Below the pieces are notes generated by a model. That model did no database searches. It was given only the letters and a program-made list of their open reading frames with translations, and was not told where the DNA came from. The translations under genes and the position numbers were made by a program. Below are positions 1-61,035 of a stretch of 61,035 bases of DNA, piece after piece. Every line of letters begins with the position of its first letter. The stretch's first letter is position 1. The stretch is from Actinomycetes bacterium (lineage in GTDB: Bacteria; Actinomycetota; Actinomycetes; Jiangellales; Jiangellaceae), in contig JAJYTA010000006.1 of assembly GCA_021793295.1 (NCBI GenBank), positions 1 through 61,035 on the forward strand. Reading direction: 5' to 3'.

Positions 1-2
1 CG

Positions 3-926
3 GACATAGCTGGCGACGACATCGTCACGCCAAACCACATCCTTGACTCTCAAGGTTATACGCGGCTGTGTCCAGCGACAGAGCCGCTGCCTCACCCGGG
101 CCAGGTTCCTGAGTTGGCCGAGCCCCACGGCCCTGGGCATGCGCGCCTCGCGGTGATCGACACGGGATATTCGCGTGAGGTTGCACGAGATTCCGCCTAC
201 GGCCGGCTCCTCGCGGTTGAAGCATTGTCCGAACCCGACGACGAGGTCTTCGACGGAGACGGGCGAGTCATGCCGTACGGAGGGCACGGCACCGCGACGA
301 CCGCCGTACTCCTGTCGGTGTCCGGCGCAGATTCCACGACGGTCCATGTGCGCGACTGCCTGGTGGGTGGCGCTGTCGACGAGTTGAGCATCGTCGACGA
401 TCTCGCCACTGTCATACGCAACGGGGTTGACGTCGTGAGTGTTCAGGCTGGCCTGTTCACCCGGGCCGGTCGAGCTCCGAAGGCGTTCGAGGCGTTTCGC
501 CGCAAGGTCCTACGCGAACACCCGGAAGTCGTGATCGTCGCTGCCGCAGGGAATCAGGGAACGGGCCGCCCGTTCTGGCCCGCCGCGTACGAGTGGACTA
601 CGGCAGTCGGCGCGCTGACCGACGGAGGAGGATCCCGGACGGGATGGACGAACGTCGGGCACTGGGTGGACGTCTATGCATCTGGCGAGAACGTCGTGGT
701 CCCGTTTCCGAACGGGACATATGAGTACCTCGACGGCTCCTCGGCGGAATTCACTGGCGGGCACGCCCTGTGGTCGGGAACGTCGTTCGCCGCTCCGGTG
801 GTGGCCGGCATGATTGCCCGCCGGATGATCGAACGCGGTGTCGACGCCCCCACGGCGCGCGACATCGTCCTTCGCGAGGCGGCCGTCGCGGCGTTGCCGA
901 CAACCGGTCCGCGGATCGTCGTCTGA
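3..926 (+). CDS. S8 (subtilisin-like) serine protease, 5'-truncated by window edge
   Basis: Secreted-type or surface subtilase; only the C-terminal part is in the window. The reading frame is open from base 3 with no stop, so the gene begins upstream; the TTG at 114 is an internal codon rather than a convincing start. The catalytic triad is visible: Asp in AVIDTGYS, His in GGHGTATT and Ser in SGTSFAAPVVAGM, plus the oxyanion-hole Asn region AAAGNQG. The protein ends about 40 residues after the Ser motif, with no membrane anchor or repeat domain. The residues before the Asp motif (TPNHIL, then a CPATEP stretch) look like a linker after an N-terminal domain lying outside the window. Substrate and localisation cannot be judged without the N-terminus. 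Confidence 0.88.
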   Translation, partial: DIAGDDIVTPNHILDSQGYTRLCPATEPLPHPGQVPELAEPHGPGHARLAVIDTGYSREVARDSAYGRLLAVEALSEPDDEVFDGDGRVMPYGGHGTATTAVLLSVSGADSTTVHVRDCLVGGAVDELSIVDDLATVIRNGVDVVSVQAGLFTRAGRAPKAFEAFRRKVLREHPEVVIVAAAGNQGTGRPFWPAAYEWTTAVGALTDGGGSRTGWTNVGHWVDVYASGENVVVPFPNGTYEYLDGSSAEFTGGHALWSGTSFAAPVVAGMIARRMIERGVDAPTARDIVLREAAVAALPTTGPRIVV

Positions 927-973
927 TCTCACGGCACCGGCTGGCCCCGTTGGCTCCGTGAACGACGGAAGGT

Positions 974-1126
974 ATGGTCCGGCTTGTGACGGTCGAACGA
1001 CGCAAACCTCTCGAGGTACCCGTAGATCCAGACATCACCGACGAGCTGCGGGCAGCTGACAGCGAGGCCCGCGAAGAGGCCGCCGAACGCAGCGCTGAGC
1101 TGCTGGAGCGCCTGCGCAAGCTCTGA
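974..1126 (+). CDS. small hypothetical protein, Glu/Arg-rich
   Basis: A 50-codon frame from ATG at 974 (a second in-frame GTG lies at 986) to TGA at 1124. The product is charged: after a PLEVPVDPDITDELR segment it is predicted helical and rich in Ala, Glu and Arg (SEAREEAAERSAELLERLRKL). Codon usage has the strong third-position G/C of its neighbours. It sits 35 bases before the helicase-associated gene on the same strand, so it may be its operon leader gene. Family unknown; it could also be non-coding. Confidence 0.45.
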   Translation: MVRLVTVERRKPLEVPVDPDITDELRAADSEAREEAAERSAELLERLRKL

Positions 1127-1161
1127 GCACGGTTCGCCTCGCGCCACGCACACGCCGTACC

Positions 1162-3555
1162 GTGGAGCCGATGACCGGGAGCGACATGCCGGTGCGCAGT
1201 CTCGCCGACGACCTGCGCGCCAGGGCTGACGACGAGCTGGCGGCGCTGCTGCGCGCCCGGCCCGATCTGCTCGTCCCGGTCCCGGTCGACGTCACCCAAC
1301 TCGCCACCCGCGCCACGACCCGAGCCTCGGCGACCCGAGCGCTCGACCGCCTCGACCGGTTCACCCTGCAGGTCGTCGACGCGTTGCTGGTCACGCCTGC
1401 CCCCGTTGATCAGGCCGCGGTGGAACGCGCTCTCGGTGTCACCGGTGCTCCGATCGCCGAAGCCCTGGCGGCCTTGCGCACACAGGCCCTGCTCTGGGGG
1501 GCCGACGACGACCTCAAGGTTCCGCGGGTGGTCCACGAAGTCGTCGGGGCGCATCCCGCGGGGCTGGGGCCGCCGGCGCGCCAGGCGTTGCTGGCGCTGT
1601 CACCGAACCGGATCGTCACGATCATGCGCGGGCTGGGCCTGGAACCCAACGGCGACCACGCCGCCAACGCCGACGACCTGGCCAAGCACCTGGCCGACGG
1701 GGACGCCCTCGACGCCCTGGTGGCCACCTTGACCGACGACGCGCGCGCCGCGTTGCAGTCGCTGGTCCCCGGCCCGCCCACGGGACGCATCGACAGCGCC
1801 CTGCGCGATGTCACCCGGTCCGAGGCTCGTACCGCCATCGATCTGCTGCTCGCGACCGGCCTGCTGGTGCCCGTCGACGACTCCACGGTGGTGTTGCCGC
1901 GTGAGGTCGCGCTGCACCTGCGGGCCGGCAGGGTCCATGTCGACGTCACGCCCCACGCACCCAGCCCGTCGATCACCGAACGCTCGCCCGGCACCGTCGA
2001 CCGTACGGCCGGCGCCGGTGCGCTGGACATCCTGCGCAAGATCGAGATCCTGCTCGACGCCTGGGCCACCGACCCGCCCGCGGTGCTGCGTACCGGCGGC
2101 CTCGGCGTCCGTGACCTGCGCAAACTGCCAGAGCTGCTCGACACCGACGAAACCGGGGCCGGCCTCGTCGCCGAGTTGGCCTACATCTCCGGGCTGGTGG
2201 CTCCCGGCGGCGCGGCCGACGACGTGTGGCTGCCCACCACCCGGTTCGACACCTGGCGCCAGGAGGACCCGGCGTCGCGGTGGGCCCAGTTGGCCCGGAC
2301 ATGGCTGGACACCAGCCGGGTGGCGGGACTGATCGGCAGCCGGGACGAACGCGATCGGCCGGTGCCGCCGTTGGGCCGGGATCTGGATCGTCCGATCGCG
2401 CCGGAACTGCGTCGCCTGGTGCTGGAGGAGCTCGCTGCGCTGCCAGCGGGCTCGGCTCCCGACCTCAGCGGTGTGCTGACGACGATCCGGTGGCGTCGCC
2501 CGCGGCGTGGTGGACGGCTGCGCGACGAGATGGCCCGCTGGTTCCTCCGCGAGGCCGAGACGCTCGGCATCACCGGCATGGGCGCGTTGGCGTCGTTCGT
2601 GCGTCCCCTCCTCGAACGGCACGACGACAAGGCCGTCGCCGCGGCCGCCGACGCCGTCCGGTCCAGCTTGCCCGAACCACTGGACCACGTGCTGCTGCAG
2701 GCCGACCTCACCGCCGTGGCGCCGGGGCCGCTGCGACCCGACCTCGAACGCGAACTGGCGCTGCTCTCCGACGTGGAGAGTCGTGGCGGTGCGTCGGTGC
2801 ACCGGTTCACCGCCGCATCGCTGCGCCGCGCTCTCGACGAGGGGTACTCCGCCGCCGACGTGCACCGATTCCTCGCGACGATCTCGCGAACGCCGGTACC
2901 ACAGCCGTTGACCTACCTCGTCGACGACGTCGCCCGGCGGCACGGGCACCTGCGGGTCGGTGTCGCGTCGTCGTTCGTACGCTGTGACGACGAAACCGTG
3001 CTCGCTGAGATCATGGCCGATCCCAGCGCGGCCGCCCTGGGTGTTCGCCGGTTGGCGCCGACGGTCCTGGCGTCGTCGTTGAGCGCGAACCTGCTGCTCG
3101 AACGGTTGCGCCGGATGGGGTACAGCCCGGTGTCCGAAGCGGCCGACGGGACCATCGTGGTCGGCCGGGCCGAACTGCGGCGCGCTGCGGCCCAGCCTGC
3201 GCCCCAGCCATTGGTCACCGAGCGCGCCGTTCCCGAGGAAACGTTGCTCGGCGCCGCGGTGCGGGCCCTACGCGCCGGCGAGCGATCCCGCCACGAACGC
3301 CCGCCCGACGCCGCCCCGGCCAGGCTGACCAGCAACGGCGCCGGGCAGACGCTGGCTGAGTTGCGTGAGGCGCTCGCGGTTGGTGCCACGGTCTGGATCG
3401 GTTACGTGGACCACCACGGCGCGACGACCGAGCGGCTGGTCGATCCGGCTCGCCTCGAGGGCGGGTGGCTTTCGGCGTTCGATCATCGCAGCGGCGAGGT
3501 CCGCTCGTTCGCGGTCCATCGCATCAGCGGTATCGCGCCGGTCGACGCCAGATGA
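1162..3555 (+). CDS. helicase-associated protein with C-terminal WYL-like domain (XPB partner family)
   Basis: A 797-residue protein of the actinobacterial helicase-associated family, the type normally encoded directly beside the XPB/ERCC3-like DNA repair helicase (as in the mycobacterial Rv0862c/Rv0861c pair). The N-terminal half is made of winged-helix-like repeats (LADDLRARADDELAALL, then RALDRLDRFTLQVVDALL). The middle is Arg/Ala/Leu-rich. The C-terminus (about 735-797) has a WYL-like fold pattern: VWIGYVDHHGATTERLVDP, then GGWLSAFDHRSGEVRSF, ending HRISGI. A role in DNA repair or nucleic-acid sensing is inferred from the family. Start GTG 1162, with ATG 1171 as alternative. Its expected partner is not adjacent but 16 kb away at 19825. 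Confidence 0.8.
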   Translation: MEPMTGSDMPVRSLADDLRARADDELAALLRARPDLLVPVPVDVTQLATRATTRASATRALDRLDRFTLQVVDALLVTPAPVDQAAVERALGVTGAPIAEALAALRTQALLWGADDDLKVPRVVHEVVGAHPAGLGPPARQALLALSPNRIVTIMRGLGLEPNGDHAANADDLAKHLADGDALDALVATLTDDARAALQSLVPGPPTGRIDSALRDVTRSEARTAIDLLLATGLLVPVDDSTVVLPREVALHLRAGRVHVDVTPHAPSPSITERSPGTVDRTAGAGALDILRKIEILLDAWATDPPAVLRTGGLGVRDLRKLPELLDTDETGAGLVAELAYISGLVAPGGAADDVWLPTTRFDTWRQEDPASRWAQLARTWLDTSRVAGLIGSRDERDRPVPPLGRDLDRPIAPELRRLVLEELAALPAGSAPDLSGVLTTIRWRRPRRGGRLRDEMARWFLREAETLGITGMGALASFVRPLLERHDDKAVAAAADAVRSSLPEPLDHVLLQADLTAVAPGPLRPDLERELALLSDVESRGGASVHRFTAASLRRALDEGYSAADVHRFLATISRTPVPQPLTYLVDDVARRHGHLRVGVASSFVRCDDETVLAEIMADPSAAALGVRRLAPTVLASSLSANLLLERLRRMGYSPVSEAADGTIVVGRAELRRAAAQPAPQPLVTERAVPEETLLGAAVRALRAGERSRHERPPDAAPARLTSNGAGQTLAELREALAVGATVWIGYVDHHGATTERLVDPARLEGGWLSAFDHRSGEVRSFAVHRISGIAPVDAR

Positions 3556-3572
3556 CGCCTCCGTGCACATGA

Positions 3573-5450
3573 TCATCTCGGGGTCGATCGAGCTGATGCG
3601 TAGAGGGCGTCGATCTCGGCGGCGCAGGCTTCGAGAACATGTGCGCGGCGCAACTTCAGCGACGGCGTCAGCAGGCCGTTGTCCTCGGTGAAATCGTCGT
3701 CGACGATGGCGAACGCACGGATCGATTCCGCCCGCGACACTGTCGCATTGACCTCGTCGACGGCGTCCTGGAGCGTGCGACGCAGCCCGTCGTCCGACGG
3801 GTCGTCGGTATGCGCGCGCCAGTGCTCCACAGCTTCGGTGTCGAGGGTGATCAGCGCGGCGACGAACGGACGGTCGTCGCCGACGAGCATGCACTGGCTG
3901 ATCAGCGGATGTCCGCGCAGCTGATCTTCCATCGGGCCCGGCGAGACGTTCTTGCCGGTGCTCGTGACCAGGATCTCCTTGGACCGCCCGGTGACGGTCA
4001 GGTACCCGTCGGCGTCCAGGACGCCCAGGTCGCCGGTGCTGAACCAGCCGTCGTCGTCGATTCCCTCCCCCGACTCGTGGTAGCCGGAGAACACTTGCGG
4101 GCCGCGGACCTGCACTTCGCCGTTGCCGGCCACCCGAACCTCGGCTCCGGGAACCGGGCGCCCGACGGTGTCGGGACGGGGCCGCGTGGGCGGGTTGATC
4201 GTGATGGCGGCGCAGGTCTCGGTCAGCCCGTAGCCCTGCACGATCACCACCCCGGCACCGGCGAAGAAGTGCGTCAGACGCGGCGACAGCGCCGAGCCGC
4301 CGCTGATCGCGTACCGCACCCGCCCGCCCAGCGCGGCGCGGATACGCCGGTAGACCAGGAGGTCGTAGAGCCGGTGCGCGAGGCGTAGCCCGAGCAGCCC
4401 CCACGGCGAGATGGACGAGCGCGGATCGACCTCGAGCGCCAGGCGCCCATAGCGTTCGGCCACCCGCTCGGCTCGCCCGAACGCCCCGGCCTTGCCCATC
4501 TCGGTGGCCTGTTGCCGCGCCACGTCACGGATCTTCTCGAACACGTAAGGGATGCCGACCAGGAACGTCGGTTCGAACGAGGCGAGGTCGGGGCGCAGCT
4601 CGTCCGGCGCGACCGACGGCGCGTGCCCCAGGACCACGCGTTCACGCAGGCACGCCAGTTGAACGACCCGACCGAGCACGTGCGCCAACGGCAGGAACAA
4701 GATGGTGGACGGCTCCTGACCGGTCGCGGCGCGAAACGGCGGCAGCAGCAGGGCCGTGATGCTGTCGACCTCGGCCAGCAGGCTGGCATGGGTGAGCACG
4801 CAGCCCTTGGGCCGCCCGGTGGTGCCCGACGTGTAGATGACGGTGGCCACGGCTTGCGGCGAGATCGCCGCCCGGCGTTGCTCGACGACCGACGGCTCCA
4901 CGTCGGCACCACCGCGGCGCACGTCCTCCACGGCGCCCTCGTCGATACAGGCCACCGGCACCGACACGCCGGTGGTGCCGAGCATGTCGACCTGCTCGCG
5001 CGTCTCCACCACGCAGAACATCGCGCCGCTGTCGGTGAGGATCCATCGAGCCTGCTCGGCCGACGAGGTCGGGTAGATCGGCACGACCACGCCGCCGGCC
5101 GCCCACGTCGCCAGGTCGACGAGCATCCATTCGTAGGTGGTGCGGGCCATCAGCGCCACTCGGCCGCCGGGTTCCAGGCCCTGCGCGATCAGCCCGCCGG
5201 CCAGCGCGGAAACGTCGTCGGCGAGCTGTCGTGCCGTGACGTCGCGCCAGGTGCCGCCGGTCTTGCGCCGGACGACGACGGTGTCGGGCGCCTCGGCGGC
5301 GTTGGTGAACGCGATGTCGGCGAGGCTGCCGAGCGCGTCGGGGCGGCCGAGTGGGCGGGTGAAGACGGTGCGATCGGTCGGGGCCGTCCCGGTGACTTCG
5401 ACGACGGGCTCGGCGACGAGGCGGCGGACCCGGGCGAGTTCGTTCAGCAT
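3573..5450 (-). CDS. long-chain fatty-acid--CoA ligase (AMP-forming)
   Basis: A 625-residue ANL-superfamily enzyme that would activate fatty acids to acyl-CoA through an acyl-adenylate. The P-loop-like motif YTSGTTGRPKGCVLTH is intact, followed by GYGLTETCAAITINPP and the hinge region GWFSTGDLGVLDADGYLTVTGR; the C-terminal catalytic Lys region is SLKLRR. Length and the FadD15-like architecture (long insertion between the SGTTG and GLTE motifs) fit long-chain substrates. The ATG at 5450 overlaps the thiolase stop by 7 bases (ATGCTGA), indicating translational coupling. It is the distal gene of a two-gene operon leaving the 6.8 kb divergent promoter. Substrate chain length is inference. Confidence 0.93.
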   Translation of the reverse strand: MLNELARVRRLVAEPVVEVTGTAPTDRTVFTRPLGRPDALGSLADIAFTNAAEAPDTVVVRRKTGGTWRDVTARQLADDVSALAGGLIAQGLEPGGRVALMARTTYEWMLVDLATWAAGGVVVPIYPTSSAEQARWILTDSGAMFCVVETREQVDMLGTTGVSVPVACIDEGAVEDVRRGGADVEPSVVEQRRAAISPQAVATVIYTSGTTGRPKGCVLTHASLLAEVDSITALLLPPFRAATGQEPSTILFLPLAHVLGRVVQLACLRERVVLGHAPSVAPDELRPDLASFEPTFLVGIPYVFEKIRDVARQQATEMGKAGAFGRAERVAERYGRLALEVDPRSSISPWGLLGLRLAHRLYDLLVYRRIRAALGGRVRYAISGGSALSPRLTHFFAGAGVVIVQGYGLTETCAAITINPPTRPRPDTVGRPVPGAEVRVAGNGEVQVRGPQVFSGYHESGEGIDDDGWFSTGDLGVLDADGYLTVTGRSKEILVTSTGKNVSPGPMEDQLRGHPLISQCMLVGDDRPFVAALITLDTEAVEHWRAHTDDPSDDGLRRTLQDAVDEVNATVSRAESIRAFAIVDDDFTEDNGLLTPSLKLRRAHVLEACAAEIDALYASARSTPR

Positions 5451-6745
5451 GGGGCCTCCAGTAGCGCGACGACGCCCTGCCCTCCGGCCGCGCAGATCGA
5501 TATGAGACCGCGGGTCGGCCGTCCGATCTCACCGGCCCGGGTCGACAGCAGCGTGGCCAGCGTCGCCACGATGCGCGCGCCGGTGGCGGCGAACGGATGT
5601 CCGGTGGCCAGTGACGATCCGGCGACGTTGAGCCGCTCCGGCGGGACCGTCCCGAACGCGTCCGGCAGCCCGAGGCGTTGCTTGCAGAACGCTGGGTCGG
5701 ACCACGCGTCGAGGGTGGCCAACACCTGGGCGGCGAAGGCCTCGTGGATCTCGACGAGGTCGATGTCGTCGAGGGTCAGTCCGGCCCGTCGCAGCAGCTC
5801 GGGCACGGCGTACACCGGCGCCATGAGCAACCCGTCGGCGCCGGAGACGAAGTCGACGGCAGCCGTTCGCACGTCCACCAGGTAGGCCAGCACATCGTGC
5901 CCACGCTCACGGGCCCACTCCTGCGACGACAGCAGGACCGTCGCGGCACCATCGGTCAGCGCGGTCGAGTTGCCCGCCGTCATCGTGGCCGTGCCCGGTT
6001 CGCCGAAGACGGTGCGCAGCTGGGCCAGGCGTTCGGGGGTGGAGTCCGCCCGGAGCACGTCGTCGCGGGTGAGGCCCAGATACGGGGTCATGAGGTCGTC
6101 GAACAGCCCTTCGTCGTAGGCCTGGGCCAGACGTCGATGGCTTCGGGCGGCCAGCTCGTCCTGCGCTGCCCGGCCGACCCGGTGCTCGAGCGCGGTCCGA
6201 GCGGCATGATCACCCATCGACAGGCCGGTGCGCGGTTCGGCGTTGCGTGGCGCTTCCGGCAACAGGTGTCGGGGCCTGGCCCGGGCCAGCGCCCGTAGCG
6301 TCCCGGTGACGCCGCGCGCCCGGCGGGCCGCGAGCAGGTGGCGGCGCAGGTCGTCGTGGACGGCCAAAGGGGCATCGCTGGCGCTGTCGGCACCACCGGC
6401 GATACCGGCGTCGATCTGTCCCAGCGCGATCTTGTTGCCGACGGCGGCCACGGCTTCCAGGCTCGTCCCGCAGGCTCGCTGCAGGTCGTAGGCGGGGGTG
6501 CGAGGGTCGAGCCGGCTGCCGAGGACGACTTCACGGGTCAGATTGAAATCGCGGGCGTGCTTGAGGACGGCGCCGGCGACGACCTCGCCGAGCAGGTCAC
6601 CGTCCAGACCGAACCGGGTGATCAGCCCGTCCAGCGCCGCGGCGAGCAGGTCGCTGGTGGAAGCCTGCGCATAAGCACCGTCGGCGCGCGCGAACGGGAT
6701 GCGGTTGCCGCCCAGGATCGCCACAGGACGCGGAGTCTGGATCAT
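5444..6745 (-). CDS. thiolase, acetyl-CoA acetyltransferase (FadA2-like)
   Basis: A thiolase of 433 residues catalysing reversible cleavage or condensation of 3-ketoacyl-CoA. The nucleophilic Cys lies in LQRACGTSLEA, the catalytic His in EIHEAFAAQ, and the second Cys in SICAAGGQG; the AGNSTALTDGA substrate loop is also present. The start is set at ATG 6745 (MIQTPRP) because a GGAAGGAG ribosome site precedes it; an upstream in-frame ATG at 6763 lacks one. Gene order (thiolase divergent from a FabG4-like reductase and HtdX-like hydratase) mirrors the mycobacterial fadA2-fabG4-htdX locus. Expression is probably controlled by the palindromes at 6791-6823. Confidence 0.93.
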   Translation of the reverse strand: MIQTPRPVAILGGNRIPFARADGAYAQASTSDLLAAALDGLITRFGLDGDLLGEVVAGAVLKHARDFNLTREVVLGSRLDPRTPAYDLQRACGTSLEAVAAVGNKIALGQIDAGIAGGADSASDAPLAVHDDLRRHLLAARRARGVTGTLRALARARPRHLLPEAPRNAEPRTGLSMGDHAARTALEHRVGRAAQDELAARSHRRLAQAYDEGLFDDLMTPYLGLTRDDVLRADSTPERLAQLRTVFGEPGTATMTAGNSTALTDGAATVLLSSQEWARERGHDVLAYLVDVRTAAVDFVSGADGLLMAPVYAVPELLRRAGLTLDDIDLVEIHEAFAAQVLATLDAWSDPAFCKQRLGLPDAFGTVPPERLNVAGSSLATGHPFAATGARIVATLATLLSTRAGEIGRPTRGLISICAAGGQGVVALLEAPC

Positions 6746-6790
6746 CAGCGCTCCTTCCACCATCGCCGCTCCGGCGTCGGTTCGAGCGGA

Positions 6791-6823
6791 GTCTACTAGG
6801 CAGTAGACTTACTGACCAGTAAG
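6791..6823. promoter_or_regulatory. two adjacent TetR-type operator palindromes in divergent promoter
   Basis: Two perfect dyads lie between the divergent thiolase and FabG4 genes. GTCTACTaggcAGTAGAC spans 6791-6808 and CTTACTGacCAGTAAG spans 6808-6823. Both share the core TACT-N4-AGTA with centres 16 bases apart. Closely related pairs occur at 9611-9642 beside the TetR gene, so the TetR protein encoded at 8961-9581 is the likely ligand. Confidence 0.75.
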
Positions 6824-6833
6824 ATCTCGGGCC

Positions 6834-8156
6834 ATGTCCGACCCCTACTTCCGGATCGCCAACAGCGCTCTCGGACGCGCGGCGCTGCGCCGGTTGTCGC
6901 TCCCGATTCCCGTGCCGCTGCGCCGGTACCGGCCCGGCGAGCCGCTGACCGACGGGCCCGTTCTCCTCCTGAACGCCGCAGACGACCTCGCCGAGGTGGT
7001 GCACTCGCTCGGCGTCGACGTCCACACCCGCACACCCCCGAACGGCTGCGCCGCGGTCGTCCTGGACGCCCGAGGTGTGCGCTCCAGCCGCGAACTCGAC
7101 GTCGTCCCTCGGCTCTTGTCGCCGATCATGCGCTCTCTGCGGCCGCACGCGCGCGTCGTGACAGCCGGGCTTCCACCGAACACCGCCGCCACGACCAGCG
7201 CTGCCGTCGCGCAGCGGGCTCTCGAGGGCAGCACCCGCTCGCTGGGCAGAGAATTGCGCGACGGGGCGACGTCCAACCTGGTCCAGATCGAGCCGGGAGC
7301 CGAGCACGACGCCCAGTCGGCGCTGCGGTTCCTGCTCTCCGGCCGCTCGGCTTACGTGTCCGGCCAGGTCGTCCGCGTTACGGCAGCACCGGAACCACCC
7401 GCACCGATCGATTGGGACCGCCCCCTCGACTCGACTGTGGCGCTGGTGACCGGGGCGGCGAACGGGATCGGCGCCAGCATCGCCCGGGTGCTCTCACGCG
7501 ACGGCGCCCAGGTCGTCTGCGTCGACACGCCGGCCCAGAACGACGCACTACGCGACGTCGCCGCGAGCATCGGCGGGCATCCGCTGAGCGTCGACCTCAC
7601 CGATTCAGACGCCGCCGACCGGATCGCCGCACATCTGCGGCAGGCTCATGACGGAGTCGACGTCGTGGTGCACAACGCCGGCATCACCCGGGACAAGACG
7701 CTGGTTCGGATGGACGCCGACCGGTGGTCGTCGGTGCTCGACGTCAACCTCACCGCCACCGAGCGGCTGACCGAGGCCGTCCTCGCCGACGGCCTGCTGC
7801 GCGAGGGCGGTGCGATCGTCGCGACGTCGTCGATCAACGGCATCGCGGGCAACCGTGGGCAGACGAACTACGCCGCCAGCAAGGCGGGTGTCATCGGACT
7901 GGTCGACGCACTGGCAGCGAGCCTGCGCGATTCCGGCCGCCGGATCAACGCGGTGGCTCCGGGCTTCATCGAGACCAGGCTCACCGCGCGGATGCCCGCG
8001 TTCACCCGCGAAGTCGCTCGCCGGCTCAACAGCCTCGGGCAGGGCGGGCAACCGATCGACGTCGCCGAGACCGTGGCCTGGCTGGCCGCTCCTGCCACGG
8101 CCGGGGTGAACGGCCAGACGATCAGAGTGTGCGGGCAGGCGTTGCTCGGTGCCTGA
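6834..8156 (+). CDS. fabG4: FabG4-like two-domain 3-oxoacyl reductase (SDR)
   Basis: A 440-residue high-molecular-weight FabG. Residues 1-195 form an N-terminal domain (the flavodoxin-like domain of FabG4 proteins). Residues 200-440 are a classical SDR: cofactor motif VTGAANGIGASIARVL, NNAG-equivalent HNAGITRDK, and the catalytic Ser (TSSINGI), Tyr and Lys (YAASKAG). It should reduce 3-oxoacyl-CoA or -ACP with NAD(P)H. It starts with ATG 11 bases past the operator, and its stop overlaps the hydratase start by 8 bases. Pairing with an HtdX-like hydratase and thiolase suggests reversible beta-oxidation or elongation of acyl-CoA. The symbol follows the mycobacterial family and the local gene order. 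Confidence 0.88.
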   Translation: MSDPYFRIANSALGRAALRRLSLPIPVPLRRYRPGEPLTDGPVLLLNAADDLAEVVHSLGVDVHTRTPPNGCAAVVLDARGVRSSRELDVVPRLLSPIMRSLRPHARVVTAGLPPNTAATTSAAVAQRALEGSTRSLGRELRDGATSNLVQIEPGAEHDAQSALRFLLSGRSAYVSGQVVRVTAAPEPPAPIDWDRPLDSTVALVTGAANGIGASIARVLSRDGAQVVCVDTPAQNDALRDVAASIGGHPLSVDLTDSDAADRIAAHLRQAHDGVDVVVHNAGITRDKTLVRMDADRWSSVLDVNLTATERLTEAVLADGLLREGGAIVATSSINGIAGNRGQTNYAASKAGVIGLVDALAASLRDSGRRINAVAPGFIETRLTARMPAFTREVARRLNSLGQGGQPIDVAETVAWLAAPATAGVNGQTIRVCGQALLGA

Positions 8157-9000
8157 TTTCACCCTGCTCCGGGCCGCCGTGTCGGTGCTCGTCCCCCGCC
8201 AGCCGCCACCTGCGCACCCGGTGCACCTCGAGCGGGACGGCCTGCGGGTCGATCCCGACCGGGTCGCGGCGTACGCGCGGGTGTGCGGCGCACACGAGGT
8301 CGACCCGCTACCGATCCTGTACCCACACGTGCTGGCGTTCGGGCTCACCATGCGCGTGATGAGCAGGCGTGACTTCCCTTTCCCCGCCCCCGGGCTCATT
8401 CACGTCCACGACGTCGTCACCCAGCACCACCCGATCGGCATCACCGACTCGCTCGACCTGCGCGTCACCGCCGGGGAACCACGACCCCACCACCGCGGGC
8501 GCGTCGTCGATGTCCACACCGAAGTCAGCGTCGACGGGCAGCCGGTGTGGTCGCAGCGCAGCTCGTACCTTCGTCGCGACACCCGGACGCGCGGCACGGC
8601 GGCGCCGCGTTCCACCGACGACGACCTGAGCGCCTGGCCCGAGATCGACCGATGGCCGGCCGCCGCTGACATCGGCCGCCGGTACGCGTCGGTGTCCGGC
8701 GATCGCAACCCCATCCATCTGTCGGCGCTCACGGCCCGGCCGTTCGGTTTCCGCCGGGCGATCGCGCACGGCATGTGGACGACGGCTCGGGCGCTGAGCA
8801 GTCTGCAACCTGAACAGCCGAGCGCCACCACGGTCGCCGTCGACTTCATGGCACCGGTCACCCTGCCGACGACGTTGATCCTCGCCGCGACGCCGGCACG
8901 TGACCGGTTCGTGGTCCGCTCCCTGAACGGGCGGATCCATGTGAGCGGCTCGCTACGAGCTCACGACGACGCGGGCCGCCACGACGCGCCGTCGATCTGA
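8149..9000 (+). CDS. MaoC/HtdX-like 3-hydroxyacyl dehydratase (double hotdog)
   Basis: A 283-residue (R)-specific hydratase/dehydratase with two hotdog halves. The C-terminal half carries the hydratase-2 motif: YASVSGDRNPIH followed by FRRAIAHGMWTTARAL, giving the catalytic Asp/His and the overhanging helix. The N-terminal half (about 30-150) is a degenerate hotdog with YPHVLAFGLTMRVM. Start GTG 8149 overlaps the reductase stop, so the two are translationally coupled. It would interconvert 3-hydroxyacyl- and trans-2-enoyl-thioesters, completing a cycle with the neighbouring reductase, thiolase and acyl-CoA dehydrogenase. Its last 40 bases overlap the convergent TetR gene. Confidence 0.88.
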   Translation: MPDFTLLRAAVSVLVPRQPPPAHPVHLERDGLRVDPDRVAAYARVCGAHEVDPLPILYPHVLAFGLTMRVMSRRDFPFPAPGLIHVHDVVTQHHPIGITDSLDLRVTAGEPRPHHRGRVVDVHTEVSVDGQPVWSQRSSYLRRDTRTRGTAAPRSTDDDLSAWPEIDRWPAAADIGRRYASVSGDRNPIHLSALTARPFGFRRAIAHGMWTTARALSSLQPEQPSATTVAVDFMAPVTLPTTLILAATPARDRFVVRSLNGRIHVSGSLRAHDDAGRHDAPSI

Positions 9001-9581
9001 CGCTCGATGCCGATCCACACCAGGTTCATCAACCGCGCCGTCGTGACGGTGGCCGGCTCGCCGGTCCGGCTCGCCCACTCCGCGAGCGCATCGGCGGCAC
9101 CGACCAGGGCATGCGACAGCGCTCCGGCTTCGCCAGCCGAAGCCCCGCGTTGATCGACCAAGCCGGTGACGGCGTCGATGATGTCGTGGCGGGCTCGGTC
9201 GACCTCGTCGGCGAACGGCGGGCCGAGTGCCCGGGCGCGGTGGTACAGCACGTTCCAGCTGTCCTTGTGCTCCGCGACGTAGCCGAAGAAGGCTTCGAAG
9301 CCGGACACGAGGCGGCACTCGATGGTCGCGGCATCGTGGACGGCGGAGGTGATGCGCTCCATCAACCGCGCCGCTTCCCGGCGGATGCACGCGCCGAACA
9401 GGTCCTCCTTGGACCCCAGATACAGGTACACCATCGGCTTGGAGACCCCGGCGAGTTCGGCGACCTCGTCCATGGACGCTCCGTGGTAGCCACGGTCGGC
9501 GAACACGCGGACCGCGGCGTCGAGCATCTGCTGCTCGCGCACCGCGCGCGGCAGCCGCTTGGGGTTGGCGACACCGGTCAC
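8961..9581 (-). CDS. TetR/AcrR-family transcriptional regulator
   Basis: A 206-residue regulator with a TetR N-terminal HTH (residues 12-60: REQQMLDAAVRVFADRGYHG, then VAELAGVSKPMVYLYLGSKEDLF) and an all-helical ligand domain. It sits inside the lipid module, divergent from the SCP2-like/acyl-CoA dehydrogenase genes, with matching palindromes on both sides of the module (6791-6823 and 9611-9642). It is therefore the likely local repressor, released by an acyl-CoA-type ligand (inference). Start is GTG 9581 behind a weak AAGG; a start a few codons downstream is possible. The 3' end overlaps the hydratase gene by 40 bases in convergent orientation. Confidence 0.9.
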   Translation of the reverse strand: MTGVANPKRLPRAVREQQMLDAAVRVFADRGYHGASMDEVAELAGVSKPMVYLYLGSKEDLFGACIRREAARLMERITSAVHDAATIECRLVSGFEAFFGYVAEHKDSWNVLYHRARALGPPFADEVDRARHDIIDAVTGLVDQRGASAGEAGALSHALVGAADALAEWASRTGEPATVTTARLMNLVWIGIERQIDGASWRPASS

Positions 9582-9610
9582 CTTGCCACTCTAATCTACG
9601 GCCCCGTAAC

Positions 9611-9642
9611 CTTACCCATCAGTAAACTTACTCATTGGTAAG
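9611..9642. promoter_or_regulatory. second paired TetR-type operator, overlapping the scp2-like RBS
   Basis: Two imperfect dyads, CTTACccatCAGTAAa (9611-9626) and CTTACTcattGGTAAG (9627-9642), have centres 16 bases apart, the same spacing as at 6791-6823. The second runs into the GGTAAGGAG ribosome site of the gene starting at 9650. The site lies between the divergent TetR and SCP2-like genes, as expected for autoregulation plus repression of the flanking operon. Confidence 0.72.
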
Positions 9643-9649
9643 GAGTCGC

Positions 9650-10108
9650 ATGGTTGCCGACCTGTCCTCGCTCGACTTCAGCGAGATCTCTCCGCACGAG
9701 TTCGCCCGCATCGTCAAGTCCGCCGACCGCGGCGACCTGCACACCCTGATGGCCGGTCCGACACGCGAGCGGGTGCTGGACGAGGTCTTCGCCCGGATGG
9801 CCGACCAGTTCCGCTCCGACGTCGGCGCCCACCTCGACGCCACCGTGCGCTGGCGGCTGCGGTCCGCCGGCGAGGAAGCCGAGACGACGTACGAGCTGAC
9901 CATGACGCAGGGGCAGTGCACCACCAGCAAGGGAGCCTCGGACGTAGCGCCACGGGTGACGATCACCATCGGCGACGTCGACTTCCTCAAGCTCGTCTCC
10001 GGCAACACCGGCGGGCCCACGCTGTTCATGACGCGCAAGCTGCGCGCGGACGGCGACCTCGGCCTGGCCGCGAGCCTCACTCGGTACTTCGACATCCCCC
10101 GCGCCTGA
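9650..10108 (+). CDS. SCP2-like sterol/lipid-binding domain protein
   Basis: A 152-residue cytoplasmic protein resembling SCP2 sterol-transfer domains. It contains a predicted amphipathic beta sheet (VRWRLRSAGEEAETTYELTM), a VTITIGDVDFLKLVSGNTGG segment and the typical ending MTRKLRADGDLGLAASL. The N-terminal 50 residues (DLSSLDFSEISPHEFARIVK) are an extra helical region. The start is ATG 9650, set by GGTAAGGAG seven bases upstream. It is followed after 11 bases by an acyl-CoA dehydrogenase. Such domains bind or carry fatty acyl-CoA and sterols; here it may present substrate to the module's enzymes (inference). Confidence 0.8.
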   Translation: MVADLSSLDFSEISPHEFARIVKSADRGDLHTLMAGPTRERVLDEVFARMADQFRSDVGAHLDATVRWRLRSAGEEAETTYELTMTQGQCTTSKGASDVAPRVTITIGDVDFLKLVSGNTGGPTLFMTRKLRADGDLGLAASLTRYFDIPRA

Positions 10109-10119
10109 ACGGAGCCACG

Positions 10120-11331
10120 ATGGTCTTTTCGCTCACCCTCAGCGAGGAACAGTGCGAGCTACGCGACTGGGTCCACGGCTTCGCCGCCGACGTCTTGCGC
10201 CCGGCGGCACGGGAATGGGACGAAGCCGAGCAGACGCCGTGGCCGATCATTCAAGAGGCCGCCAAGATCGGGCTGTACGGGTTCGAGTCGCTGGCCGAGA
10301 CCTGGTCGGACCCCACCGGCCTGTCCCTGCCGATCCTCAATGAGGAACTGTTCTGGGGCGACGCCGGCCTCGCCATGTCGATCATGGGGACGAGCCTTGC
10401 CGTGGCGAGCATCTTCGCCGCAGGCACCGGAGAGCAACTGGCCGAGTGGGTACCGGCGTGCTTCGGCGACGCCGACGAGCCCCAGGTGGCGGCGTTCTGC
10501 ACGTCAGAGCCCGACGCCGGCTCCGACGTGTCGTCGATGCGCACTCGCGCCCGGTACGACGAGGCATCCGACGAGTGGATCATCAGCGGGCAGAAGGCCT
10601 GGATCACCAACGGTGGCATCGCCAACATCCATGTCGTGACAGCAGCGGTCGAACCCGACCTCGGCTCGCGTGGCCAAGCGGCGTTCGTCGTCCCGCCCGG
10701 TTCCCGAGGTGTCGAGAGCACCCGCAAGATCGCCAAGCTGGGTCTGCGCGCATCACACACCGCCGACGTCTTCTTCGACGACGTGCGGGTCCCGGGGCGG
10801 TGCCTGCTCGGCGGGAAAGAACGCCTCGATCGACGCCTGGCAGCTGCACGTGAAGGACGTTCCGCTCGCTCCCAGGCCGCCATGGCCACCTTCGAAGTCA
10901 GCCGGCCCACGGTGGGTGCTCAAGCGCTGGGCATCGCCCGGGCGGCCTACGAGTACGCGCGGGACTACGCCCGCGAGCGCGTCCAGTTCGGCCGCCCCCT
11001 CACCGAACACCAGGCCATCGCGTTCGCCCTGGCCGACTTGCACACCGAGATCGACGCAGCCCGACTGCTCGTCTGGCGCGCGGCGTCGATGGCTCGCACC
11101 GATCAACCGCACACGGCCGGTGAAGGGTCCATGGCCAAGCTGAAAGCCGGCGAGGTAGCCGTCGCGGCGACCGAGAAGGCCGTTCAGATCCTCGGCGGCG
11201 CGGGCTACAGCCGTGAGCACCCCGTCGAGCGGATGTACCGGGACGCGAAGCTCTACACCATCTTCGAGGGAACCTCGGAGATCCAGCGGTTGGTGATCGC
11301 GCGCGCGATCACCGGTGCGAGCCTGCGCTGA
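10120..11331 (+). CDS. acyl-CoA dehydrogenase (FadE family)
   Basis: A 403-residue FAD-dependent enzyme oxidising acyl-CoA to trans-2-enoyl-CoA. Typical segments appear in order: FCTSEPDAGSDVSSM (FAD/substrate loop), ISGQKAWITNGG, FDDVRVPGRCLLG, the RVQFGRPLTEHQA signature, QILGGAGYSREHPVERMYRDAK, and the catalytic Glu in YTIFEGTSEIQRL. Start ATG 10120 follows GGAG. It is co-transcribed with the SCP2-like gene and probably controlled by the TetR sites at 9611-9642. It supplies the first oxidation step for the hydratase, reductase and thiolase encoded alongside. Confidence 0.93.
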   Translation: MVFSLTLSEEQCELRDWVHGFAADVLRPAAREWDEAEQTPWPIIQEAAKIGLYGFESLAETWSDPTGLSLPILNEELFWGDAGLAMSIMGTSLAVASIFAAGTGEQLAEWVPACFGDADEPQVAAFCTSEPDAGSDVSSMRTRARYDEASDEWIISGQKAWITNGGIANIHVVTAAVEPDLGSRGQAAFVVPPGSRGVESTRKIAKLGLRASHTADVFFDDVRVPGRCLLGGKERLDRRLAAAREGRSARSQAAMATFEVSRPTVGAQALGIARAAYEYARDYARERVQFGRPLTEHQAIAFALADLHTEIDAARLLVWRAASMARTDQPHTAGEGSMAKLKAGEVAVAATEKAVQILGGAGYSREHPVERMYRDAKLYTIFEGTSEIQRLVIARAITGASLR

Positions 11332-11343
11332 ATCGCCGTCGAG

Positions 11344-12717
11344 CTAGTCCTCGGTGAAGTGCTGCCGGTTGTTCGCAGCGGTGAGTGAATCGCTGGCGAT
11401 GTAGACGAGATTGATGTCCGGGTTGGTGAAAGTCATGTCCGACAGCACCAGCGGTGGCGGAAAGTCGGGCGTGAACGTCAGTGGAATACCCAGAAGCTGG
11501 CCGGAGAACCGGTTCGTATAGAACTTGACGTCACCCTCGACCGTCAGTTCATCGGCCAGCGTGAGCAAGTCGTGGCCGTCGGAACCAGGGACCAGCAACG
11601 AAAAGTCCGAAACGACGGATTTGTCCATGGAGAACTGCAGCGACGGAATCGATCCGGTCGCGGTGGGGACCTCGACGACACCGTCGTAGGACAGTCCGTT
11701 CATGACCAACTGCGAACCCTTCAGGTGCCCGGGATTCTCACCGGCGAGGTTCTCCGGGGTCACGATGGCTCGCGGTTCCGCGGGGGTCTCGCCTTCGGGC
11801 ACCTCGATGACCGGCTGGTCCGGGTCAGGCGTCGGCGGCGTGGTGGGGTCGCCGGGCTCCTCGGGCTCGTCGGGATCGGGCTGGTCCGGCTCGTCCGGGT
11901 CGGGCTCGTCGGGGTCCGGGTCCTCGGGGTCCGGGTCCTCGGGGTCACCGGTGGGCGACGAGGTGGGCGAGGGTTGAGTCGTCGGCACGGGAATGCCGGT
12001 CGGGACGATCGGCCCGGTCCGGGTGGGTGAGGGGCTGGGCTCGTCGGACGGCGTCGGCCACTGGATCAGGGCCGGCAGTGCGACCGCCGACGGTCCGGCG
12101 ATGCTCGGCACAGCGAGCGCGACCAGCGCGATGCCTGCTGATCCGGCGCCGGCCGCGAACGCCGTGCGCCGCCTGGCCCGGCGCCCGGGCTGGACATCGG
12201 GTTCGGCTTCGGGGTCGGCACCGGGCTCGACGTCGGGTTCGGCGTGAGCGTCCGGCTGCGGTTCCGGTTCCGGCTCTGCGCCGCCGAGGAGGTCGTCCAC
12301 CCCGAGGGTGTCGTCATCGAGGCCGTCGCCGACCTGACTGCGCGGCTCGTCCAGGTCGGTCTCGCGCGGCATCCACGCCACCGCCAGGGCACCGCCCACC
12401 ACGCCCAGGATCATGCCGATCAGGAACCCGCCGAGATTGACGCCCACCATCGAGTACAGCGCCACGACCAGCGTGATCACACCGTAGAAGACGCGGTGAG
12501 CAGGCATGAACCAGATCAGCAACCCGGCGAGCACCAGGACGACGGGGATGACGATGCTCTGCAGCCCCTCGATGCCGATACGCACCTGGAGGCTGCCCAC
12601 CGTCAGCTGGGTGCTGGCAAAGACCTGCACACCGGACAGGATCGTCAGCATGCCGGCCCAGAAGGGCCGCCGATGCCGCCACGCCCGGAAGCGCTCGCGA
12701 GCCCGACGCAGCGTCAC
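11344..12717 (-). CDS. DUF6114 membrane protein with long Asp/Pro-rich region
   Basis: A DUF6114 protein of about 457 residues. The N-terminal third is a membrane domain of four or five helices (HRRPFWAGMLTILSGVQVF, LQSIVIPVVLVLAGLLIWFM, YGVITLVVALYSMVGVNLGG, MILGVVGGALAVAW). Then come an acidic cytoplasmic-type linker, another hydrophobic stretch, and a long Pro/Asp/Glu tract of repeated PDPDEP-type units. The last 150 residues are a beta-rich domain (GSQLVMNGLSYDGVVEVPTATG). GTG 12717 overlaps the upstream TGA (GTGA), so it is preferred over GTG 12729. It forms an operon with the DUF6230 gene, a pairing recurrent in actinomycetes. Function is not established. Confidence 0.8.
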   Translation of the reverse strand: MTLRRARERFRAWRHRRPFWAGMLTILSGVQVFASTQLTVGSLQVRIGIEGLQSIVIPVVLVLAGLLIWFMPAHRVFYGVITLVVALYSMVGVNLGGFLIGMILGVVGGALAVAWMPRETDLDEPRSQVGDGLDDDTLGVDDLLGGAEPEPEPQPDAHAEPDVEPGADPEAEPDVQPGRRARRRTAFAAGAGSAGIALVALAVPSIAGPSAVALPALIQWPTPSDEPSPSPTRTGPIVPTGIPVPTTQPSPTSSPTGDPEDPDPEDPDPDEPDPDEPDQPDPDEPEEPGDPTTPPTPDPDQPVIEVPEGETPAEPRAIVTPENLAGENPGHLKGSQLVMNGLSYDGVVEVPTATGSIPSLQFSMDKSVVSDFSLLVPGSDGHDLLTLADELTVEGDVKFYTNRFSGQLLGIPLTFTPDFPPPLVLSDMTFTNPDINLVYIASDSLTAANNRQHFTED

Positions 12718-13304
12718 CAGTCGAAGCACTCCTCGCCGGACGCGCTGACCTTCATCGACAGCCCGTTGAGCGTGAACGTGCCCGCGTGAGTGGTGTAAGC
12801 CTTCTGCTCCAGACCGGTGATCTTCACCGAGTCAGCTTCCTGGCCGGTGTCGCCTTCGCGCCCGGAACCGCCGCCCTTGGTGAGCTGAGCGGCATCGACA
12901 CCGATGTCGATGTTCGAGAACGTGGCGTCGCCGCGGAGCTCGTCCATGCCGATCGTCAGGTTCTTCGCCACGGCCGGCTCGTCGCCGCCGGCACGGATCA
13001 CCAGGGTGACCGGAAGGCCCGGGGTGGCCACCGACTGGCACAGGTTGGTGAGTTCGGCGTGCTTGATGTCCGACACGGCGACGGGGATCTCCTCGCCGTC
13101 AGCCGTCACGACCATGCTGCCGTACTGGTCGAATCCCTCACCGACGAGCTGATCGGCAGAAACCTTGAAGGTCTGCCCGGAGACGTTCAAGGCCACAGGC
13201 ACCGCACCGTTGGCGATACCGACCATGAGAATGGCGGCGACAGCGGTCGCCGGAACGGCAGCGGCGGCGAACCTCCGCCACCGAGTGCGAGTGCGCTTCT
13301 TCAA
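12714..13304 (-). CDS. DUF6230 exported protein
   Basis: A DUF6230 protein of 196 residues. An Arg/Lys-rich N-terminus (KKRTRTRWRR) precedes a hydrophobic segment (AVPATAVAAILMVGIANG), then an extracytoplasmic beta-rich domain containing NVSGQTFKVSADQL and ending EECFDW, with one internal Cys (NLCQS). The TTG start at 13304 is chosen because AGGAGG lies six bases before it; the longer frame to 13325 would place the ribosome site inside the gene. Database entries often call this family cholesterol esterase, but no esterase Ser motif is visible here. It is coupled to the DUF6114 gene by a GTGA overlap. Confidence 0.8.
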   Translation of the reverse strand: MKKRTRTRWRRFAAAAVPATAVAAILMVGIANGAVPVALNVSGQTFKVSADQLVGEGFDQYGSMVVTADGEEIPVAVSDIKHAELTNLCQSVATPGLPVTLVIRAGGDEPAVAKNLTIGMDELRGDATFSNIDIGVDAAQLTKGGGSGREGDTGQEADSVKITGLEQKAYTTHAGTFTLNGLSMKVSASGEECFDW

Positions 13305-13502
13305 CGAATCCTCCTCGATCCGCAATGCTTAGGGCGAGATGCTGCACCCTCGGCGAGCAGAACCACAAGACCTTTGCTACTGGCGCGTAACTTCTACGTG
13401 AATGCGGCCGACCTTACCGCAACCGCGCCAAACTTGACGCATCGGTAACATCGCAGGTCAGCACAATTCCGCCGCGCGACATGAGCGTGGCGACCACACG
13501 GA

Positions 13503-14360
13503 TCACAATTCGGTAACAGCTCCGTCATGGGCTCGCAGTACGCCCAGCAGGCGAGCCGTCTCGGCCGCGACCGCGTCCCGGCCCGCGCGAACGTACTTCC
13601 GCGGATCGACCAGCTGCGGGTCGTCGGCGAGACGTTGCCGGACGGCGTCGGTGAACACGGCATTCAGGTGCGTGGAGATGTTCACCTTGGTCATGCCGTT
13701 CTCCACGGCCCGGGTGAGCTCGGCGTCGGGCACACCGGACGAGCCGTGCAGGACCAGCGGCACCGGTACCTGGGCCCGGAGCTCGGCGATGAGCGCATGG
13801 TCGACGACCGCGTCGCGCGTACGCATGGCATGTGACGTGCCCACCGCCACGGCGAGGGAGTCGACACCGGTGGCGGCCACGTACGCCGCGGCCTCGCCCG
13901 GATCGGTTCGCACGCCGGGCGCGTGTACGCCGTCCTTGCCGCCGACCTCGCCCAGCTCGGCTTCCACGGCGACGCCACGTGCGTGGCAGAACGCGACGAC
14001 CTCTCGTGTCGCCGCGACGTTGGCGTCGTAGTCCAGCGCGGACGCGTCGAACATCACGCTGCGCACGCCCAAGGCCACGGCCTCATGCACAAGTTCGACG
14101 TCGTCAGCGTGGTCGAGGTGAACCACGGCCGGAACTTCGGCTGCCTCGGCCACCGCTTGCGTGGCCAGCGTGATCGGCGCCAACGAGCCGTGATAGCGCA
14201 CGCAGTTCTGACTGATCTGCAGCACGACCGGGGCGCCGGCCTGCTCGGCACCGGCGACGAGCGCCTCGGCATGCTCGAGCAGGATCACGTTGAACGCGCC
14301 TACACCGCCGCCGTGTGCCACAGCACAATCGAACAGGGCTCGTATCGACGTCGATGTCAT
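13503..14360 (-). CDS. class II fructose/tagatose-bisphosphate aldolase
   Basis: A 285-residue zinc aldolase of the FbaA/GatY/KbaY type splitting a ketohexose 1,6-bisphosphate into two trioses. Zinc ligands sit in VHLDHADD, EAELGEVGGKDG (with the flexible active-site loop) and LVLHGSSGVPD; the phosphate-binding segment VNISTHLN is present. Short length and gene context favour the tagatose-bisphosphate subtype over housekeeping FbaA. ATG 14360 overlaps the kinase stop (ATGA). It is the last gene of a four-gene operon running from 17070. A 140-base non-coding stretch follows to the DUF6230 promoter. Confidence 0.9.
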   Translation of the reverse strand: MTSTSIRALFDCAVAHGGGVGAFNVILLEHAEALVAGAEQAGAPVVLQISQNCVRYHGSLAPITLATQAVAEAAEVPAVVHLDHADDVELVHEAVALGVRSVMFDASALDYDANVAATREVVAFCHARGVAVEAELGEVGGKDGVHAPGVRTDPGEAAAYVAATGVDSLAVAVGTSHAMRTRDAVVDHALIAELRAQVPVPLVLHGSSGVPDAELTRAVENGMTKVNISTHLNAVFTDAVRQRLADDPQLVDPRKYVRAGRDAVAAETARLLGVLRAHDGAVTEL

Positions 14361-15289
14361 CGGTATCGCTCCGCGGTGAGAGTGGGCCGGAACCGCTCGT
14401 AGGCAGCGAGATCGACGTCCCCGGCGACGTCGGCGAGGACGGCGGCGGCGCCCAGCGCGGTCGCGCGCACCAGGACCTCGGGCCACGGCGTGCCGGCCAC
14501 CAGGCCCAGCGCCAGGGCGGCGACGACCGCGTCACCCGCTCCGGTCGGGTTCCCCGTCAGCCCGGGGACAGCGCGGACCCGCCAGGGCTGGGCCCCGGCC
14601 GCGAAGCCCGCCAGACCGTCGCCTCCCAGGGAGACCACCACCTGGCGAGCACCCCGCTCGAGGAGAGCGTGAGCAGCGACGACGACGTCGGTTTCGCCCG
14701 TGGCCGCGCGCAGTTCGTCCACGTTCGGCTTGACCAGGTCCGGTCCTGCCACGGCGGCGCGCAGCAGGGCGGGGCCGGAGGTGTCCACGACGACCGGCAC
14801 ACCGGCGCGGCGAGCGTGTTCGATCAACCGGGCGTGCAGGTCCGGCGGCGTGCCGGGCGGCGTACTACCCGAGACCACCAGGGCACCCGGCGCCTCGAGC
14901 GCCCGCCCGGTGACACCGACGACGTCGTCCCAGTCCGGCGCGCTCAGCGCCGGCCCGGCCTCGTTCAACGCCGTGGCCTCACCGCCGGACACCACCGTCA
15001 CCGTTCGGCGGGTCTCGGCGTCCACGGGCACGGCCGCCACCTCGAAACCGTCGGCGCGCAGCGAGTGGAGCAGCGCGTCTCCGGTGCGCCCGCCGAACGG
15101 CGCCACGACGACAGCCGGCTCGCCGAGCGCCCGGACCACCCGAGCGACGTTGATCCCCTTGCCGCCAGCCCGTTCGCGGACCCGCGAAACTCGATGCGAC
15201 TGCCCCACCCGCAGGTCGTCGACCTCGTAGGTGATGTCGAGCGCAGGGTTGGGCGTCACGCTCACCACGGGACGCGCAGAGGCCGTCAT
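14357..15289 (-). CDS. PfkB-family 1-phosphofructokinase/tagatose-6-phosphate kinase
   Basis: A 310-residue PfkB sugar kinase of the FruK/LacC subgroup. The N-terminal signature TPNPALDITYEV and the AGGKGINVARVV glycine motif bind sugar phosphate; the C-terminal GLTGNPTGAGDAVVA carries the anion hole and catalytic Asp. It phosphorylates a hexulose monophosphate at C1 or C6, feeding the aldolase encoded next. ATG 15289 overlaps the ROK gene stop by four bases, and its own stop overlaps the aldolase start. Fructose-1-phosphate versus tagatose-6-phosphate cannot be separated by eye; the flanking SIS and aldolase genes favour tagatose-6-phosphate. Confidence 0.9.
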   Translation of the reverse strand: MTASARPVVSVTPNPALDITYEVDDLRVGQSHRVSRVRERAGGKGINVARVVRALGEPAVVVAPFGGRTGDALLHSLRADGFEVAAVPVDAETRRTVTVVSGGEATALNEAGPALSAPDWDDVVGVTGRALEAPGALVVSGSTPPGTPPDLHARLIEHARRAGVPVVVDTSGPALLRAAVAGPDLVKPNVDELRAATGETDVVVAAHALLERGARQVVVSLGGDGLAGFAAGAQPWRVRAVPGLTGNPTGAGDAVVAALALGLVAGTPWPEVLVRATALGAAAVLADVAGDVDLAAYERFRPTLTAERYR

Positions 15290-16185
15290 CCGGGCGCCAC
15301 CCGGTCCCACGCGAGCAGGCCAGCACCGACACACCCCGCGCGCTCACCCAGTTCAGCTGGGACGACGCGGGGCATGCGGTGGAAGGTCAACCGCGACCGC
15401 AGCCGCGAGCGCAACGGTTCGATCACCAGGTCGGGCGATTCCCCGAAGCCGCCGCCGATGGCGATCACCTCCGGCGCCACGAGGCCCACCAGGGTGGCCA
15501 GCCCGTGGCCGAGCGCGTCGAGGGCATCGCCCCAGACCTCCAGCGCATCCTTGTCCCCCTGACGCACCCGCTCGGCGACCTCGCGACTGCCGTCCACCCG
15601 CACGCCGGTGCGTTCGGTGTAGCGCCGCGCCAGCGCCGCGGCCGAGGCGATCGCCTCGAGACAGCCACGCCCGCCGCACGCGCACGGGAGGTCATGCCCG
15701 ACGTCGATGTGCCCGACCTCGCCGGCATACCCGTCGCCCCGGCAGATCCGCCCGTCGATCACCAGCGCGGCGGCGATTCCGGTGCCCACCGGGACGAAGG
15801 CCGCGTTGGTACTGCCCTGACATGCGCCGATCCGGTGCTCGGCCAGGCCGCCGACCCGCACGTCGTGTCCAACCGCCACCGGGCAGCCGAGCCGGGCGGT
15901 CAAGGCTGCCGCGATGGGGACGTCCTGCCAGGTCAGGTTCTCCGACAGGACGGCGACGCCGGCGTCTTCGTCCACGACACCGGGCACCGCGACGCCGACC
16001 GCGACGGGCTGCGCAGGCCCGCGCAGCGCGTCGACGAGACCGGCCACAGCATCCAGGACCGCCGCGCCGTCCTGCCCGGCCGGTGGGGTGCGAACCCGCG
16101 ACGTCTCGACCAGGCTCCCGTCACGACGCACGACGCCGGCCTTGATCGACGTACCACCGACGTCCACCGCGATCACCTCGGCCAC
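15286..16185 (-). CDS. ROK-family sugar kinase
   Basis: A 299-residue ROK protein lacking the HTH of NagC-type members, so a kinase rather than a repressor. The ATP motif VDVGGTSIKAG is at the N-terminus. The zinc-binding signature CACGGRGCLEAIAS gives the Cys ligands and GEVGHIDVGHD the His. It would phosphorylate a hexose or N-acetylhexosamine at C6; the SIS protein next door suggests an amino sugar. Start is GTG 16185, three bases after the SIS stop. Glucokinase, N-acetylmannosamine kinase or N-acetylgalactosamine kinase are all possible. Confidence 0.9.
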   Translation of the reverse strand: MAEVIAVDVGGTSIKAGVVRRDGSLVETSRVRTPPAGQDGAAVLDAVAGLVDALRGPAQPVAVGVAVPGVVDEDAGVAVLSENLTWQDVPIAAALTARLGCPVAVGHDVRVGGLAEHRIGACQGSTNAAFVPVGTGIAAALVIDGRICRGDGYAGEVGHIDVGHDLPCACGGRGCLEAIASAAALARRYTERTGVRVDGSREVAERVRQGDKDALEVWGDALDALGHGLATLVGLVAPEVIAIGGGFGESPDLVIEPLRSRLRSRLTFHRMPRVVPAELGERAGCVGAGLLAWDRVAPG

Positions 16186-16188
16186 CGG

Positions 16189-17070
16189 TCACTCTCCCGG
16201 CAGGACGACCGCGCGGGTCAGGTGCCGCGGCCGATCGGCGTCCAGGCTCCTGGCCTCGGCGAGCGCAACGGCGAACCGCTGCGCCACGACGAGGTGGGCC
16301 AGCGGGTCGAGATCGCTGGTGATGAACGTCGCGCCGGTCGCGGCGACGTCGGAGTCCAGCCCGGGCGGCGGCGTCCCGAACGACCACACGAGGCGTCCCG
16401 GCTCGGCGATGGCGATCGGGCCGTGCCGGTAGTCCATCGCTGGATAGGCCTCGGTCCAGAACTGTGCTGCCTCGCGGAGTTTGAGGGCGGCCTCGTGCGC
16501 CAGCCCGATGGTCCAGCCGGTCCCGACGAAGGTGACCTGGCTGATCTGTGCCGCGTCGACAAGCGGCTGGGCCAGCGCCTGCTCCGCGCCGGCGGCGAGC
16601 GCCGCGACGTCGTGGCCCAGGTGGGCCCGGAGCAGGGCGAGCGCGGTGGTCGCGAAGCGGGTTTGGACGACCGACGTTTCGTCGGCGAAATCGAGCACCA
16701 CGCTGCGCTGGGCTGCCTCGGTGACCGGTGATCCGGCCACGGCGGTCACCGCCACGGTCCGCGGGGCATCGACGCGACGCAGCGCCTGCATAACCTCGGT
16801 GGTGGTGCCGGACCGGGTGATCGCCACCACGGCGTCGTACGAGCGCCCGTCCGGCAGCTCCGAGGCCGTGAACGCGTCGGTCTCGCCCTGGCCGGCTTGC
16901 TCGCGTAGCGCGGCATAGGACATCGCCATGAACCACGAGGTGCCGCAGCCGACCACGGCCACGCGCTCACCAGCGACCGGCAGGGCGGCAGCTGCCGGTG
17001 GCAGCGCCTCGCTCACGCGCCGCCAGCAGGCGGGCTGACTCGCGATCTCGGCCTTCGTGCGTGTACTCAA
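16189..17070 (-). CDS. double-SIS sugar-phosphate isomerase/deaminase (AgaS/GlmS-like)
   Basis: A 293-residue protein with two SIS domains: one around VVGCGTSWFMAMSYAAL and ITRSGTTTEVMQALR, a second around FVGTGWTIGLAHEAALKLREAAQ and the YRHGPIAIAEPG loop. There is no glutaminase domain, so it is not GlmS. Stand-alone proteins of this kind deaminate or isomerise amino-sugar phosphates, for example galactosamine-6-phosphate to tagatose-6-phosphate (AgaS). That reaction would link the ROK kinase to the PfkB kinase and aldolase of the same operon. It is the first gene of the operon; the start is TTG 17070 behind GAGAGGACG. Exact substrate unknown. Confidence 0.88.
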   Translation of the reverse strand: MSTRTKAEIASQPACWRRVSEALPPAAAALPVAGERVAVVGCGTSWFMAMSYAALREQAGQGETDAFTASELPDGRSYDAVVAITRSGTTTEVMQALRRVDAPRTVAVTAVAGSPVTEAAQRSVVLDFADETSVVQTRFATTALALLRAHLGHDVAALAAGAEQALAQPLVDAAQISQVTFVGTGWTIGLAHEAALKLREAAQFWTEAYPAMDYRHGPIAIAEPGRLVWSFGTPPPGLDSDVAATGATFITSDLDPLAHLVVAQRFAVALAEARSLDADRPRHLTRAVVLPGE

Positions 17071-17186
17071 TCGATCGTCCTCTCGGCGTCCGCGCGACGA
17101 ATTGTGCGCGGAACTATCCTAAAACGAGTACATACAATCACGGCGACGGATAGCGCCACGCGCCCGCGCAGGACGAAGGGACCGAG
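17071..17186. promoter_or_regulatory. divergent promoter region between sugar operon and DeoR regulator
   Basis: This 116-base interval holds the only AT-richer patch in the area (CTATCCTAAAACGAGTACATACAATCA, about 17114-17140). On the minus strand TAGGAT is a plausible -10 for the sugar operon. The AAACGAGTACATAC segment is a candidate DeoR-type site, but I see no clean repeated motif, so the operator is not assigned precisely. Confidence 0.4.
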
Positions 17187-18008
17187 GTGAACGACCAACC
17201 AGACCGCTCCGACCGCTGGCGGCGCCTGCTCGATCTGCTCGCCGAGCACGGCCGGCTGACCGTCAGCCAGACCGCGACGGCTCTCGGCGTGTCCGAGGCG
17301 ACCGTGCGCCGTGACTTCACCGACCTGGCTCGCCAGCAGCTGGTCACGCGCACGCACGGCGGCGTCGTCGCGACGTCGGTCGCCTACGACCTGCCGGCGC
17401 GGTATCGCGCGTCGGCCGAGCACGATGCGAAAGAGCGCATCGCGGCGGCCGCGGCCGAGTTGGTGAACGCAGGCACGGTGGTCGGGTTCAACGGTGGAAC
17501 GACGACATCGGCCACCGCCCGCCGGCTGGCCGCAGCGATCGAGCCGACCCGCTCGGCTGCCGAGCCTGCCCTCACGGTCGTGACCAACGCGCTCAACATC
17601 GCCGCCGAAATGGTCTTGCGTCCGCACGTCCGGACCGTGTCGCTCGGCGGCGTGGCCCGCCCGCAGTCGTACGAGATGACCGGCCCGCTGGCGAGCATGG
17701 TGCTCGACGAGCTCTGGCTGGACCTGCTCGTGCTCGGTGTGGACGGCTTGTCCGCTGACGGCGGGGCCTCCTGCGAGCATGACGGTGAGGCCGGCATCAA
17801 TGCGAAGATGGTTCAGCGAGCCGAGCGGGTCGTCATCGTCGCCGGTGCGGACAAGATCGGCCGGCGAGCCTTCGCCCGCATCTGTGCCGTCGACCAGGTC
17901 GACGTGCTGGTCACCGACGCCGACGCTCCGAGGGACGAGGTGGCGGCGCTGGAAGCGGCTGGTGTGGACGTCCGAATCGCGGGTCAGCAGACCTCGGAGA
18001 TGGCCTGA
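17187..18008 (+). CDS. DeoR/GlpR-family transcriptional regulator
   Basis: A 273-residue DeoR regulator. The N-terminal HTH_DeoR (RWRRLLDLLAEHGRLTVSQ, then VSEATVRRDFTDLARQQLV, then THGGVV) is followed by the sugar-phosphate-sensing domain with VGFNGGTTTSATARRLA, LSLGGV-like VSLGGVARPQ, GVDGLSADGG and VVIVAGADKIGRRAF. It is transcribed divergently from the amino-sugar operon, as AgaR/LacR-type repressors are, and probably represses it until a sugar phosphate accumulates (inference). GTG 17187 follows GGACCGAGG. Its 3' end overlaps the convergent LCP gene by 25 bases. Confidence 0.92.
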   Translation: MNDQPDRSDRWRRLLDLLAEHGRLTVSQTATALGVSEATVRRDFTDLARQQLVTRTHGGVVATSVAYDLPARYRASAEHDAKERIAAAAAELVNAGTVVGFNGGTTTSATARRLAAAIEPTRSAAEPALTVVTNALNIAAEMVLRPHVRTVSLGGVARPQSYEMTGPLASMVLDELWLDLLVLGVDGLSADGGASCEHDGEAGINAKMVQRAERVVIVAGADKIGRRAFARICAVDQVDVLVTDADAPRDEVAALEAAGVDVRIAGQQTSEMA

Positions 18009-19618
18009 GCGCCGCCGGACTCGTCGGGCGCCGTGTCGCCCGGGGTTTCCTCGCCCTCGGGCGTCTCCTCACCCTCAGGCGTCGCCTCGCCCTCGGGCGT
18101 CGCCTCACCCTCAGGTGTCGCCTCACCCTCAGGTGTCGCCTCACCGTCAGGTGTCGCCACACCCTCGGGCGTCCTCACACGCTCGTCGTCGTCCGGCGGA
18201 TCCAGGGACTCCTCGACGAAGTCCCGGATGAGGTCGTAGTCAGGGTCGTGGTACTCGACGATCTCGTTGGTGAACGGCAGGCTCCGGATGCCGGCGTCCT
18301 GGACCTTCAGGGCGAGCTCGGCGAAGTCGTCCAGCCGGCCACGCCCGATGTCGGTGGACATGGTGTCCTCGGCCGCCGAAGCTAGCTGTTGGTAGCGGCG
18401 TAGGACGTTGAACGGGTTGAACTGCTGGGCGATCGCCCCGATGACGCAGCGCTGGCGGCGCATCCGTTCGTAGTCGTCGTCGACCGGCGGCGGCCCGCAC
18501 CGCGCTCGGGCGAACCACAACGCGTGGTAGCCGTCGAGATGCTGATTCTCGCCCTTCTCGATCCAGTTGCTGGGCTCCGAACAACCGCCCCAGGCGAGCT
18601 TCTTCGTCCCGGTCGGAATGCGGTACGGCACGTCGATCTCGACGCCGCCGAGCGCATCGACCAGCGTCTGGAAACCTTGCAGGTTGACCATCACGTAGTA
18701 GGAGATGTCCAGGCCCAGCGCCTCGCCGACCACGAGCTTCATCGCTTCGGCGCCAGGGTCCTTGATGCCCTCGAAGTACTCCGGGAACTCGGCGGGGACG
18801 TTGCGGTACATCGACGACAGCCAGTACTCGGCCTCGGGTTCGCCGTGATAGCCGTCGGGGTAGGCCTCGCGCAACGGGCCCTCGGGCATGGGGGTGTACT
18901 GCAGGTTGCGCGGCAACGAGAACAACGCCGTGTCGCCGGTCTCGGTGTTGATGCTGGCCACCATGACGGTGTCGGTACGGGTGCCGTCGCGATTGTCGCC
19001 GCTGTCGGCCCCCAGGATCAGCACGTTGACCCGGGGCTGGCCGGCCCAGGGATCGTCCTCGGTGGCGTCTTTGGGGATGGTCAGGCTGTGCTGCTCCTCC
19101 TCGTCGGCGAAGACCGATTCGATGAAGTCGCGCTGGGTGAATGCGTACCGGCTGCCGAGGCTCAGCGGCGACACCACGACCGACATCACCACCAGGACCA
19201 CGAAGGCCGCGGTCAGCCGCTGCATTGCGCGCAGCCCGGCCGGCTGCAACACGTACAGGCTGATGACCGCGAGCAGCAGCCACACCACAGCCAGCCCGAG
19301 CAGCCCGAAGGCGATGCGTTCGATGCGTTCGGGATCGGTGCCGAGGCGGATCAGGCCGACCCCGCCGGCGCGAGCGAAGTAGACGGCGGCACCGGCCACC
19401 ACGAGCACGAACCCGGTGAGGACCAACCAGCCGGAGACGCGGCGGCCCGCGGCGATGAGCCCGGCGCCAGGAATCAGCGCGCCGAAGCCTACTCGCCGCA
19501 GGAACCGGCGGTACTCCTGCGGACGTAGGCGTGATGAGCCCAGCTGACCCGCTTCGGCGTGATGACGGGACTCGCCCCGCGCGTGGTCACGTCGGCCACT
19601 GGTGTCCTCGCCGCTCAT
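17984..19618 (-). CDS. LytR-CpsA-Psr (LCP) family wall-polymer transferase with C-terminal repeat tail
   Basis: A 544-residue LCP protein that would attach phosphopolymers to peptidoglycan outside the membrane. The N-terminal 40 residues are hydrophilic; four membrane helices follow (about 45-165: ALIPGAGLIAAG, WLVLTGFVLVVAGAAVYF, LLGLAVVWLLLAVISLYVL, LTAAFVVLVVMSVVV), more than the single helix of most LCP proteins. The catalytic domain has VLILGADSGDNRDGTRTDTVMV, FSLPRNL, DALGGVEIDVPY and YHALWFARAR...YERMRRQRCVIGA with the conserved Arg residues. The C-terminus holds seven TPEGEA-type hexapeptides. It ends inside the convergent DeoR gene. Confidence 0.92.
   Translation of the reverse strand: MSGEDTSGRRDHARGESRHHAEAGQLGSSRLRPQEYRRFLRRVGFGALIPGAGLIAAGRRVSGWLVLTGFVLVVAGAAVYFARAGGVGLIRLGTDPERIERIAFGLLGLAVVWLLLAVISLYVLQPAGLRAMQRLTAAFVVLVVMSVVVSPLSLGSRYAFTQRDFIESVFADEEEQHSLTIPKDATEDDPWAGQPRVNVLILGADSGDNRDGTRTDTVMVASINTETGDTALFSLPRNLQYTPMPEGPLREAYPDGYHGEPEAEYWLSSMYRNVPAEFPEYFEGIKDPGAEAMKLVVGEALGLDISYYVMVNLQGFQTLVDALGGVEIDVPYRIPTGTKKLAWGGCSEPSNWIEKGENQHLDGYHALWFARARCGPPPVDDDYERMRRQRCVIGAIAQQFNPFNVLRRYQQLASAAEDTMSTDIGRGRLDDFAELALKVQDAGIRSLPFTNEIVEYHDPDYDLIRDFVEESLDPPDDDERVRTPEGVATPDGEATPEGEATPEGEATPEGEATPEGEETPEGEETPGDTAPDESGGAQAISEVC
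18047..18172 (-). repeat. seven 18-base tandem repeats coding TPEGEA hexapeptides
   Basis: Seven consecutive 18-base units at the 3' end of the LCP gene encode TPEGVA, TPDGEA, three TPEGEA and two TPEGEE. Unit-to-unit differences are mostly third-base changes. Such runs expand and contract by slippage; the acidic Pro-rich tail is probably an unstructured spacer in the wall. Confidence 0.95.
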
Positions 19619-19824
19619 GTGCGTTTGCCGCGCTCGTGCCGCTCCTGTGCGCGGGCGTTCCTCCCCTCGCCGGCCGGCGACGTCGCGTGCAGTCGGTCGC
19701 CGACATTCTGCCTCAACCGGTCCCGTACCCCGTCGACCCCCTGAACGATCACGTCTACGGGTAGGTTCCTCGATTCAGATCGCCGAGGTCGCCGGCTTTG
19801 GCCCACGGCGCCGCGGCGGGGACA

Positions 19825-21489
19825 ATGGCTGACGTGACCGACGGACCGCTGATCGTCCAGAGCGACAAGACGCTGCTGCTCGAAGTCGAGCACGACGACG
19901 CGGCCGCCTGCCGCCGTGCCATCGCGCCGTTCGCCGAGCTCGAACGCGCCCCCGAACACGTCCACACCTACCGGCTGACTCCGCTGGGCCTGTGGAACGC
20001 TCGCGCCGCCGGGCACGACGCCGAGCAGGTCGTCGACGCGTTGCTGACCTATTCGCGGTACCCGGTCCCGCACGCCCTGCTCGTCGACCTCGCCGAGACG
20101 ATGGATCGCTACGGGCGGCTGACGCTGGACAACCACCCCACCCACGGTCTGGTGCTGCGCACCAGCGACCGCCCGGTGCTCGAGGAGACGTTGCGGTCCA
20201 AGCGCGTCAAGCCCCTGGTCGGTGCCCGCATCGACGACGACACCGTGGTCGTCCACCCGTCCGAGCGCGGAAACCTCAAGCAGGCGCTGGTCAAGCTCGG
20301 CTGGCCGGCAGAAGACCGAGCCGGCTACGTCGACGGCGAAGCGCACCCGATGACGCTGGACGAGAACGGCTGGTCCCTGCGGCCGTACCAGACCGAAGCC
20401 GTGGACGGCTTCTGGCACGGCGGATCCGGTGTCGTCGTGCTGCCGTGCGGTGCGGGCAAGACGCTCGTGGGTGCCGCCGCCATGGCGAAGGCCCAGGCGA
20501 CCACGCTCATCCTGGTGACCAGCACCGTCGCCGCTCGGCAGTGGCGTGACGAGCTGATCCGGCGTACATCGCTGACCGAGGACGAGATCGGCGAGTACTC
20601 CGGCGCCAAGAAAGAGGTCCGGCCGGTCACCATCGCGACCTACCAGGTCCTCACGTCGCGCCGGAAGGGCGCCTACACCCACCTCGACCTGCTCAATGCC
20701 CGCGACTGGGGGCTCATCGTCTACGACGAGGTCCACCTGCTTCCGGCACCGATCTTCCGGATGACCGCCGACCTGCAAGCCCGGCGGCGGCTGGGCTTGA
20801 CGGCCACCCTGGTGCGCGAGGACGGCCGCGAAGACGACGTGTTCACCTTGATCGGCCCCAAGCGGTACGACGCGCCGTGGAAGGAGATCGAGAACCAGGG
20901 CTACATCGCCCCAGCCGACTGCGTCGAGGTCCGCGTCACCCTCACCGAGAGCGAACGGCTCGCCTACGCCACCGCCGAGGCCGACGAGCGCTACCGCCTG
21001 GCCTCGTGCACCAACAGCAAGAACCGGGTGGTCGAGAACCTGGTTCGCCGGCACGCCGGTGAACCGACGTTGATCATCGGCCAGTACATCGATCAGCTCG
21101 ACGATCTCGGCGAACAGCTCGACGCCCCGGTCATCAAAGGCGAGACGACGGTGAAAGAGCGCCAACGGCTGTTCGACCAGTTCCGCTCCGGCGAGCTGAC
21201 GACGCTCGTCGTGAGCAAGGTGGCGAACTTCTCCATCGACCTGCCCGAGGCCGCGGTCGCCATCCAGGTCTCCGGAACGTTCGGGTCGCGACAAGAAGAG
21301 GCGCAGCGCCTGGGCCGGATCCTGCGGCCGAAGGCCGACGGCCGGACCGCGCGGTTCTACTCGGTGATCGTCCGCGACACCGTCGACCAGGAGTACGCCC
21401 AGCATCGCCAGCGGTTCCTGGCCGAGCAGGGCTACGCCTACCACATCATCGACGACAACGACGTGTTGCGCAGCGACGATTCGTCCTGA
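19825..21489 (+). CDS. DNA repair helicase XPB (ERCC3-like, superfamily 2)
   Basis: A 554-residue bacterial XPB 3'-5' helicase. The N-terminal 175 residues are the damage-recognition-like region. The helicase core follows: Q-like motif LRPYQTEAVDGF, Walker A LPCGAGKT (about 206-213), motif Ia TSTVAARQW, Walker B YDEVHLLP, motif III GLTATLVRED, and C-terminal motifs KVANFSIDLPEA and QEEAQRLGRILRPK. Start ATG 19825 (MADVTDGPL) fits the family; the TTG 27 bases upstream is unlikely. In most actinobacteria it is adjacent to the helicase-associated gene found here at 1162-3555; the two are 16.3 kb apart in this window. Confidence 0.95.
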   Translation: MADVTDGPLIVQSDKTLLLEVEHDDAAACRRAIAPFAELERAPEHVHTYRLTPLGLWNARAAGHDAEQVVDALLTYSRYPVPHALLVDLAETMDRYGRLTLDNHPTHGLVLRTSDRPVLEETLRSKRVKPLVGARIDDDTVVVHPSERGNLKQALVKLGWPAEDRAGYVDGEAHPMTLDENGWSLRPYQTEAVDGFWHGGSGVVVLPCGAGKTLVGAAAMAKAQATTLILVTSTVAARQWRDELIRRTSLTEDEIGEYSGAKKEVRPVTIATYQVLTSRRKGAYTHLDLLNARDWGLIVYDEVHLLPAPIFRMTADLQARRRLGLTATLVREDGREDDVFTLIGPKRYDAPWKEIENQGYIAPADCVEVRVTLTESERLAYATAEADERYRLASCTNSKNRVVENLVRRHAGEPTLIIGQYIDQLDDLGEQLDAPVIKGETTVKERQRLFDQFRSGELTTLVVSKVANFSIDLPEAAVAIQVSGTFGSRQEEAQRLGRILRPKADGRTARFYSVIVRDTVDQEYAQHRQRFLAEQGYAYHIIDDNDVLRSDDSS

Positions 21490-21493
21490 TCAC

Positions 21494-22390
21494 TCAACGA
21501 GTGACCAGCGCCTGCACCTCGGCGACCGGCAGACCCGCCTGCTCCCAAGCGCTCTCGAGCGAGGTCGGCAGGCCGTCGAGTTCCAGCGGGGATCCGTTCT
21601 CCTCGAAGCGCACGTCGTAGACCAGGCGCATGCGCACCGGGAAACCATCGGGATGGCCGACCGACGCCTGTCGATACGTGTGGGTGCAGCGCTCGTTCTC
21701 AGCGGTCTCGAAGCCGCACGTGAGCATCTTGGCACCGTCACCCGGGTCGACCTGCAGGTGGCTCGGCTCGGCGATGGCCGTGACCCGCCCGCTCGAGCCG
21801 GTCAGCGCGTCGGAGCCGGGCCCATCAGCCCAGTACCAGGTGTCGAGGTTGACCACGGATCGCGTGGGCGGCGAGAACGCCGGCTCGAACGGCGGTGTCA
21901 CCAGCGAGCCGAACGCCCGCCAGGCCAGGTCCCACGCACTCGGCCCGGTCTCCTCCGGCGGCAGGTACCATCCCCACTCGCCGCCGTCGGGGAAGTCCTC
22001 GCATTCCACGAACGTCATGATGTGGTCGGGGCTGGGTCGTGGCTCCCCGGTCTGGTCCTCCCACATCTCCTCCGGAAGCACGGAGGGGAAGTTCCCCCAG
22101 CAGGCGATGTCGCCCTTGCACCACTTCGTGGCGCCGTCGTGAACGTGGTCGTACACGCTGAGGTCGCATTGCGGCTCGCCGGAGCCGGAGTCGCCGTCGT
22201 CTTCGCCGCCGTCGTCACCGCCGGAGTCTTCGCACCGCTCCACCCATTCGATGCCGTCTTCGGTTTCGACCTTCTCGAGCCAGCATCGTTCGTCGGCGTG
22301 CGCGGCGGGTGAGAAAGCGGCGAACAGTGACGTCGCGAGCAGCGCGGCCGCCAGCAACATCCCGACGGTGCCGAACCGATGCCTCAACAT
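21494..22390 (-). CDS. exported hypothetical protein, Trp- and acid-rich
   Basis: A 298-residue protein with a clear signal peptide (RHRFGTVGMLLAAALLATSLFAAFSPAAHA, cleavage after AHA). After a Gly/Asp linker (DSGGDDGGEDDGDSGSG) the mature part has several Trp and Cys residues (KWCKGDIACWGNFP, WGWYLPPEETGP, LDTWYWADGPG), probably forming disulfides outside the cell. No membrane anchor or catalytic motif is recognised. It overlaps the 3' end of a lipoprotein gene by seven bases, so the two exported products are co-expressed. Family not recognised. It ends five bases after the convergent XPB gene. Confidence 0.75.
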   Translation of the reverse strand: MLRHRFGTVGMLLAAALLATSLFAAFSPAAHADERCWLEKVETEDGIEWVERCEDSGGDDGGEDDGDSGSGEPQCDLSVYDHVHDGATKWCKGDIACWGNFPSVLPEEMWEDQTGEPRPSPDHIMTFVECEDFPDGGEWGWYLPPEETGPSAWDLAWRAFGSLVTPPFEPAFSPPTRSVVNLDTWYWADGPGSDALTGSSGRVTAIAEPSHLQVDPGDGAKMLTCGFETAENERCTHTYRQASVGHPDGFPVRMRLVYDVRFEENGSPLELDGLPTSLESAWEQAGLPVAEVQALVTR

Positions 22391-22932
22391 TCGATGGTCG
22401 CCTCGTCCTTGTTCACTCGGTCCACCACGACCCAGTGGTCGTCGACTCGCTCGAAGTCGAACACGCGCGGCTGTGGATCACTTTCCTGCTCGGCCAGTTC
22501 TTCCTTGTAATAGACGTTCCAGCTGTGTTCGTCGACGCAGCTCTGCACGCGCGCGGTGTCGCCGTCGACGCTGACCTGCGGGGTACCGATGTCCGGCGCC
22601 CCGTCGCGAGTGATGTGGTCCTCGCGCATGCCGCGTATCTGGGCGACGTGCAACTGAGCGACCTCCTCGTTGGTCACGGTCTTGAGCTCGGCATAGGAGT
22701 CCTCGCCGGAGTTGTGCGCCGCCACGACGACGTCCCAGTACTCCTGGTAGGCGGCTTCGACCTCGGCGACCGCCGCGGCGGTCGAGTCTTCGGTGGGCGT
22801 GGGCTCGCTCGTGGGGTCCGTGGTCGGGGTCGAGTCCGCTACCGGCTCGTCGTCACCGCACGCCGTCAAGGACAACACCACCGCTGCAGCCAGCACGGCG
22901 GGAAGACAAGCTCGCGTGATCATCGGCGTCAT
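22384..22932 (-). CDS. putative lipoprotein
   Basis: A small lipoprotein of about 182 residues with a lipobox (VVLSLTAC, Cys about residue 25), a Thr/Pro/Ser/Asp-rich spacer (TPTTDPTSEPTPTEDS) and a globular part containing EVEAAYQEYWDVVVAAHNSG and DDHWVVVDRVNKDEATIEC. This resembles the NTF2-like/lumazine-binding-like secreted domains common in actinobacteria. Two ATGs (22932 and 22923) fit the signal peptide; neither has a strong ribosome site, so the start is uncertain. It is encoded directly upstream of, and coupled to, the exported protein at 21494-22390. Function unknown. Confidence 0.75.
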   Translation of the reverse strand: MTPMITRACLPAVLAAAVVLSLTACGDDEPVADSTPTTDPTSEPTPTEDSTAAAVAEVEAAYQEYWDVVVAAHNSGEDSYAELKTVTNEEVAQLHVAQIRGMREDHITRDGAPDIGTPQVSVDGDTARVQSCVDEHSWNVYYKEELAEQESDPQPRVFDFERVDDHWVVVDRVNKDEATIEC

Positions 22933-23082
22933 TGTAGCGACCAGCACTGACGCCTACGCGCCAAGCTGGCGTTTGACCTGTTTGTCACATCCGGTTAGGC
23001 TTTTGCGCTCTTCACGACCGGACCGGGTGCCTCCGGGCCGTCGGAATGACCGTCTGTTCCGTCGAGCCCCAGGAGGCCTTGC

Positions 23083-25107
23083 ATGTCCACCGGTGCGCCC
23101 TCGTCCGACGCCGTCCTCGGTGCTGAACGTGAACACCTGCGCCGTTCGCGCGCGGATTTGCGCGCCATGCGCGAGCACACGTTGGCGCTGCAGGCCCAGG
23201 GCGGCAACCAGGTGTCCACCGAGTACCTGAAGGCGGCGCTGTACCGGCGCGCGAAGGCGCTCGAGGACGACCCGTCGGTGCCACTGTTCTTCGGCCGGAT
23301 CGACACCGTCGACGCCTCGACGGACGAACGCGCATCCGACACCTTCTACGTCGGCCGTCGCCACGTCATGGATTCCAACGGCGACCCGATGGTCATCGAC
23401 TGGCGGGCCGACGTTGCCCGAGCCTTCTACCGGGCCACCCGGCGTGACCCGCTCGGTGTGGTGCTCCGGCGCCGGTACGGCTTCGCCGACGGAGAGCTCA
23501 CCTCCTACGAGGATGAACACCTGCTCGACGTCGACGAGGCCGACGTCACCAGCCGCATCGTCACCGAAGAGATCGAGCGCCCGCGCGTCGGCCCGATGCG
23601 CGACATCGTCGCCACGATCCAGCCCGAACAGGACGAGGTCGTGCGGACGGAGCTCGACCGGACGGTGTGCGTGCAGGGTGCGCCCGGTACCGGTAAGACC
23701 GCAGTCGGCCTGCACCGTGCCGCCTACCTGCTGCACACCTACCGCGACCGCCTCTCGCGCACCGGTGTGCTGGTGATCGGCCCGAACCAGGCGTTCCTGC
23801 ACTACATCGCGCAGGTGTTGCCCACCCTGGGCGAGGTCGACGTCCGGCAGGTCACCGTCGCCGAGCTGGTCGAGACCGTGCCCGTCCGTGCCGTCGACCC
23901 GCCCGAGGTGGCCGCGCTCAAGGGTGACGCCCGGATGGCCGAGGTCATCTCGAACGCGATCTGGGCCCACCTGCGTGAGCCGGACGAAACGCTCTACGTT
24001 CCGCGCGGTGCCCGCCGATGGCGCGTACCGGTCCACGAGGTCAACGAGGCCGTCGAGCTGTTGCGTGCGCGCGGCAACGCCTACGCGACGACCAGAGCTC
24101 TGCTGGCCCAACGGCTGGCCCACCGGGTCCTGCTGCGCATGGAGGCCGCCGGTGAGATCACCGACGACCGGGTCCAGAACGCCATCGCCCGATCCAAACC
24201 GGTCAAGGCATACGTCGATGCCATCTGGCCGGCCGTCGATCCGGTCCGCATCGTCATGCGCCTCCTCGGCGAGCCGGACGTGCTGGCCCGAGCCGCAGAG
24301 GGGGTCTTGACCCCGGATGAGCAGGAACTGTTGCGCTGGGCACGTCCGGCCCGGGGCCCGAAATCAGCACGGTGGTCGCATGCCGACGCCGTCCTGGTGG
24401 ACGAGGCCCGCGCGGCGGTCGAACGCCGCCCCGGTGTCGGGCACGTGGTCCTGGACGAGGCGCAGGATTTGTCCCCCATGGAACTGCGGGCCGTCGGACG
24501 GCGTGCCGCCGGCGCGTCGTTGACGGTGCTGGGTGACATCGCCCAGGGCACCACCCCGTGGGCGACGCCGTCCTGGCCGGAGGCGCTGCGGCACCTGGGC
24601 CAGCAGGATGCGCACCTGGAAGTGCTGCGCAGGGGCTATCGGGTGCCGGCGGCGGTCGTCGAGTTCGCGTCGGCGTTGCTGCCGACGATCGCGCCCGGCA
24701 TCGCACCGCCGGAGCCGGTGCGGTCCAATCGCGGGGAACTCGAGATCGTCGATGCCGGTGACGCGCTACCCAAGGCCGTGGTGGCCGGGGTCGCCGCCGC
24801 CACCGACCGGCTCGGCTCGGTGGGCGTCATCGCCGCCGACGATCATGTCGCTGACGTCGCCGCGTGGCTCACCGCCGCCGGAATCGACTTCGGTGATCTC
24901 GCCGACGACGCCAGGGTCACCGTGGTCCCGGCGACTCTGGCCAAAGGCCTGGAATACGACCACGTGGTCGTCGTCGAACCCGCGCGTATCGTCGCGGCTG
25001 AGTCCAGTGGCCTGCGCCGGCTCTACGTGGTGCTCACCCGCGCCGTGTCGTCGCTCACGATCGTCCATTCCGAGCCGTTGCCGTCGGAACTGGCCGCCGA
25101 GCGCTGA
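23083..25107 (+). CDS. helD: HelD-type UvrD/Rep-like helicase (RNA polymerase recycling factor)
   Basis: A 674-residue superfamily 1 ATPase of the actinobacterial HelD class. These proteins remove stalled or inactive RNA polymerase from DNA rather than unwind DNA. An N-terminal coiled-coil arm (about 10-60: AEREHLRRSRADLRAMREHT) is the part that enters the secondary channel in known HelD structures. Walker A GAPGTGKTAVGLHRA lies at 199-213, Walker B VVLDEAQDLSPMEL near 455, and motif IV/VI equivalents VPATLAKGLEYDHVVVVEP and LYVVLTRAV at the C-terminus. ATG 23083 follows AGGAGG. The last 85 bases overlap the convergent MFS gene. Confidence 0.88.
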   Translation: MSTGAPSSDAVLGAEREHLRRSRADLRAMREHTLALQAQGGNQVSTEYLKAALYRRAKALEDDPSVPLFFGRIDTVDASTDERASDTFYVGRRHVMDSNGDPMVIDWRADVARAFYRATRRDPLGVVLRRRYGFADGELTSYEDEHLLDVDEADVTSRIVTEEIERPRVGPMRDIVATIQPEQDEVVRTELDRTVCVQGAPGTGKTAVGLHRAAYLLHTYRDRLSRTGVLVIGPNQAFLHYIAQVLPTLGEVDVRQVTVAELVETVPVRAVDPPEVAALKGDARMAEVISNAIWAHLREPDETLYVPRGARRWRVPVHEVNEAVELLRARGNAYATTRALLAQRLAHRVLLRMEAAGEITDDRVQNAIARSKPVKAYVDAIWPAVDPVRIVMRLLGEPDVLARAAEGVLTPDEQELLRWARPARGPKSARWSHADAVLVDEARAAVERRPGVGHVVLDEAQDLSPMELRAVGRRAAGASLTVLGDIAQGTTPWATPSWPEALRHLGQQDAHLEVLRRGYRVPAAVVEFASALLPTIAPGIAPPEPVRSNRGELEIVDAGDALPKAVVAGVAAATDRLGSVGVIAADDHVADVAAWLTAAGIDFGDLADDARVTVVPATLAKGLEYDHVVVVEPARIVAAESSGLRRLYVVLTRAVSSLTIVHSEPLPSELAAER

Positions 25108-26333
25108 AGACGAGCCGCGCTGGCCCGTGACCGCGCCGAGGCCAGCCGCCGACGGAACGTCGCGGCCAGAATCACCGCGAGGACCGCCGCAGCCACGGTC
25201 ACCGCGAACGCCGGGCGGTGCCCACCGGCGTCGGCGAGCCGTCCGGCCAGGCCCGACCCGACGGCGTAGCCGATGCCCGTCGACCCGGCCAGCACGGTCA
25301 ACGCCGCGCCCACGCGCCGTAGCGGCACGATCTGCTCGGCCAGCACGAACACGCTGATCATGTACGGCGCGATGACGAACCCGAGCGCCAGCACGACCGG
25401 CACCAGCCCGCCCAGCGTGGTCACCGCGAGCAGTGGCGCGGACAAGAGGACGAGGCCGCCGGCAAAGACGAGGATTCGCTGCTCGTAGCGGAACCTCGCG
25501 GGCAGCCCGGCGACCGCGAGGCCGGCCAGCACGCTGCCGACGGCCAGCAAGGCATGCACCAGGCCCGCGAGACCAGGTCGGCCCTCGGCGGTGGCCAGCA
25601 CCGTCGCGCCGGTCTGGGTCGCGCCGAACACCACACCGATCAACAGCTGCGCCACCCCGAGCACGACGAACGCCGGCGTCACGAACCGCACCCGGGCACC
25701 GGAGCCGGCGGGCTTGCGTGCGTGCGCCAGTTTCGCCGTGGGATGCAGCGCGAACCACGACCCGAACACGACCAGCAAGGCGCCGGCGACGAGCAACGCG
25801 GCGCCAGGATCGAGGACCACCGCGACCGCCCCGACCAGGGCCGGGCCGAGCATGAACGAGGCCTCGTCCGCAGCGCCCTCGTAGGAGAACGCAGCATCCA
25901 CCAACCGTTCGCGGCCGGCACCGGCGTCGCTGGTGATCGGGCGCCACCGCGCTCGCGCGAGCGGACCGACTTGGGGGATCGACAGCCCCGCGATGACCGC
26001 CACACCGACCAGGACGGCCGTGGGTGCGCCGAGGCGCACCGCGGTGACCAGCCCGGCCAGGGCGAGCCCTGCGGCGATCGACTGGACCAGCACGACGATC
26101 CGTTGCCCCACCCGGTCGGCGATGCCGGCCGCGACCGGCGCCCCGACAGCGTTGGCGATGGCCAGGACTCCAGCGGCCAGGCCACCCAGGCTGTAGCGGC
26201 CGGTGGCCGTCGAGACGAGCAGCAGGGTGCCGAGTTGGCTCATGGCCAGCGGAAGCCGACCGAGAAAGGCGATGACGACGTAGGTGAGGCCGGCCAGCCG
26301 AAACAGGCGGCGGTACGACGAAACGGGCGACAC
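25023..26333 (-). CDS. MFS transporter
   Basis: A 436-residue major facilitator protein with about 12 predicted membrane helices (for example GLTYVVIAFLGRLPLAMSQL at the start, later VPVVLALGFVIAPYMISVFV and AFAVTVAAAVLAVILAATF). The cytoplasmic loop GIADRVGQRIVV after helix 2 is the MFS signature. Start GTG 26333 (MSPVSSYRR) is set by GGAGAA eight bases upstream; a longer frame to 26474 has non-coding-like sequence. The hydrophilic tail of about 40 residues is encoded within the 85-base overlap with helD. Substrate unknown; an efflux role is typical of this size. Confidence 0.87.
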   Translation of the reverse strand: MSPVSSYRRLFRLAGLTYVVIAFLGRLPLAMSQLGTLLLVSTATGRYSLGGLAAGVLAIANAVGAPVAAGIADRVGQRIVVLVQSIAAGLALAGLVTAVRLGAPTAVLVGVAVIAGLSIPQVGPLARARWRPITSDAGAGRERLVDAAFSYEGAADEASFMLGPALVGAVAVVLDPGAALLVAGALLVVFGSWFALHPTAKLAHARKPAGSGARVRFVTPAFVVLGVAQLLIGVVFGATQTGATVLATAEGRPGLAGLVHALLAVGSVLAGLAVAGLPARFRYEQRILVFAGGLVLLSAPLLAVTTLGGLVPVVLALGFVIAPYMISVFVLAEQIVPLRRVGAALTVLAGSTGIGYAVGSGLAGRLADAGGHRPAFAVTVAAAVLAVILAATFRRRLASARSRASAARLQRSAASSDGNGSEWTIVSDDTARVSTT

Positions 26334-26428
26334 GAGGTTCTCCGGGTAGCACGACGTGCGCGCCTCCCCACCTCTCAAGCGCGCACGGAACCCTGTGCTT
26401 GAGACCATTCTACCGCGAGGATGGGTGA

Positions 26429-27058
26429 ATGGACGACCTCGAGCATCGCTGGCGCACCCTCGCCGGAACGTCACCGGCGGCCGGGCAGGCCGGTGCCGAG
26501 CTGCTCCGGCGCTGGCGGGAGCCGCACCGGCACTATCACGACACCACGCACCTGACGGCCGTGCTCCACGCCGTCGACGTGCTCGCCCCGGAGGCCCGCG
26601 ACCTGACCGCCGTCCGGTTCGCCGCGTGGTTCCACGATGCCGTCTACGAAGGCCGACCCGGCGCGGACGAGGAGGCCAGCGCCGAGCTCGCCCGCGAGAT
26701 GCTCGCCCGGCTCGAGCTGCCCGCCGACACCGTCGACGAGGTCGTCCGGCTGGTGCTGCTGACCCGCACGCACGACCCAGCGCCCGGCGACGCTGACGGC
26801 GCGGTCCTGTGCGACGCCGACCTGTCGGTGCTCGGCGGCTCGCCGGAGCAGTACGCGGCCTACACCGCGGCCGTCCGCCAGGACTACGCCCATGTCGGTG
26901 ACGCGGACTTCGCCACCGGGCGGATCGCGGTGCTCGAGCGGCTGCTCACCGCCGATCCGCTGTTCCGGACCCGCACCGGGGGACGCGCCTGGGCGACCCG
27001 CGCCCGGCACAACATGCAGGCCGAACTCAGCGAGCTGCGAGCCCGGAGGATGGCCTGA
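26429..27058 (+). CDS. HD-superfamily predicted metal-dependent phosphohydrolase
   Basis: A 209-residue HD-domain protein. The metal ligands are spread as HYHDTTHL (about 31-38), WFHDAVYEG (HD pair) and LCDADLSVLG (distal Asp), the pattern of the stand-alone HD phosphohydrolases of COG4339 type. It has no signal peptide and no partner domain. It is divergent from the MFS gene, with about 95 bases between. The physiological substrate of the family is not settled; nucleotides are plausible. Confidence 0.85.
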   Translation: MDDLEHRWRTLAGTSPAAGQAGAELLRRWREPHRHYHDTTHLTAVLHAVDVLAPEARDLTAVRFAAWFHDAVYEGRPGADEEASAELAREMLARLELPADTVDEVVRLVLLTRTHDPAPGDADGAVLCDADLSVLGGSPEQYAAYTAAVRQDYAHVGDADFATGRIAVLERLLTADPLFRTRTGGRAWATRARHNMQAELSELRARRMA

Positions 27059-27133
27059 GCCCACTGGCATGCGAGAGTAGCCACGAACGTCGAACGTACC
27101 GGTTGGCCCGTCACCGAGGAGGTGTGTGCGGTC

Positions 27134-27439
27134 GTGTCAGACGGTGACGAGGAAGGCAGTTTCCCGAACCCGTACCGCGCCACTATCGCAACCCGGCGGG
27201 GGCTCTCCCGCGACGACGCCGAGCAGATCGCCAGCGAGCTGGCTGACGCCGTGACCGCCATGGACAACAGCGCGTGGGTGAGTTCAACGGCCGACGACTT
27301 CTACGCCGAGCTGACCGGCCACGTGAGAACACTGAACGATGCGGGCGAGGCCGTGATGCAGGAGTTCAGCGACGCCATCGAGGGCCAGCCGAAAACGGTA
27401 GAGCCGAATGCCTGGCAGACGCGTTGGAGGAACCTGTAG
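27134..27439 (+). CDS. WXG100-like small helical protein, partner of polymorphic toxin
   Basis: A 101-residue, mostly helical, acidic protein lying directly before the toxin gene. The central region (EQIASELADAVTAMDNSAWVSSTADDFYAELTGHVRTL) resembles an ESX/WXG100 helix-turn-helix with WVS at the turn in place of WxG. Such proteins act as secretion partners for type VII-secreted LXG-like toxins (family knowledge; the role here is inferred). GTG 27134 is preferred because AGGAGG (27117-27122) lies 11 bases upstream; GTG 27122 overlaps that site. It stops one codon before the toxin ATG, so the two are tightly coupled. Confidence 0.62.
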   Translation: MSDGDEEGSFPNPYRATIATRRGLSRDDAEQIASELADAVTAMDNSAWVSSTADDFYAELTGHVRTLNDAGEAVMQEFSDAIEGQPKTVEPNAWQTRWRNL

Positions 27440-29191
27440 ATGGCCGTCGCGTCGATCGATCTGGGCCATATGGCCGACCTCGTGAAGGCCATGGAAAAGG
27501 CATCCGCCGAGCTGTCGGATCGAGCTGGGCGGCTGCGATACAACCTCGAAGACGTCTGGCTCTCGACCGACGCGCTGAAGAACGTCGACGGCGTCAATAC
27601 GTGGATCGACGACGAGCTTCCCGGCCTCCGGCGTCGCCTCGCGCTGGCCCGGCACGTCGAAGCGCAGAAGCCGGGGCCGCAGACGTTCGCCGAGATCGAC
27701 GAAAGCAAGATCTCCACCGCGACGCCGGCTGAGGCGCGTGAGCGCGCTGACCGTGCCGCCGAACTCATGGACGACATGGGCGGCACTCCCTCCGACGAAC
27801 TCGTCGAACTGCTGGCCGACAACGCCACCGATCCGTACTTCGCCCAGCGCCTGGCGGAGAAAGTCAGCCCCGAGAAGGTCTCCGAGGTCGTCCTCGATCT
27901 CTCGTCCGAGCGCCGCCACCTGGCGCGGCATGCCTTGACCGAGCGGGACCGGCAGGACGTCGAGGAGTTCGACACCGCCTACGAGTCGCTCCTCGACGAC
28001 ATGGGCACCACCTTCGGCCTGGCTACCCAGAACACCGGTGATCTGGCGCTCGACGGCGACTACGCCCAGCAGTGGCTCGAGGCCATCACCGACGAGCAGG
28101 CGACGCCCGGCCAGGCCAGCGCGCTGGGCTTGGTGGTGTCCCGCGGCACCTGGTCGAAGGACTTCCTCACCACACTCGCGCAAGGCGTCTACGACTACGA
28201 GCGCGAGTACGACCGCGAGGGCATGTGGCGCGAACGCGTCTCCGGGGGGCTGTCGTCGGAGATGTACGGCGCGGTCGACCCGGTCCACGGCGACGACGAC
28301 GGCGCCCCCACCGGCTACACCGAGTACTACGACCCGCTGGCCGGCATCCTGGAAGCTGTTGGACGCAATCCCGAGGCGGGCCACGAGCTCTTCGGCCACG
28401 GCGACACCGTCGAGATCGAGTCCGACGGCAAGAAGTCCGACGTCAACGCGTTCATGGAGTACCTGATCGCGCGCCGCAAGTGGCCGGTGGACGACGGCGC
28501 CGGCGCTCAATCGGCCATGGCCACGGCGATGACGCCGTTCGAGGGCGGTGACCTCGTCAGTGCGGACATCGCCTCCGACGCCCAGGACATCGTGACGATG
28601 AAGGGCGAGGAGATCGAGGACCGGCGGGACGACGGAAACTGGCTGTCCGACATCGGCCACCTGGTCCTCGACGGGCTCGGCCTGATTCCGATCATCGGCG
28701 AGCCCGCCGACGCCGTCAACGCCATCTGGTACGCCGCCGAAGGCAACGTCATCGACTCAGGGCTGTCCGCCGCGGGGATGGTTCCGTTCCTTGGTTGGAC
28801 CGCCACCGGCGGGAAATGGACCCGCCGCGCGCTCACCGCCGACGAACTGAAGGCGTTGCGAGCTGCAGACGAGGCGGCGGACGTGCCCATCCTCAAGCCG
28901 AATGTCGGCGACTACTTCACCGGCGGTGCCACACCGAAAGCCAGCGAACTGGACATCTGGGCCCAAGCGCAGGGATGGACCCGCTCGCAGACCGAGAACG
29001 GTCCGCTGAAATTCACCGACGAGAATGGCATCGTGCGGTTGACGCTCAAGAAGGGCAGCCCCAGGGCACCCGGCAGCGGGCATCCCCACGTGGAGATCCG
29101 GGACCATACCGGTCAGCGCACCGACCCCTTCGGTAATCCGGTCACTCGGAAGAGCCCCAACAACCACACACCGATCGATTGGGACTGGTGA
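27440..29191 (+). CDS. polymorphic toxin, WXG/LXG-like N-terminus with C-terminal nuclease-like toxin domain
   Basis: A 583-residue modular protein. The N-terminal 70 residues are helical and WXG100-like (LVKAMEKASAELSDRAGRL). A long acidic helical middle follows (70-400). Residues about 405-465 form a pretoxin segment with two hydrophobic stretches (LDGLGLIPIIGEPADAVNAIW, GLSAAGMVPFLGW), the usual join between the delivery part and toxin. The C-terminal 80 residues are a compact domain: WAQAQGWTRSQTENGPLKF, then RLTLKKGSPRAPGSGHPHVE, ending PVTRKSPNNHTPIDWDW. The conserved His, Arg and Lys suggest a small RNase, possibly BECR-fold, but I cannot name the family. A putative immunity gene overlaps its stop. 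Confidence 0.82.
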   Translation: MAVASIDLGHMADLVKAMEKASAELSDRAGRLRYNLEDVWLSTDALKNVDGVNTWIDDELPGLRRRLALARHVEAQKPGPQTFAEIDESKISTATPAEARERADRAAELMDDMGGTPSDELVELLADNATDPYFAQRLAEKVSPEKVSEVVLDLSSERRHLARHALTERDRQDVEEFDTAYESLLDDMGTTFGLATQNTGDLALDGDYAQQWLEAITDEQATPGQASALGLVVSRGTWSKDFLTTLAQGVYDYEREYDREGMWRERVSGGLSSEMYGAVDPVHGDDDGAPTGYTEYYDPLAGILEAVGRNPEAGHELFGHGDTVEIESDGKKSDVNAFMEYLIARRKWPVDDGAGAQSAMATAMTPFEGGDLVSADIASDAQDIVTMKGEEIEDRRDDGNWLSDIGHLVLDGLGLIPIIGEPADAVNAIWYAAEGNVIDSGLSAAGMVPFLGWTATGGKWTRRALTADELKALRAADEAADVPILKPNVGDYFTGGATPKASELDIWAQAQGWTRSQTENGPLKFTDENGIVRLTLKKGSPRAPGSGHPHVEIRDHTGQRTDPFGNPVTRKSPNNHTPIDWDW

Positions 29192-29577
29192 CGATGCACT
29201 ATTCGGAGGTCCCTGCCCTGGGGGACGTCTACCTGGAAGACAGCTTCGTCCTCGACATCACCGAGGACGCCGACGCACTCAGTTTCACCATCGAGGCGGT
29301 ACTCACCGAGCAGCATCCCGATTACACCCCGCCGAAGCCGGGCGAACAATACTGCTACGCCGATGCCCAGTTGATTTTCCCGAACACGTCCGCGGTCCAG
29401 TGGATCAGCCGGGCGGCCACGCCGTACACCGACGCCTCGGGCGAGGTCGACCTCGGCAACATCGACCAGATGGACCGCGTCGACGACCACTGGCGGATCA
29501 GCGGCGACTGGGGTGAAGTGCTCGTCTACACGAACGACCTGCCGGAGTTGCGGCTCCGGTCAGGTTCACCGTCGTGA
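29188..29577 (+). CDS. putative immunity protein for the upstream toxin
   Basis: A 129-residue acidic protein (many Asp/Glu; YLEDSFVLDITEDADALSF, then QWISRAATPYTDASGEVDL, then DDHWRISGDWGEVLVYT), predicted mostly beta. GTG 29188 overlaps the toxin TGA (GTGA); ATG 29194 is an alternative two codons later. Position directly after the toxin domain, small size and strong negative charge against a basic toxin tip fit an immunity protein. The family is not recognised, and the assignment rests on context. Confidence 0.7.
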   Translation: MTMHYSEVPALGDVYLEDSFVLDITEDADALSFTIEAVLTEQHPDYTPPKPGEQYCYADAQLIFPNTSAVQWISRAATPYTDASGEVDLGNIDQMDRVDDHWRISGDWGEVLVYTNDLPELRLRSGSPS

Positions 29578-29582
29578 CTCCA

Positions 29583-29843
29583 TCACCGCCGGCTCTTTCG
29601 CGTGCGCAGCCCCGCTGCGTGCAGCCGGGTGACGATCTCGCGGGTGCTCACGTGCCGTGCGCCTGCTTCCAGCGCCGCGGCGTGCATCGATGCCGGCAGA
29701 TCGTAGTGGTCGCCGTCGAAACTACGCCGCGGCAAGCCGATGCCGGCTGCGAAGGCGTGCAGCTCGTCCAGCGACTCGTCGGACACCAGGTGCGACCACA
29801 ACCGGCCATGACCAGGCCAGGTCGGTGAATCGACGAGGATCAC
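29583..29843 (-). CDS. DUF4031 domain protein
   Basis: An 86-residue DUF4031 protein. It begins VILVDSPTWPGHGRLWSHLVSD and continues LDELHAFAAGIGLPRRSFDGDHYDLPA, with conserved His/Asp residues, and ends in a basic tail (LRTRKSRR). Start GTG 29843 is preceded by GAGG; GTG 29852 is an alternative. It lies 10 bases after the cutC-like stop and is probably translated from the same mRNA. Biochemical function is not established. The gene ends five bases past the convergent immunity gene. Confidence 0.82.
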   Translation of the reverse strand: MILVDSPTWPGHGRLWSHLVSDESLDELHAFAAGIGLPRRSFDGDHYDLPASMHAAALEAGARHVSTREIVTRLHAAGLRTRKSRR

Positions 29844-29853
29844 CGGGCGCACC

Positions 29854-30558
29854 TCACAGGGCTGCTGCCACGGCGTCGTCGACGAGTGTGCGCCACGACC
29901 GCACGAGATCCGCGTCGATGTAGGCCTTCCACGACCCACCCGGGCGGACCCGCCTGCCGACGTGGAACCGGCGCACCCCCGCCCGCGCCAGCCATGGCAC
30001 ATGGTCGGCCTCGAGCCCGCCGCCAGCCATGATCAGCTCGGCCGCCTGCGGCGACGTCGCGGCACGGCTGCACAACTCGTCCAGCCCCGATGCGGCGCCC
30101 CGGGCCGACCCCCCGGTCAGGATGGCGTCCAGGCCCGGCAGGCCTGGCACCACCTCCCAGGCGGCGTCATGGTCGAGCGCATGGTCGATCGCACGGTGAA
30201 ACGTCCACGGCATTCCGTCGAGCTCGTCCACCAGAGCGAGCGTGGCCTCCACGTCGATTTCGGCGTTGAGGCCGAGGAACCCGAGGACGAAGCCGTCGGC
30301 GCCCGCCCGGGCCAGCTGGTAGGCGGCCATCTTGAGCCGTTCCAGCTCCGAGCCGCTGGTGGTGAACCCGTCGTTGGCTCGCAGCATCACGCGCAACGGC
30401 AGGTCGCAGGCGCGCTTGAGATCACGGACGGTGTCGACCGAGGGCGTCAGTCCGTCGGCGTCCATGTCGGCGACCACCTCGAGGCGGTCGGCGCCGCCGT
30501 CGACGGCGCCCGGCGCGTCGCCGGGGCCGAGGGCAATGACTTCCAGGAGCGGGCGCAC
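29854..30558 (-). CDS. cutC: CutC family protein
   Basis: A TIM-barrel CutC-family protein of about 234 residues. Typical segments are LEVIALGPGDAPGAVDGGADRLE at the N-terminus, LRVMLRANDGF, the core GADGFVLGFLGLNAEID, WTFHRAIDH, DAILTGGSARGAASGL and IMAGGGLEADHV. The family was named for copper homeostasis, but a direct role is disputed, so only the family is asserted. Start GTG 30558 (MRPLLEV) is chosen; GTG 30564 is equally possible. It is divergent from the gene at 30596 with only about 40 bases between. Confidence 0.88.
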   Translation of the reverse strand: MRPLLEVIALGPGDAPGAVDGGADRLEVVADMDADGLTPSVDTVRDLKRACDLPLRVMLRANDGFTTSGSELERLKMAAYQLARAGADGFVLGFLGLNAEIDVEATLALVDELDGMPWTFHRAIDHALDHDAAWEVVPGLPGLDAILTGGSARGAASGLDELCSRAATSPQAAELIMAGGGLEADHVPWLARAGVRRFHVGRRVRPGGSWKAYIDADLVRSWRTLVDDAVAAAL

Positions 30559-30595
30559 ATGCACAGTGTGCCAGTGACCTGGCACCATCGACATC

Positions 30596-30940
30596 GTGGT
30601 CGACGATGTCATGCTGGCGGCGCGGGCTCTGGTCCTGCGCGACCTCGGCGCGCGCCGACTCGACGTCCCCGCAGCGGTGGACGCCCTGGACGCGGCGGTG
30701 TCGCAGCGGCGCTGGTGGGTCGAGCAGTGGCCGGACGGCGCGGACTTCGTCGCGGGCCAACTGGCCCAGGACGTGCAGGACCGACTGCTCGACGCCGGCC
30801 TGGGGCGCTGGCCACGGTGCCGGTCGTGCGACGAGACGACCACACACGAGCTGCGCATCGAACCTGAGCTCGGCGCGGAACCGCAGTGGGTGTGCGAGAA
30901 GTCAGGCATCACCGTCGCCGCGCTGGGCGCACTGCCATGA
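30596..30940 (+). CDS. hypothetical protein with C-terminal Cys-rich segment
   Basis: A 114-residue protein. The helical N-terminal half (ALVLRDLGARRLDVPAAVDALDAAV) is followed by WWVEQWPDGADFVAGQLAQDVQ and a segment with CRSC plus a single later Cys (WVCEKSG), reminiscent of a small zinc-binding ribbon. Start GTG 30596, with ATG 30611 as alternative. It is divergent from cutC and is followed by a strong hairpin. Family not recognised. Confidence 0.65.
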   Translation: MVDDVMLAARALVLRDLGARRLDVPAAVDALDAAVSQRRWWVEQWPDGADFVAGQLAQDVQDRLLDAGLGRWPRCRSCDETTTHELRIEPELGAEPQWVCEKSGITVAALGALP

Positions 30941-30944
30941 CGAG

Positions 30945-30983
30945 CACGAGGGCGGCCACCCGGATCGGGTGACCGCCCTCGTG
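30945..30983. terminator. bidirectional terminator hairpin between convergent genes
   Basis: Arms of 18 bases (30945-30962 and 30966-30983) match at 17 positions around a 3-base loop (CACGAGGGCGGcCACCCG and its complement). It lies between the ends of the hypothetical gene (+) and groEL (-), so it can terminate both transcripts. There is no clear U tract on either side. Confidence 0.8.
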
Positions 30984-31007
30984 GACGTACTCAGCAGCGA
31001 GTCGGAC

Positions 31008-32778
<1,771 letters not shown>

Positions 32779-32783
32779 TACCG

Positions 32784-32812
32784 TGTTTAGCACTCTCCAA
32801 GGTCGAGTGCAA
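32784..32812 (-). promoter_or_regulatory. groEL promoter (-35 TTGCAC, -10 TAAACA)
   Basis: On the minus strand TTGCAC (32807-32812) and TAAACA (32784-32789) are separated by exactly 17 bases. The distal CIRCE lies across the spacer, so bound HrcA would block RNA polymerase. Confidence 0.6.
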
Positions 32813-32813
32813 G
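32787..32813. promoter_or_regulatory. CIRCE operator, promoter-proximal copy
   Basis: TTAGCACTC-N9-GAGTGCAAG matches the HrcA consensus TTAGCACTC-N9-GAGTGCTAA, with one full arm and seven of nine in the other. It overlaps the groEL -35/-10 region. Confidence 0.9.
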
Positions 32814-32850
32814 CGCTGGTGAGGTGCATACTCGGTATGGCGCGCGTGCG

Positions 32851-32856
32851 TATACT
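32851..32856 (+). promoter_or_regulatory. -10 element TATACT for a probably leaderless transcript
   Basis: TATACT ends eight bases before the GTG at 32865, so transcription would begin at or next to the start codon. There is no ribosome site in the gap, which fits leaderless translation. No strong -35 is visible. Confidence 0.55.
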
Positions 32857-32864
32857 CCTGCACT

Positions 32865-33329
32865 GTGACTTCCGAACCAACCGTCCGGCGAATCTCGCGG
32901 GTGGGGGTTTCGTGGCGACTCGGCGTGACGCTCGTCGCCCTGGCCATTCTGACCCTGGGCCAAATACACGACACCAACGACTACTTTCCGCTCGGGTCGC
33001 TCTCGCAATACGCCACGCCACGAGACATGGACGGAGCTGTCCGGTCGACCTACATCATGGCCGACACCGTCAGCGGCGACCACGTCCGGGTGCCGCTGCA
33101 CAAGGACGGCGTCGGCGTCGGCCGCGCCGACATCGAGTCCCAGCTCGACCGGATCATCGACGACCCGTCCCTACTGCAGGGGTTGGCTGACGCCTGGGCC
33201 GAGTTGCACCCGGACGCTGACCAGTACACCGCGTTCTACGTCCTGCGTGAGACCACGCAGCTGAAAGACGGCCTCAAGATAGGCGAACCGACCGTCGAGG
33301 AGCTCACGACATGGGAGGTACGCCGATGA
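32865..33329 (+). CDS. single-pass membrane protein, partner of HTTM-like protein
   Basis: A 154-residue protein with one N-terminal membrane helix (WRLGVTLVALAILTLGQI) and an extracytoplasmic domain of about 120 residues (NDYFPLGSLSQYATPRDMDG, then IMADTVSGDHVRVPL, then YVLRETTQLKDGL). It is coupled by an ATGA overlap to the multi-pass gene at 33326, an arrangement seen in several actinobacteria for HTTM/DoxX-like proteins. Its start GTG appears leaderless. Function unknown; it may be the exported subunit or substrate-facing partner of the membrane enzyme. Confidence 0.72.
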   Translation: MTSEPTVRRISRVGVSWRLGVTLVALAILTLGQIHDTNDYFPLGSLSQYATPRDMDGAVRSTYIMADTVSGDHVRVPLHKDGVGVGRADIESQLDRIIDDPSLLQGLADAWAELHPDADQYTAFYVLRETTQLKDGLKIGEPTVEELTTWEVRR

Positions 33330-34204
33330 GCTCGCTCACGCGGGCCGGCGGAGCGGTCGTGAACTGGTGGTGCTCGCCGGTGCCGCTGGCGCGAGTCGCG
33401 GTGCTGCGGGTGGCCATCTACCTGTTCGTGCTCTACGACATCTTCTTCCTCACCGATGACGTCATCCCGATGGCGTACGCGCCGCAGTTCTACCAGCCGA
33501 CACTCATCGGGCGGGTACTGCCGTTGCCCGAGCCGACCGTGGCATTGGCACAGACGCTGCAGATCGTCATCATCGTGGCCGCGCTGGTGGCCGCGACGGG
33601 ATACCTACCCCGTGTCGCCGGCTGGACCGTCGCCGTCGCGTACTTCGAGTGGATGATCATCAGTCAGGGCTACGGCTACGTCTCCCACGACCACCTGGCC
33701 TTGATGGTCGCCGTCGCCGTACTGCCGACCATCGGGCGCGCCCGATTCGGTGAACGCGACTCCAGCGAAGCTGCCGGATGGGCGTTCCGGTGCATCCAGG
33801 TGGCCACCATCGCGACCTACTTCTACTCCGCCGTCGTGAAGTGGGTGCGCAGCGGATCCCCAGCCACCTGGGCCAACGGCGCGGTGTTCATCTGGGCCTT
33901 GATGCGTCGCGGCTCGGACATGTTCCGCTGGCTGACCGACTACCCGTGGGTATTGATCATCGCCCAGTGGGGACTGCTCATCATCGAGTTCCTGTCCCCG
34001 GTCGTCCTCTTCCTCCGCCGCCGCGCGCTGTACGCGGCCGTGGCGATGTTCCTCGGCTTCCATCTGATGACGTACCTGGCGCTGGGCATCCACTTCCTGC
34101 CGACCGTGGTGTGTTGGCTGGCGTTCCTGCCGCTGGAGCGGGTCGTGCCGGTGGCCAAGCGCTGGTACGGCAGCATCAGGCCGGGCAGCCCGGCGCGGGC
34201 CTAG
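33326..34204 (+). CDS. HTTM-like multi-pass membrane protein
   Basis: A 292-residue integral membrane protein with seven or eight predicted helices (VAIYLFVLYDIFFLTDDVIP, LQIVIIVAALVAATGYL, LALMVAVAVLPTI, VATIATYFYSAVVKWVRSG, AMFLGFHLMTYLALGIHFLP). The conserved polar residues inside helices (SHDHLAL, YFYSAVVKW, FHLMTYLALGIHFLP) match HTTM (horizontally transferred transmembrane) proteins related to vitamin-K-dependent gamma-carboxylase. The large lumenal carboxylase domain is absent. ATG 33326 overlaps the previous stop; its own stop overlaps the convergent MarR gene by four bases. Catalytic activity is uncertain. Confidence 0.75.
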   Translation: MSSLTRAGGAVVNWWCSPVPLARVAVLRVAIYLFVLYDIFFLTDDVIPMAYAPQFYQPTLIGRVLPLPEPTVALAQTLQIVIIVAALVAATGYLPRVAGWTVAVAYFEWMIISQGYGYVSHDHLALMVAVAVLPTIGRARFGERDSSEAAGWAFRCIQVATIATYFYSAVVKWVRSGSPATWANGAVFIWALMRRGSDMFRWLTDYPWVLIIAQWGLLIIEFLSPVVLFLRRRALYAAVAMFLGFHLMTYLALGIHFLPTVVCWLAFLPLERVVPVAKRWYGSIRPGSPARA

Positions 34205-34680
34205 CCTTCGTCGGGACCTTCGGCCAGGTTGGCTTCCAGAGCATGCAGCGCGTCGAGGACGTCTTGCCGGCGGCGCTCGTCCCACGTGCCCACGGTGCGG
34301 GCTTCCAGCATCGCCCAGGCCTGCTCGACGCGCTCACGCAGCGCCAGGCTCGCCTCGGTGGCCGTGACGACGACCGACCGTCGGTCGGTGGGACTCCGTG
34401 TCGTGAAGACCAGGCCGGCCTTCTCGAGACGTCCGATCGTGCGGGTGACCGTTGGAGCTTCGGACTCCAGCATCCGTACCAGGTCGACCTGCCGCTGCGG
34501 GCCTTCGGTCCACAGCCGCATCATCACCAGTTCTTGACCCGGGTACAGCCCGAGTTCGCGCAGGAGCCGGCCGGCCAGCGTCTTGTGCAGCCGCGCAACC
34601 CGGAAGATGGCGTGACCGACAGGGGCCAACTCGGCGAGCGCGAAGTCGCCGCGGGAGGCTTCGTCACGGTGGTCGGTCAC
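34201..34680 (-). CDS. MarR-family transcriptional regulator
   Basis: A 159-residue MarR protein with a winged helix at residues 35-105: LYPGQELVMMRLWTEG, RQVDLVRMLESEAPTVTRTIGRLEKAGLV and the wing TTRSPTDRRSVVVTAT. GTG 34680 overlaps the reductase stop (GTGA), so it is translated from the same message as the Old Yellow Enzyme gene. It probably senses an electrophile or phenolic compound and represses its own operon at the direct repeats at 35809-35860 (inference). There is no Cys in the N-terminal helix, so an OhrR-type thiol switch is unlikely. Confidence 0.92.
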   Translation of the reverse strand: MTDHRDEASRGDFALAELAPVGHAIFRVARLHKTLAGRLLRELGLYPGQELVMMRLWTEGPQRQVDLVRMLESEAPTVTRTIGRLEKAGLVFTTRSPTDRRSVVVTATEASLALRERVEQAWAMLEARTVGTWDERRRQDVLDALHALEANLAEGPDEG

Positions 34681-35777
34681 GGGACTCCTGTCTCCGAAGT
34701 GGCAACGGTCTGCGAGTAGGTCGGGTAGTCGGTGTAACCGCGGTGGTCGCCACCGTAGGCCTTGGTCATGTCCGGAGTGGCCAGCGGCGCCCCCGCCTGC
34801 ATCCTCGTGGGCAGGTCGGGGTTGGCGATGAACAGCTTGCCGAACGAGATGAGGTCCGCGGCTCCGTTGTCGAGGAGCCGGAGGTGCTCCGGTCCGGTGT
34901 GCCCGCCAGGCGTAGCGGGGTTGAGCATGAACGGGCCACTCCACGCCTGTCGCAACAGCGGCGTGAACTCCGGGTCTTGTGTCTCCAGCACGTGCAGATA
35001 GGCGAGCCCGAGTGCGTCCAGAGCATTCAGGACCAGCGGATAGGTGTCGCGATGGTCGTCCTCGACGATGTCGTTGAGCGGGTTGGCCGGAGACAGGCGC
35101 AGACCCGTGCGATCCGGTCCGATCGCCGCTGCAATCGCCTGCGTCGTTTCGATGACCAGCCGGGCCCGCCGGGCCGGGGACCCGCCCCATTCGTCGCTGC
35201 GCTGATTGGCGTTGGTGGACAGGAACTGGTGCAGCAGGTAGCCGTTGGCGCCGTGGACCTCCACGCCGTCGAAGCCGGCCGCGACCGCGTTTCTGGCGGC
35301 GTCGACGAAGTCCGAAATGGTCTGTTCGACCTCGGCCGAAGTGAGTTCGCGCGGGACGACGAAATCCTGTCTGCCCTGGACGGTGAAGATCTGTCCGGCC
35401 GCGCGGACCGGTGAGGGCCCGACCGGCGTCTGCGGGCTGGGGTACGAGTCCGGGTGGCCGATCCGGCCGGTGTGCATCAGTTGCGCGAAGATCACTCCAC
35501 CCTCGGCGTGGACGGCGTCGGTGACCCGCCGCCACGCCTCCACCTGTACGGCAGAGTGCAGGCCGGGTGTATGGGGATAGCCCTGTCCGACGACACTCGG
35601 CTGAATGCCTTCAGTCACGATCAGGCCCGCCTCGGCCCGCTGGCGGTAGTACGTGGCCGTGTCGTCCGTGACGCTGTTCTCCGGACCGTAGGCCCGACTA
35701 CGCGTCATCGGTGACATGACGATGCGGTTGGTCAACTTCTGGTTGCCGACCTCGATGGGATCGAAGGCGGTGCTCAT
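34677..35777 (-). CDS. Old Yellow Enzyme family alkene reductase (NemA-like)
   Basis: A 366-residue FMN TIM-barrel reductase for electrophilic alkenes, nitro compounds or quinones. Features include NRIVMSPMTRSRA at the first strand, FAQLMHTGRIGHP, the substrate-binding EVHGANGYLLHQFLSTNANQ (the HxxN pair), RSDEWGGS, and the FMN-phosphate site SFGKLFIANPDLP. ATG 35777 lies behind AGGAGACCCTCC. It forms an operon with the MarR gene, suggesting inducible detoxification of reactive alkenes. The physiological substrate is unknown. Confidence 0.94.
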   Translation of the reverse strand: MSTAFDPIEVGNQKLTNRIVMSPMTRSRAYGPENSVTDDTATYYRQRAEAGLIVTEGIQPSVVGQGYPHTPGLHSAVQVEAWRRVTDAVHAEGGVIFAQLMHTGRIGHPDSYPSPQTPVGPSPVRAAGQIFTVQGRQDFVVPRELTSAEVEQTISDFVDAARNAVAAGFDGVEVHGANGYLLHQFLSTNANQRSDEWGGSPARRARLVIETTQAIAAAIGPDRTGLRLSPANPLNDIVEDDHRDTYPLVLNALDALGLAYLHVLETQDPEFTPLLRQAWSGPFMLNPATPGGHTGPEHLRLLDNGAADLISFGKLFIANPDLPTRMQAGAPLATPDMTKAYGGDHRGYTDYPTYSQTVATSETGVP

Positions 35778-35808
35778 GGAGGGTCTCCTCTGGGTGGTCC
35801 GGAAATTA

Positions 35809-35860
35809 CTTATCCGAACAACTTCATGGAGCCGAGACGCATTCCTTAGCCGAGCAACTT
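35809..35860. promoter_or_regulatory. 16-base direct repeats upstream of the OYE-MarR operon (candidate MarR operator)
   Basis: CTTATCCGAACAACTT (35809-35824) and CTTAGCCGAGCAACTT (35845-35860) differ at two positions and start 36 bases apart. Each contains a weak dyad TTA..CCGA..AA. They are the only repeats in the leader of the operon starting at 35777, so they are the best candidates for MarR binding. Confidence 0.55.
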
Positions 35861-35889
35861 TTTTGGTTGGCCCAGGAATGCTGGGAACC

Positions 35890-37368
35890 TCATGCAGCCG
35901 AGGCGGCGGGGGCGAGGGACGGCGGGGTGCGCACGCCGAAGCGGGTGCGCAACGCCCTCCGAGCGGCATAGAAGCCGCTCATGCCATGCACGGCCGGACC
36001 CGGCGGGGTCGACGCGGAACACAGGTACACCCCGGGCACCGGCGTCGCATAGGGGTCCCACCGCAGCGTCGGGCGGGCCAGGATCTGCCACAGGTTCATC
36101 GCGCCGGCAGCGATGTCACCGTTGATGTAGTTCGCGTTGTGTTCGGCCATCTCGACAGCCGGGATGGTCCGGCGCGCGACGACGAGGTCGCCGAAGCCCG
36201 GGGCGAACCGCTCGATCTGCGCTTGAACGACGTCACCCACGTCGACGCTGGAGCCCGCGGGGACATGTGTGTACGTCCAGAACGGGCGCAGCCCGCCGAC
36301 CTCACGGCCCGGATCGAACACCGCCGGGTCGGAAGCGAGGATCATCGGCCGCTCGGCATGCCGCCCAGCAGCCACCTCGGCCTCGGCATGCGCCATCTCC
36401 GCCAGTGTGCCGCCCACATGAATGGTGCCCGCGTGGGCGACCTCCGGGTGCGCCCACGGAACCGGGCCGGACAGGACGAAATCGACCTTGGCCGCGGCGT
36501 TGCCGTACCGGAACCGCTCGAGCGAGCGCTGGTAGCGCCGCGGCAGCCGATCGCCCATGATGTGCAGCAGCCCCCGTGGTGTGGTGTCGAACAGATACGC
36601 GTGCGCCGGCGGCAGCTGGGCGAACGACGTGATCTCGACCCCGGTCTCGATCACGCCACCGTGCGCACGAAGATCGTCCACCAAAGCGTCGACGATGGCT
36701 TGGCTACCGCCGACCGGCAGCGGCCAGCCCGGAGAGTGCGCCAACGCGCCGAGCGACAGCGCCGTTCCCGCAGCCGTCAGCGTCGGCAGCCGGCAGATCG
36801 CATGGGCAGCCACACCCATCAACAGCGCCGGAGCCACCTCGCCGCGCCAGCGCCGGCGGCCCAGCGGCGTTCCCTGCTCGGCCACGTGCAGGCCGAACTG
36901 GGCGGCCGTCAGGAGGTCGGCCGGCAGACTACGGCGATCGCCCAACGCGGTGTCGACCACCGCCGGCGCGTGGCGGGCCAGCGGGCCCAGGAGTCGGCGC
37001 CATGCCGGGCCGTCGGGCCCGAGCTCGTCCACCGTCCGGTCCAGGTCGCGGTAGGCGATGCCCGCGCGTCCGCCGTCGAGCGGCTGGGCGTACGAGACCT
37101 CGGGGTAGTTCAACCGGACTCCGCGGGCACGTAAGTCGAATGCGCGGAAGAACGGCGATGCCGCCGCCATCGGATGCACCGCGGAACAGACGTCGTGGAC
37201 GATGCCTGGTGCCAGCCCGAGGTCCATGGTGCGGGCCCCGCCGCCGATGGTCGGCTGCGCTTCGACGACGCGAACGTCGAGTCCCGCCCGAGCCAGGACC
37301 ACCGCGGCGGCCAGGCCGTTGGGGCCAGAACCCACCACTACCGCGTCGCACTGCTCAGTGGCCTGCAC
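35890..37368 (-). CDS. phytoene-desaturase-like FAD-dependent oxidoreductase
   Basis: A 492-residue flavoprotein of the COG1233 (CrtI/PYROXD2-like) family. The dinucleotide motif AVVVGSGPNGLAAAVVLARAG is at the N-terminus with the GIGA-type follow-on TIGGGARTMDLG; the C-terminal FAD signature is PGVYLCSASTPPGPAVHGMSG. No carotenoid genes (crtE, crtB) lie nearby, so this is probably the non-carotenoid branch of the family. GTG 37368 follows GGGAGG. Substrate unknown; it may act on hydrophobic polyenes or lipids. Confidence 0.88.
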   Translation of the reverse strand: MQATEQCDAVVVGSGPNGLAAAVVLARAGLDVRVVEAQPTIGGGARTMDLGLAPGIVHDVCSAVHPMAAASPFFRAFDLRARGVRLNYPEVSYAQPLDGGRAGIAYRDLDRTVDELGPDGPAWRRLLGPLARHAPAVVDTALGDRRSLPADLLTAAQFGLHVAEQGTPLGRRRWRGEVAPALLMGVAAHAICRLPTLTAAGTALSLGALAHSPGWPLPVGGSQAIVDALVDDLRAHGGVIETGVEITSFAQLPPAHAYLFDTTPRGLLHIMGDRLPRRYQRSLERFRYGNAAAKVDFVLSGPVPWAHPEVAHAGTIHVGGTLAEMAHAEAEVAAGRHAERPMILASDPAVFDPGREVGGLRPFWTYTHVPAGSSVDVGDVVQAQIERFAPGFGDLVVARRTIPAVEMAEHNANYINGDIAAGAMNLWQILARPTLRWDPYATPVPGVYLCSASTPPGPAVHGMSGFYAARRALRTRFGVRTPPSLAPAASAA

Positions 37369-37423
37369 TCATCCTCCCGGAAGATCCGCCCCTCGAGCGC
37401 ATCATCCTACGGATGCGGCCGCC

Positions 37424-37834
37424 TCACTCCGACGGCGGCGGGGTCATCGTGTCGACGTAGAGCAAGCTCCCGGCCGGGGTGACGTGCAAGGTGGAGTCGG
37501 TCAGCAACAGCTTGCGCAACTTCTCGGCCGTCATGTTGTTGCGTTCGGCCACCACCGCCAGCTTGTCACCCAGCGCGTCGATGGCTTGTTGCCCGCTCAT
37601 CGCCTCGGGCAGCATCGTGACGCCCTCACCGGTAGCGAGCTGCTGGTCGTCGGGGGTCGTGCTGCCCCCGTCACCGTCGGTCTGTGTCTCCGCCGGCCCG
37701 ACGGCCACGGTGCCGTCGTCGTCGGAGCTGCCCGACAACCCCACCGCCGCAGCGACCGCGGCGACGATGACAACTGCTGCCGTGGTCACGGCGATCATGA
37801 TGTTCCGACCACGAACTTCGCTGCTCTCCGACAC
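37424..37834 (-). CDS. membrane-anchored small protein with DSTLHVTPAGSLLYVD motif
   Basis: A protein of about 136 residues: a short cytoplasmic tail, one membrane helix (MIAVTTAAVVIVAAVAAAVGL), a low-complexity Asp/Gly/Thr linker, then about 60 residues ending KLLLTDSTLHVTPAGSLLYVDTM. In many actinobacterial secreted proteins the short motif (LL..D.TLHV...G.L.YVD) sits just before a catalytic domain. Here the protein stops soon after it. GTG 37834 is chosen because AGGAGG lies eight bases upstream; GTG 37840 is too close. It could be a functional accessory protein or the remnant of a longer gene. Confidence 0.65.
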   Translation of the reverse strand: MSESSEVRGRNIMIAVTTAAVVIVAAVAAAVGLSGSSDDDGTVAVGPAETQTDGDGGSTTPDDQQLATGEGVTMLPEAMSGQQAIDALGDKLAVVAERNNMTAEKLRKLLLTDSTLHVTPAGSLLYVDTMTPPPSE

Positions 37835-37923
37835 TGCCACGACCTCCTACTGTGGTGTTCGTCCATCTCTTCGACGGATGGAACCCCAGGGCGGTTTCGT
37901 CCCGGATCGAATCCGTCTCGGGG

Positions 37924-37972
37924 CACGAAAAAGAGCCAGGGGCGGGGACGGTGTTGGCGTCCCCGCCCCTGG
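37924..37972 (-). terminator. intrinsic terminator of the metzincin gene
   Basis: Perfect 15-base arms CCAGGGGCGGGGACG (37936-37950) and complement (37958-37972) enclose a 7-base loop. Read on the minus strand they are followed by CTCTTTTTCG, a classical U tract. It lies about 35 bases past the metzincin stop. Confidence 0.92.
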
Positions 37973-38006
37973 CGGCGGTGTTCAGCTCAGCTGTTCAGCT
38001 GATCGA

Positions 38007-40409
38007 TCAGCTCTCCATCGCGTTGCGACGAGTACGTGCGTACAGCGCCGCACCAAGGCCGAGCAGCACCAGGCCGCCGGCGAGAGCGATCAGGTTGGAC
38101 GAGCTGGCACCGGTGTCAGGCAGGTCGTCGTCACCGTCTTCGGTGCCTTCCTCGCTGCCGTTGTCGTCACCGTTGTCGTCGTCATCGGAGTCGACGTCGA
38201 CGGTGAACCCGACCGGGCCGGCCTCACTCGAGGTGACGTCGTTGATCGTCTGCGTGGCGACGACGGAGCACTCACCCGTCGGAAGGTTCTCCTCGGCCTT
38301 GTACTCCCAGTTGCCCTCGTCGTCGACCGTGGCCTCACCCTCGAGGGTGAAGTCGTCACCGCAGGTGACCGTCAGGTTGACCGTGGCACCGGCGATACCC
38401 GTACCGCTGAAGACCGGAGTGGCCGTCGTGGCGGTGTCGCCGTCCTCAGGCTTGCTGATGGCCGGAGCGTCGACCGGGACGACGACGCTGACCTCAGCGG
38501 TCTGCGGCACGACGATGTCGCCGACCGTCTGCTGAGCGGTGATCGTCGAGTTGCCGTAGGCCAGCTCGGCGACCGTGGCGGTCCAGTTGCCCTCGTCGTC
38601 GGCGGTGGCGTCGGCCACGGTGTCGTCGCCGATGGTCAGCGAGACGGCCGCACCGGGCTCGGCGGTACCGGTGACCTCGAGGTCGCTCGGCTCCACCTCA
38701 GCACCGTCCTCGGGGGCGGTGATGGTGATCGGCGCAGCGTCGAACGGCTCGGCCGTCCCGGACAGCTCGTAGTTGCCGAGGCTGCCGTAGGAGGTGTAGC
38801 CGGAACCGTTGGACGCGGTGTTGTCAGCCGGGTCGCCCTTGCCGGTGCCCGAGACGGCCACGTAGTACACGCCGCCGTCGAGCTCCTGCTCGATGCTGGC
38901 ATCGAGGCCGCTGGCGGTGCGGCCGGTCGGCGGGCTGGCGAGGTCGGTAGCCGCCTCCGGGTTGTCCTCGGCAACGAGGTTGCCCTCGGAGTCGTAGACC
39001 TCGAGCAGGATGTCGAGGTTCGGCTCCGTCGTGGCCGGCGTCGCGTTCACACTGACCGGGCCACCGCTGGTCACCAGCTCGAACATGTCGCGGTCGTCGC
39101 TGGTCTCGACGATGCCGGTCGCGGTGAACTCGCCGGAAGCGTTGTCCAGCGCGCTGGCGCCGTCCATGCCGTTGCTGTGGTCGTCGTCGGCGTAAGCCGC
39201 GCGGCCACCGTAGTTGAACTCAGCGGTCAACTCTTCACCAGGCGGGTCGCAGTCACCGTTCGGACCGATCGCCCAGAAGTTCGACCCCGGGGCGGGGTTG
39301 TTCGGGTCATCGGCGTCGGTGCAGTACATGCCCTCGAGGTAGAACGAACCATCGCTGTTGTACAGCACGAACTGGCGGTAGGTCGCGTCGGTGTTGGCGA
39401 TCTCGGCGACGTCGTCCTGGTCGGGTTGCGACGCACCGGGGTAGTCACCGTTGGACCACTGCGACAGCGGGGTGAACCACGGCGCACCCATGATCGGGCC
39501 CCACAGGCTGTCCGGCTCGGCCGGCGTGTCGCCGTAGTACTCGTCGTCGTCGATACCGTGGTGGGCCAGACCGAACGTGTGGCCGGCCTCGTGCGAAGCG
39601 GTGTTGCCCACGTCGCGCGCGTTGCCCTGGCGAGCGTTGGGCGCGAAGACCAGAGCCGGAGAGTAGAAGGCGTTACCGAAGCCGTTCAGCCAGGCCCGGC
39701 CGCTCGCTCCTTCGGCCGGAGCGATGTCGACGGTGTCGGTGATGACGACCGTCATGCCGAACTCACCGTCGTCCTCCGAGGTGCGCAACAGCGCATCCTC
39801 ACCGGGGTCGGTGGTCGTCACGTTGATGTTGAACGGAGCGAAGTCCTCCGCCACCGTGGCCCAGACTTCGTATTCGTAGTCGTCGTCGCCCGCTCCGGCG
39901 GCGGGGGCGAGCTCGTAGACGTCTTCCTCGTAGTAGCGGTTCCACTCGGTGTTCTCGACGGTGGCGCCGTCGAAGTCGAGGTAGATCGTGTACGGCGCAC
40001 CGGGCTTGGAGCCACCCGCGGGGTCGCCGGGAACGTCACCGGCCGGCGGGGCGTCGGACTCGCCGTGCTCGTCGGCCCCGTCGAACACGTCGGTGTAGGA
40101 CAGGACACCGTTCTGGCTGACGATGGCCTTCTCGGCCTCGATGAGCTCGGTGACCTTGCTGACCGACAGTCCTGCGTGGTCGGCTGCGGCCGAAAGGGTG
40201 GACTCGGCGTACTGCGCGAGCCGCTCAGCGCCGCTGGCAGACGGGTCGACCGGAGATGCTTCGCCGGACTGCAGGCCGCCGCCCACCTCGGCTTGATCGG
40301 GTTTGGTTTCGTTTGCTGAGGCAGGTGCAGCGGCCCCCGCGACAACGAGGGCGCCGGCTCCCACCGACGCCATCGCGGCCACAAGCCGCCGAGGAGTTGT
40401 CGAACTCAA
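38007..40409 (-). CDS. secreted metzincin-type metalloprotease with LPDTG sortase anchor
   Basis: An 800-residue wall-anchored protease. A signal peptide (about 1-32, ending APASA) is followed by a proregion and a catalytic domain. The zinc motif HEAGHTFGLAH (273-283) matches HExxHxxGxxH, and PIMGAPW (306-311) supplies a Met-turn; the domain resembles immune-inhibitor-A-like or related metzincins. Residues about 430-530 look like a bacterial pre-peptidase C-terminal domain (DDRDMFELVTSGGPVSVNA). Two Ig-like repeats of about 85 residues follow. The C-terminus has an acidic spacer, LPDTG, a hydrophobic helix and an Arg-rich tail. Start TTG 40409. The divergent class E sortase next door is the obvious candidate to anchor it. 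Confidence 0.88.
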   Translation of the reverse strand: MSSTTPRRLVAAMASVGAGALVVAGAAAPASANETKPDQAEVGGGLQSGEASPVDPSASGAERLAQYAESTLSAAADHAGLSVSKVTELIEAEKAIVSQNGVLSYTDVFDGADEHGESDAPPAGDVPGDPAGGSKPGAPYTIYLDFDGATVENTEWNRYYEEDVYELAPAAGAGDDDYEYEVWATVAEDFAPFNINVTTTDPGEDALLRTSEDDGEFGMTVVITDTVDIAPAEGASGRAWLNGFGNAFYSPALVFAPNARQGNARDVGNTASHEAGHTFGLAHHGIDDDEYYGDTPAEPDSLWGPIMGAPWFTPLSQWSNGDYPGASQPDQDDVAEIANTDATYRQFVLYNSDGSFYLEGMYCTDADDPNNPAPGSNFWAIGPNGDCDPPGEELTAEFNYGGRAAYADDDHSNGMDGASALDNASGEFTATGIVETSDDRDMFELVTSGGPVSVNATPATTEPNLDILLEVYDSEGNLVAEDNPEAATDLASPPTGRTASGLDASIEQELDGGVYYVAVSGTGKGDPADNTASNGSGYTSYGSLGNYELSGTAEPFDAAPITITAPEDGAEVEPSDLEVTGTAEPGAAVSLTIGDDTVADATADDEGNWTATVAELAYGNSTITAQQTVGDIVVPQTAEVSVVVPVDAPAISKPEDGDTATTATPVFSGTGIAGATVNLTVTCGDDFTLEGEATVDDEGNWEYKAEENLPTGECSVVATQTINDVTSSEAGPVGFTVDVDSDDDDNGDDNGSEEGTEDGDDDLPDTGASSSNLIALAGGLVLLGLGAALYARTRRNAMES

Positions 40410-40669
40410 TGTCTCTATCTCCCGGGTGTCATCAAACTAGGGGGATGTGGATCGTGCCGAAGGCACGGTAGCAGACGGCACGTAGAGATCCACCCCTCTT
40501 GTAGTGATGGCATGTCCGATCCAGCACGATCGGTCCAGGTTCACCCGCGTAGCCACCACACTCGCCCGAGTTCGACCGCATCCCCCAGATGCGGCGACTG
40601 TCCGCCGAAGGGCTGACACGGGCGGCTACCGGTCTCGGACACGTGGTCGCGCCCGTTAGGCTTTCTCCC

Positions 40670-41389
40670 ATGCATCGCAAGGCCGGCCGGGGCCGTCGCA
40701 GAGCCCCGAAGCGTAGGAGCGCGCCCAAGAGCAGCCCATTGGCCATGATCGCCGGCGGTTTCGGAGAACTCCTCCTGACCGCCGGCGCACTGGTGCTGCT
40801 CTTCGTCGTCTACACCCTGTGGGGCACCGGCATCCAAACCGCATCAGCGCAGGACGACCTACGCCAGCAACTCGACTTCAGCGGCGGCCAGATCGAGAAG
40901 CAGGACCCGGGCGCGCTCGACGAGCTCGAGCTCGGTGACGCCTACGGCATCATGCGCATCCCCCGCTTCGGCGAAGACTGGGAGTGGATCATCGTCCAGG
41001 GCACCGAAGACGCGGACCTGAAGTCCGGTCCGGGACACTACCTCGACAGTGCCGACCCCGGTGAGGTCGGCAACTTCGCCATCGCCGGACACCGCTCCGG
41101 CCACGGTGAGCCGTTCGCCGCCTTCCCCGAACTCCGCGTCGGCGACACCGTCGAGATCGAGACCGCCACCGGCATCTTCACCTACCAGCTCGACGACGCC
41201 CCCGACGGCGACTCGAACGGCAACAAGATCAACATCAACGACGCCTGGGTCGTGGACCCGGTTCCCGGCGAGCCCAAGGACACCGAACCCACCGAACGCC
41301 GCATAACCCTCACGACATGCTGGCCACGGTTCGGCTCGACACACCGGATGTATGCCACGGGCACGCTCGTCGGCGGGGAGGCACTCTAG
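40670..41389 (+). CDS. srtE: class E sortase
   Basis: A 239-residue membrane-anchored transpeptidase. A basic N-terminus (RKAGRGRRRAPKRRSAPK) precedes one membrane helix (ELLLTAGALVLLFVVYTLWG); the sortase barrel follows with IMRIPRFGEDWEWIIVQG, the catalytic His in NFAIAGHRSGHG, Cys in TLTTCWPRFGS, and Arg in HRMYATGTLV. TLTTC is the class E form. ATG 40670 is preferred over upstream frames. The gene is divergent from the LPDTG metzincin and is followed without a gap by a 51-residue membrane protein conserved beside actinobacterial sortases. Confidence 0.93.
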   Translation: MHRKAGRGRRRAPKRRSAPKSSPLAMIAGGFGELLLTAGALVLLFVVYTLWGTGIQTASAQDDLRQQLDFSGGQIEKQDPGALDELELGDAYGIMRIPRFGEDWEWIIVQGTEDADLKSGPGHYLDSADPGEVGNFAIAGHRSGHGEPFAAFPELRVGDTVEIETATGIFTYQLDDAPDGDSNGNKININDAWVVDPVPGEPKDTEPTERRITLTTCWPRFGSTHRMYATGTLVGGEAL

Positions 41390-41545
41390 ATGTACGCGTG
41401 GCTGTGGCGGCGGCTGCCAGGCCCGTGGCCGGTACGACTGCTGATCTACCTCGTGCTGCTCGCTGCCGTCGTCTATGCGCTGTTCATCTGGGTCTTTCCG
41501 TGGGTGGAAGAGACCTTCGACATCAACAACGTGACGGTCGGCTGA
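41390..41545 (+). CDS. 51-residue single-pass membrane protein next to sortase
   Basis: The ATG directly follows the sortase stop codon (TAGATG), and the frame runs to TGA at 41543. The product begins MYAWLWRRLPGPWPVRLL, has one membrane helix (LIYLVLLAAVVYALFIWVF) and a short outside tail (VEETFDINNVTVG). A small protein of this pattern recurs downstream of class E sortase genes in actinomycetes as far as I recall, so it is probably real and co-translated. Function unknown; it may be a sortase accessory. Confidence 0.8.
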   Translation: MYAWLWRRLPGPWPVRLLIYLVLLAAVVYALFIWVFPWVEETFDINNVTVG

Positions 41546-41586
41546 CCGCGCCGCAGCGGGCGCGGCCAGCCCCGGGGGGTACGTGA

Positions 41587-41871
41587 TCAGCCGCCCGCGA
41601 CGGCGGGGATGATCGAGACCTTGGTTCCGTCCGGCGTGGGCGTCGACAAGCCCTCGGCGAAACGCACGTCGTCGTCGTTGACGTAGACGTTGACGAAGCG
41701 GCGGATCTGGCCGGTGTCGTCGAGCACGCGGGCACCGATGCCGGGGTATGCCGCGTCGAGGGCCGCGATGACGTCGCCGAGCGTGGCGTCCGCGTTCACG
41801 TCCACCGTGACGTCGGTCTCGCCGTTGGTGTACGTGCGCAGAATCGTCGGTACTCGGATGGCAACGGTCAT
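41587..41871 (-). CDS. MoaD/ThiS-family ubiquitin-like sulfur carrier
   Basis: A 94-residue beta-grasp protein (VAIRVPTILRTYTNGETDV, then LGDVIAALDAAYPGIGARV, then RRFVNVYVNDDDVRF) ending in the diagnostic Gly-Gly (IPAVAGG), which is adenylated and thiocarboxylated in carriers such as CysO, ThiS and MoaD. It is encoded 68 bases after threonine synthase on the same strand, under the same SAM riboswitch. That association suggests a role in sulfur amino-acid rather than molybdopterin synthesis (inference). No Mec-type peptidase or CysM gene is in the window. Confidence 0.9.
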   Translation of the reverse strand: MTVAIRVPTILRTYTNGETDVTVDVNADATLGDVIAALDAAYPGIGARVLDDTGQIRRFVNVYVNDDDVRFAEGLSTPTPDGTKVSIIPAVAGG

Positions 41872-41939
41872 GAGTGCCTGTCCTCCATGTGTGTTCGTCA
41901 GGGGTGCCCGATGCGGCGAGGATACGTTCGGACCGACGA

Positions 41940-43217
41940 TCAGTCGGCCGAAACGAGTTGGTGAAAGGCGTCGGTGGTCGGCGCGATGGTTCCGGCCGGT
42001 CCGACGACCGGGGCGACCGCGTCGAGGGTCTTCAGACCCATACCGGTGTTGAAGATGACCGTCTCGGCGCCGGGATCAAGCTTCCCCTCGCGCAACAACT
42101 TGGCGAGCACGGCGACGGTCACACCCCCGGCCGTCTCGGCGAAGATGCCTTCGGTCCGGGCCAGCAGCCGGATCCCCTCGACGACCTCGTCGTCGGTGAC
42201 GTCGTCGACCGCTCCACCCGTGCGGCGGGTGACGTCGAGCACGTACGGCCCGTCGGCCGGGTTACCGATGGCCAGCGACTTCGCGATGGTGTCCGGTCGC
42301 ACCGGCCGCACGACGTCGTGGCCGGACTTGAACGCCTCGGCCACCGGCGCACAACCGGTCGCCTGGGCCCCGAAGATCGCCGGTTGCTCACCCTCGACGA
42401 CGCCGAGATCGACCAGTTCGCGAAACGCCTTGTCGACCTTGACCAGCTGCGCACCACTGGCCACCGGGATGACCACTTGCTGCGGCAGGCGCCAGCCGAG
42501 CTGCTCGACCGTCTCGTACCCGAGCGTCTTCGAGCCTTCGGCGTAATACGGGCGGACGTTGACGTTGACGAACGCCCAGTCCTCGTGCTCGCCGGCGAGC
42601 TCAGAAGCCAGCCGGTTCACGTCGTCGTAGTTTCCGTCGACGGCGACCAGGGTGGTTCCGTACACCGCGCTGGTCGTGATCTTCTGCTGTTCGAGGTTGC
42701 TGGGGATGAACACATAGCTGCGGATCCCCGCGCGGGCGGCCGCGGCGGCGACGGCGTTGGCGAGGTTGCCGGTGGACGGGCAGGCCAGCACCGTGAAGCC
42801 CAGCTCTCGCGCCGCGGCCAGCGCCACGGCCACCACCCGGTCCTTGAACGAATGCGTCGGGTTGGCGGCGTCGTTCTTGATCCAGAGGGCTTTCAGGCCG
42901 AGCTCTCGGGCGAGGTTGTCCGCGCGGACCAGCGGCGTGAAGCCCGGGTCGGTGTTCGGGATGTCAGCGACGTGAGCCGGCACCGGCAGCAGGTCGCGGT
43001 AGCGCCAGATGGAGCGAGGCCCACTCTCGATCCGCTCGCGGGTCACAGCGCCGAAGTCGTAGGCCACCTCGAGGGGGCCGAAACACTCCAGACAGGCATA
43101 GTGCGGGCCGAGCGGCACGTCGGCGCCGCACTCGCGACATGAAAGATGTGTGGCCCGCCCCAGATCCGGTCCCCCAGAACGGGTGACGCCGCTGGCGGAT
43201 GGGTGCGTGATGGTCAT
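41940..43217 (-). CDS. thrC: threonine synthase
   Basis: A 425-residue PLP enzyme converting O-phosphohomoserine to threonine. An N-terminal small domain has two Cys pairs (LSCRECGADV, ACLECFG), a possible zinc ribbon seen in this subclass. The PLP Lys lies in NPTHSFKDRVV, and the phosphate loop is CPSTGNLANAVAA. ATG 43217 follows GGAGGGACC. A SAM riboswitch precedes the gene; homoserine-derived flux splits between threonine and methionine, which explains SAM sensing. It is downstream of, but separately controlled from, the Doc/RHH pair. Confidence 0.95.
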   Translation of the reverse strand: MTITHPSASGVTRSGGPDLGRATHLSCRECGADVPLGPHYACLECFGPLEVAYDFGAVTRERIESGPRSIWRYRDLLPVPAHVADIPNTDPGFTPLVRADNLARELGLKALWIKNDAANPTHSFKDRVVAVALAAARELGFTVLACPSTGNLANAVAAAAARAGIRSYVFIPSNLEQQKITTSAVYGTTLVAVDGNYDDVNRLASELAGEHEDWAFVNVNVRPYYAEGSKTLGYETVEQLGWRLPQQVVIPVASGAQLVKVDKAFRELVDLGVVEGEQPAIFGAQATGCAPVAEAFKSGHDVVRPVRPDTIAKSLAIGNPADGPYVLDVTRRTGGAVDDVTDDEVVEGIRLLARTEGIFAETAGGVTVAVLAKLLREGKLDPGAETVIFNTGMGLKTLDAVAPVVGPAGTIAPTTDAFHQLVSAD

Positions 43218-43231
43218 GACAGAGGTCCCTC

Positions 43232-43348
43232 CTCATCTCTCCCGCGGGTCGCGGGCCGGAATTGGCACCGCCGTCGCGTCGAGATGAGGTCGCCGGCGGA
43301 CGGTTGCCGGGGCTTCGTCGGGCCGGTCCCTCTGCCCCTCTGGATGAG
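43232..43348 (-). ncRNA. SAM riboswitch (S-box) in the thrC leader
   Basis: Read on the minus strand, the leader has the S-box core in order: P1 5' strand CTCATC (43343-43348), AGAGGGGCAGAGGGACCGG, CCCGACGAAGCCCCGGCAACC, then CGGTGCCAATTCCGGCCCG and P1 3' strand GATGAG (43232-43237). The P1 strands are complementary. The thrC ribosome site GGAGGGACC follows at once, so control may be by translation initiation; no separate terminator hairpin with U tract is visible. SAM binding should lower thrC and sulfur-carrier expression. Confidence 0.93.
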
Positions 43349-43404
43349 TACACGTACGGGACGAACCTTACGGCGTCTGCCCAGATAGTTCAGGAAACGT
43401 CCAT

Positions 43405-43430
43405 GATGCGAGACAAAAGTGTCTCACATC
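43405..43430. promoter_or_regulatory. dyad GATGcGAGAC-N6-GTCTCaCATC upstream of the SAM riboswitch
   Basis: A 26-base near-perfect dyad with arms GATG-N-GAGAC and complement around six bases (AAAAGT). The inner GAGAC-N6-GTCTC resembles the McbR (TetR) operator half-sites of corynebacteria, which control methionine genes. It lies about 57 bases upstream of the riboswitch and 24 bases past the Doc stop, so a role as promoter operator is possible; a weak toxin-gene terminator is the alternative. Confidence 0.45.
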
Positions 43431-43453
43431 ACAGACGTGAGTGGTCAGCCTCG

Positions 43454-43837
43454 TCACTCCAGGGCGGCGACATTGGCGGCCAACCAGGCCGCCATGTCCG
43501 CCAGTTCGAGTTCACCCGAGGCGACTGAAATGACGAAGTCATACGCCTCGTCCTGATCGACATCGAGGATGCTCCGACCGTTGTCGAGAAGGAACACCGC
43601 CACGGCCGCCCAGGCGAGGCGCTTGTTGCCGTCGACCAGTCCATGATTGCGCCCCAGGGATTCAAGCAGCGCAGCAGCTTTGGACAGGAGATCGGGGTAC
43701 GCCTCGGTGCCGAACATCGACGACCGGGGCCGGTGAACGGCCGAATCGAGAAGTCCGAGATCGCGCACTTCGGGTTCGCGACCGAGAACGATCATGGCGA
43801 CGTCGAACAGATCCTCGAGGTCGAGGAAGACCGTCAC
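43454..43837 (-). CDS. Doc-type toxin of Fic/Doc family
   Basis: A 127-residue Fic/Doc protein. The active-site loop HGLVDGNKRLAW corresponds to Hx[FL]x[DN]GNKR, the Doc form that phosphorylates EF-Tu. Other conserved parts are LDLEDLFDVA at the N-terminus, RDLGLLDSAVHRP and LLESLGRNHGL. GTG 43837 overlaps the antitoxin stop (GTGA), so the pair is translationally coupled. It forms a type II toxin-antitoxin module with the RHH protein. Confidence 0.92.
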   Translation of the reverse strand: MTVFLDLEDLFDVAMIVLGREPEVRDLGLLDSAVHRPRSSMFGTEAYPDLLSKAAALLESLGRNHGLVDGNKRLAWAAVAVFLLDNGRSILDVDQDEAYDFVISVASGELELADMAAWLAANVAALE

Positions 43838-44037
43838 TGGGCAAGCCGGTCCAACAGGCCAGCATGCCGCTCCTTGACCTGTGCGGCCAACTCACGGACG
43901 TGGTCGCGGCGCGCATCCCGCTCGATGTACACCTGGATCGCCATGCGCGCGACCTCGTGCATGGAACGGTGCTCACGCTCGGCCTGACGCCGTAGTGCCT
44001 CGGTCTCCTCGTCAGTGAGCCGCAACGTCATCGCCAT
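43834..44037 (-). CDS. ribbon-helix-helix antitoxin partner of Doc
   Basis: A protein of about 67 residues starting AMTLRLTDEETEALRRQAE, then EHRSMHEVARMAIQVYIERDA, an Arc/MetJ-like RHH fold; the C-terminal half (RRDHVRELAAQVKERHAGLL) would wrap the toxin. In-frame ATGs lie at 44046, 44037 and 44031; 44037 is chosen by similarity in length to other RHH antitoxins, but the first could be used as a leaderless start. A palindrome and direct repeats just upstream suggest autoregulation. Confidence 0.85.
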   Translation of the reverse strand: MAMTLRLTDEETEALRRQAEREHRSMHEVARMAIQVYIERDARRDHVRELAAQVKERHAGLLDRLAQ

Positions 44038-44065
44038 GACCGTCATGATACCACTTCGATACCAC
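44035..44065. promoter_or_regulatory. candidate autoregulatory operator of the RHH-Doc module
   Basis: A perfect palindrome CATGACcGTCATG (44035-44047) covers the antitoxin start region, and the octamer GATACCAC occurs twice (44047-44054 and 44058-44065) at an 11-base period, matching one helical turn. RHH antitoxins commonly bind such repeats. Confidence 0.55.
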
Positions 44066-44096
44066 CGCAGCCGGTGCGTGCTGTCGCGGCGTTCGG

Positions 44097-44888
44097 CTAG
44101 GCGGGCAGGTCCGCCAGCTCTCGCAGCACGGCCTGCACGCCGGGAGGCCCGGGCACGACGAGGTCGGCAGCAGCCCGCAGTTCCGCAGCAGCCTCCTCGG
44201 CGTCGCTACAGATGACGATGCCGGTCAGGCCCGCGGCGGCCAAGTCGCGGACCGCGGCTACGGCCGGCAGATCACCGAGGTCGTCACCGGCGTACACGAC
44301 CGCCCGCGCGTCGGTCTCGTCGACCAGCGCTCGGATCGCCGCCCCCTTGTCGACACCGGCCGGGCGTAGTTCCAGCACGAATCGTCCGGGCGTGACCTGA
44401 AGCCCCGTGTCCGCGGCGACGCCGTCGGCCAGCGGGCGCAGCTCGGCCAGCGCGCCGGCCGGGTCGGCGGCGTTGCGGGTGTGCAGCGCCACCGAATGGC
44501 CCTTGTCCTCGACCTCGACGCCGGGACGCGTGGCGGCCAGCTCGAACACGCGCTCACGCGCCTCGAGCACGCCGCTGTCGGTTCGCGGGCTGTCCAGCCG
44601 GCCACCGGACCACCGCTGCAGGCCGTAGTGCCCCCAGATCTCCAAGCCCGGCACAGCCTCCAGCCCGCCGAGCCGCACGGCTTCGAGACACGGCCGGCCG
44701 GTGACGATCGCGACCCGCGCCACCCGCTCGGAGACAGCGGTGAGCACGTCGGCCGTCCCTGGCAGCGCGACCGCCTCGGCGGGTCGATCAACGATCGGCG
44801 CCAGCACGCCGTCGAAGTCCAACGCCACCAGCGTGCGCGGCAACAGTCCCGTCAGCGACCGCAGAACCGCGGCTGAATCGGCGGTCAT
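44097..44888 (-). CDS. otsB: trehalose-6-phosphate phosphatase
   Basis: A 263-residue HAD phosphatase completing trehalose synthesis. Motif I is LDFDGVLAPI; motif II is VTGRP; the cap includes WGHYGLQRWSGG; motif III/IV is GVDKGAAIRALV followed by YAGDDLGDLPA. ATG 44888 overlaps the stop of the LytR_C gene (ATGA). Its synthase partner otsA is 1.1 kb away and on the opposite strand, so the two trehalose genes are not one operon. The start and length are typical. Confidence 0.93.
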   Translation of the reverse strand: MTADSAAVLRSLTGLLPRTLVALDFDGVLAPIVDRPAEAVALPGTADVLTAVSERVARVAIVTGRPCLEAVRLGGLEAVPGLEIWGHYGLQRWSGGRLDSPRTDSGVLEARERVFELAATRPGVEVEDKGHSVALHTRNAADPAGALAELRPLADGVAADTGLQVTPGRFVLELRPAGVDKGAAIRALVDETDARAVVYAGDDLGDLPAVAAVRDLAAAGLTGIVICSDAEEAAAELRAAADLVVPGPPGVQAVLRELADLPA

Positions 44889-45493
44889 TCCGGCTCCCCC
44901 ACCTCGTCCACATAGTCCTCGACCAAGACGACGACCAGCCGGGTGTTGTTGATCCCCTCGAAGGTCGGCATCACCCGGCCGATCTCGGGGAACTGCGCCG
45001 CCAACGCCTCGGCGGCCTCTTCCTGGCCCTCTGGGTAGTAGACCGTGGTCTCGGGGACGTTTCCGGTGAAGCCGCTGACGGCGGCCACCTCCCAGCCACC
45101 TTCCTCGAGCCGATCGCGGGCCAGGTCCTCGAGGCCTTCGACGTCGGTCTGATTGGCGATGCCGACCGGCTCGCGCAATTCCGGAGGCGCCGTCGACGCT
45201 TCGGTGTCGTCCGAGTCGCTGTCGTCCGGGTCGGTGTCGTCGGTTTCGCCGTCCGTGGGCTCGTCGGTCGGTTCGTCCGTGGGATGTGACGTCGCGGCGT
45301 CGTCATTCGTCGTGCCCGAATCGCCGCCGTCGGCGCCGCCTTCACCGTCGGGCCCGGCGGCATCGGCCGAGATGTCCTCGGGGGTGCTGTCGTCCACGTC
45401 GCCGCCGAACATCCACAGCAGCGCCGCCACGACGGCAACAGTGCCGACCAGCGCGACAAGGGAGGGCCACAACCGCTCCATCCGCTCACGCAT
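44885..45493 (-). CDS. membrane-anchored LytR C-terminal (LytR_C) domain protein
   Basis: A protein of about 202 residues: a cytoplasmic tail (MRERMERLWP), one membrane helix (LVALVGTVAVVAALLWMFGG), a long Asp/Thr/Glu-rich linker (DEPTDEPTDGETDDTDPDDS) and a C-terminal LytR_C domain with VGIANQTDVEGLEDLARDRL, then VYYPEGQEEAAEALAAQFP and RLVVVLVEDYVDE. The domain usually follows LCP transferases but also occurs alone on anchored proteins. ATG 45493 is preferred over GTG 45499. It is co-translated with otsB; why a wall-type domain sits with trehalose genes is not clear. Confidence 0.85.
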   Translation of the reverse strand: MRERMERLWPSLVALVGTVAVVAALLWMFGGDVDDSTPEDISADAAGPDGEGGADGGDSGTTNDDAATSHPTDEPTDEPTDGETDDTDPDDSDSDDTEASTAPPELREPVGIANQTDVEGLEDLARDRLEEGGWEVAAVSGFTGNVPETTVYYPEGQEEAAEALAAQFPEIGRVMPTFEGINNTRLVVVLVEDYVDEVGEPE

Positions 45494-45569
45494 CGTCACA
45501 GGACCAGCAGGTTACGCGACAAGGTCCACCACACGCGAGCGGCTGCGCCTGCCACCTCTGCCGGCGGCC

Positions 45570-45893
45570 TCAGCTGTCGCCGTCCGAACGGCGCGCCGAC
45601 CGCGCCCGCTGCCGACTGGATCGCAACCGCCGTAACCGCTTGACCAGCATCGGGTCGTGGACCAGAGCCTCAGGCCGGTCGATGAGGGCGTTGAGGACCT
45701 GGTAGTAGCGCGTCGGCGTCATGTCGAACAGCTCGCGGACCGCCTGCTCCTTGGCGCCGGCGTACTTCCACCACTGCCGTTCGAAGTCGAGGATGGCGCG
45801 TTCGTGGTCGTCGAGCTCGCCGGCCGGCGCCTCGGCACCGTACCCGGCGGACATCGGCACAGCCGGAACGTTCATGCGATTCATCGTACGCAT
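45570..45893 (-). CDS. DUF3263 domain protein
   Basis: A protein of about 107 residues with the DUF3263 core AILDFERQWWKYAGAKEQAVRELFDMTPTRYYQVLNALID split over two helices. This resembles a small winged-helix DNA-binding domain, and a basic tail (LRRLRSSRQRARSARR) follows. The family is restricted to actinobacteria and lacks an assigned function. Three ATGs (45893, 45884, 45875) are possible; none has a good ribosome site, and the longest is used. It is divergent from otsA with 85 bases between. Confidence 0.85.
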   Translation of the reverse strand: MRTMNRMNVPAVPMSAGYGAEAPAGELDDHERAILDFERQWWKYAGAKEQAVRELFDMTPTRYYQVLNALIDRPEALVHDPMLVKRLRRLRSSRQRARSARRSDGDS

Positions 45894-45978
45894 GACAAAA
45901 CTCGACCCTGAGCATCGACAGGCCAGTAACCGGGCAGGGAGACTACTTCGATAGCGTTGGCAGTACGAGGAGGCCTTT

Positions 45979-47379
45979 TTGTCCGAGATTGGAACGAGCA
46001 GCTTCGTCGTCGTCGCCAACCGGCTACCAGTCGACCGGGTGATCTCGCCCGACGGCTCCGCACACTGGAGACGCAGCCCCGGCGGCCTGGTCACCGCGCT
46101 TGCGCCGGTGATGCGTGCCTATGACGGTGCGTGGGTCGGTTGGACCGGTTCTCCGGATGACGCGCCTGAACCGTTCTCCACATCCGACATGGATCTCATC
46201 GCCGTGCCCCTCTCGGCCGAAGAGATCGCGCTCTACTACGAGGGGTTCTCCAACGCGACTCTGTGGCCGCTGTACCACGACGTCATCGTCCCGCCGGAGT
46301 ACCACCGCGAATGGTGGGACGCCTACCGCCAGGTCAACGAACGTTTCGCCGCCGCTGCCGCCGAGGTCGCCGACCAGAACGCCGTGGTGTTCGTGCAGGA
46401 CTATCAGCTCCAGCTGGTGCCGCAGATCCTGCGCTCCATGCGCCCCGACCTCAAGATCGGCTTCTTCCTGCACATCCCGTTCCCGCCGTCGGAGCTGTTC
46501 GCCCAGGTGCCCTGGCGCCGCCAGATCCTGGAGGGGCTGCTCGGCGCCGACCTGGTCGGCTTCCAGCGCGACGGCGCGGCGGCCAACTTCGAGGCGCTGG
46601 CCGAGCAGTTCACCGGGGCGACCCTGGTCGACGACCATCTGGTCCTCGATGACGGGCGCAAGGTGCTCGCCCGCGCCTTCCCGATCTCCATCGAGGTCGA
46701 CGAAGTCACGCGGCTGGCCGAAGACCCCGAGGTACAGGCCCGCGCCGCCACGATCCGCGAAGAGGTCGGTTCACCGAAGCACATCCTGCTCGGGGTCGAC
46801 CGGCTCGACTACACGAAGGGCATCAGCCACCGCCTCAAGGCGTTCGGCGAACTGCTCGGCGACGGTACGGTCACGCCTGAGGACGCGGTGCTCCTGCAGG
46901 TCGCCACGCCGAGCCGGGAACGCGTCGAGGCCTACCAGACGCTGCGTGACGAGGTCGAGCTCCAGGTCGGGCGCATCAACGGCGACTACGGCCGCATCGG
47001 CAAGCCGGCCGTGCACTACCTCTATTCGTCGTACGAACGAGCCGAGCTGGTCGCCTTGTTACGCGCCGCCGACGTCATGGTCGTGACACCGCTGCGCGAC
47101 GGCATGAACCTCGTGGCTAAGGAGTACGTCACCGCCCGTACCGACCTGCGCGGAACACTCGTGCTCTCCGAGTTCGCCGGCGCGGCCGACGAACTCGGCG
47201 ACGGCGCCATGCTGGTCAATCCGCACGACATCGACGGGTTGAAGCGCACGTTGATCAAGGCCATGCGGGTCGACGACGCCGAAGCCGCTCATCGCATGAA
47301 GCTGCTGCGCGAGCACGTCATCAGCCACGACATCGACCGCTGGGCTCAGGACTTCCTCACCGTTCTGCGCGCGGCCTGA
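45979..47379 (+). CDS. otsA: trehalose-6-phosphate synthase
   Basis: A 466-residue GT20 glycosyltransferase joining UDP- or GDP-glucose to glucose-6-phosphate. The sequence shows [12 protein letters not shown], the phosphate loop [17 protein letters not shown]-type [25 protein letters not shown], the donor site [18 protein letters not shown], and the C-terminal [15 protein letters not shown] and [13 protein letters not shown] 45979 follows GAGGAGG. It provides the substrate for OtsB. It converges on the small gene at 47408 with 28 bases between. Confidence 0.95.
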
Positions 47380-47407
47380 TCCCGGCACCGGGGGCGGGCC
47401 GGACGGG

Positions 47408-47662
47408 TCAGCGGTCCGGCTCGGCCTCGGTGAAGGCCAGCCACGCCTGCGTGTCGGCCGCATCGAGCGACCCGCTCGACGTGTTCGCCGATTCGTCATA
47501 CGCCAAGCGGCGTTCGGCTTGTTCGGCGTTGCGCAACTCCATCTGCGCCAGGGCCATCAGGTCCCGCAGACCTTCGGAACCGAAGCGGTCACGAACGTTT
47601 TTCACCGCGGCGGTCACCATCGGATCGACGTCCGGCGTCGCGGGCCGCATCTGTGGATCCAT
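47408..47662 (-). CDS. small hypothetical protein
   Basis: An 84-residue protein, largely helical (VKNVRDRFGSEGLRDLMALAQMELRNAEQAERRLAYDES), with an acidic C-terminus (DTQAWLAFTEAEPD). ATG 47662 lies behind GAGGAGTGA, so it is probably translated. No family recognised. A longer frame upstream to 47740 has no ribosome site. Confidence 0.65.
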   Translation of the reverse strand: MDPQMRPATPDVDPMVTAAVKNVRDRFGSEGLRDLMALAQMELRNAEQAERRLAYDESANTSSGSLDAADTQAWLAFTEAEPDR

Positions 47663-47879
47663 CGAGTCACTCCTCGTCGTCAACGCGCCGTCGTACCGTA
47701 GCGCGCAGCTGACACGACGTTGTCGCCTCCCCCGGGACACGACACCTTACGCCATCGCATCCCCCGGTGGGCCGCCGTGACAGGCACGTGGAACATCGAC
47801 GATGATGTGGCTGCACACGGCCGGACGGGACGGGGTCCGTCCAGCTTGGTACCCACGACTCTCTAGCCATGGTGGTCGA

Positions 47880-48314
47880 TTGCTTCCTCGTCGCTTCGCC
47901 CTCGTCCGCCATGTCGACTACACCGGGATCTCCGGGCTCGGCGTGGTGGCCTACGGCGTGGTCTTCACCGACGGGCACGTCGCGCTTCGCTGGACCTCCG
48001 ACTTCCCAGCCACCAGCCTCTGGAATTCGATCGACGATCTGCTCGCCGTGCACGGCCACGGCGACGCCACGAGCATCGAGTGGTTGGATCCGGCTACCGA
48101 CGTGCTGGATCAACCGCCGGCGCGGGGCCGGCGCGCTCGCCGCTCCGGTCCGATCGGCGACGGCGTCGGGCCTCCGCCGGCACCGCCGCCGGACCGGCAC
48201 GCCTCGCAGACCTCCCTGCGCGTACCGTCCCAACGCCGGGCCGGGCGACACCGCCGAACGAGCACTGAGCAAGAATCGAGGCCGACGGCACCGATCGAGA
48301 GCGACTGGACATGA
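47880..48314 (+). CDS. hypothetical protein (RHVDYTGISG family), start uncertain
   Basis: The core FALVRHVDYTGISGLGVVAYG, then VVFTDGHVALRWTSDFPATSLW, then SIDDLLAVHGHGDATSIEWLDP has the look of a conserved actinobacterial protein of about 100 residues in which a beta-rich domain reads a short host-gene context. The rest (Pro/Arg-rich) is low complexity. A TTG at 47880 just before the core is the likeliest start; the frame is open back to 47802. Its stop overlaps the start of the first DUF202 gene (ATGA), so it heads that operon. Function unknown. Confidence 0.55.
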   Translation: MLPRRFALVRHVDYTGISGLGVVAYGVVFTDGHVALRWTSDFPATSLWNSIDDLLAVHGHGDATSIEWLDPATDVLDQPPARGRRARRSGPIGDGVGPPPAPPPDRHASQTSLRVPSQRRAGRHRRTSTEQESRPTAPIESDWT

Positions 48315-48700
48315 CGCAGAACCCGCAGCCACCCGGTGATGCTCCCCGGCGTTGGCCACGGCGTGTCTACGGCGTGGGGGAAGAGCCTGACCCTCGGTTC
48401 ACCTTCGCCAACGAACGGACGTTCCTGGCCTGGATCCGCACCGCGCTGGCGCTCCTGGCCGCCGGGATCGCGCTCGAGGCGCTGGAGATCCCCGAGCAGG
48501 CGACCCTGCGCTTGCTCGTGGTTATCGCGCTCGCGCTGCTCGGCGGCATCAGCAGTGTGCTGGCGTTCCTGCGCTGGGCGCGCGCCGAACGCGCGCTGCG
48601 CGAGGCCAAGCCGCTGCCGTCCCCCGGGCTCGCCCCGGTGCTGTCCTTCGGACTGGCCGTGGCCGCGCTCGTCATCGTCGTCGTGCTCGTGTCGTCGTGA
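48311..48700 (+). CDS. DUF202 (YidH-like) membrane protein
   Basis: A 129-residue membrane protein. The DUF202 hallmark RFTFANERTFLAWIRTALALLAAG leads into the first helix; two further helices follow (LLVVIALALLGGISSVLAFLRW and VLSFGLAVAALVIVVVLV). It is coupled upstream to the hypothetical gene and followed four bases later by a second DUF202 gene. Pairs of this kind are common in actinobacteria. Function unknown. Confidence 0.9.
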   Translation: MTQNPQPPGDAPRRWPRRVYGVGEEPDPRFTFANERTFLAWIRTALALLAAGIALEALEIPEQATLRLLVVIALALLGGISSVLAFLRWARAERALREAKPLPSPGLAPVLSFGLAVAALVIVVVLVSS

Positions 48701-48704
48701 TCCG

Positions 48705-49031
48705 ATGATCACCCGCACGTACGATCCCGGCGCCCAGAACGAGCGCACGGCGTTGGCCTGGACCCGCACCGCGCTCGCGCTCCTGGTGGGCGTCGTGCTC
48801 GCCGCCCGGCTCGCCGCCGACCCGCTCGGTGTCGTCGCCCTCGCCTTCGCGATCGTGGTGGCGCCGCTGGCGCTGGTGATCCTGCTGATGGCCCGGCGCA
48901 GGTACCTGCGCGCGCACGTCGCCCTGCATCAAGAGCGCGATCTGCCCGACGGGCGGCTGCCCGCGATGGTCGCGCTGGTGACCTGCTTGCTGGCGGTGCT
49001 GGAGCTGGCCTACGCGATCAACGGCTCGTGA
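48705..49031 (+). CDS. DUF202 membrane protein, second copy
   Basis: A 108-residue DUF202 protein starting with PGAQNERTALAWTRTALALLVG, the same motif as its neighbour but with an AWTRT core. Three helices are predicted (the last MVALVTCLLAVLELAYAI). ATG 48705 lies four bases after the previous stop. It may form a heteromeric complex with the first copy (inference). The 3' end overlaps the convergent murQ gene by 14 bases. Confidence 0.9.
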   Translation: MITRTYDPGAQNERTALAWTRTALALLVGVVLAARLAADPLGVVALAFAIVVAPLALVILLMARRRYLRAHVALHQERDLPDGRLPAMVALVTCLLAVLELAYAINGS

Positions 49032-49962
49032 TCGACGTCTCGTCGCCGGTGAACGGAGAGACGTCCCCGGCGACCGCGGCGCGAACCCGGCCGTCGGCCC
49101 GGTTCAACCGGTCTCGGGCCTCGTCCGGGCCGATCCCGGCCAGCAGCATCACGGTGGCGACCTTCGACTGGTCGCCGCTGTCGCGCAGCGCTCGGTCGAC
49201 TTCGGCCTCCGTGGCTCCGGTCGCGGCCTGAACGATGCGCTGAGCGCGTCTGCGCAGCTTCTGGTTACTGGCGCGCACGTCGACCATCAGGTCGCCGTAG
49301 GTCCGGCCCAGCCCGACCATGACGAGCGTCGAGATGGTGTTGAGGATGAGTTTCTCCGCGGTTCCGGCCTTGAGCCGAGTGGAGCCGGAGACGACCTCAG
49401 GCCCGGTCGATGCTTCGATGGCGACGTCACTGGCCGCAGCGATGGCCGAGCCCGGGTTGTTCACCACCGCGACGCGTAACGCGCCTGCTTCGCGCGCCGC
49501 GTCGAGAGCGCCCAGCACGTACGGGGTGCGCCCGGACGCGCTGACGGCGATCACGACGTCGTCGGCCACTGGCGAGAGCTCGAGCAGGTCGGAGCGTCCG
49601 CCGTCGCGGTCGTCCTCGTCGTGCTCGGCCGCCGATCGCACGGCGCCGGGCCCTCCGGCCATGACCGCGACGACGTGACGTTCGTCCACACCGAAGGTGG
49701 GCCCGCATTCGGCGACGTCGAGTACCGCGAGCCGGCCCGGCGTACCGGCGCCCACTTCGATGAGCCGGCCACCGCGGCGCATCCTGGCGACCGCTGCGTC
49801 GACAGCGGCAGCGATCTGCTCACCGGCAGCGGCCACCGCCTCGACGGCCACCCGGTCTTGAGCGGCCATGAGGGCCACTTGAGCGTGCGTGGGCATCAGG
49901 TCGAGGTCGGCCGCTTCGGGCAGTCGGCCCTCCGTGGCCAGGCCGTCGAGTTCAGCGTTCAC
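49018..49962 (-). CDS. murQ: N-acetylmuramic acid 6-phosphate etherase
   Basis: A 314-residue SIS-domain lyase that removes lactate from MurNAc-6-phosphate to give GlcNAc-6-phosphate. Motifs are LIEVGAGTPGRLAVLDVAECGPTFG, VIAVSASGRTPYVLGAL (SIS) and the signature STRLKAGTAEKLILNTIST. A UBA-like C-terminal helix bundle (ATGATEAEVDRALRDSGDQSKVATVMLLAG) is typical. GTG 49962 overlaps the gntR stop (GTGA). It places the cluster in muropeptide recycling; no MurK or PTS gene is in the window. Confidence 0.95.
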   Translation of the reverse strand: MNAELDGLATEGRLPEAADLDLMPTHAQVALMAAQDRVAVEAVAAAGEQIAAAVDAAVARMRRGGRLIEVGAGTPGRLAVLDVAECGPTFGVDERHVVAVMAGGPGAVRSAAEHDEDDRDGGRSDLLELSPVADDVVIAVSASGRTPYVLGALDAAREAGALRVAVVNNPGSAIAAASDVAIEASTGPEVVSGSTRLKAGTAEKLILNTISTLVMVGLGRTYGDLMVDVRASNQKLRRRAQRIVQAATGATEAEVDRALRDSGDQSKVATVMLLAGIGPDEARDRLNRADGRVRAAVAGDVSPFTGDETSITSR

Positions 49963-50678
49963 TCTGCGGCCCTCCTAGGCCCGACTGGTTGCAGATCGAC
50001 TCGGAACTGATATCGGTCACCTCGGTATACCGAGCGGACGAACTCGACGACGCGGTTTTCCGCGTCGCGCGAGACACGTTCGAAGAGAAAGGCCGGCGAG
50101 TGCAGGGGAACCTCCAGCGCTTCGGATTCAGCTTCGTCGGTCACGGTTGCCTCGATGGTTTGCTGGCCGCCGGCGAGAACGATGCCATACACGTCGTGGA
50201 GCAGTTCGTAGAAGGACCCGTCGGTCAGCATCTCGCCGTCGAGTCCCGGCGCGATACTGCGGGGTACGTGCAGTGTCTCGAGTGCCATCGGGGCGTCGTC
50301 AGCCAGGCGTAACCGTATGACACGCAGGACCCGCTCGCCCGGGGAGATCTCCAGTCGCCGGCCGAGCTGCGCCCCGGCGGGCACGTCGTCGATGGCGAGC
50401 GTACGGCTGGACGGGACGGAGCCACGCTGGCGCATGTCCTCGGAGAACGAGGTGGCGGCGAGACCTTGGGCGATCTTGGGTCCGGCGACGAATGTGCCCG
50501 CTCCCTGCCGGCGGACCAGACGGCCTTCGCGGACCAGCTCCTCGACGGCACGACGCAACGTCATCCGCGACACGCCGAAGCGGGGAGCCAACGTGCGCTC
50601 GGGCGGCAACGCGTCGCCCACGCTCAACTCGGCCACGAGGTCGAGGATCTCGTCACGGATCGAGTGGTACTTCGCCAC
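49959..50678 (-). CDS. GntR/HutC-family regulator (DasR/NagR-like)
   Basis: A 239-residue GntR regulator. Winged helix at 3-68: SIRDEILDLVAELSVGDALP, RFGVSRMTLRRAVEELVREG and RRQGAGTFVAGPK. A UTRA ligand domain follows (about 90-230: RVLRVIRLRLADDAPMALET). HutC-subfamily members such as DasR bind amino-sugar phosphates. Three dre-like sites in the promoter it shares with the glycosyl hydrolase gene are its likely operators. The downstream murQ gene is in the same operon, so an amino-sugar phosphate effector is likely (inference). Confidence 0.92.
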   Translation of the reverse strand: MAKYHSIRDEILDLVAELSVGDALPPERTLAPRFGVSRMTLRRAVEELVREGRLVRRQGAGTFVAGPKIAQGLAATSFSEDMRQRGSVPSSRTLAIDDVPAGAQLGRRLEISPGERVLRVIRLRLADDAPMALETLHVPRSIAPGLDGEMLTDGSFYELLHDVYGIVLAGGQQTIEATVTDEAESEALEVPLHSPAFLFERVSRDAENRVVEFVRSVYRGDRYQFRVDLQPVGPRRAAE

Positions 50679-50705
50679 GCTCGGACCCCTTCGTCTCGAC
50701 GAGTC

Positions 50706-50830
50706 AGTGGTCTAGGCCACAATCGCCCTTCACGACAGTAAGCGCGGCGGCCACCAAATGAAAAGCGCGATGGTCTAGACGTTTCGGCCGAACTTCTCCA
50801 CACTGGCCAGGCACATTGGTCTAGCCCAGC
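50706..50830. promoter_or_regulatory. three dre-like GntR operators between gntR and the DigH-like gene
   Basis: AGTGGTCTAGGCCACA (50706-50721), GATGGTCTAGACGTTT (50769-50784) and ATTGGTCTAGCCCAGC (50815-50830) share TGGTCTAG. The first matches the DasR consensus AGTGGTCTAGACCACT closely. They occupy the whole 166-base divergent promoter region, consistent with control of both the gntR-murQ operon and the hydrolase gene. Confidence 0.88.
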
Positions 50831-50844
50831 GAGGAGGATCTCAC

Positions 50845-52440
50845 GTGACACGATCACGTCGTACATCCGTCGTGCTCGGCGCAGCGCTGTCCGGGCTGGT
50901 AGCGGCTACCGTCGCTGCCGCACCGGCCACCGCCGAGCCCGCCGACGCCGCCGACCTTCCCGAACAATGGCGCAGCTACTGGGTGGACGCTTTCAACGAC
51001 GGCATCTACACACCCGAGCAGGTGGACGAGCTCGTCGATGACGCACTGGCGATCAACGCCAACGCACTGATCGTCCAAGTCGGACGCCGTTACGACTGCT
51101 TCTGCAATCGCGCGCTGTACCCGCGCACCGACGCGGGCATCGACCCCGCGCCCTACGACCCGCTCGATGAAGTGATCGAAGCGGCCCACGCCGCGGGGCT
51201 CGAGGTACATGCCTGGGTCAACGTGGGGACCATGTGGAACTCCGCCACCCCGCCGACCTCGCCCGACCACGTCTTCAACGCCCATGGCCCGTCGGCCACC
51301 GGAGCCGATCGGTGGCTGAACAAGCGCGCCGACGGTACCGAGCTGATCGGCGCCAACGCCTACATCGACCCCGCCAACCCCGCGGCGGTGGACTACATCG
51401 TCGAGGGCATCCAGAGCATCGTCGACGAGTACGACGTCGACGGCATCAACCTCGACTACATCCGTTATCCCGACCACAACTCGTCACTTTCGCACAGCGA
51501 CTGGGGCTACAGCGAGACGTCGATCGCCCGATTCCAGGCCGCTACCGGACGCACCGACGTGCCGGAACCCTCGGACGAGCAGTTCTCCGCTTGGCGCCGC
51601 GACCAGATCACCAACCTGGTGCGCAAGATCTACCTCGGCATCTTCGAGGTGGACTCCACGGTGCGGCTGTCCAACGACGCCATCACCTACGGCTTCGGCC
51701 CACAGAGCGTGGGCAGCTGGGAACAGACCCGCACCTACGCCGAGGTGCTGCAGGACTGGAAGGGCTGGCTCGAGGAGGGCATCCTCGACACCGCGGTCGC
51801 GATGAACTACAAGCGCGAGTGGATGCCCGACCAGGCGCAGATGTTCGACGAGTGGAACGAGGTCCTCGCGGACTGGCAGGGCGACCGGCAGGCGGTCTCC
51901 GGCCCGGCGCTGTACCTCAACGAGATCGACGACAGCGTGCAGCAGGTCCGCGACCTGCTCGTGCCGACCGATGCTGGCAACACCGTCGCCGGCTGGAGCG
52001 GGTACGCCTACGCCAACCCGAGCTTGACGGCGGCCGCCGGCGACGCCGCGGTGAAGGACGCCGAACGCGATGCACTCGCAGCGGCCTTGACCGAAGGCGA
52101 CGACGCGCCGTTCGCCGAGCCGGCCGCGGTGCCGTCCATGCCGTGGAAGGAGAACCCCACCACCGGCAACGTGGCGGGCACACTCGCCCTGCGCGACGGG
52201 GCTGCACTCACCGATGTCGACGTGACGCTGCGCCCGGTCGGGCATCGCGGTGAGCAGCAGACCATGACCACGGACGGCTCGGGCTGGTTCGGCTTCGTGG
52301 ACGCCGCGCCCGGCACGTACCTCGTACAGGTCGACCTACCCGACGGCGTGGTCGGGCAGCCGGTCGGCGCCGTGCGCGTGCGGGCCGGCGGGCTGGCCGA
52401 CGCGTCGATGACGCGGTACGTGGCCGTGCCCGGACGCTGA
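50845..52440 (+). CDS. secreted GHL10-family (DigH/YngK-like) glycosyl hydrolase
   Basis: A 531-residue secreted protein. A signal peptide (VLGAALSGLVAATVAAAPATA) is followed by a TIM-barrel with WRSYWVDAFNDGIYTPEQVD, NALIVQVGRRYDCFCN, LEVHAWVNVGTMWN and the acidic pair in VDGINLDYIRYPD. This is the GHL10 fold of E. coli DigH, which cleaves denuded peptidoglycan strands. Residues 440-531 are a carboxypeptidase-regulatory-like beta domain (GNVAGTLALRDGAALTDVDV). GTG 50845 follows GAGGAGGATCTC. With murQ and GntR control it probably produces amino-sugar fragments outside the cell (inference). Confidence 0.88.
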   Translation: MTRSRRTSVVLGAALSGLVAATVAAAPATAEPADAADLPEQWRSYWVDAFNDGIYTPEQVDELVDDALAINANALIVQVGRRYDCFCNRALYPRTDAGIDPAPYDPLDEVIEAAHAAGLEVHAWVNVGTMWNSATPPTSPDHVFNAHGPSATGADRWLNKRADGTELIGANAYIDPANPAAVDYIVEGIQSIVDEYDVDGINLDYIRYPDHNSSLSHSDWGYSETSIARFQAATGRTDVPEPSDEQFSAWRRDQITNLVRKIYLGIFEVDSTVRLSNDAITYGFGPQSVGSWEQTRTYAEVLQDWKGWLEEGILDTAVAMNYKREWMPDQAQMFDEWNEVLADWQGDRQAVSGPALYLNEIDDSVQQVRDLLVPTDAGNTVAGWSGYAYANPSLTAAAGDAAVKDAERDALAAALTEGDDAPFAEPAAVPSMPWKENPTTGNVAGTLALRDGAALTDVDVTLRPVGHRGEQQTMTTDGSGWFGFVDAAPGTYLVQVDLPDGVVGQPVGAVRVRAGGLADASMTRYVAVPGR

Positions 52441-52447
52441 CGCCTCG

Positions 52448-52501
52448 GTGATCGTTGGCGCGTTCTGGCGGCCCTGGCAACCCGAACGCGCCAACGATCA
52501 C
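52448..52501. terminator. 18-base perfect inverted repeat after the hydrolase gene
   Basis: GTGATCGTTGGCGCGTTC (52448-52465) and its exact complement (52484-52501) enclose an 18-base loop. It begins eight bases past the stop and ends 16 bases before the next ATG, so it is a strong hairpin between two same-strand genes. There is no U tract, so it may be a terminator, an mRNA stabiliser or a control element of the methyltransferase gene. Confidence 0.7.
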
Positions 52502-52517
52502 GCGTAACCTGGCCACC

Positions 52518-53066
52518 ATGCGTTTCGGAGCGGTGAGCGCGCGGATCTACGGCCTGTTGCACCGGCGATCCCCCGGCAACCGCATCGTCGTCGACCTGGC
52601 CGAGCTGAAATCCGACGACTACGCGCTCGAGGTGGGTTGCGGGCCGGGTACGGCACTGGCCCTGGCTGCCGAACGCATCGGCGCTGACCGGGTCGCCGCG
52701 GTGGACCCGTCACCGACGTTCGTCAGCATGGTTCGCAACCGGATCCCCGGCGCCGACGTCCGCGTCGCGGGCGCCGAAGATCTCCCGTTCGACGACGACT
52801 CGTTCACCGTCATCTGGGCGATCGCGTCGATGCACCACTGGACCGACCGCGACGCCGGGCTGGCCACGCTCACCGCCAAGCTCGCGCCCGGCGGGCGGTT
52901 GCTGCTGGCCGAACGCCTGCTCGACGTGCCGGGCCACGGCATCACCACCGAACAGCTCGGCGAGGTCACCGCGAAGCTGGCCGACCTCGGCCATACCGAC
53001 ATCCGCACCGTCGAACGCCGTAGCAAGCGACGCACGATCATGATCATTCGGAGTCACCGACCATGA
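52518..53066 (+). CDS. class I SAM-dependent methyltransferase
   Basis: A 182-residue methyltransferase with motif I LEVGCGPGTALALAAER, motif II AVDPSPTFVS, AEDLPFDDDSFTVIWAIASM (post II) and LAPGGRLLLAERL (motif III). It is small, without extra domains. ATG 52518; the stop overlaps the deaminase start (ATGATG). Substrate unknown. Its coupling to the deaminase gene implies a shared pathway, but not which one. Confidence 0.87.
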   Translation: MRFGAVSARIYGLLHRRSPGNRIVVDLAELKSDDYALEVGCGPGTALALAAERIGADRVAAVDPSPTFVSMVRNRIPGADVRVAGAEDLPFDDDSFTVIWAIASMHHWTDRDAGLATLTAKLAPGGRLLLAERLLDVPGHGITTEQLGEVTAKLADLGHTDIRTVERRSKRRTIMIIRSHRP

Positions 53067-54235
53067 TGCACGGGCAGCGAATCCACGACCACGCCGCGAC
53101 CCCGGTCGCCGTCCTCGACGACGCCGCGGTGCGCCACAACGTCCAGGTGATGGCCGAGTGGTGTGCACGGCACGGCGTGGAGCTGGCCCCACACGGCAAG
53201 ACCACCATGGCGCCGGAGCTGTTCCGGCGCCAGCTCGCGGCCGGGGCCACCGCCATCACCGCCGCGACGCCCACGCAAGTTCGCGTCATGCGCGCACACG
53301 GGGTCGGCTCGATCCAGATGGCCGCCCAGTTGGTTCAACCGCGGGAGGCCCGCTGGGTCGCCGAGCAACTCGCCTCGGCCTCTGACTTCACGTTCGTCAG
53401 CTGGGTCGACTCGGTGGCCGGCGTCGACGTGCTGGCCCAGGCTGCCGCCGGCACCGGCGCGGTCTTCGACGTCCTGCTCGAACTCGGGATTCCGGGCGGG
53501 CGTACCGGCTGCCGCACCGACGAGCAGTGCGCGGAGGTCCTGGCCGCGGCGCGCAGCGCATCGAACGTGCGGGTGGTGGGGGTGGCCGGGTACGAGGGCA
53601 CCGTCGCCGGCGACCGTAGTGCCGCGTCCCTGGATGCGGTGCGCGCTTACCTGCGCCGGCTGCGGTCGCTGGGTGAGCGCGTCGGCGCCGACGTCGACGG
53701 GCCGGTCGTGCTGTCCGCGGGCGGCAGCATGTTCTTCGACCTCGTCGTCGACGAGCTGGCCACGGGGTGGCCGCCGGGCGCGGCCCGGGTCGTGCTGCGC
53801 AGCGGCTGCTACATCACGCACGACCACGGGCTGTACCACGGCAACTCTCCGCTGGACGACCCGGCGGTGGCGCCGAGGCTGCGCCCCGCCCTGACGGTGT
53901 GGGGCACCGTGTTGTCCAGGCCCGAGCCCGATCGCGCCTACCTCGACGTCGGGCGACGCGACGTGTCGTTCGACCAGGGCCTGCCGGTACCCCTGCGTCG
54001 CCTGCCCGCGAGCGACCCGCACGCCCGCGCGCACGAGCTGGACGGTGCCACGGTGACCGCGCTGAACGACCAGCACGCCTACCTGTCACTTCCGCCCGGA
54101 ACAGCGCTGGACGTCGGAGACCGCGTCGAGGTCGGCATCTCACATCCCTGCACGACCTTCGACAAGTGGCGTCAGCTCCCACTGCTCGATGACGCCGGGA
54201 TCGTCCTCGACGTCATCGACACGCACTTCGGCTGA
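53063..54235 (+). CDS. amino acid deaminase / D-threonine-aldolase-like PLP enzyme
   Basis: A 390-residue alanine-racemase-fold enzyme of the D-serine dehydratase/D-threonine aldolase type. PLP Lys is in ELAPHGKTTMAPEL; the barrel continues with VGVAGYEGTVAGD and VVLRSGCYITHDHGLY. The C-terminal metal site is ISHPCTTFDKWRQLP, whose His and Cys bind zinc in the DSD1 family. It should deaminate or cleave a D-hydroxyamino acid. Beside murQ and a wall hydrolase this suggests handling of D-amino acids freed from peptidoglycan (inference). Confidence 0.87.
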   Translation: MMHGQRIHDHAATPVAVLDDAAVRHNVQVMAEWCARHGVELAPHGKTTMAPELFRRQLAAGATAITAATPTQVRVMRAHGVGSIQMAAQLVQPREARWVAEQLASASDFTFVSWVDSVAGVDVLAQAAAGTGAVFDVLLELGIPGGRTGCRTDEQCAEVLAAARSASNVRVVGVAGYEGTVAGDRSAASLDAVRAYLRRLRSLGERVGADVDGPVVLSAGGSMFFDLVVDELATGWPPGAARVVLRSGCYITHDHGLYHGNSPLDDPAVAPRLRPALTVWGTVLSRPEPDRAYLDVGRRDVSFDQGLPVPLRRLPASDPHARAHELDGATVTALNDQHAYLSLPPGTALDVGDRVEVGISHPCTTFDKWRQLPLLDDAGIVLDVIDTHFG

Positions 54236-54262
54236 ACACCGACGGCAGGGCGCTGGCGCACG

Positions 54263-54832
54263 TCAGCGAACCCGGAACCGCAGATGGGTGACACCGTCCT
54301 CGCCGTGCAGAACCCGGATTCGCTCCAGTTGGCGCTGCCCGATGCCGAGGTTCTCGAACAACCGCCGTCCCGAACCGAGCAGGACCGGGATCAGGTGGAT
54401 CTCGAGCTCGTCGAGCAAACCCGCCGCGAGCGCACGCTGGGCCGTCGCGGCTCCGTGGACGAGGACGTTCGCGTCGCCGGCGGCCTTCTTGGCCTCGGCG
54501 AAGGCGGCGTCCGGGTCGTTGCCGTAGTGCACCAACGGCCAGTCAGCGGTCCAGTCCGGCGCCGGGTGCCGGCTGAGGACGTAGATAGGGACCCCGCCAT
54601 GGTGGTCACCGCCCCAGCCGCCTGCGGGTTCGAAGGTCCCGCGGCCGGCGATGACAGCCCCGGTGGCCATGAACTCGTCATGGACCTGGCGGTTCACGCC
54701 CTCCCCGGGATCGGGCAGCACCCACGTGTGCAGCCGGTATCCGCCGTCGCCCAGGCCGTTGTCCGGGCTTTCGTTGGGTCCGGCGATGAATCCGTCGAGT
54801 GACATCGACATGTACAACACCGTCGAAGACAT
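54263..54832 (-). CDS. RibD-C/dihydrofolate-reductase-like protein
   Basis: A 189-residue DHFR-fold protein of the RibD C-terminal type. It begins SSTVLYMSMSLDGFIAGPNE, with RGTFEPAGGWGGDHHGGVPI and VLVHGAATAQRALAAGLLDELEIHLIPVLLGSG. NADPH-dependent reduction is likely; members of this group are stand-alone and of unknown substrate. Its ATG 54832 is one base from the stop of the second copy (TGATG), so the two are co-translated. Confidence 0.88.
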   Translation of the reverse strand: MSSTVLYMSMSLDGFIAGPNESPDNGLGDGGYRLHTWVLPDPGEGVNRQVHDEFMATGAVIAGRGTFEPAGGWGGDHHGGVPIYVLSRHPAPDWTADWPLVHYGNDPDAAFAEAKKAAGDANVLVHGAATAQRALAAGLLDELEIHLIPVLLGSGRRLFENLGIGQRQLERIRVLHGEDGVTHLRFRVR

Positions 54833-55422
54833 CAGTCCACCTCCTTGTCCGTGATCCGGTACCGCAGGTGCGTCGCCGAGTCCGTCTCGACGACGCTCGG
54901 GCGCTCCAGCACGACGTGCTGGTCGCCGAGGTGCTCGAACAACCGCTTACCCCCGCCGAACAACACTGGCACGACGTGGATCGAGATCTCGTCCACCAAG
55001 CCGGCACGGATGAACTGCTGAGCAATCTGCGCTCCGCCCATCACGGCGACGTCCGCGGTGCCCGCGAGGCGCCTGGCCTCGACGAGCGCAGCCTCGACAC
55101 CCCCGGTCACGAACGTGTACACGCTGTCGGCCGGCACGTCGGTCGGCACCTCGTGCGTCACCACCACCAGCGGCCTGCGGGCCGGTCCCGTCGGCCCGTC
55201 CGCACCCCACCAGAGCACCGACTGGTCGTACGTCGTACGCCCGGCGATGAGCGCACCCAGAGCTCCGGCGTTCGCCATGAGCTCCCGGTTCCGATCTTCT
55301 TCGCCGAAAGCCCACGTGTGCAGGCGCTCACCGCCGTCGCCCATGGGCACGTCCGGGCGGGATCCGGACGCGGTCACGTAGCCGTCCAGCGACATGCTGA
55401 TGTCGATCAACACCGTACTCAT
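54832..55422 (-). CDS. RibD-C/dihydrofolate-reductase-like protein, paralogue
   Basis: A 196-residue paralogue of the downstream gene: STVLIDISMSLDGYVTASGS, then RTTYDQSVLWWGADGPTGP and ALIAGRTTYD, ending VVPVLFGGGKRLFEHLGDQ. The two share the same domain order and key Gly/Asp positions, so they arose by duplication. ATG 55422 (MSTVLID) is set by GAGGAGGAG upstream rather than ATG-like codons at 55443. Substrate unknown. Confidence 0.88.
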   Translation of the reverse strand: MSTVLIDISMSLDGYVTASGSRPDVPMGDGGERLHTWAFGEEDRNRELMANAGALGALIAGRTTYDQSVLWWGADGPTGPARRPLVVVTHEVPTDVPADSVYTFVTGGVEAALVEARRLAGTADVAVMGGAQIAQQFIRAGLVDEISIHVVPVLFGGGKRLFEHLGDQHVVLERPSVVETDSATHLRYRITDKEVD

Positions 55423-55567
55423 CGATCGCTCCTCCTCGATCACGGTTCGCGGCGAGCGTTCTGCAGCCCGCCTCGCTGACGCGTCGAGCGAGTGGTACTC
55501 ATTTCGACATCAGGGGTCAGGGCGATCTGGGACCGGTTTCGCGGAGGCAGCCGCGCGCCGCCTCCGC

Positions 55568-55582
55568 GTCGTGAAGATCGTC
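55568..55582. repeat. intergenic inverted repeat, left copy (GTCGTGAAGATCGTC)
   Basis: This element matches, in inverted orientation, GACGATCTTCACG at 56934-56946 (13 bases) and ACGATCTTCACGAC at 56975-56988 (14 bases). The three copies would form one intergenic hairpin if the IS were removed. A palindromic GCGGAGGC/GCCTCCGC hairpin lies just before (55541-55567). I see no gene in 55423-55594. Confidence 0.7.
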
Positions 55583-55594
55583 GTGCCGACAACT

Positions 55595-55609
55595 GCGGCC
55601 TATACCGGC
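55595..55609. repeat. target-site duplication, left copy
   Basis: GCGGCCTATACCGGC (15 bases) is repeated exactly at 56907-56921, flanking the insertion sequence. Three further bases (TGT) also match but coincide with the element's own terminus. Confidence 0.88.
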
Positions 55610-56906
55610 TGTCATGTCTCGGGAGTTCGGTGACGGTTTTGTCTCAGGACTTCGGTGACAGGTTGGTCGAGTGGTTGGTAGCGGCGGGTGGGGTCGAGTG
55701 TATGGGTGCCGGCGAGGCGGTGGCCGATGAAGATGGCTGTGTGGTCGCCGGTTCTGAAGATGGTGGTGGGTGTGCCGGCGTGGGTGCGGCCGAGGCCGAT
55801 GTAGGCGTTGCCGACGGCGATGGTGCCGTTGGGGGCGACGGTGGGGTGGGTGATGTTGAGGGGTAGGGGTAGGGGGTGGCTGGCGGGGCCGGTGTGTTCG
55901 GTGATGTCCCATCGTTGTTGGGGGGTTAGGCCTTGGTGGGCTTGGTGGGGTCGGTCGTTGTTGTAGCTGTGGCGGTAGGTCTCTAGGAGGTGTTGGAGGT
56001 CGTCGAGGGTGGCTGGGGTGGGGCGGCGGGCCAGCCATTGTTCTGTGGTGCGGTGGGCTCGTTCGTTTTTGCCGCAGGTTTGTGGGTGGCCGGGTCGGCT
56101 GGTGATGGGTTCGACGCCGAGTTCGCGGAGGTTGACGGCCAGGTCTGATTCCCATCCGTAGCGGTGTCCGGAGAAGGCTCGGCTGTTGTCGGTGAGGAAT
56201 TGGCGGGGCAGGCCGTAGCGGGCTGCGGCGGTGCTGAACGCGTCCCAGGCGGCCTGGCTGGTTTCGCCGGTGGCGGCGTGGCAGGCCAGGTCCAAGCGGC
56301 TGCAGTCGTCGATGATCTGGAGCACGGTGGCCGGCGTGCCGTCGGCGAGGGCGACTTCGAAGCCGTCCATCTGCCACAGGTCGTTGCAGCATGGCCGGGC
56401 GAACCGGCGTACGCGTCGGCGGGGTCGTTTCGCTGGTGCCGGGGTGATCATGCCCCGGCGGGCCAGCACGCGATGGATCGTGGCCCGAGACGGGACCTGG
56501 TCGAGCTGGCCTTGCCCGCTCAGGCGGTACCAGATCGAGATCGCGCCGCAGTCCCAACCCTGATCATCAAGGGTTTTGCGGGCAGCGATGATCGCGTCTT
56601 CGACTTCGGCGCTGACCCCGGGAGGGCGAGGTCCGCGGGCGCCGCGAGCGTGGGAAGAAGCCCTCGACTCCCTCGGCCCGATACCGAGCCAGGTACTTGT
56701 AGAACGTCTTACGCGAAATCCCCAGGCTCCGGCACAACTCAGTCACGTTGACCGGATCGCCATAGGCCACCCGGGCCACAGCGCTGGCGATGTCTGGATC
56801 CACGGCAACTCCGTCTCTGGGCATGGATCATGATCTGATCCAACCCGGCACAGGTGTTACCGATGTCCTGAGACCCAAAGTGTCACCGAACTAACGAGAC
56901 TGCACA
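55610..56906 (-). mobile_element. IS481-family insertion sequence, 1297 bases
   Basis: The element begins TGT and ends ACA. Its termini are inverted repeats: TGTCATGTCTCGGGAGTTCGGTGAC at the left and TGTGCAGTCTCGTTAGTTCGGTGAC (complement) at the right, identical at 18 or more of 25. Each end holds two tandem copies of a motif TCTC..GA.TTCGGTGAC, probable transposase sites. A 15-base target duplication flanks it. One transposase gene, frameshifted, fills the element and its stop codon falls in the left terminal repeat. Confidence 0.92.
55612..56824 (-). pseudogene. IS481-family transposase, frameshifted
   Basis: The N-terminal 75 residues are an HTH domain (VTELCRSLGISRKTFYKYLARYRAEG). After a one-base shift at about 56622-56627 the frame continues SAEVEDAIIAARKTLDDQGW and then the DDE integrase core: LWQMDGFEVALADG, IIDDCSRLDLACHA, FLTDNSRAFSGHR, SRPGHPQTCGKNERAHRTTEQWL. 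The shift is one extra C in a run (GCCCTCCC) within TSPPG-type sequence, not a slippery A-rich site, so it is more probably an inactivating or sequencing-derived indel than programmed frameshifting. Intact length would be about 400 residues. Confidence 0.88.
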
Positions 56907-56921
56907 GCGGCCTATACCGGC
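56907..56921. repeat. target-site duplication, right copy
   Basis: GCGGCCTATACCGGC follows the right terminus ACA of the insertion sequence and is identical to 55595-55609. Confidence 0.88.
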
Positions 56922-57084
56922 TGTTTCAACCATGACGATCTTCACGATTAAGGAAATCGGTCGCACGGCACACAACGATCTTCACGACCGGCCGCGCTCA
57001 ACGGTCCTCGTTCTGACGTTGGGCATTGACATGGAATGACGCTCAGCACTCGTCATCTGAACCACGGCCACAGATGGGAGCATT
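56922..57084. other. intergenic remnant with two inverted-repeat copies
   Basis: No gene seen. It contains GACGATCTTCACG (56934-56946) and ACGATCTTCACGAC (56975-56988), inverted relative to the copy left of the IS. The rest is a leader for the broken aminotransferase gene, with GGGAGC before the ATG at 57085. Confidence 0.6.
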
Positions 57085-57368
57085 ATGGCCCCGGGAATCG
57101 GCACGGCAGCGCCCGACTCCCACGATGTGCCGCGCAGCACTATGCGCGGCCACGAGCTCCATGAGGCGGCCTGTACGGTTCTCCCCGGCGGGGTCAATTC
57201 CGCCACCCGCTACATCGGGCCGCCGTACGCCTTCGCCTCAGGGAACGGCGCCTACGTCGTGGATGTCGACGGCAACCGATACGTCGACTTCCACGCCGCG
57301 TTCGGCGCCGTGCTCCTCGGGCACAAGTCCTGCGTGCGATGCTCGCCGCAGGGGAACTGCCTACCTGA
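57085..57368 (+). pseudogene. remnant of class III aminotransferase (glutamate-1-semialdehyde-aminomutase-like)
   Basis: ATG 57085 follows GGGAG, and the first 78 residues are a normal N-terminus of this family: HELHEAACTVLPGGVNSATRYIGPP, FASGNGAYVVDVDGNRYVDF, AAFGAVLLGH. Homology then stops at the position where about 330 further residues, including the PLP Lys, should follow. In another frame the next bases read QVLRAMLAAGELPT-stop (57324-57368), which looks like a family C-terminus. An internal deletion joining both ends is the simplest reading (inference). It is not a functional enzyme. Confidence 0.75.
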
Positions 57369-57388
57369 CCATTACCTGACCAGGTGCG

Positions 57389-57601
57389 TCATGCGCTGGC
57401 TGCAGGCTTGTCGCGAACCTGATCGTCGGCGACGGCGGTTGGCTCGGGCTCGTCCCGAGGCGCCGGAGCCTGCATCTCCGTCTTGAAGATCTTCAACGAC
57501 TGCCCGAGGCCACGCGCGGCGTCCGGAAGCCGCTTGGCACCGAAGAGCACCATGATGACGAGCAGGCCGATGATCAGTTCAGCGGTGCCGATGTTGCCCA
57601 T
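57389..57601 (-). CDS. tatA: Sec-independent translocase subunit TatA
   Basis: A 70-residue TatA: a short periplasmic start ([39 protein letters not shown]) gives the membrane helix, hinge FGAKRLP and amphipathic helix; the tail is acidic and Ala/Pro-rich. ATG 57601 lies behind AGGAAG. It forms the Tat pore with TatC, which is not encoded here. It is convergent with the aminotransferase remnant and divergent from the gene at 57724. Confidence 0.92.
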
Positions 57602-57723
57602 GATTGCCCACTTCCTGGCTGTTTCGAGCCTCCGCCGATACTACGCCCGGCACCGCGATGGCGGGCGGTGGACCGGCGCACGTAAGGTAGGTGCGCCATT
57701 GGAGGAGATGCGGAGGTCAGCTC

Positions 57724-58110
57724 GTGCCCGGTCGCGGTGCTCAGCGTCGGCTTCCCCAGCCGCTGCGGAGGCTTCCGGCTCTCCTGCTCGCCGGCGTGTT
57801 CCTCCTGGTCACCGCTGGTCTTCCGGCTGTCGCCGCGCCGCACGTCCACGACAGTGCCGCTGATTCGCGCGCCGACACGGCCGGTACGCCCACCCTGGCC
57901 GCGGTCCACGACCTACCCGGCGCCATCGTCAAGGTCGGCTCGGTGCACGACGACCCCGATCTGGCTGCGCCGCCGTCTTGCGTCGGTGTCGACGACGTCG
58001 ACCTCCACTTGCTGGCCCACGAACGACCCACCACGGGTACCGGGTTCTGCGACCATGACCGGGCCGCCGCCGACCCTGTCCGTGGCCCGCCGGCTACGCA
58101 GCGGCTCTAG
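57724..58110 (+). CDS. small exported hypothetical protein
   Basis: A 128-residue protein with a signal peptide (RRLPALLLAGVFLLVTAGLPAVA, cleavage near AVAAPH) and a short mature part rich in His, Asp and Cys (HVHDSAADS, DPDLAAPPSCVGVDD, LLAHERPTTGTGFCDHD). Two Cys and clustered His/Asp suggest metal or disulfide use, but no family is recognised. GTG 57724 is set by GGAGG seven bases upstream. It lies 90 bases before secDF on the same strand and could share its transcript. Confidence 0.65.
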   Translation: MPGRGAQRRLPQPLRRLPALLLAGVFLLVTAGLPAVAAPHVHDSAADSRADTAGTPTLAAVHDLPGAIVKVGSVHDDPDLAAPPSCVGVDDVDLHLLAHERPTTGTGFCDHDRAAADPVRGPPATQRL

Positions 58111-58200
58111 ACGCACCGTCAGCACCAGCCCGCAGCACCAGCGCGCTCGTCTGGGCACCTGCCACATCTGTGCGCAGCACGCGCCTTCCGGAGGATCATT

Positions 58201-60759
58201 GTGGACAGCACCACTGCGCTCTACCTCGTCGGCGGCATCGTCGCCGTCTGTCTCGCGACGTTGGGTCTGCTGCGCTATCGCGCCCGGAAGAAGGGGCGCG
58301 ATTCCGGTTCTGACACCCCACGAGCGGTCCGGGCCGTCGTCGCGCTGCTGGTCCTCGGTGCGTCGACCTATGTGACGTTAACCGCCCAGCCCAACCTGGG
58401 CCTCGACCTGCGCGGCGGCGCCCAGATCGTGCTCGAAACCCAGAGCACCGACAACGTCGAGGCGAACACGGAGTCCACCGACCGTGCCCTCGGTGTGCTG
58501 CGTCGACGGGTCGACGCCCTCGGGGTCGCCGAGCCGTCGTTGACCCGTTCCGGTGACCGACGCATCATCGTCGAACTGCCGGGCGTCGACGATCCCCGCG
58601 AAGCCTCCGACGCGCTGGGACAGACCGCTCAGCTGACCGTTCACCCGGTCCTGGGCTATGCCGCGCCGGAGGACTTGCCCACCCCCAATGGTGAGGACGG
58701 CGGCGAGGCGACGCCGCAAGAGACGCCGACGCCCGACGACACGTCGACTCCGAACACCGACGCCACCGAGGGCGCGGCCGGCGGCGACACCGAGCCATCG
58801 CCGCCCAGTGACGACACCGGAACCGATGCTCCGCAGAACGAGGCGCCGGCCGAGGGCGAAGGCCAGGTGATCGCGGACGAGTCCGGGCAGCCGATCCAGA
58901 TCGGTCCGGCGGCGATGACCGGTGAGGAGATCGACGGGGCCGACGGCCTGTTCGACCCGCAGCGCGGCTGGTTCGTCACCATCGACTTCACCGGCGACGG
59001 CGGAAACACCTGGGCGAACCTGACCAGCGAGGCAGCCTGTCAGCCGGCCAACGATCCCCGGCGCCGCATCGCCATCGTTCTCGACGGTGAGGTCATCTCC
59101 TCACCGAACGTCACCCAGTCTGTCCAGTGCGGCGTGGGCATCCGCGGCGGGCAGACCGAGATCACCGGCAACTTCGACCAGGCCGAGGCGAAGGACCTGG
59201 CCGCGCTGATCAAGGGTGGTGCACTACCAGTCCCGGTCGAGATCATCTCGCAGCGCGTCGTCGGCCCCACCCTGGGCGACGAGGCCATTGAGGCCAGCGC
59301 TTGGGCCGCCATCATCGGCATGGCACTGACGACGATCTTCATCGCCGTGGTCTACCGCTTGGTCGGTGTCATGGCGATTCTGGCCTTGCTCGGCTACGGC
59401 CTGATGTCCTTCGCCGCGCTCACCGCGCTGGGCGCCACGCTGACGCTGCCTGGTCTCGCCGGTTTCGTGCTCGCCATCGGTATGGCCGTCGACGCGAACG
59501 TGCTGATCTTCGAGCGAGCCCGTGAGGACTACGTCGACGGCAAGACGAAGAGCCTGCGCGGGGCGGTCCAGAGCGGATTCAAGAACGCGCTGTCGGCCAT
59601 CGCGGACTCCAACATCACCACGCTGCTCGCTGCCGGCCTGCTGTTCTTCCTGGCGGCCGGTCCGGTGCGTGGATTCGGTGTCACGCTGACCATCGGTGTG
59701 CTGGCCTCGCTGATGTCCGCCCTGGTGCTCAGCCGGGTCTTCTGCGAGTGGCTCGCCGACCGGCGTTGGGTCCGCAACCACCCCGCCGCCAGCGGGCTGG
59801 CCCGCCACGGCCGGGTCCGGATCTGGCTGCGGAGCACCAACACCAACTTGATGCGTTTCCCGCTGCGCTGGCTTGCCATCTCGGCCGTCGCTGTTGTCAT
59901 CGGACTCGGCGGTATCTTCATCCGCGGGCTGGACTTCGGTATCGACTTCACCGGTGGCCGGATGGTCGAAGTGGCCACCAACGAACCGGTCGACATCGAT
60001 GACGCCCGGGCCGCCGTCGCCGATGCCGGGTTCCCGACGGCGATCGTGCAGGAGTCCGGCGACGGCGACATCGCCGTGCGCGCCTCTGACATGAGTGACG
60101 ACCAGTCCATCGAGGTCCAGGAGGCTCTCGGTGAGCTCGGCGGGGGCGCGGAGGTCGTGCGTGACGAGCTGATCGGCCCCAGCCTCGGTGAAGAGCTGCA
60201 ACGCAACGCGTTCATCGCGCTCGGGGTGGCGCTCGCCGCGCAGCTGGCCTACCTGGCGATCCGGTTCCGATGGACGTTCGGCACCGGGGCCGTCGTGGCG
60301 TTGTTCCAGAACGTCATCGTGACCATCGGCATCTTCGCCTGGTTGGGCAAGCCCATCGACAGCATCTTCCTCGCGGCGATCTTGACGATCATCGGTTACA
60401 CGGTGAACGACTCCGTCGTGGTCTTCGACCGGATCCGCGAGTCGTGGACCCGCAAGAGAGACGAGGACTTCTCGCAGGTGGCCAACACCGCGGTCCTCAA
60501 CACCTTGCCGCGTTCGGTCAACACCGGCGCCAGCACCTTGTTCGTTCTGCTCGCGCTGCTGTTCCTGGGCGGTGATTCGCTGTCGAACTTCGCGTTGGCT
60601 CTGGTGCTGGGCATCATCATCGGCACCTACTCGTCGAACTTCACCGCAACGCCGCTGGCCGTGGAACTGGAACGGCGCAAGCCTGCGCCCGAGCCCGAGC
60701 GTCCGAAGAAGTCCGACCGGCGCGACCGCGAGGACCCCAACTACGGGGCCGTCGTCTAG
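58201..60759 (+). CDS. secDF: SecDF fusion protein (proton-driven translocase)
   Basis: An 852-residue single-chain SecD-SecF that pulls exported proteins through SecYEG. The SecD half has NLGLDLRGGAQIVLETQ, RRRVDALGVAEPSLTRSGD, the D-rich P1 head and LPGLAGFVLAIGMAVDANVLIFERAREDY; the SecF half starts near residue 550 with GLDFGIDFTGGRMVEV and ends TIIGYTVNDSVVVFDRIRE. An acidic Thr/Pro insertion (about 155-225: TPQETPTPDDTSTPNTDATE) interrupts the first periplasmic domain. GTG 58201 follows GGAGGATCATT. Separate secD and secF genes are usual in actinobacteria, so this is probably a second system. Confidence 0.92.
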   Translation: MDSTTALYLVGGIVAVCLATLGLLRYRARKKGRDSGSDTPRAVRAVVALLVLGASTYVTLTAQPNLGLDLRGGAQIVLETQSTDNVEANTESTDRALGVLRRRVDALGVAEPSLTRSGDRRIIVELPGVDDPREASDALGQTAQLTVHPVLGYAAPEDLPTPNGEDGGEATPQETPTPDDTSTPNTDATEGAAGGDTEPSPPSDDTGTDAPQNEAPAEGEGQVIADESGQPIQIGPAAMTGEEIDGADGLFDPQRGWFVTIDFTGDGGNTWANLTSEAACQPANDPRRRIAIVLDGEVISSPNVTQSVQCGVGIRGGQTEITGNFDQAEAKDLAALIKGGALPVPVEIISQRVVGPTLGDEAIEASAWAAIIGMALTTIFIAVVYRLVGVMAILALLGYGLMSFAALTALGATLTLPGLAGFVLAIGMAVDANVLIFERAREDYVDGKTKSLRGAVQSGFKNALSAIADSNITTLLAAGLLFFLAAGPVRGFGVTLTIGVLASLMSALVLSRVFCEWLADRRWVRNHPAASGLARHGRVRIWLRSTNTNLMRFPLRWLAISAVAVVIGLGGIFIRGLDFGIDFTGGRMVEVATNEPVDIDDARAAVADAGFPTAIVQESGDGDIAVRASDMSDDQSIEVQEALGELGGGAEVVRDELIGPSLGEELQRNAFIALGVALAAQLAYLAIRFRWTFGTGAVVALFQNVIVTIGIFAWLGKPIDSIFLAAILTIIGYTVNDSVVVFDRIRESWTRKRDEDFSQVANTAVLNTLPRSVNTGASTLFVLLALLFLGGDSLSNFALALVLGIIIGTYSSNFTATPLAVELERRKPAPEPERPKKSDRRDREDPNYGAVV

Positions 60760-60770
60760 CTCACCGCGCA

Positions 60771-60830
60771 CTTGTCGGAGACTTGTCCACCCTCCGGGGC
60801 ATCTCGTAGCGTGGACGGGTCTCCGACAAG
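60771..60830 (+). terminator. secDF terminator hairpin
   Basis: Arms 60771-60790 and 60811-60830 pair at 18 of 20 positions (CTTGTCGGAGACttGTCCAC) around a 20-base loop, starting 11 bases past the stop. There is no U tract. Confidence 0.7.
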
Positions 60831-60870
60831 TCGCCTGATCGGTGCCCGCTCGGGTACCGTTCACTCGCTC

Positions 60871-60944
60871 GCCCGAATAGCTCAGCTGGTCAGAGCAACC
60901 GCCTTGTAAGCGGTAGGTCGTCGGTTCGAATCCGACTTCGGGCT
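60871..60944 (+). tRNA. tRNA-Thr (anticodon TGT)
   Basis: A complete 74-base cloverleaf: acceptor GCCCGAA/TTCGGGC, D stem GCTC/GAGC, anticodon stem ACCGC/GCGGT with loop CTTGTAA (anticodon TGT), T stem GTCGG/CCGAC with TTCGAAT, and discriminator T. No CCA is encoded. It follows the secDF terminator on the same strand. The last 91 bases of the window hold no visible gene; a weak AGAACCG/CGGTTCT dyad (60951-60993) may end the tRNA transcript. Confidence 0.97.
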
Positions 60945-61035
60945 CCCCTCAGAACCGTTCGAGACTGCACTGACGCCAGATCAGACCGGTTCTCACTCTC
61001 ACCCACCCGCGGCCCGTACCCACACAAGCTCGTCG

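Follow-up and report, generated by a model that had tools for sequence, protein, structure and literature searches.

The lipid gene block of the window, by which we mean the whole 61,035-nucleotide stretch of a Jiangellaceae contig analysed here, carries a pair of palindromes at each of its two divergent promoters and a tetR gene between them, which raises the question of whether the encoded TetR protein reads all four sites and whether the spacing within each pair has a meaning. The block (3573-11331) comprises seven genes, fadD-fadA2 on the minus strand, fabG4-htdX on the plus strand, tetR on the minus strand and SCP2-acyl-CoA dehydrogenase on the plus strand, with the following features:

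3573-5450, minus strand: AMP-binding acyl-CoA ligase, FadD-like (domain search)
5444-6763, minus strand: thiolase in the FadA2 position (NF006740)
6794-6805: candidate operator dyad A1, TACTAGGCAGTA, arms TCTACT...AGTAGA (motif search)
6810-6821: candidate operator dyad A2, TACTGACCAGTA, the copy adjoining fabG4, kept across lineages
6820-6825, plus strand: possible -10 TAAGAT of fabG4, overlapping dyad A2, 8 nt before the ATG (by eye)
6834-8156, plus strand: FabG4-type 3-oxoacyl reductase (NF006110)
8149-9000, plus strand: MaoC-type dehydratase in the HtdX position (domain search and gene order)
8961-9581, minus strand: predicted TetR-family repressor, FdmR-type (TetR_N and TetR_C_46)
9597-9608: weak, imperfect third dyad, TACGGCCCCGTA, continuing the 16-bp phase on the tetR side
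9613-9624: candidate operator dyad B1, TACCCATCAGTA (motif search)
9629-9640: candidate operator dyad B2, TACTCATTGGTA, touching the Shine-Dalgarno AAGGAG at 9640-9645
9650-10108, plus strand: SCP2 domain protein (domain search)
10120-11331, plus strand: acyl-CoA dehydrogenase (domain search)

Read by eye, fadA2 more likely starts at 6745, behind GGAAGGAG, than at 6763.

Form and uniqueness of the palindrome pairs

The initial annotation had described two palindrome pairs at 6791-6823 and 9611-9642, each spaced 16 bp centre to centre, and both were recovered by motif search. Pair A lies in the fadA2/fabG4 gap and pair B in the tetR/SCP2 gap, the centre spacing being exactly 16 bp in each and the arms reaching approximately 6792-6823 and 9611-9642. 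The core first given, TACT-N4-(A/G)GTA, holds for three of the four dyads, but the dyad at 9613 reads TACC, and the consensus is therefore TACY-N4-RGTA. The position of tetR between the pairs was confirmed, as was the overlap of one pair with a ribosome site, the Shine-Dalgarno touched by dyad B2 standing ahead of the ATG at 9650. All half-sites within a pair are 4 bp apart (TACY-4-RGTA-4-TACY-4-RGTA), which gives each 28-bp pair as a whole an approximate dyad symmetry, as would suit two dimers bound next to each other. The third dyad at 9597-9608 may be due to chance; it may also give room for a third dimer. A scan with consensus promoters gave no match, and the overlaps of the dyads with -10 and Shine-Dalgarno elements were read by eye.

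Single cores elsewhere in the window (33941 and 50255, which together with pairs A and B make six strict cores) and the count of TTACYNNNNRGTAA in the own genome at up to one mismatch, which is not enriched (26 matches versus 34 for the control), would be in line with palindromes arising by chance in an A+T-richer intergenic region. Such an origin is nevertheless scarcely credible and was rejected, given that 300 dinucleotide shuffles of the window contained on average 0.19 cores and not one pair at any spacing from 12 to 40, that the exact 16-bp pair occurs at only two places in the own genome (4,674,525 bases, approximately 4.67 Mb), namely A and B, and that the pairs are conserved across genera, as described below. 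Allowing up to two mismatches, the genome holds two further pair matches, and the reversed control pattern none. Since the one-mismatch count does not rise above the control, a wider regulon in this genome is not claimed, single sites on contigs C166, C41 and C222 having been considered.

These single sites have neighbours of their own. A perfect core (C166:18547; L196 4048) lies just upstream of the gene for a 727-aa Fe-S/CCG protein that resembles an EtfD-type electron-transfer partner of beta-oxidation, a near-perfect one (C41:464; L202) stands directly before that for a 662-aa VLCAD-like acyl-CoA dehydrogenase, and the site on C222 falls between amine oxidase and GPP34 genes.

Identity of the TetR protein and origin of the block

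Both TetR_N (PF00440) and the TetR C-terminal domain PF21943 (TetR_C_46) were found above cut-off in the window TetR. A 55-row tree places it inside a 27-row clade of htdX-fabG4-fadA2 regulators (support 99/98), from which FasR and a third TetR group are split (100/98). All eight rows of family f4 fall inside this clade, on a long branch; the tree holds no named mycobacterial sequence, and f4 was assigned by the FasR model and gene order. Each of the 11 f4 genomes scanned has a protein that passes the mycobacterial FasR model, besides a separate FdmR-type protein, which makes the family Mycobacteriaceae-like.

The gene order TetR-htdX-fabG4-fadA2 is found at the window locus. In genome G024 the order and strands are tetR+, htdX-, fabG4-, fadA2+ and fadE5-, which we take to match Rv0238, Rv0241c, Rv0242c, Rv0243 and Rv0244c, the neighbours presumably bearing these numbers. 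Tree and gene order thus place the window TetR with the Mycobacteriaceae-type htdX-fabG4-fadA2 regulators, and the block most probably represents an FdmR module outside the mycobacteria, with a predicted autoregulated repressor acting on both divergent promoters. The FdmR of M. marinum was reportedly described by Dong et al. in 2021. It and Rv0238 have in common with the window the TetR clade, the htdX-fabG4-fadA2 order and strands, and fatty-acid breakdown genes, and the same core stands at fabG4/fadA2 in Mycobacteriaceae-type genomes. The mycobacterial-type fabG4/fadA2 promoter mostly retains one dyad, whereas in the window both promoters have intact pairs and there is an SCP2-acyl-CoA dehydrogenase arm in divergent orientation. 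An excerpt of PMC12403877 identifies Rv0238 as FdmR, a repressor of fatty-acid degradation genes that responds to long-chain acyl-CoA, and one of PMC9262360 names fadE5 as its target.

Other named regulators were rejected as identities for the window TetR. FasR (Rv3208) is a related TetR with similar half-sites, which senses acyl-CoA and binds several inverted repeats (PMC7382501, in excerpt), but it has its own clade and acts as an activator of fas-acpS; the window protein reaches 107 bits against the NCBIfam model NF053731, whose cut-off is 330. The own genome also encodes a separate FasR-type protein (248 bits, C291) and a third-clade TetR beside a desaturase (C168). Similarity to the DarR chain is weak (29 bits, 6.6e-06) and covers the DNA-binding part only; in an alignment by eye, the recognition helix of the window TetR retains the lysine with which DarR recognises the C of T-x-C (PMC10636190, in excerpt). 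The site of the SCO3201 regulator differs, and the Rv0158 motif gave no match.

The site and the regulator occur together. In the 300 bp upstream of fabG4, a strict core was found in 40 of 43 cases in genomes with the TetR and in 8 of 53 without it, a count that is confounded with family and covers 96 of the 113 fabG4 matches (17 left out), 14 of these 96 loci being without a called start and placed by coordinates. Presence of the TetR means E <= 1e-28 with the best eight candidates per genome scored, and absence holds at that sensitivity. All eight sites in TetR-less genomes belong to a single family (f26), and two genomes that lost the TetR within their families, G164 (f19) and G375 (f4), are also without the fabG4 site.

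No fabG4 gene was found in 21 relatives of the same family, where the best TetR match is approximately 32% identical, although a 797-aa neighbour gene shows 78% identity within the genus. In G001, of the same genus, the neighbour genes are the same but enclose a different stretch, a gap in which the lipid genes are missing. The module is absent from the 21 relatives, and the block was probably gained, the regulator and the two operator pairs included, or else lost repeatedly elsewhere. G002 has no lipid block at the corresponding place.

Conservation and spacing of the dyads

Conservation of the dyads upstream of orthologous modules, the check proposed in the initial annotation, was assessed in 133 loci (80 with TetR relatives, 52 class-wide and the window), bearing in mind that kinship among loci inflates the counts. 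A strict core is present in 42 of 44 divergent fabG4/fadA2 gaps, compared with 0.97 on average and never more than 3 in random intervals of equal size, the two gaps without it both being from Streptomyces. Upstream of tetR a strict core was found in 28/133 loci (random mean 2.3, maximum 9). When tetR is divergent from SCP2, the 16-bp pair, counted at >=7 and >=6 of the 8 core positions, is present at all 31 promoters, window included (random mean 0.22), as opposed to 3 of the 102 tetR loci without divergent SCP2, within 130 bp upstream. The dyads are thus conserved at both kinds of module promoter, and the lack of conservation that the initial annotation had named as a refuting outcome was not observed. 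Of the 74 strict cores in the 80 loci, 40 are followed 16 bp downstream by a match at 6 or more of the 8 core positions (background 0.4%), and adjacent strict pairs at module promoters are spaced by 16 bp in 14/14 cases, one of which duplicates the window and three of which are near-identical. A second spacing peak at 20 bp, seen in 20 of the 31 tetR/SCP2 promoters, arises from the same array. In one Streptomyces locus (L058, 2803-2831), at 3 kb from tetR, the core TACCGATGGGTA occurs twice in identical form with a spacing of 17 bp.

The fixed 16-bp spacing previously proposed for both promoters stands at tetR/SCP2 (31/31), but the second dyad has frequently disappeared at fabG4/fadA2, and Streptomyces shows 15.5 bp. 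In 7 of the 44 fabG4/fadA2 promoters the second dyad stands at 16 bp; in 11, all from Streptomycetaceae, it has a 3-bp spacer and a centre distance of 15.5; 6 keep only half of it, 18 have none, and the remaining 2 are those without a strict core. The second dyad is missing or degenerate in 5/5 Micromonosporaceae and likewise in most Mycobacteriaceae-type promoters; among 19 from f4, 5 keep the distal half only and 12 have none. This split indicates that at fabG4/fadA2 one dyad is conserved and the second depends on lineage, the pair being constant at tetR/SCP2.

Such decay, in part down to a -10-like half in f4, is what makes it possible, though doubtful, that the 16-bp distance says nothing about cooperation, each dyad being bound independently by a single dimer (or by an overlapping two, as in DarR) and the second dyad being retained for its overlap with the -10 of the opposite promoter. 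An excerpt of PMC10636190 lends this reading a precedent, in that the 20-bp DarR operator contains a single TACTCCGGAGTA core, of the same form as that of the window, bound by two dimers on overlapping palindromes; DarR differs from the window in having overlapping rather than side-by-side sites and c-di-AMP as ligand. Independent binding is harder to reconcile with a distance of exactly 16 bp in 31/31 tetR/SCP2 promoters, where the inner bases vary. Cooperative binding by two dimers per pair is a plausible reading of the spacing and would also fit the constant 4-bp gaps between half-sites. A 28-bp operator, the length of the window pairs, is taken by two dimers in QacR-type systems (PMC4482099, in excerpt); QacR differs in being a drug efflux regulator, and the likeness of the window pairs to it would lie in the conserved spacing.

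Readers of the core and proposed control of the block

The core extends beyond this TetR. Among the best-matching 30 of 129 genomes, all 30 fadE5-type loci (L215-L244) have strict cores upstream, most often as pairs at 24-25 bp, compared with 16 bp at the FdmR-type module, and the core is also present at the fadE5-type gene of 11/11 family relatives without module and TetR, which means that a further regulator recognises it as well. The fadE5-type gene of the own genome (C284) has cores at 6810 and 6835 (L198 4011, 4036). The similar half-sites of fadE5-type, FasR and DarR sites indicate that the core marks a wider group of regulators.

It could accordingly be asked whether the operators of the block are read mainly by another acyl-CoA sensor, either the FasR orthologue or the third-clade TetR of this genome, the same protein also reading the fadE5-type promoter and the adjacent TetR having a minor or separate role. 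The fadE5-type cores of the 11 relatives, the existence of both candidate proteins in the own genome and the related half-sites in the FasR crystal oligonucleotide (PMC7382501, in excerpt) speak for it. We consider it improbable, because the spacing is 16 versus 24-25 bp, 45 of the 53 fabG4 genes in genomes without an FdmR-type TetR have no site, the FasR type looks widespread (16/16 genomes scanned, only G001 of these being without the FdmR-type TetR) and the 16-bp pair also stands at the promoter of tetR itself. Adjacency, co-occurrence and the spacing of 16 bp argue for the window TetR as reader, and on this sequence evidence the four palindromes very probably serve as operators for this neighbouring protein, which belongs to the FdmR group though it is not mycobacterial.

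With the adjacent TetR as reader, each 28-bp pair would be occupied by two dimers next to one another when fatty acids are absent. Occupancy of pair A would cover promoter elements of fadA2-fadD and fabG4-htdX, and that of pair B the promoters of tetR and SCP2-acyl-CoA dehydrogenase together with the SCP2 ribosome site, so that all seven genes, tetR included, would be repressed. Binding of long-chain acyl-CoA, a ligand assumed by analogy with FdmR, would release the TetR and turn on fatty-acid activation and breakdown or remodelling. The position of the dyads, A2 overlapping the possible -10 and B2 touching the Shine-Dalgarno, suggests repression by occlusion.

The type of regulator was already known from mycobacteria, and the interest lies in the paired spacing and its contrast with the sister site; in a literature search, the original FdmR study apart, these paired operators turned up in no paper, and that study may report a motif. 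By our reading of the FasR crystal oligonucleotide (PMC7382501, in excerpt) its centres are 13 bp apart, as against 16 bp in the window pairs. As a tentative and rather unlikely proposal, sister acyl-CoA-sensing TetRs that have TACY-N4-RGTA in common may be kept apart by spacing, at 16 bp, at 24-25 bp and at another distance for FasR. If true, spacing and not sequence would be the specificity code, and one cell would use both codes. The present findings carry the FdmR repressor beyond the mycobacteria, from which it was known, to a broad range of actinobacteria with a predicted operator, and they offer a sharp test case for whether sister fatty-acid regulators within one cell are kept separate by how far apart their near-identical half-sites lie.
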